A stretch of DNA of 11,635 nt. It comes from Candidatus Hydrogenedentes bacterium CG07_land_8_20_14_0_80_42_17. Its GTDB lineage: Bacteria; UBA8481. Position numbers and translations under genes: made by a program. Location: the NCBI GenBank assembly GCA_002780065.1, contig PEWQ01000006.1, positions 1 through 11,635 of the forward strand. Direction: 5' to 3'. Numbering within the stretch: position 1 is the stretch's first letter; each line of letters starts with the position of its first letter. Below the pieces are notes generated by a model, which worked only from the letters and a program-made list of their open reading frames with translations, ran no database searches and was not told the DNA's origin. Of the stretch, positions 1 through 11,635 are shown one piece after another.

Positions 1-32
1 TTGCACTTTACAATTTGCAATTTCAAATATAA

Positions 33-66
33 TCGCATTGCAGAAAACGGGACATTTTCGCATTGC
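33..66. repeat. 9-bp direct repeat upstream of hppA
   Basis: TCGCATTGC occurs at 33-41 and again at 58-66, a centre-to-centre distance of 25 bp, upstream of the putative hppA promoter. Several TTGCA words also lie nearby (1-5, 15-19, 38-42). The copies could be a paired binding site for a regulator, or chance in a short AT-rich stretch. No known operator is recognised. Confidence 0.3.
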
Positions 67-88
67 TTGTACAGGAGCAACTTTCTGA

Positions 89-117
89 TTGACAATCATT
101 AGGATTATCTCTAATTT
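89..117 (+). promoter_or_regulatory. Possible sigma70-type promoter for hppA
   Basis: A perfect -35 hexamer TTGACA lies at 89-94. Seventeen bases further on is TAATTT (112-117), a weak -10 (3 of 6 matches). An overlapping TTTAAT at 115-120 matches better, but its 20-base spacing is too long. The position, about 60 bases before the hppA start, is reasonable. A 6-bp hairpin, TCACTC/GAGTGA with a TTATTA loop (125-142), would lie in the leader. It is not followed by a U-tract, so it is not a terminator. Confidence 0.4.
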
Positions 118-178
118 AATCTGTTCACTCTTATTAGAGTGATGGTATTAAAAATTTATTTTTGAGGTGACGTTTTAT

Positions 179-2479
179 ATGGCTAGTCTTCATCCTCTTT
201 TCTGGGTTGCGCCAGTCGGCGCTTTGGCTGCTTTGGCGATGGCATACACGTTCTTTCAGTTGATGATGCAGGCGAATCCTGGAGATGCGCGCATGATCGA
301 GATTGCGGGTTTTGTCAAGCAGGGAGCAATGGCGTATCTGAGAAGGCAATATGGTGTAGTTGTAAAAGTCTTTGTTGTATTGACAATAATACTCGCTGTG
401 ATGGCATACTTGGGTTTGCAGTCTCCACTGGTTCCTGTTGCATTTCTTACCGGAGGATTCTTTTCAGGCCTCTGCGGTTTTCTCGGCATGCTTACAGCAA
501 CTTCAGCTTCCAATCGCACTACGCAAGGCGCAAAGGAATCTCTGGATAGAGGACTGAAAGTAGCATTTAGATCCGGCGCGGTTATGGGACTTGTTGTTGT
601 TGGATTTGCGCTTGTCGATATTGTTGCATGGTTTCTCTTCTTGAGATATGCGGCGGCGCATTGGGCTGATGCTGAAGGAATGGTCAGAATTCTTGGAATA
701 AATATCGGACACCTAGATCTCGAAACGATAACTGTAATCATGTTGAATTTTGGAATGGGCGCTTCTACTCAGGCTTTATTTGCGCGTGTCGGCGGTGGAA
801 TTTTTACGAAGGCCGCAGATGTAGGAGCCGATCTTGTTGGAAAAGTTGAAGCCGGAATTCCTGAAGACGATTCGAGGAATCCTGCGGTTATAGCAGACAA
901 TGTCGGAGATAATGTCGGCGACGTTGCTGGAATGGGCGCGGATTTGTATGAGTCATATGCAGGTTCGATTCTGGCAACTGCGGCTCTTGGCGCGGCGGCA
1001 TTTCGATTTGACCCCTCTATTCAGATAGCATCCATTCTTCTTCCAATGGTTATTGCAGGAATAGGAACTATAGCTTCGATAATTGGATGCTTTCTTGTTA
1101 GAACAAAAGAGGGTGCGAGTCAGAAGGAATTAATGGGAGCTTTATTTTTTGGAATAAATTCTGCTTCGATCATTACACTCATTTGCGCAGGTCTTGTGAC
1201 TTACAAGATGCTGCCGGGACATTTCGGAGTTTTCTTCTCGATACTTGCAGGACTGGTCGCAGGCTTGGTTATTGCGAAAGCAACTGAATACTATACGTCA
1301 AGTGATTATAAACCGACGGAGTGGCTTGCGGAGCAATGCAAAACCGGAGCTGCCACGACCATTATCGGAGGAATTGCGATTGGTATGGAGTCGACGATGA
1401 TTCCCGTTCTTGCAGTTTCAATTGGAACAATTTTGGCTTTCGCGCTTGCAGGAGGCTTTACTTCAGTATCGTTTGGTCTTTATGGAATTGGTATTGCCGC
1501 AGTAGGAATGCTTTCGACTTTAGGAATCACTTTAGCAACTGATGCATACGGACCTATAGCTGACAATGCAGGCGGAAACGCTCAAATGTCTGAACAGTCG
1601 CCTGAAGTGCGAGAACGAACCGATGCGTTGGATTCGCTTGGAAATACGACTGCCGCCACAGGAAAAGGCTTTGCGATTGGTTCTGCAGCACTGACAGCAC
1701 TTGCGCTTCTTGCCGCTTATATCGAAGAAGTTCGTGTTGCATTGATGAGGATTGCAATTCATAGCTCTGAAGGAATGACTTATGTCGGCTATGGAATTAA
1801 TAAAGTCGCAAAAACTGCGGCTGAGATTCGGGAACTTGGACTCGATGAATTCATGAGTCTTTATCAAGTCAACTTTATGAATCCAAATGTTATTATCGGA
1901 CTATTTCTTGGAGCTATGATGGCTTACTATTTCTGCGCTCTGACTATGCGCGCAGTTGGAAGAGCCGCAGGTGCGATTGTTTTGGATGTTAGAAGACAGT
2001 TCAAAGAAATTCCGGGGCTTCGAGAAGGCAAGCCTGGTGTCGCGGCTGATTACGCAGGAATAGTTTCGATGTGCACTGTTGCAGCTCAGAAAGAGATGAT
2101 ATTCCCGTCGCTGCTGGCAATTATCGTTCCTGTTTTAGTAGGAGTCTTTCTCGATGTTGCCGGAGTAATTGGCCTTCTTGCCGGAGGATTATCAGCTGGT
2201 TTTGTTTTGGCTGTTATGATGGCAAATTCGGGTGGAGCTTGGGACAATGCAAAGAAATTTATTGAAAGCGGCAATTATGGCGGTAAGGGCAGTGATGCTC
2301 ACAAAGCAGGTGTAGTAGGAGATACAGTTGGAGATCCGTTCAAGGATACTTCAGGCCCTTCTTTGAATATTCTCATAAAACTCATGTCGATGGTTTCGAT
2401 TGTCACATGTGGAATTACGGCAAAGTTTCCACCGTTTATTTCTTATTTGCCGAAAATAATGCAGATACTGGGACTTTAA
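179..2479 (+). CDS. hppA: Membrane-bound ion-pumping pyrophosphatase (K+-dependent, Na+-type)
   Basis: Integral membrane pyrophosphatase that hydrolyses PPi and pumps cations across the inner membrane. The 766-residue length and many hydrophobic segments fit the family. The PPi/Mg site is visible as DVGADLVGKVEAGIPEDD (from residue 214), then DNVGDNVGD (240-248), and near the C-terminus NSGGAWDNAKK and GDTVGDPFKDTSGPS. GNTTAATGKG carries Ala (about 492) and Gly (about 495) where K+-independent enzymes carry Lys and Thr, so K+ dependence is expected. The semi-conserved glutamate sits in DLYES (E258), the position of Na+-pumping enzymes, not the SYAES position of plant H+ pumps. A polar insert of about 45 residues (about 517-565) lies between two membrane segments. 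ATG 179 is chosen because GAGGTGA (164-170) lies 8 bases ahead. The in-frame GTG at 167 is inside that ribosome site. No operon partner is visible. Whether the ion is Na+, H+ or both is inference. Confidence 0.96.
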   Translation: MASLHPLFWVAPVGALAALAMAYTFFQLMMQANPGDARMIEIAGFVKQGAMAYLRRQYGVVVKVFVVLTIILAVMAYLGLQSPLVPVAFLTGGFFSGLCGFLGMLTATSASNRTTQGAKESLDRGLKVAFRSGAVMGLVVVGFALVDIVAWFLFLRYAAAHWADAEGMVRILGINIGHLDLETITVIMLNFGMGASTQALFARVGGGIFTKAADVGADLVGKVEAGIPEDDSRNPAVIADNVGDNVGDVAGMGADLYESYAGSILATAALGAAAFRFDPSIQIASILLPMVIAGIGTIASIIGCFLVRTKEGASQKELMGALFFGINSASIITLICAGLVTYKMLPGHFGVFFSILAGLVAGLVIAKATEYYTSSDYKPTEWLAEQCKTGAATTIIGGIAIGMESTMIPVLAVSIGTILAFALAGGFTSVSFGLYGIGIAAVGMLSTLGITLATDAYGPIADNAGGNAQMSEQSPEVRERTDALDSLGNTTAATGKGFAIGSAALTALALLAAYIEEVRVALMRIAIHSSEGMTYVGYGINKVAKTAAEIRELGLDEFMSLYQVNFMNPNVIIGLFLGAMMAYYFCALTMRAVGRAAGAIVLDVRRQFKEIPGLREGKPGVAADYAGIVSMCTVAAQKEMIFPSLLAIIVPVLVGVFLDVAGVIGLLAGGLSAGFVLAVMMANSGGAWDNAKKFIESGNYGGKGSDAHKAGVVGDTVGDPFKDTSGPSLNILIKLMSMVSIVTCGITAKFPPFISYLPKIMQILGL

Positions 2480-2509
2480 ATAGACTGATTTTTACTTAGA
2501 TTTTTGCTC

Positions 2510-2543
2510 AAGGGCAAGGCGAAAACGCCTTGCCTTTTTTTTT
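2510..2543 (+). terminator. Strong intrinsic terminator of hppA
   Basis: GGCAAGGCG (2513-2521) pairs perfectly with CGCCTTGCC (2526-2534) around an AAAA loop. Two A-T pairs and a G-T pair extend the base, and nine T residues follow (2535-2543). On the opposite strand the hairpin has no U-tract directly after it, so it is a one-way terminator for hppA. No clear terminator was found for the leftward gene ending at 2584. Confidence 0.92.
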
Positions 2544-2583
2544 GACGACGAAAGTGCGCAACTTGACAGCCGCTGCCTTACAA

Positions 2584-3687
2584 TTATTTTTTGGAAATAA
2601 ATTCCGCTAATCTTTGAAAATATTTTTTGACTGAAAAATTTTCTTGAATCATCTGCAGAGCATTATCAGCACATTTTTTTGCTTCATCGGTGTGAGCTAA
2701 GGCATAGAGCATGCTCTCTTTTATTGATTCTTTATCTCTGCCGCAAAGCCAGCCGTTCTCCCCGTGCTTGATTATTTCACGATTGGTGTAAATATCGCTG
2801 GCTATTACTGGAATACCGCATGCCATTGCTTCGACAAGAGCGTTCGATACTCCCTCGAAATGCGACGGCAGAATGAAAAAGGAATGAGTGTTCAAAAGCT
2901 CGATGATTTCATCCGTCTTTTTTCTTCCATGAAATATTACGTTTGTTTTTAATGTTTGAGAAAAAATTTCAAGTTTCTCTCTGTCTTCTCCATCTCCGAC
3001 TATGTGCAATTCTGCTCCTTTTATTTCGGATACAGCTGAAATTAGATTTTCTAGATTTTTTTGATAAGTCAGCCTGCCTACAAAAATAAATGAGTTCGGT
3101 TTTCTTTGCCTATGTAAAGGTTTGAATATTTCAGTGTCGACTGCAGTCGGGAGAAGAGCGATCTTTGCATTTGGTTTGCTTGCCAAAATCTTTTTTTTAT
3201 CAGTTTCATTCGTCACAACGTAATAATTGATTAATTTTAATGTCAGCCATGTCCATAATTTTACAAATAGGATATAGTTTTTGCTTTTACCTATTTTTTC
3301 GGACATTTCTATCCAGTCATAGTTCCATAGAACGCAAACTCTTTTTCCTCTGAAGAATAAAGAACACCAAAAAGGATATAGAGATGCCGGAACTTGAAGA
3401 GCAAAATAATATTTTGCTTTACTGAATTTTTCCCTATGAATGAACGGCATCAAAAAGGCGTAGAGCAGAGAATTTAATCCGCGTTCATTATAAATTATTT
3501 TGTCTTTGAATGAAAACTCAAGTTTTGCCAATACAGGCTTGTCAAAGGTCGAAAATAAAAGTTCGCTGAATTCGTTCAGATATGCCTTTCTTCGATCTTC
3601 GAAAGCTTTTTTGAATCTATCGCCATATTGAATTGATAATGTATTTCCGGGATTATGAAATTGAATTGCCGGCTCTAACTTCTTCAT
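2584..3687 (-). CDS. Glycosyltransferase family 4 (GT-B fold)
   Basis: Predicted retaining, nucleotide-sugar-dependent glycosyltransferase of 367 residues. The C-terminal Rossmann half is typical of GT4: FVGRLTYQKNLENLISA (about 202-218) with the G-R and Lys that contact the donor diphosphate, HIVGDGEDREKL (228-239), and FEGVSNALVEAMACGIPVIA (277-296), which contains the E-x7-E motif (E278 and E286). The N-terminal acceptor half is divergent. There is no signal peptide, so it should act at the cytoplasmic face, probably on a surface glycan or glycolipid. Acceptor and sugar cannot be read from the sequence. The ATG start overlaps the TGA of the preceding gene (ATGA, 3687-3684), indicating translational coupling. 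The gene is visibly AT-richer than hppA or gshB (for example 23% GC at 3181-3240), which hints at separate ancestry. The stop is TAA at 2586-2584. Confidence 0.9.
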   Translation of the reverse strand: MKKLEPAIQFHNPGNTLSIQYGDRFKKAFEDRRKAYLNEFSELLFSTFDKPVLAKLEFSFKDKIIYNERGLNSLLYAFLMPFIHREKFSKAKYYFALQVPASLYPFWCSLFFRGKRVCVLWNYDWIEMSEKIGKSKNYILFVKLWTWLTLKLINYYVVTNETDKKKILASKPNAKIALLPTAVDTEIFKPLHRQRKPNSFIFVGRLTYQKNLENLISAVSEIKGAELHIVGDGEDREKLEIFSQTLKTNVIFHGRKKTDEIIELLNTHSFFILPSHFEGVSNALVEAMACGIPVIASDIYTNREIIKHGENGWLCGRDKESIKESMLYALAHTDEAKKCADNALQMIQENFSVKKYFQRLAEFISKK

Positions 3688-4085
3688 CTTAATAAATTCG
3701 AGAAAGTTTCTTTTTCAATAAGAGTAAATTTTACTTTAGCATGAGATGAAGCTCGAACCATTGTTTCGAGGTAAGGCTCAACATAATCGCTTTTACAGGT
3801 AAAAAAAATAATTTCATCAAAACTCTTTATTTGCGATTCAACTTTTTTTGACATCTCCTCGACCTCTTCCATTTTTAATAAATGATCATACCATGGGATT
3901 TTATCATCAGCTTTTAATAAACCAAATTTTCCTGACAATATTTTAAATTCAGCTCCGCTCTTTTCAGCTAATTGATTAACTAAAATAATTCGTTCTGAAA
4001 TATAGCGCTCAATTGCAGGAAGCAAATTTTTACTTATCTTTTTTTCTTTGGAACAATACGTTATATAGCAAATATTTTCCGTAAT
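3684..4085 (-). CDS. Small DUF6884-like protein with an unresolved start
   Basis: The first conventional start is TTG at 4025, giving 113 residues, but the same frame stays open to a TGA at 4088-4086. The extra residues, ENICYITYCSKEKKISKN, supply a strand plus a CSK motif that resembles the N-terminus of DUF6884-type proteins. The rest agrees: LLPAIERYISERI, then FKILSGKFGLLKADDKIPWYDHLL, then a FDEIIFFTC strand. The function of this family is not established. No ATG, GTG or TTG exists in the added part. Options are a rare ATT start at 4085 (AGAGG at 4094-4090 lies 4 nt before it), or a lost base: removing one A from the AAAA run at 4078-4075 would join ATG 4089 to this frame as MNYGNICYIT. 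The gene follows tRNA-Lys by about a dozen bases and overlaps the GT4 gene by 4 nt. Confident that this is a gene, unsure of its start. Confidence 0.68.
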   Translation of the reverse strand: MTENICYITYCSKEKKISKNLLPAIERYISERIILVNQLAEKSGAEFKILSGKFGLLKADDKIPWYDHLLKMEEVEEMSKKVESQIKSFDEIIFFTCKSDYVEPYLETMVRASSHAKVKFTLIEKETFSNLLR

Positions 4086-4097
4086 TCATCCTCTTTG

Positions 4098-4172
4098 TGG
4101 TGAGGCGGGAGGGGCTCGAACCCTCAACAACTGGCTTAAAAGGCCAGGACTCTACCATTGAGTTACCGCCCC
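4098..4172 (-). tRNA. trnK: tRNA-Lys (anticodon UUU)
   Basis: A complete 75-nt cloverleaf including an encoded CCA (4100-4098). The acceptor stem GGGGCGG pairs with CCGCCTC (one G-U pair) and the discriminator is A. The D arm is ACTC/GAGT with the GG pair in its loop. The anticodon stem is CTGGC/GCCAG with loop CTTTTAA, so positions 34-36 are TTT. The T arm is GAGGG/CCCTC with loop TTCGAGC. It lies 51 nt after gshB and about 12 nt before the small DUF6884-like gene, all on the same strand, so it may be cut out of a longer transcript. Confidence 0.96.
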
Positions 4173-4190
4173 TTGAAAAAAATACTTTAC

Positions 4191-4210
4191 TACATTCAAA
4201 CCTGAATGTG
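4191..4210 (-). terminator. Hairpin between gshB and tRNA-Lys, possible weak terminator
   Basis: ACATTCA and TGAATGT (4192-4198 and 4203-4209) form a 7-bp stem with a 4-base loop. On the minus strand a run of seven T residues follows only after about ten intervening bases, so this is a poor intrinsic terminator. It may attenuate read-through from gshB or assist processing of the tRNA 5' end. If it terminates, the tRNA needs its own promoter. The AT-rich stretch before it offers only weak candidates. Confidence 0.35.
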
Positions 4211-4223
4211 AAGCAAGATAAGA

Positions 4224-5147
4224 TTAACTTTTAATTTTTTTCTCAAGCATTTCAATGACTTCTTTAGTCAGCATTCTTCCGCTTACTTTTTGATAATGCC
4301 AGAAACCGGTAGGACTTGTCACGTTTATTTCGGATAGGTATTCTCCGATTAAATCTATGCCGACAAAATTAAGTCCGTCTGCTTCAAGTTGAGGAATAAT
4401 CATCTCAATTCTTTTTGCTTCGTTCTTTGTAAGTTCGCTGAGAACCGGCTGACCGCCTACATGCATGTTCTGTCTGAAATCAGTAGCTACGCCTCTTCGT
4501 ATCATAACTCCTTCAACTCTGCCGCCTATGATGAATACTCGCTTGTCGATTCCTTTGACAAATCTTTGAAATATTGCCTGATTTTTTCCTTCTTCTGTAA
4601 GTATGTCGATAAGCGACCTCAATCCTTTGTCTCTAGCATTTAGAAGAATTACTCCGACGCCGCCGAACGAGTCGAGAGGTTTTCCCACTGCAATTTTCAT
4701 CTTAGCCGCAAATTCTAAAGCAGTATCTCTGTCGCGAGTTACTAGTGTATCAGGCATTGCCTCACGGAATTTCATTGCGTAAAGTTTTTCGTTCGCTTTG
4801 CGCAGACCTTCAGCAGAATTCAAAACAAATTTTACTTTCGAAAGCTCTACAATTTGAGTCGCATGAAGATATTCGACATCGAACGGCGGATCATGTCTAA
4901 AAATGATTGCGTCAAAATAACTCAATTCTTTTAATTGTTTTATTCCAATTCTTTTTCCATTTCCTTTTTTGTCCAGCTTTGTTTTTTGAACGTAAGCCTT
5001 GGGAATTCCGTTCTCGACAACCAAATCACGATGCTCTGCAGTAAAATTGGAATGCTTTCTGGACATGGCTTCGCGTATCAGCAAAAGAGTTGTGTCAGTC
5101 GGAGGCTTTAGATTTTCGAGCGGATCAATTAAATAGAGAATTTTCAA
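4224..5147 (-). CDS. gshB: Glutathione synthetase (GshB-type ATP-grasp ligase)
   Basis: Predicted cytoplasmic ligase that joins gamma-glutamylcysteine and glycine using ATP. The 307 residues are close to the roughly 315 usual for bacterial GshB. Family landmarks appear in order: PPTDTT (15-20), RHDPPFDVEYLHAT (84-97), FVLNSAEGLRKANEKLYAMKF (107-127), KPLDSFGGVGV (156-166, the ATP-grasp lysine and glycine loop), GIDKRVFIIGG (199-209), RQNMHVGG (225-232), GIDLIGEYLSEINVTSPTGF (263-282, with metal-binding Glu and Asn). It starts at TTG 5147, whose TTGA overlaps the TGA of the preceding lipoprotein gene. No good Shine-Dalgarno is present, so translation probably depends on coupling. No gshA is in the window, so a related carboxylate-amine ligase with another substrate cannot be excluded. 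Confidence 0.88.
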   Translation of the reverse strand: MKILYLIDPLENLKPPTDTTLLLIREAMSRKHSNFTAEHRDLVVENGIPKAYVQKTKLDKKGNGKRIGIKQLKELSYFDAIIFRHDPPFDVEYLHATQIVELSKVKFVLNSAEGLRKANEKLYAMKFREAMPDTLVTRDRDTALEFAAKMKIAVGKPLDSFGGVGVILLNARDKGLRSLIDILTEEGKNQAIFQRFVKGIDKRVFIIGGRVEGVMIRRGVATDFRQNMHVGGQPVLSELTKNEAKRIEMIIPQLEADGLNFVGIDLIGEYLSEINVTSPTGFWHYQKVSGRMLTKEVIEMLEKKIKS

Positions 5148-6223
5148 TTCAGCTTTACAACCGTCAATTCGTCATTTGCTGTAAAATATAAAATATTTCC
5201 GTCCAAGGAAAATCTCCATGCGGAAAGAGGTATATCAGGCATGACCTGATTGAACCCGTCGGATAATCGTAACAACAATGACCCTTTATCTTTAGGTAGT
5301 CCGAGAAAATCACCTTTCGGCGAACAGACTATTGCGTTTGGAGTAATGTCTAACGGCACTCTGTATGATGCAATCTCATTTCCATTTTCGATACTGATCT
5401 TCTTGATAAACCATTCTTTTGTAAGTTCGTTCTGTTCTGAGAAGATTAAATCTTTACCTAACCATTCAATTGTTCTTGGAGCTATATTCTGTCTAAGAAT
5501 TTTTATGTTGCCGTTTTTGTCAGCGGAAAATAAAGATGTACCCGCATCTTGAGGACCAAACCACGCAATATATTCTCCGTCACTTCTAGCAATGGGCAAT
5601 AAGCTTGTAGAAATGATTGAACCGATTTCGGTTATCACTCCATCTTTACGAATGCGAATTTTTCTGTCGATAGGCGAGACCAAAAATATTCTTTTAGCTT
5701 GGATCGGATAATGATACGAAAATTGATCCTCAAAAATGTTTTTGTTTAGCGAAAAATCATAAATTTTTAAAGCAGACGGAGCTACATCCAAACTGGTGAA
5801 TGATGATTGATATCCCAAAAATTGAAAACCTAGCAGATGCCCTTCTTCGTCCCTGACAAGTTCCGTCCAGTACGCCTCTGGAGAAATTTCTTCGCTCTTA
5901 CCGCTGATGAATATTCTTCGGACAATATTTTTGTAGGGAGAAACATTTTCTATTAAATAAATATCTTGATCCACCGGCAGGATTCTCTCAATCTGCCTGT
6001 CCGAATAAGATTCCTTTATCAGCAGACCTTCCGGAGAATAGAGAGCATGCACATATCTCACGTTCTGCTTTCTTACGACTAACAATCCATTTTCGACAGG
6101 AACAGCATGTATAAGAGTTGAAGCGGAACCGTTCCAATGCTGAACTACTCGCACTTCCTGCTGGTAAGCGCATGAAGATAAGAAGATGATCGCAAGCAAC
6201 AAAAATATTTTTCTAATCTTCAA
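5144..6223 (-). CDS. Lipoprotein with beta-propeller-like repeats
   Basis: A 359-residue protein of unknown role. The N-terminus MKIRKIFLLLAIIFLSSC is a clear lipoprotein signal with lipobox L-S-S-C and lipidated Cys18. The remainder is beta-rich with loose repeats of the TolB/WD type, for example SPEGLLIKES (63-72), IARSDGEYIAWFGP (211-224), SADKNGNIKIL (233-243), SPKGDFLGL (301-309) and FSLDGNILYFTANDELTVV (338-356). The start is TTG 6223: AAGGTGA, which includes the stop codon of the preceding gene, ends 4 bases before it, and the lipobox lies at the right distance. A frame opening to 6349 would add about 42 residues inside the upstream gene and bury the signal peptide. It lies 4 nt after the PPC-domain gene and overlaps gshB by 4 nt, so these three are probably co-translated. 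A periplasmic binding or scaffolding role is inference. Confidence 0.83.
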   Translation of the reverse strand: MKIRKIFLLLAIIFLSSCAYQQEVRVVQHWNGSASTLIHAVPVENGLLVVRKQNVRYVHALYSPEGLLIKESYSDRQIERILPVDQDIYLIENVSPYKNIVRRIFISGKSEEISPEAYWTELVRDEEGHLLGFQFLGYQSSFTSLDVAPSALKIYDFSLNKNIFEDQFSYHYPIQAKRIFLVSPIDRKIRIRKDGVITEIGSIISTSLLPIARSDGEYIAWFGPQDAGTSLFSADKNGNIKILRQNIAPRTIEWLGKDLIFSEQNELTKEWFIKKISIENGNEIASYRVPLDITPNAIVCSPKGDFLGLPKDKGSLLLRLSDGFNQVMPDIPLSAWRFSLDGNILYFTANDELTVVKLN

Positions 6224-6227
6224 CTTT

Positions 6228-8279
6228 TCACCTTTCGATGTTTTGATACCAAACTTTGAACCTGCCGCCTTGAGATACTCCGTAAGAGTAAACCTTGATG
6301 AAAAATTCTTCGCCTTTTTTTGCATCCCATAGAATAGCTTCGCGTGCAAAATTAGTTTGAGATATTACCAACTGTGTTCCATCAGATTTGTATAGAGCTA
6401 TGTCGATGTCGTTTGCGTCTTCGTCTCCATCGATAAACACTGCGAAAAGCCCGTCTCTGTCGGAAACTAATCGATACCAGACAAATTCATTTGCTCCGAT
6501 ACTGCCGCGTTCTTTTTGGCTTTCTGCAAGCTGTGTGGCATCCGCAGGCGGCACATCATTAACCGCTGGCGGCTCCGGATTGCTGTTGCCTTCTATGTAA
6601 CCGGTGTCTATCTTTTCATTAAGAGTGAGAGTAAATGGAATAGAGGTGCTGTTTCGGTAAACATAGACTCTTGCATAATATGCTTCGTCAGCGTCAAGCT
6701 CGATAGTTATATTCTCTTGACCTGCCGGACTTTCTGAACGTGTGACAAGAGTTCCGTCAGCTTTTATTACTTCTAAATCAATATCTGCATCTTCATTTTC
6801 AGCCGCAAGATTCAGGTCATAGGTTCCTCTTTGCGGAATATTCAATTGATAAACTTTTGAGCTTCCATTTTGCCCGCCAACTTTGTCTGATATTGAACGT
6901 CCTAATTCCAAAACCTTATCAACGTTATTTTGGTCCACTTCAAGATATCTTTCTGCCTTAATATTGACAATGCCTTTTGGTCTTCCAGAAGCGGGTGACA
7001 AAAGCAGAAAAACTCTGCCTGCATCCGGAATATCCGCTATTTGGGCTCCATCTGAGCTTTTGACCGTTGAAAGCAAAATACCGTTCGGCATGATAATTTT
7101 TAAATCAACATCTCCGCCTCTTAGGTTGGATGCATCTACGGAAAATTTATATTTGGCCATAGGAGTTAAAATAAATCTTATCCAGTAATCATCATTTCGC
7201 AAAAGTCTCATTGAGATTGCATTAGCAGTTGCAAATTCAGATCTTTCATTTGAAGGAATTAGTCTGCCGTTCGGCAATGGAGCCGTATTTTCTTTCAGCT
7301 CGAATTTTACTCCGGTAGGATCGCCTCGGAATGAAAAAACCCGAATCGTGTAACTCGTCCCTTCTCCAACTGCAAGTTCGATTTTTTCGATACCAGTTTT
7401 TTCTTCAGAAAGAATTAATGTCTTTCCTTCGGCGTCCAGCACTTCCAGATCGAGATCATAATCTTCAGGAAGCGTTTTCAATTGAAGAGTCCATAAAGTC
7501 GGAGCATCGAATCGTCTTTCATAAAGAAATTCTGATGTTGAAGAGTCTATGAATTCATCTCTGATGACATTTCTCTTTGGAGAAACAGCATTGTTAATCG
7601 GTTGAGATGAAACTGCGGATGCGGATGAAGGTTCTGCAGTCGCCGCAACATTAACGACTGGCTCGCGAGGCATCTCTTCTCGCCACGGAATCGCTGTTAA
7701 AGGGGCTGGAGCGACAGAAGGAGCTGAAACAACTTCTTCGCTCTGCTCATAGAGCGATTCTTTTTCTTTTACTTTTTCCGGAATTCCGCTCTTCAAAAAA
7801 TCACTCATTTCTATCGCGTTCATTATGCCTTCATGCCTGGCTGATATATTTCCGTCAGGTGAGATGATCAAAAACATCGGAACGCCTTTGATTTCCCATT
7901 GCGAAGAAATTTCAGGATAATCTTCAATTGCAATTCTCATAACTCCTGCAAGAGGATGAATGGCAGCCGGCAAATAGGAGTTTTCTTCCTTGACTCTTCG
8001 TTCGCCTGTTATGATTGAGGATTGAGAAAGAGGAAGTTTCGAAAAAGGACCTTGAAAATAATTTTCACGGAGCACGGAAGAAACAAGAGGATCGATATAG
8101 ATTTCGTTTAAATTTGAAATAAGGCTGGTTTTCTTTGATACGACTTCGACAAGAACGGGTTGCTCCTTTACAAATGCATTTGCTCGAGCAACTGTCATCG
8201 GATCAACGTTTCCTTCAGCACTGAAAGTCAAAAATAAAGATAAAAGAAAAACAGAAAGTAAACTTCTAATTAATGCCAT
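6228..8279 (-). CDS. Secreted protein: cysteine-free thioredoxin-like domain plus four PPC-like domains
   Basis: A 683-residue exported protein. A Sec signal peptide (about 1-22, ending TFSAEG) is followed by a region (about 28-165) with the outline of a thioredoxin fold: QPVLVEVV strand, then WEIKGVPMFLIISPDGN (128-144) with the cis-proline motif GVP, then an ARHEG turn. The CxxC motif is absent, and the whole protein contains no cysteine. A Pro/Ala/Ser/Glu-rich linker (about 167-240) leads to four beta domains resembling bacterial pre-peptidase C-terminal (PPC) domains (about 243-330, 345-445, 460-555, 590-682). Each carries an acidic strand and turn: DYDLDLEVLDAEGKT, GGDVDLKIIMPNG, DADIDLEVIKADGT, NDIDIALYKSDGT. 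PPC domains usually accompany secreted proteases, but no catalytic domain is present. ATG 8279 has a perfect AGGAGG (8290-8285) at 5 nt. It is the first gene of the leftward block. A binding or adhesive periplasmic role is inference. Confidence 0.85.
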   Translation of the reverse strand: MALIRSLLSVFLLSLFLTFSAEGNVDPMTVARANAFVKEQPVLVEVVSKKTSLISNLNEIYIDPLVSSVLRENYFQGPFSKLPLSQSSIITGERRVKEENSYLPAAIHPLAGVMRIAIEDYPEISSQWEIKGVPMFLIISPDGNISARHEGIMNAIEMSDFLKSGIPEKVKEKESLYEQSEEVVSAPSVAPAPLTAIPWREEMPREPVVNVAATAEPSSASAVSSQPINNAVSPKRNVIRDEFIDSSTSEFLYERRFDAPTLWTLQLKTLPEDYDLDLEVLDAEGKTLILSEEKTGIEKIELAVGEGTSYTIRVFSFRGDPTGVKFELKENTAPLPNGRLIPSNERSEFATANAISMRLLRNDDYWIRFILTPMAKYKFSVDASNLRGGDVDLKIIMPNGILLSTVKSSDGAQIADIPDAGRVFLLLSPASGRPKGIVNIKAERYLEVDQNNVDKVLELGRSISDKVGGQNGSSKVYQLNIPQRGTYDLNLAAENEDADIDLEVIKADGTLVTRSESPAGQENITIELDADEAYYARVYVYRNSTSIPFTLTLNEKIDTGYIEGNSNPEPPAVNDVPPADATQLAESQKERGSIGANEFVWYRLVSDRDGLFAVFIDGDEDANDIDIALYKSDGTQLVISQTNFAREAILWDAKKGEEFFIKVYSYGVSQGGRFKVWYQNIER

Positions 8280-8301
8280 ATCAGCCTCCTGAGGTTAAAG
8301 A

Positions 8302-8330
8302 AGTATCAACCTTATTGAGGAAAATTTCAA
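8302..8330 (-). promoter_or_regulatory. Putative promoter of the leftward block
   Basis: On the minus strand, TTGAAA (8330-8325, 5 of 6 matches to the -35 consensus) is followed after 17 nt by GATACT (8307-8302, 4 of 6 to the -10). Transcription would begin near 8295, leaving a short leader that holds the AGGAGG of the first gene (8290-8285). It interleaves with the rightward promoter of cobO. Confidence 0.4.
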
Positions 8331-8342
8331 TACTGATAAAAT
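8315..8342 (+). promoter_or_regulatory. Putative cobO promoter, leaderless geometry
   Basis: TTGAGG (8315-8320, 4 of 6) is followed after 16 nt by TAAAAT (8337-8342, 5 of 6). The expected transcription start, about 7 nt beyond the -10, falls on the A of the cobO ATG at 8349. This would explain why no Shine-Dalgarno lies before that ATG. No cobalamin riboswitch could fit between the promoter and the gene. Confidence 0.45.
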
Positions 8343-8348
8343 GTTTTT

Positions 8349-8882
8349 ATGAAAAAAAGAAGCGGCACAGGACGAATATTGCTCTTTACCGGAGACGGCA
8401 AAGGAAAGACTACTGCGGCGCTGGGCATACTGTTTAGAGCTTTTGGCTATGGCATGAGCGCAAAAGTTATTTCCTTTATTAAATCCGGCGACAGAATTTG
8501 CGGAGAGGAACTTGCCGCGAAAAAGATGAATGGAATCGAGTTCGATTCGGCAGGAGCAGGATTCACATGGCTGTCGAAAGATTTAGAGAAAGACAAAAGA
8601 CTTGCCAGAGAAGGATGGGAAAAAGCAAAATTGGCTTTATCCGACAAAAAAGTTAATATCGTTCTTCTCGATGAAATAACTTATCCGATTAATTACGGAT
8701 GGATAACTAAAGAAGAAGTTGTTGAAGCGGCAAAAGAGAGAATTCCGAATCAGCATCTGATTATTACCGGAAGAGATGCTTGCAAGGAATTGATAGAGCT
8801 TGCGGATACTGTGACAGAAATGAAAGAGATCAAGCACGGGTTCAAGCACGGAATTCCCGCGACAAGAGGAATTGAGATGTAA
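8349..8882 (+). CDS. cobO: Corrinoid adenosyltransferase (CobO/BtuR type)
   Basis: Cytoplasmic ATP:cob(I)alamin adenosyltransferase that moves the adenosyl group of ATP onto reduced corrinoid to give the coenzyme B12 form. It has 177 residues, near the usual size for CobO. The N-terminal LLFTGDGKGKTTAALGILFR (11-30) contains the family's P-loop. Others are FIKSG (43-47), SAGAGFTW (67-74), the Walker B-like VLLDEITY (105-112), LIITGRDA (137-144), a conserved ELIELADTVTEMK segment, and the C-terminal HGIPATRGIEM (167-177). ATG 8349 has no ribosome binding site. A three-codon frame, ATG TTT TTA TGA (8341-8352), overlaps it, and the promoter geometry suggests a leaderless mRNA. No other B12 gene lies in the window, so it may serve corrinoid salvage. 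A downstream AT-poor island separates it from the next gene. Confidence 0.92.
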   Translation: MKKRSGTGRILLFTGDGKGKTTAALGILFRAFGYGMSAKVISFIKSGDRICGEELAAKKMNGIEFDSAGAGFTWLSKDLEKDKRLAREGWEKAKLALSDKKVNIVLLDEITYPINYGWITKEEVVEAAKERIPNQHLIITGRDACKELIELADTVTEMKEIKHGFKHGIPATRGIEM

Positions 8883-8934
8883 AAACACGCGTGATACGCT
8901 GTGTGCCACAGTCTATGAAAGGAGGCCGTTAGCC

Positions 8935-9012
8935 ATGGAGGCACGTGCGCTACACGTCAATGGACGCTACACGTCAATGGACGCCTCGCGTCAATGGACG
9001 CCTCGCACGTGA
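8935..9012 (+). CDS. Possible 25-residue small ORF within a repeat island
   Basis: ATG 8935 is preceded by a near-ideal ribosome binding site, AAAGGAGG (8918-8925), 9 nt upstream. The frame encodes 25 residues, starting MEARALHVNGRYTSM and ending RQWTPRT, then TGA. It spans the 17-nt tandem repeats. Because 17 is not a multiple of three, each repeat is read in a different frame, which argues against selection on the peptide. There is no signal peptide or membrane segment and no family is recognised. It could be a leader peptide, or the strong ribosome site could be incidental in a GC-rich structured element. Confidence 0.25.
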   Translation: MEARALHVNGRYTSMDASRQWTPRT

Positions 9013-9025
9013 ATAGGGCTTTTTT
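8942..9025 (+). terminator. Long-loop inverted repeat followed by a T-run
   Basis: CACGTGCG (8942-8949) is the exact complement of CGCACGTG (9004-9011), enclosing the tandem repeats. After 8 further bases come six T residues (9020-9025), then CG and more T. This could terminate cobO transcripts, but the gap before the T-run and the 54-nt loop make it a non-classical terminator. Upstream, a small hairpin, CTGTG-TGC-CACAG (8899-8911), lies just after cobO. Confidence 0.35.
8949..9014. repeat. 17-nt GC-rich tandem repeat forming mini-hairpins
   Basis: GCTACACGTCAATGGAC occurs twice exactly (8949-8965, 8966-8982). A third copy, GCCTCGCGTCAATGGAC (8983-8999), has three or four changed bases near its 5' end, and a degenerate fourth, GCCTCGCACGTGAAT, follows (9000-9014). 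Each full copy can fold into a tiny hairpin with loop AATG: CGTC/GACG in the first two, GCGTC/GACGC in the third, so the pairing is kept while bases differ. The island (about 8886-9019) is much richer in GC than the flanking genes. It has no spacers and is not a CRISPR array. Its role is unknown. Confidence 0.85.
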
Positions 9026-9027
9026 CG

Positions 9028-9050
9028 TTTTTACAGTTTGTTTGTAAAGG
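9028..9050 (+). promoter_or_regulatory. Hairpin covering a ribosome binding site before the GT-C gene
   Basis: TTTACA (9030-9035) pairs with TGTAAA (9043-9048) around a 7-base loop. Two further G-T pairs bring in GG 9049-9050, so the AAAGG Shine-Dalgarno (9046-9050) would be buried in the stem. That AAAGG is placed 7 nt before ATG 9058, which opens a three-codon frame, ATG AGA AGA TGA. Its stop overlaps the real start at 9066. The stem is short and AT-rich, so it may be weak. Confidence 0.3.
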
Positions 9051-9065
9051 TTAAGAAATGAGAAG

Positions 9066-10448
9066 ATGAAAGAAAAGAGAACAAAACTTATTTGGATTAT
9101 TTTTCTTTGCGTTTTTTCGTTTCAGATGCTGTTTGCTTCCGGACATCTATATTCTTATGACGAAGTAGTAATACTCGAGACTGCAGTCAATCTTGTTGAT
9201 CGAAGTGATCTATCGATTGATTATACTCCAGCTCGCAGAGAATATACGAAGCCTGGACTCGACGGAAAGTTGTATTCCAAATTTGGAATCGGCATGAGTG
9301 CGCTGCTGGCGCCTGTTTACGCTATTTCTGAATATTCTGCAGAATTTGCCGGTTTAACTGATTCGAAAAAAATTGCTGAAATTGCTGTTTCCTTTTCGAA
9401 TGCAGTTGTTGTTTCAATCATTGCTGTTCTAATCTTTTTAACTTTGCTGGATATGAATTATTCGATTCCTGTTGCAATATCAGCAACTATACTTCTTTCA
9501 TTTTCCACTTCGCTTGCTGTGTATGGAAGAGGTCTCTTCAATGATGCATTGACCGGACTTCTTTTATTCATTGCTTTCAGAGCATGGATAAAGGATGCGC
9601 CTATTCTATGCGGATTGGCTTCAGGCGCGACATTTGCAACTCGAGCGGAATACGTACTGATTGTGCCGATTTTTTTATTCGCTTTTGTATTAAATAATAT
9701 CGAAAATAGGAAGAGAGATTTATTTCGAAATGTCTTGAAGTTCATTCTGCCGGTGCTAGCTGTCGGTCTTCTTCTTTTAACTTACAATTTTGCGAGATTC
9801 GGTTCTCCGTTCGACCAAGGCACATTGACCGAACACCCGACCGACAGATTCGATACTCCTCTTCATGTAGGATTGATTGGACTATTATTTTCACCGGGCA
9901 AAGGATTGCTTTGGTTCGCACCTCCGATATGGCTTTCCATTTTAGGAATAAGACATCTTTATAAGAATCGCAAAAAGATTTTGTTAGTTATTGTCTCAAT
10001 AATAATTCCTATTTTGATTCTTCATTCGCTCTGGCATTCGTGGATGGGCGGCTGGTCATTTGGACCACGCCGATTAATTGCGCTATTGCCTCTTATGATG
10101 ATTCCTGCGGCTGAAATTATTACTCGATATAGAAATGACAAAACTGGAAGATTGATTTTGCCGACTGTCGGTCTTATAGGTTTTTTGATTCAGTTTGGCG
10201 GTTTGACAACAAATTTTATGAAATATATCGAGGCCGGAAATAATGCGAAAATTTCCGTAATCTGGTCGACGCTTTATACTCCTATTGCCGGGCAGTTTTA
10301 CTCGTTCATGAACGGTGAAAGAGATTTATGGTATTATTATCTTTTTGGAAACACCTCGGCCGCAGATCTGGTTGGAGGATTAATTCTCATTGCCGCATTA
10401 TTGTTTCTTCTATTGCTTATGAAAGCGCTTTCATTGCCATTTATTTAG
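9066..10448 (+). CDS. GT-C fold membrane glycosyltransferase (ArnT/PMT-like, GT39/GT83 type)
   Basis: A 460-residue polytopic inner-membrane protein with about ten hydrophobic segments. Members of this group transfer sugars from polyprenyl-phosphate carriers to lipids or proteins on the periplasmic side. After the first membrane segment comes a periplasmic loop with SYDE (D32, E33), at the place of the acidic catalytic motif of GT-C enzymes. Then follow YSKFGIGMSALLAPVYAI (70-87), a conserved-looking SPGKGLLWFAPPIW loop (about 277-290), and WHSWMGGWSFGPRRLIALLPL near 323-343. The donor and acceptor are unknown. The start at ATG 9066 lacks a close ribosome site. A three-codon frame with AAAGG upstream ends across it (ATGA), which may allow re-initiation. 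It shares a strand with the discoidin-domain gene 24 nt downstream and its stop codon lies at the edge of the inverted repeat between them. Confidence 0.82.
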   Translation: MKEKRTKLIWIIFLCVFSFQMLFASGHLYSYDEVVILETAVNLVDRSDLSIDYTPARREYTKPGLDGKLYSKFGIGMSALLAPVYAISEYSAEFAGLTDSKKIAEIAVSFSNAVVVSIIAVLIFLTLLDMNYSIPVAISATILLSFSTSLAVYGRGLFNDALTGLLLFIAFRAWIKDAPILCGLASGATFATRAEYVLIVPIFLFAFVLNNIENRKRDLFRNVLKFILPVLAVGLLLLTYNFARFGSPFDQGTLTEHPTDRFDTPLHVGLIGLLFSPGKGLLWFAPPIWLSILGIRHLYKNRKKILLVIVSIIIPILILHSLWHSWMGGWSFGPRRLIALLPLMMIPAAEIITRYRNDKTGRLILPTVGLIGFLIQFGGLTTNFMKYIEAGNNAKISVIWSTLYTPIAGQFYSFMNGERDLWYYYLFGNTSAADLVGGLILIAALLFLLLLMKALSLPFI

Positions 10449-10485
10449 TTAATTATCATTTTGGAGGTAGAAATGATAATTAACT
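10447..10485 (+). promoter_or_regulatory. Perfect 15-bp inverted repeat with the ribosome binding site in its loop
   Basis: AGTTAATTATCATTT (10447-10461) is the exact reverse complement of AAATGATAATTAACT (10471-10485). The 9-base loop, TGGAGGTAG (10462-10470), contains the GGAGG of the downstream gene. The start ATG (10473-10475) lies inside the right arm, and two bases of the upstream stop TAG (10446-10448) lie in the left arm. No T-run follows, so it does not look like a terminator. In mRNA it would form a 15-bp, mostly A-U stem that hides the start codon and displays the ribosome site. It could be a translational switch, a thermosensor or a protein-binding palindrome. Confidence 0.8.
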
Positions 10486-11635
10486 GTTCGAAATTTAATA
10501 ACTTCTTTTTGCTTTGCGGGCTGATGCTGGCGCTTGCATGTACTGAAAGCAAATCATATTCTCAAAAACTTTTACCAAATTCAGAATGGAAAGCAGATGC
10601 CTCTTCGGGTGAAGGCGACTATAAACCTGAACTTGCTATAGACGGCGATATGAAGACGCGATGGTCGTCAAACTTTACCGACGATGAATGGTTTAGAATA
10701 GATTTTGGACAGGTAAGTTCCATAGCTGGATTCAGAATAAATTGGGAAGCCGCATACGGCAGAGATTACGACATACTTCTTTCTGAAGATGGAAAGGAAT
10801 GGGAAAAAGTTTATGAGGTTCGTTGGAGCGACGGAGGAATCGATGAGTTTTTCTTTGGGCCTCACAACGCGAGATACCTGAAAATTGCAGGAGTAAAACG
10901 CGGCACTGGTTGGGGCTACTCTATTTTTGAGTGCAGTCCGATCGGCATAGATCAGATGCCGGAGCTTTCGGCAACGCCGAATTCTTCTGGATCCGATCCA
11001 TTGCTCGCTATGGATGGCTCTTTGTCGACCTCGTGGAATTCATCTCTGCCAGTACCTGAAATTCTCATCGCTGATTTAAAGAAAGAAAAAGATCTCGGCG
11101 GAATAGAATTGCACTGGTTAAAAAATTACGCATTAGAATACTCGGTCGCAGTATCAAAAGACGGTAAAGAATGGTCGGAAATATTATCGGTTAAGGATGG
11201 AGATGGAGAAGAAGACCTTCATTACTTCAACCGCGTATCTGCTCGGTACATCAAACTCTCGGTTGCTAAAAGTGGAACGAGTTCCGGTTTCGAACTTGCT
11301 GAATTGCGTCTGAAATCTGGCGACGAGTCATGGAATCCAATGCGCCACTTCGAGTCTCTTCTCTCAAGGCTTCCTGAAGGAGCGCTTCCGCGCTGGGTGA
11401 AGCGCAAGCAAGAATTCTGGACCATTACTGGCGTTTTAGAAGATAAAGAGGAATCTCTATTTTCTGAAGACGGAACCGTCGAACCTAGGGAAGGCTCATT
11501 CTCCATTATGCCGTTTCTTGTCGCAAACGGGCGGATTATGACGGGTGCATGGCGAAAAAATGGCACTTTCACGCGGCCAGAGCACGGGGCGCAGACCAAG
11601 ATGCATCCCATCGATTCGTATACCAGCGAGATCGA
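10473..11635 (+). CDS. Exported protein with two discoidin (F5/8 type C) domains, 3' end missing
   Basis: An open frame of 387 codons runs off the window end without a stop. ATG 10473 has GGAGG (10463-10467) 5 nt upstream. The N-terminus MIINCSKFNNFFLLCGLMLALACT is an export signal. C23 may be lipidated, although A-L-A-C is not an ideal lipobox. Residues about 35-153 form a discoidin-type domain: KPELAIDGDMKTRWSS, EWFRIDFGQVSSIAGFRINW, YDILLSEDGKEWEKV, ARYLKIAG. A second copy spans about 165-283: PLLAMDGSLSTSWNS, LGGIELHW, YSVAVSKDGKEWSEI, ARYIKLSV. These domains generally bind carbohydrates in bacterial secreted proteins. A following region (about 295-387, from LPEGALPRWVKRKQEFW) starts another domain that I do not recognise from this fragment. 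A glycan-active or surface-binding role is inference, in line with the glycosyltransferase gene just upstream. Confidence 0.85.
   Translation, partial: MIINCSKFNNFFLLCGLMLALACTESKSYSQKLLPNSEWKADASSGEGDYKPELAIDGDMKTRWSSNFTDDEWFRIDFGQVSSIAGFRINWEAAYGRDYDILLSEDGKEWEKVYEVRWSDGGIDEFFFGPHNARYLKIAGVKRGTGWGYSIFECSPIGIDQMPELSATPNSSGSDPLLAMDGSLSTSWNSSLPVPEILIADLKKEKDLGGIELHWLKNYALEYSVAVSKDGKEWSEILSVKDGDGEEDLHYFNRVSARYIKLSVAKSGTSSGFELAELRLKSGDESWNPMRHFESLLSRLPEGALPRWVKRKQEFWTITGVLEDKEESLFSEDGTVEPREGSFSIMPFLVANGRIMTGAWRKNGTFTRPEHGAQTKMHPIDSYTSEI

Follow-up and report, generated by a model that had tools for sequence, protein, structure and literature searches.

A perfect hairpin over the start of a discoidin gene in a Hydrogenedentes draft genome, tentatively read as an element of translational coupling

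Where one gene ends and the next begins, does a perfect hairpin enclosing stop codon, ribosome binding site and start codon govern translation of the second gene, or is it a by-product of an AT-rich sequence? The question is posed by a stretch of 11,635 nucleotides (hereafter the window), which constitutes contig C111 of the 2.39-Mb draft genome (207 contigs, 86.9% complete) of an uncultured Candidatus Hydrogenedentes bacterium.

The hairpin and its predicted fold

The structure is an inverted repeat of two 15-bp arms (10447-10461 and 10471-10485), 100% complementary and separated by 9 nt, and it is the longest inverted repeat of the window at a search distance of up to 60 nt. Inspection of the sequence bears out the initial annotation in that the arms are exact complements, the nine intervening nucleotides contain GGAGG and the ATG lies in the right arm; its placing of the upstream stop codon in the left arm was also correct, whereas the claim that only most of this codon is found there was wrong, as the hairpin includes the whole UAG (10446-10448). 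By RNA folding the stem grows to 17 bp (10446-10462 paired with 10470-10486) through two terminal U·G wobbles, U10446-G10486 and U10462-G10470. On the forward strand, this gives a left arm (10446-10462) that carries the stop codon, an apical loop of the sequence GGAGGUA (10463-10469) that presents the Shine-Dalgarno (SD) motif GGAGG (10463-10467), and a right arm (10470-10486) that holds the ATG (10473-10475) together with the next codons. Stop codon, SD and AUG are thus accommodated within one 41-nt hairpin, in which GGAGG and AUG are spaced by 5 nt and the SD is single-stranded in the predicted fold.

The energetics agree with the structure that had been proposed: positions 10430-10510 fold at -16.7 kcal/mol, as compared with -8.6 ± 2.4 kcal/mol for shuffled versions (z = -3.4; 0 of 200 equally good), and the hairpin is retained across sequence contexts of 121 to 401 nt. 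At 37 °C the RNA model pairs the AUG at 99% and the loop with the SD at about 2%, lending in silico support to the view of an SD displayed in the loop and an AUG hidden in the stem.

Rarity of the hairpin within the genome

Inverted repeats and start regions were surveyed over 1.48 Mb of the same genome, with gene starts predicted by a simple open reading frame and codon-usage script rather than taken from a curated annotation. Perfect inverted repeats (loops of 3-20 nt) with arms of 10, 11, 12, 13 and 14 bp numbered 51, 23, 6, 6 and 1, while local dinucleotide shuffles of the same 1.48 Mb yielded on average 21, 7.7, 2, 0 and 0.3. Beyond 14 bp there are the start hairpin at 15 bp and four longer cases elsewhere (17, 17, 27 and 33 bp); three rounds of shuffling produced a single 14-mer and no arm of at least 15 bp. 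A perfect repeat of 15 bp is therefore rare in this genome, yet not unique. Of all perfect inverted repeats at the 1214 predicted start regions the hairpin has the greatest length; shuffling these regions in 12 rounds (n = 1214) never gave more than 11 bp, which makes plain chance an unlikely source, as the initial annotation had held. Its folding energy ranks second among 183 starts of similarly low G+C.

The general excess of inverted repeats (2-3 times the shuffled counts at arms of 10 and 11 bp) leaves room for a mutational origin of the hairpin as well, for instance by template switching. We accordingly regard as a real possibility, if one well short of an even chance, that it is a by-product without function: a short, AT-rich imperfect repeat (the arms are 87% A+T) over an ordinary SD initiation site, perfected by template switching during replication, or arisen by chance. 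With the same standing, it would be tolerated since upstream translation keeps the stem open or since the downstream gene is dispensable. In E. coli, quasi-palindromes are known to mutate by template switching (PMC7202029), and this genome holds stems of 17-33 bp at other places, some with no predicted gene near. The same reading is favoured by the layout with SD in the loop and AUG in the stem, paired to upstream sequence, which is not enriched (24 of 693 SD genes, 18 being expected when flanks are shuffled); the class counts do not indicate a genome-wide device. Standing against it are the shuffled start regions with their 11-bp maximum and the precision with which stop, SD and start are fitted into the structure.

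Several other structures were observed alongside. The nearest second case of a perfect start-region stem belongs to a gene on the reverse strand (L177 9963-10970), whose product we take by eye from the sequence to be a fructose-bisphosphate aldolase; there an 11-bp stem, CATATCATCCT / AGGATGATATG, pairs both SD and ATG. Two perfect hairpins with loops of 3-4 nt have arms of 33 bp (L152 8561-8630, no predicted gene nearby) and 27 bp (L165 8444-8500, spanning a predicted gene end). Related AT-rich stretches around GCAAATTGAAAATTTTATTTTTCCAATTTTCATTTTTCAATTATTTC (L140 9902-9934, L162 202-234 and the first 200 bases of both L048 and L047) perhaps form a small intergenic repeat family. In the window itself, a 12-bp inverted repeat (92%) at 2510-2537, directly after the H+-pyrophosphatase gene and between convergent genes, is likely a terminator.

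The flanking genes and their relatives

The upstream gene (9066-10448, forward strand, ending in the TAG at 10446-10448) encodes a 460-aa membrane protein without a Pfam match. Its earlier label of glycosyltransferase survives in weakened form: an NCBIfam relation exists (LA_3751/LA_3752 putative glycosyltransferase), at 43 bits and hence below the cut-off of 200, and we would weakly describe the protein as a distant GT-C-like glycosyltransferase relative. The discoidin gene follows in the same direction, 24 nt separating the stop codon from the ATG at 10473. It encodes two F5/8C (discoidin) domains, probably preceded by a signal peptide (as read from the sequence without a predictor), and its frame (10473-11633, forward strand) is open at the contig end.

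The last 93 bases of the window (11543-11635, forward strand) belong to a dispersed repeat that occurs four times in the genome, always at a contig end; the three further copies (99-100% identical) lie at the ends of C105, C68 and C191. From about 11537 the discoidin frame departs from homology, a 1435-aa homologue reading ...NGRLRTYADVETEQ where the window has ...NGRIMTGAWRKNG. The repeat resembles the terminus of a mobile element and seemingly interrupts the frame; either a mobile element lies within the gene or the assembly joined the repeat there. When the C-terminal part of the distant homologue was used as query, the remaining discoidin sequence had no match in the 87% complete genome. 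The discoidin gene may thus be broken or truncated, in which case the hairpin would be under weak selection today. That the frame runs into a dispersed repeat adds to the case for a functionless origin (by chance or template switching), which becomes the more serious a rival given a possibly broken downstream frame.

The comparison covered two genomes of the phylum, namely the source genome and an order-level relative (G001). The latter carries a homologue of the upstream gene (42% identical), the sequence 3' of whose stop codon looks unrelated to the window, and a search of it for the discoidin protein gave no homologue. An orthologous hairpin region was detected neither in the phylum's two genomes nor in viral contigs, and the discoidin paralogue on contig C1 of the source genome has no such hairpin (z = -1.2). 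Both genomes of this little-sampled phylum possess a CsrA homologue (C17:10783-10938 in the source genome).

Temperature, a repressor or the DNA itself

Known RNA thermometers hide the SD or the ribosome binding site in imperfect stems. The initial annotation had raised temperature dependence on account of the mostly A-U stem, and opening the start region does become cheaper, at 9.6 kcal/mol for 60 °C as compared with 22.5 kcal/mol for 20 °C. The proposal that the hairpin is a thermometer melting at high temperature is nonetheless disfavoured, because the SD is already free (1% paired at 20 °C, hence not sequestered at low temperature) and pairing of the AUG remains above 90% in the model for temperatures up to 70 °C. 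No Rfam thermometer family matched, and the Rfam search as a whole returned no known RNA family, merely two chance-level microRNA matches. The published IVYWREL formula, which derives growth temperature from amino-acid composition, suggests as a rough estimate a growth temperature near 49 °C. ROSE and FourU thermometers resemble the present case in being mostly A-U hairpins of the start region and differ from it in that here the SD is free instead of paired, and the stem is perfect and, by prediction, stays closed to about 70 °C. Since RNA thermometers sequester the ribosome binding site (so stated in a passage of PMC7592916), we consider this the most improbable of the explanations weighed.

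A hairpin that exposes GGA over an SD also recalls the sites of CsrA-type RNA-binding repressors, for CsrA binds preferentially to GGA presented in hairpin loops, frequently in overlap with the SD (PMC7652899), and a CsrA is encoded in the genome (88 bits versus a cut-off of 27). Such a site would be very unlikely here. In the SELEX consensus, RUACARGGAUGU, ACA and GGA are both fully conserved (PMC7652899), while the hairpin reads UUGGAGGUA, in which the ACA is missing; its loop GGAGGUA is preceded by UU, in departure from the consensus and from the format of a short stem capped by six loop bases, and its GGA belongs to the SD in any case. Thus, CsrA/RsmA sites share with our hairpin the SD's GGA in a loop and a csrA gene in the genome, and are set apart from it by the consensus ACA and by stems far shorter than the 17 bp (with a loop of seven nt) observed here, a difference that also holds for the selected CsrA ligands.

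At the level of DNA, the palindromic and AT-rich sequence could be a protein-binding site, or an internal promoter with its operator. Promoter-like matches (9 of 12 positions) occur on both strands within the hairpin, as expected from its symmetry, and their number (3, versus 1.5 ± 1.1 in shuffles) is not clearly above chance. The arm has no second copy in the genome at 0 or 1 mismatch, and with up to 3 mismatches its matches (85 and 102) are similar in number to those of a reversed control (75 and 88). Being unique in the genome, the arm points to no repeat family or regulon sharing the hairpin; this speaks against the DNA-binding palindrome that the initial annotation had offered as its alternative, and we judge either DNA-level explanation highly improbable. 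A repeat-family or mobile-element footprint was likewise rejected (unique arm, no flanking duplication visible), as was an intrinsic terminator (no T-run follows the stem and none was called at the hairpin).

Coupling to upstream translation

We favour as the best single reading, at a little under an even chance, an intercistronic initiation hairpin through which the discoidin gene would rely for its translation on that of its upstream neighbour. On free mRNA the SD would be offered in the loop, reachable by a 30S subunit, the right arm meanwhile keeping the AUG and the initial codons locked. The UAG sits at the base of the left arm, and a ribosome arriving there would have to open that arm and thereby free the AUG, upon which a new 30S subunit, or the terminating one, would initiate at the strong GGAGG. 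We infer that the two genes share one mRNA, that this hairpin exists in cells and that it leads to coupling.

In the model, opening at 37 °C on free mRNA costs nothing for the SD, 8.0 kcal/mol for the AUG and 17.2 kcal/mol for the start region (-15 to +16), and the last figure drops to 6.7 kcal/mol in silico when a ribosome holds 10430-10458, the approximate footprint that we assumed for termination. Coupling is favoured by this drop, by the sharing of one 41-nt hairpin by stop, SD and start between co-directional genes at 24 nt, and by a hairpin length that is the greatest among the 1214 starts and beyond the shuffles. Short spacing of co-directional genes, one mark of coupled pairs, is present in the sequence, and a ribosome-disruptable structure over the downstream start, another, is present in silico only. 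The earlier suggestion that expression depends on ribosomes finishing the upstream gene is hence plausible, while its support is inferential.

The coupling reading is weakened because the hairpin has no orthologue and thus neither covariation nor conservation behind it, because its layout class is not enriched, because the discoidin gene may be broken, and because occluding the left arm leaves room in the model for alternative structures, in which the AUG is paired at 0.66-0.93 (37 °C) and the SD in part. It is also weakened by a review (PMC12548453) which, while documenting RNA-unfolding translational coupling as an established mechanism, reports a negative correlation in one screen between coupling and structure directly after the stop codon, and indicates that at close gene spacing the terminating ribosome may block binding of the second.

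The layout would be compatible with reinitiation at the SD by the very 30S subunit that has just terminated. A more elaborate form, a two-step gate in which the SD loop docks the 30S subunit with the AUG held shut until a terminating upstream ribosome or a factor releases the start, seems unlikely.

Coupling by RNA unfolding is a known kind of arrangement, of which we describe a single case. As in MS2 coat-lysis, f1 VII-IX and E. coli rpmI-rplT, an intercistronic structure lies on the downstream start, where upstream ribosomes would open it; unlike in those systems, the SD occupies the apical loop, the stem is perfect over 15 bp and reaches 17 bp when wobbles are counted, the stop codon stands at the stem foot, and coupling is predicted from sequence. 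We stress that the hairpin is one instance, without comparative support, in the draft genome of an uncultured bacterium, and that the gene it would control is maybe truncated. If the coupling is real, its perfect stem, with SD in the loop, AUG in the stem and stop codon at the foot, would make it a clean natural construct for separating 30S binding from the opening of the start codon.
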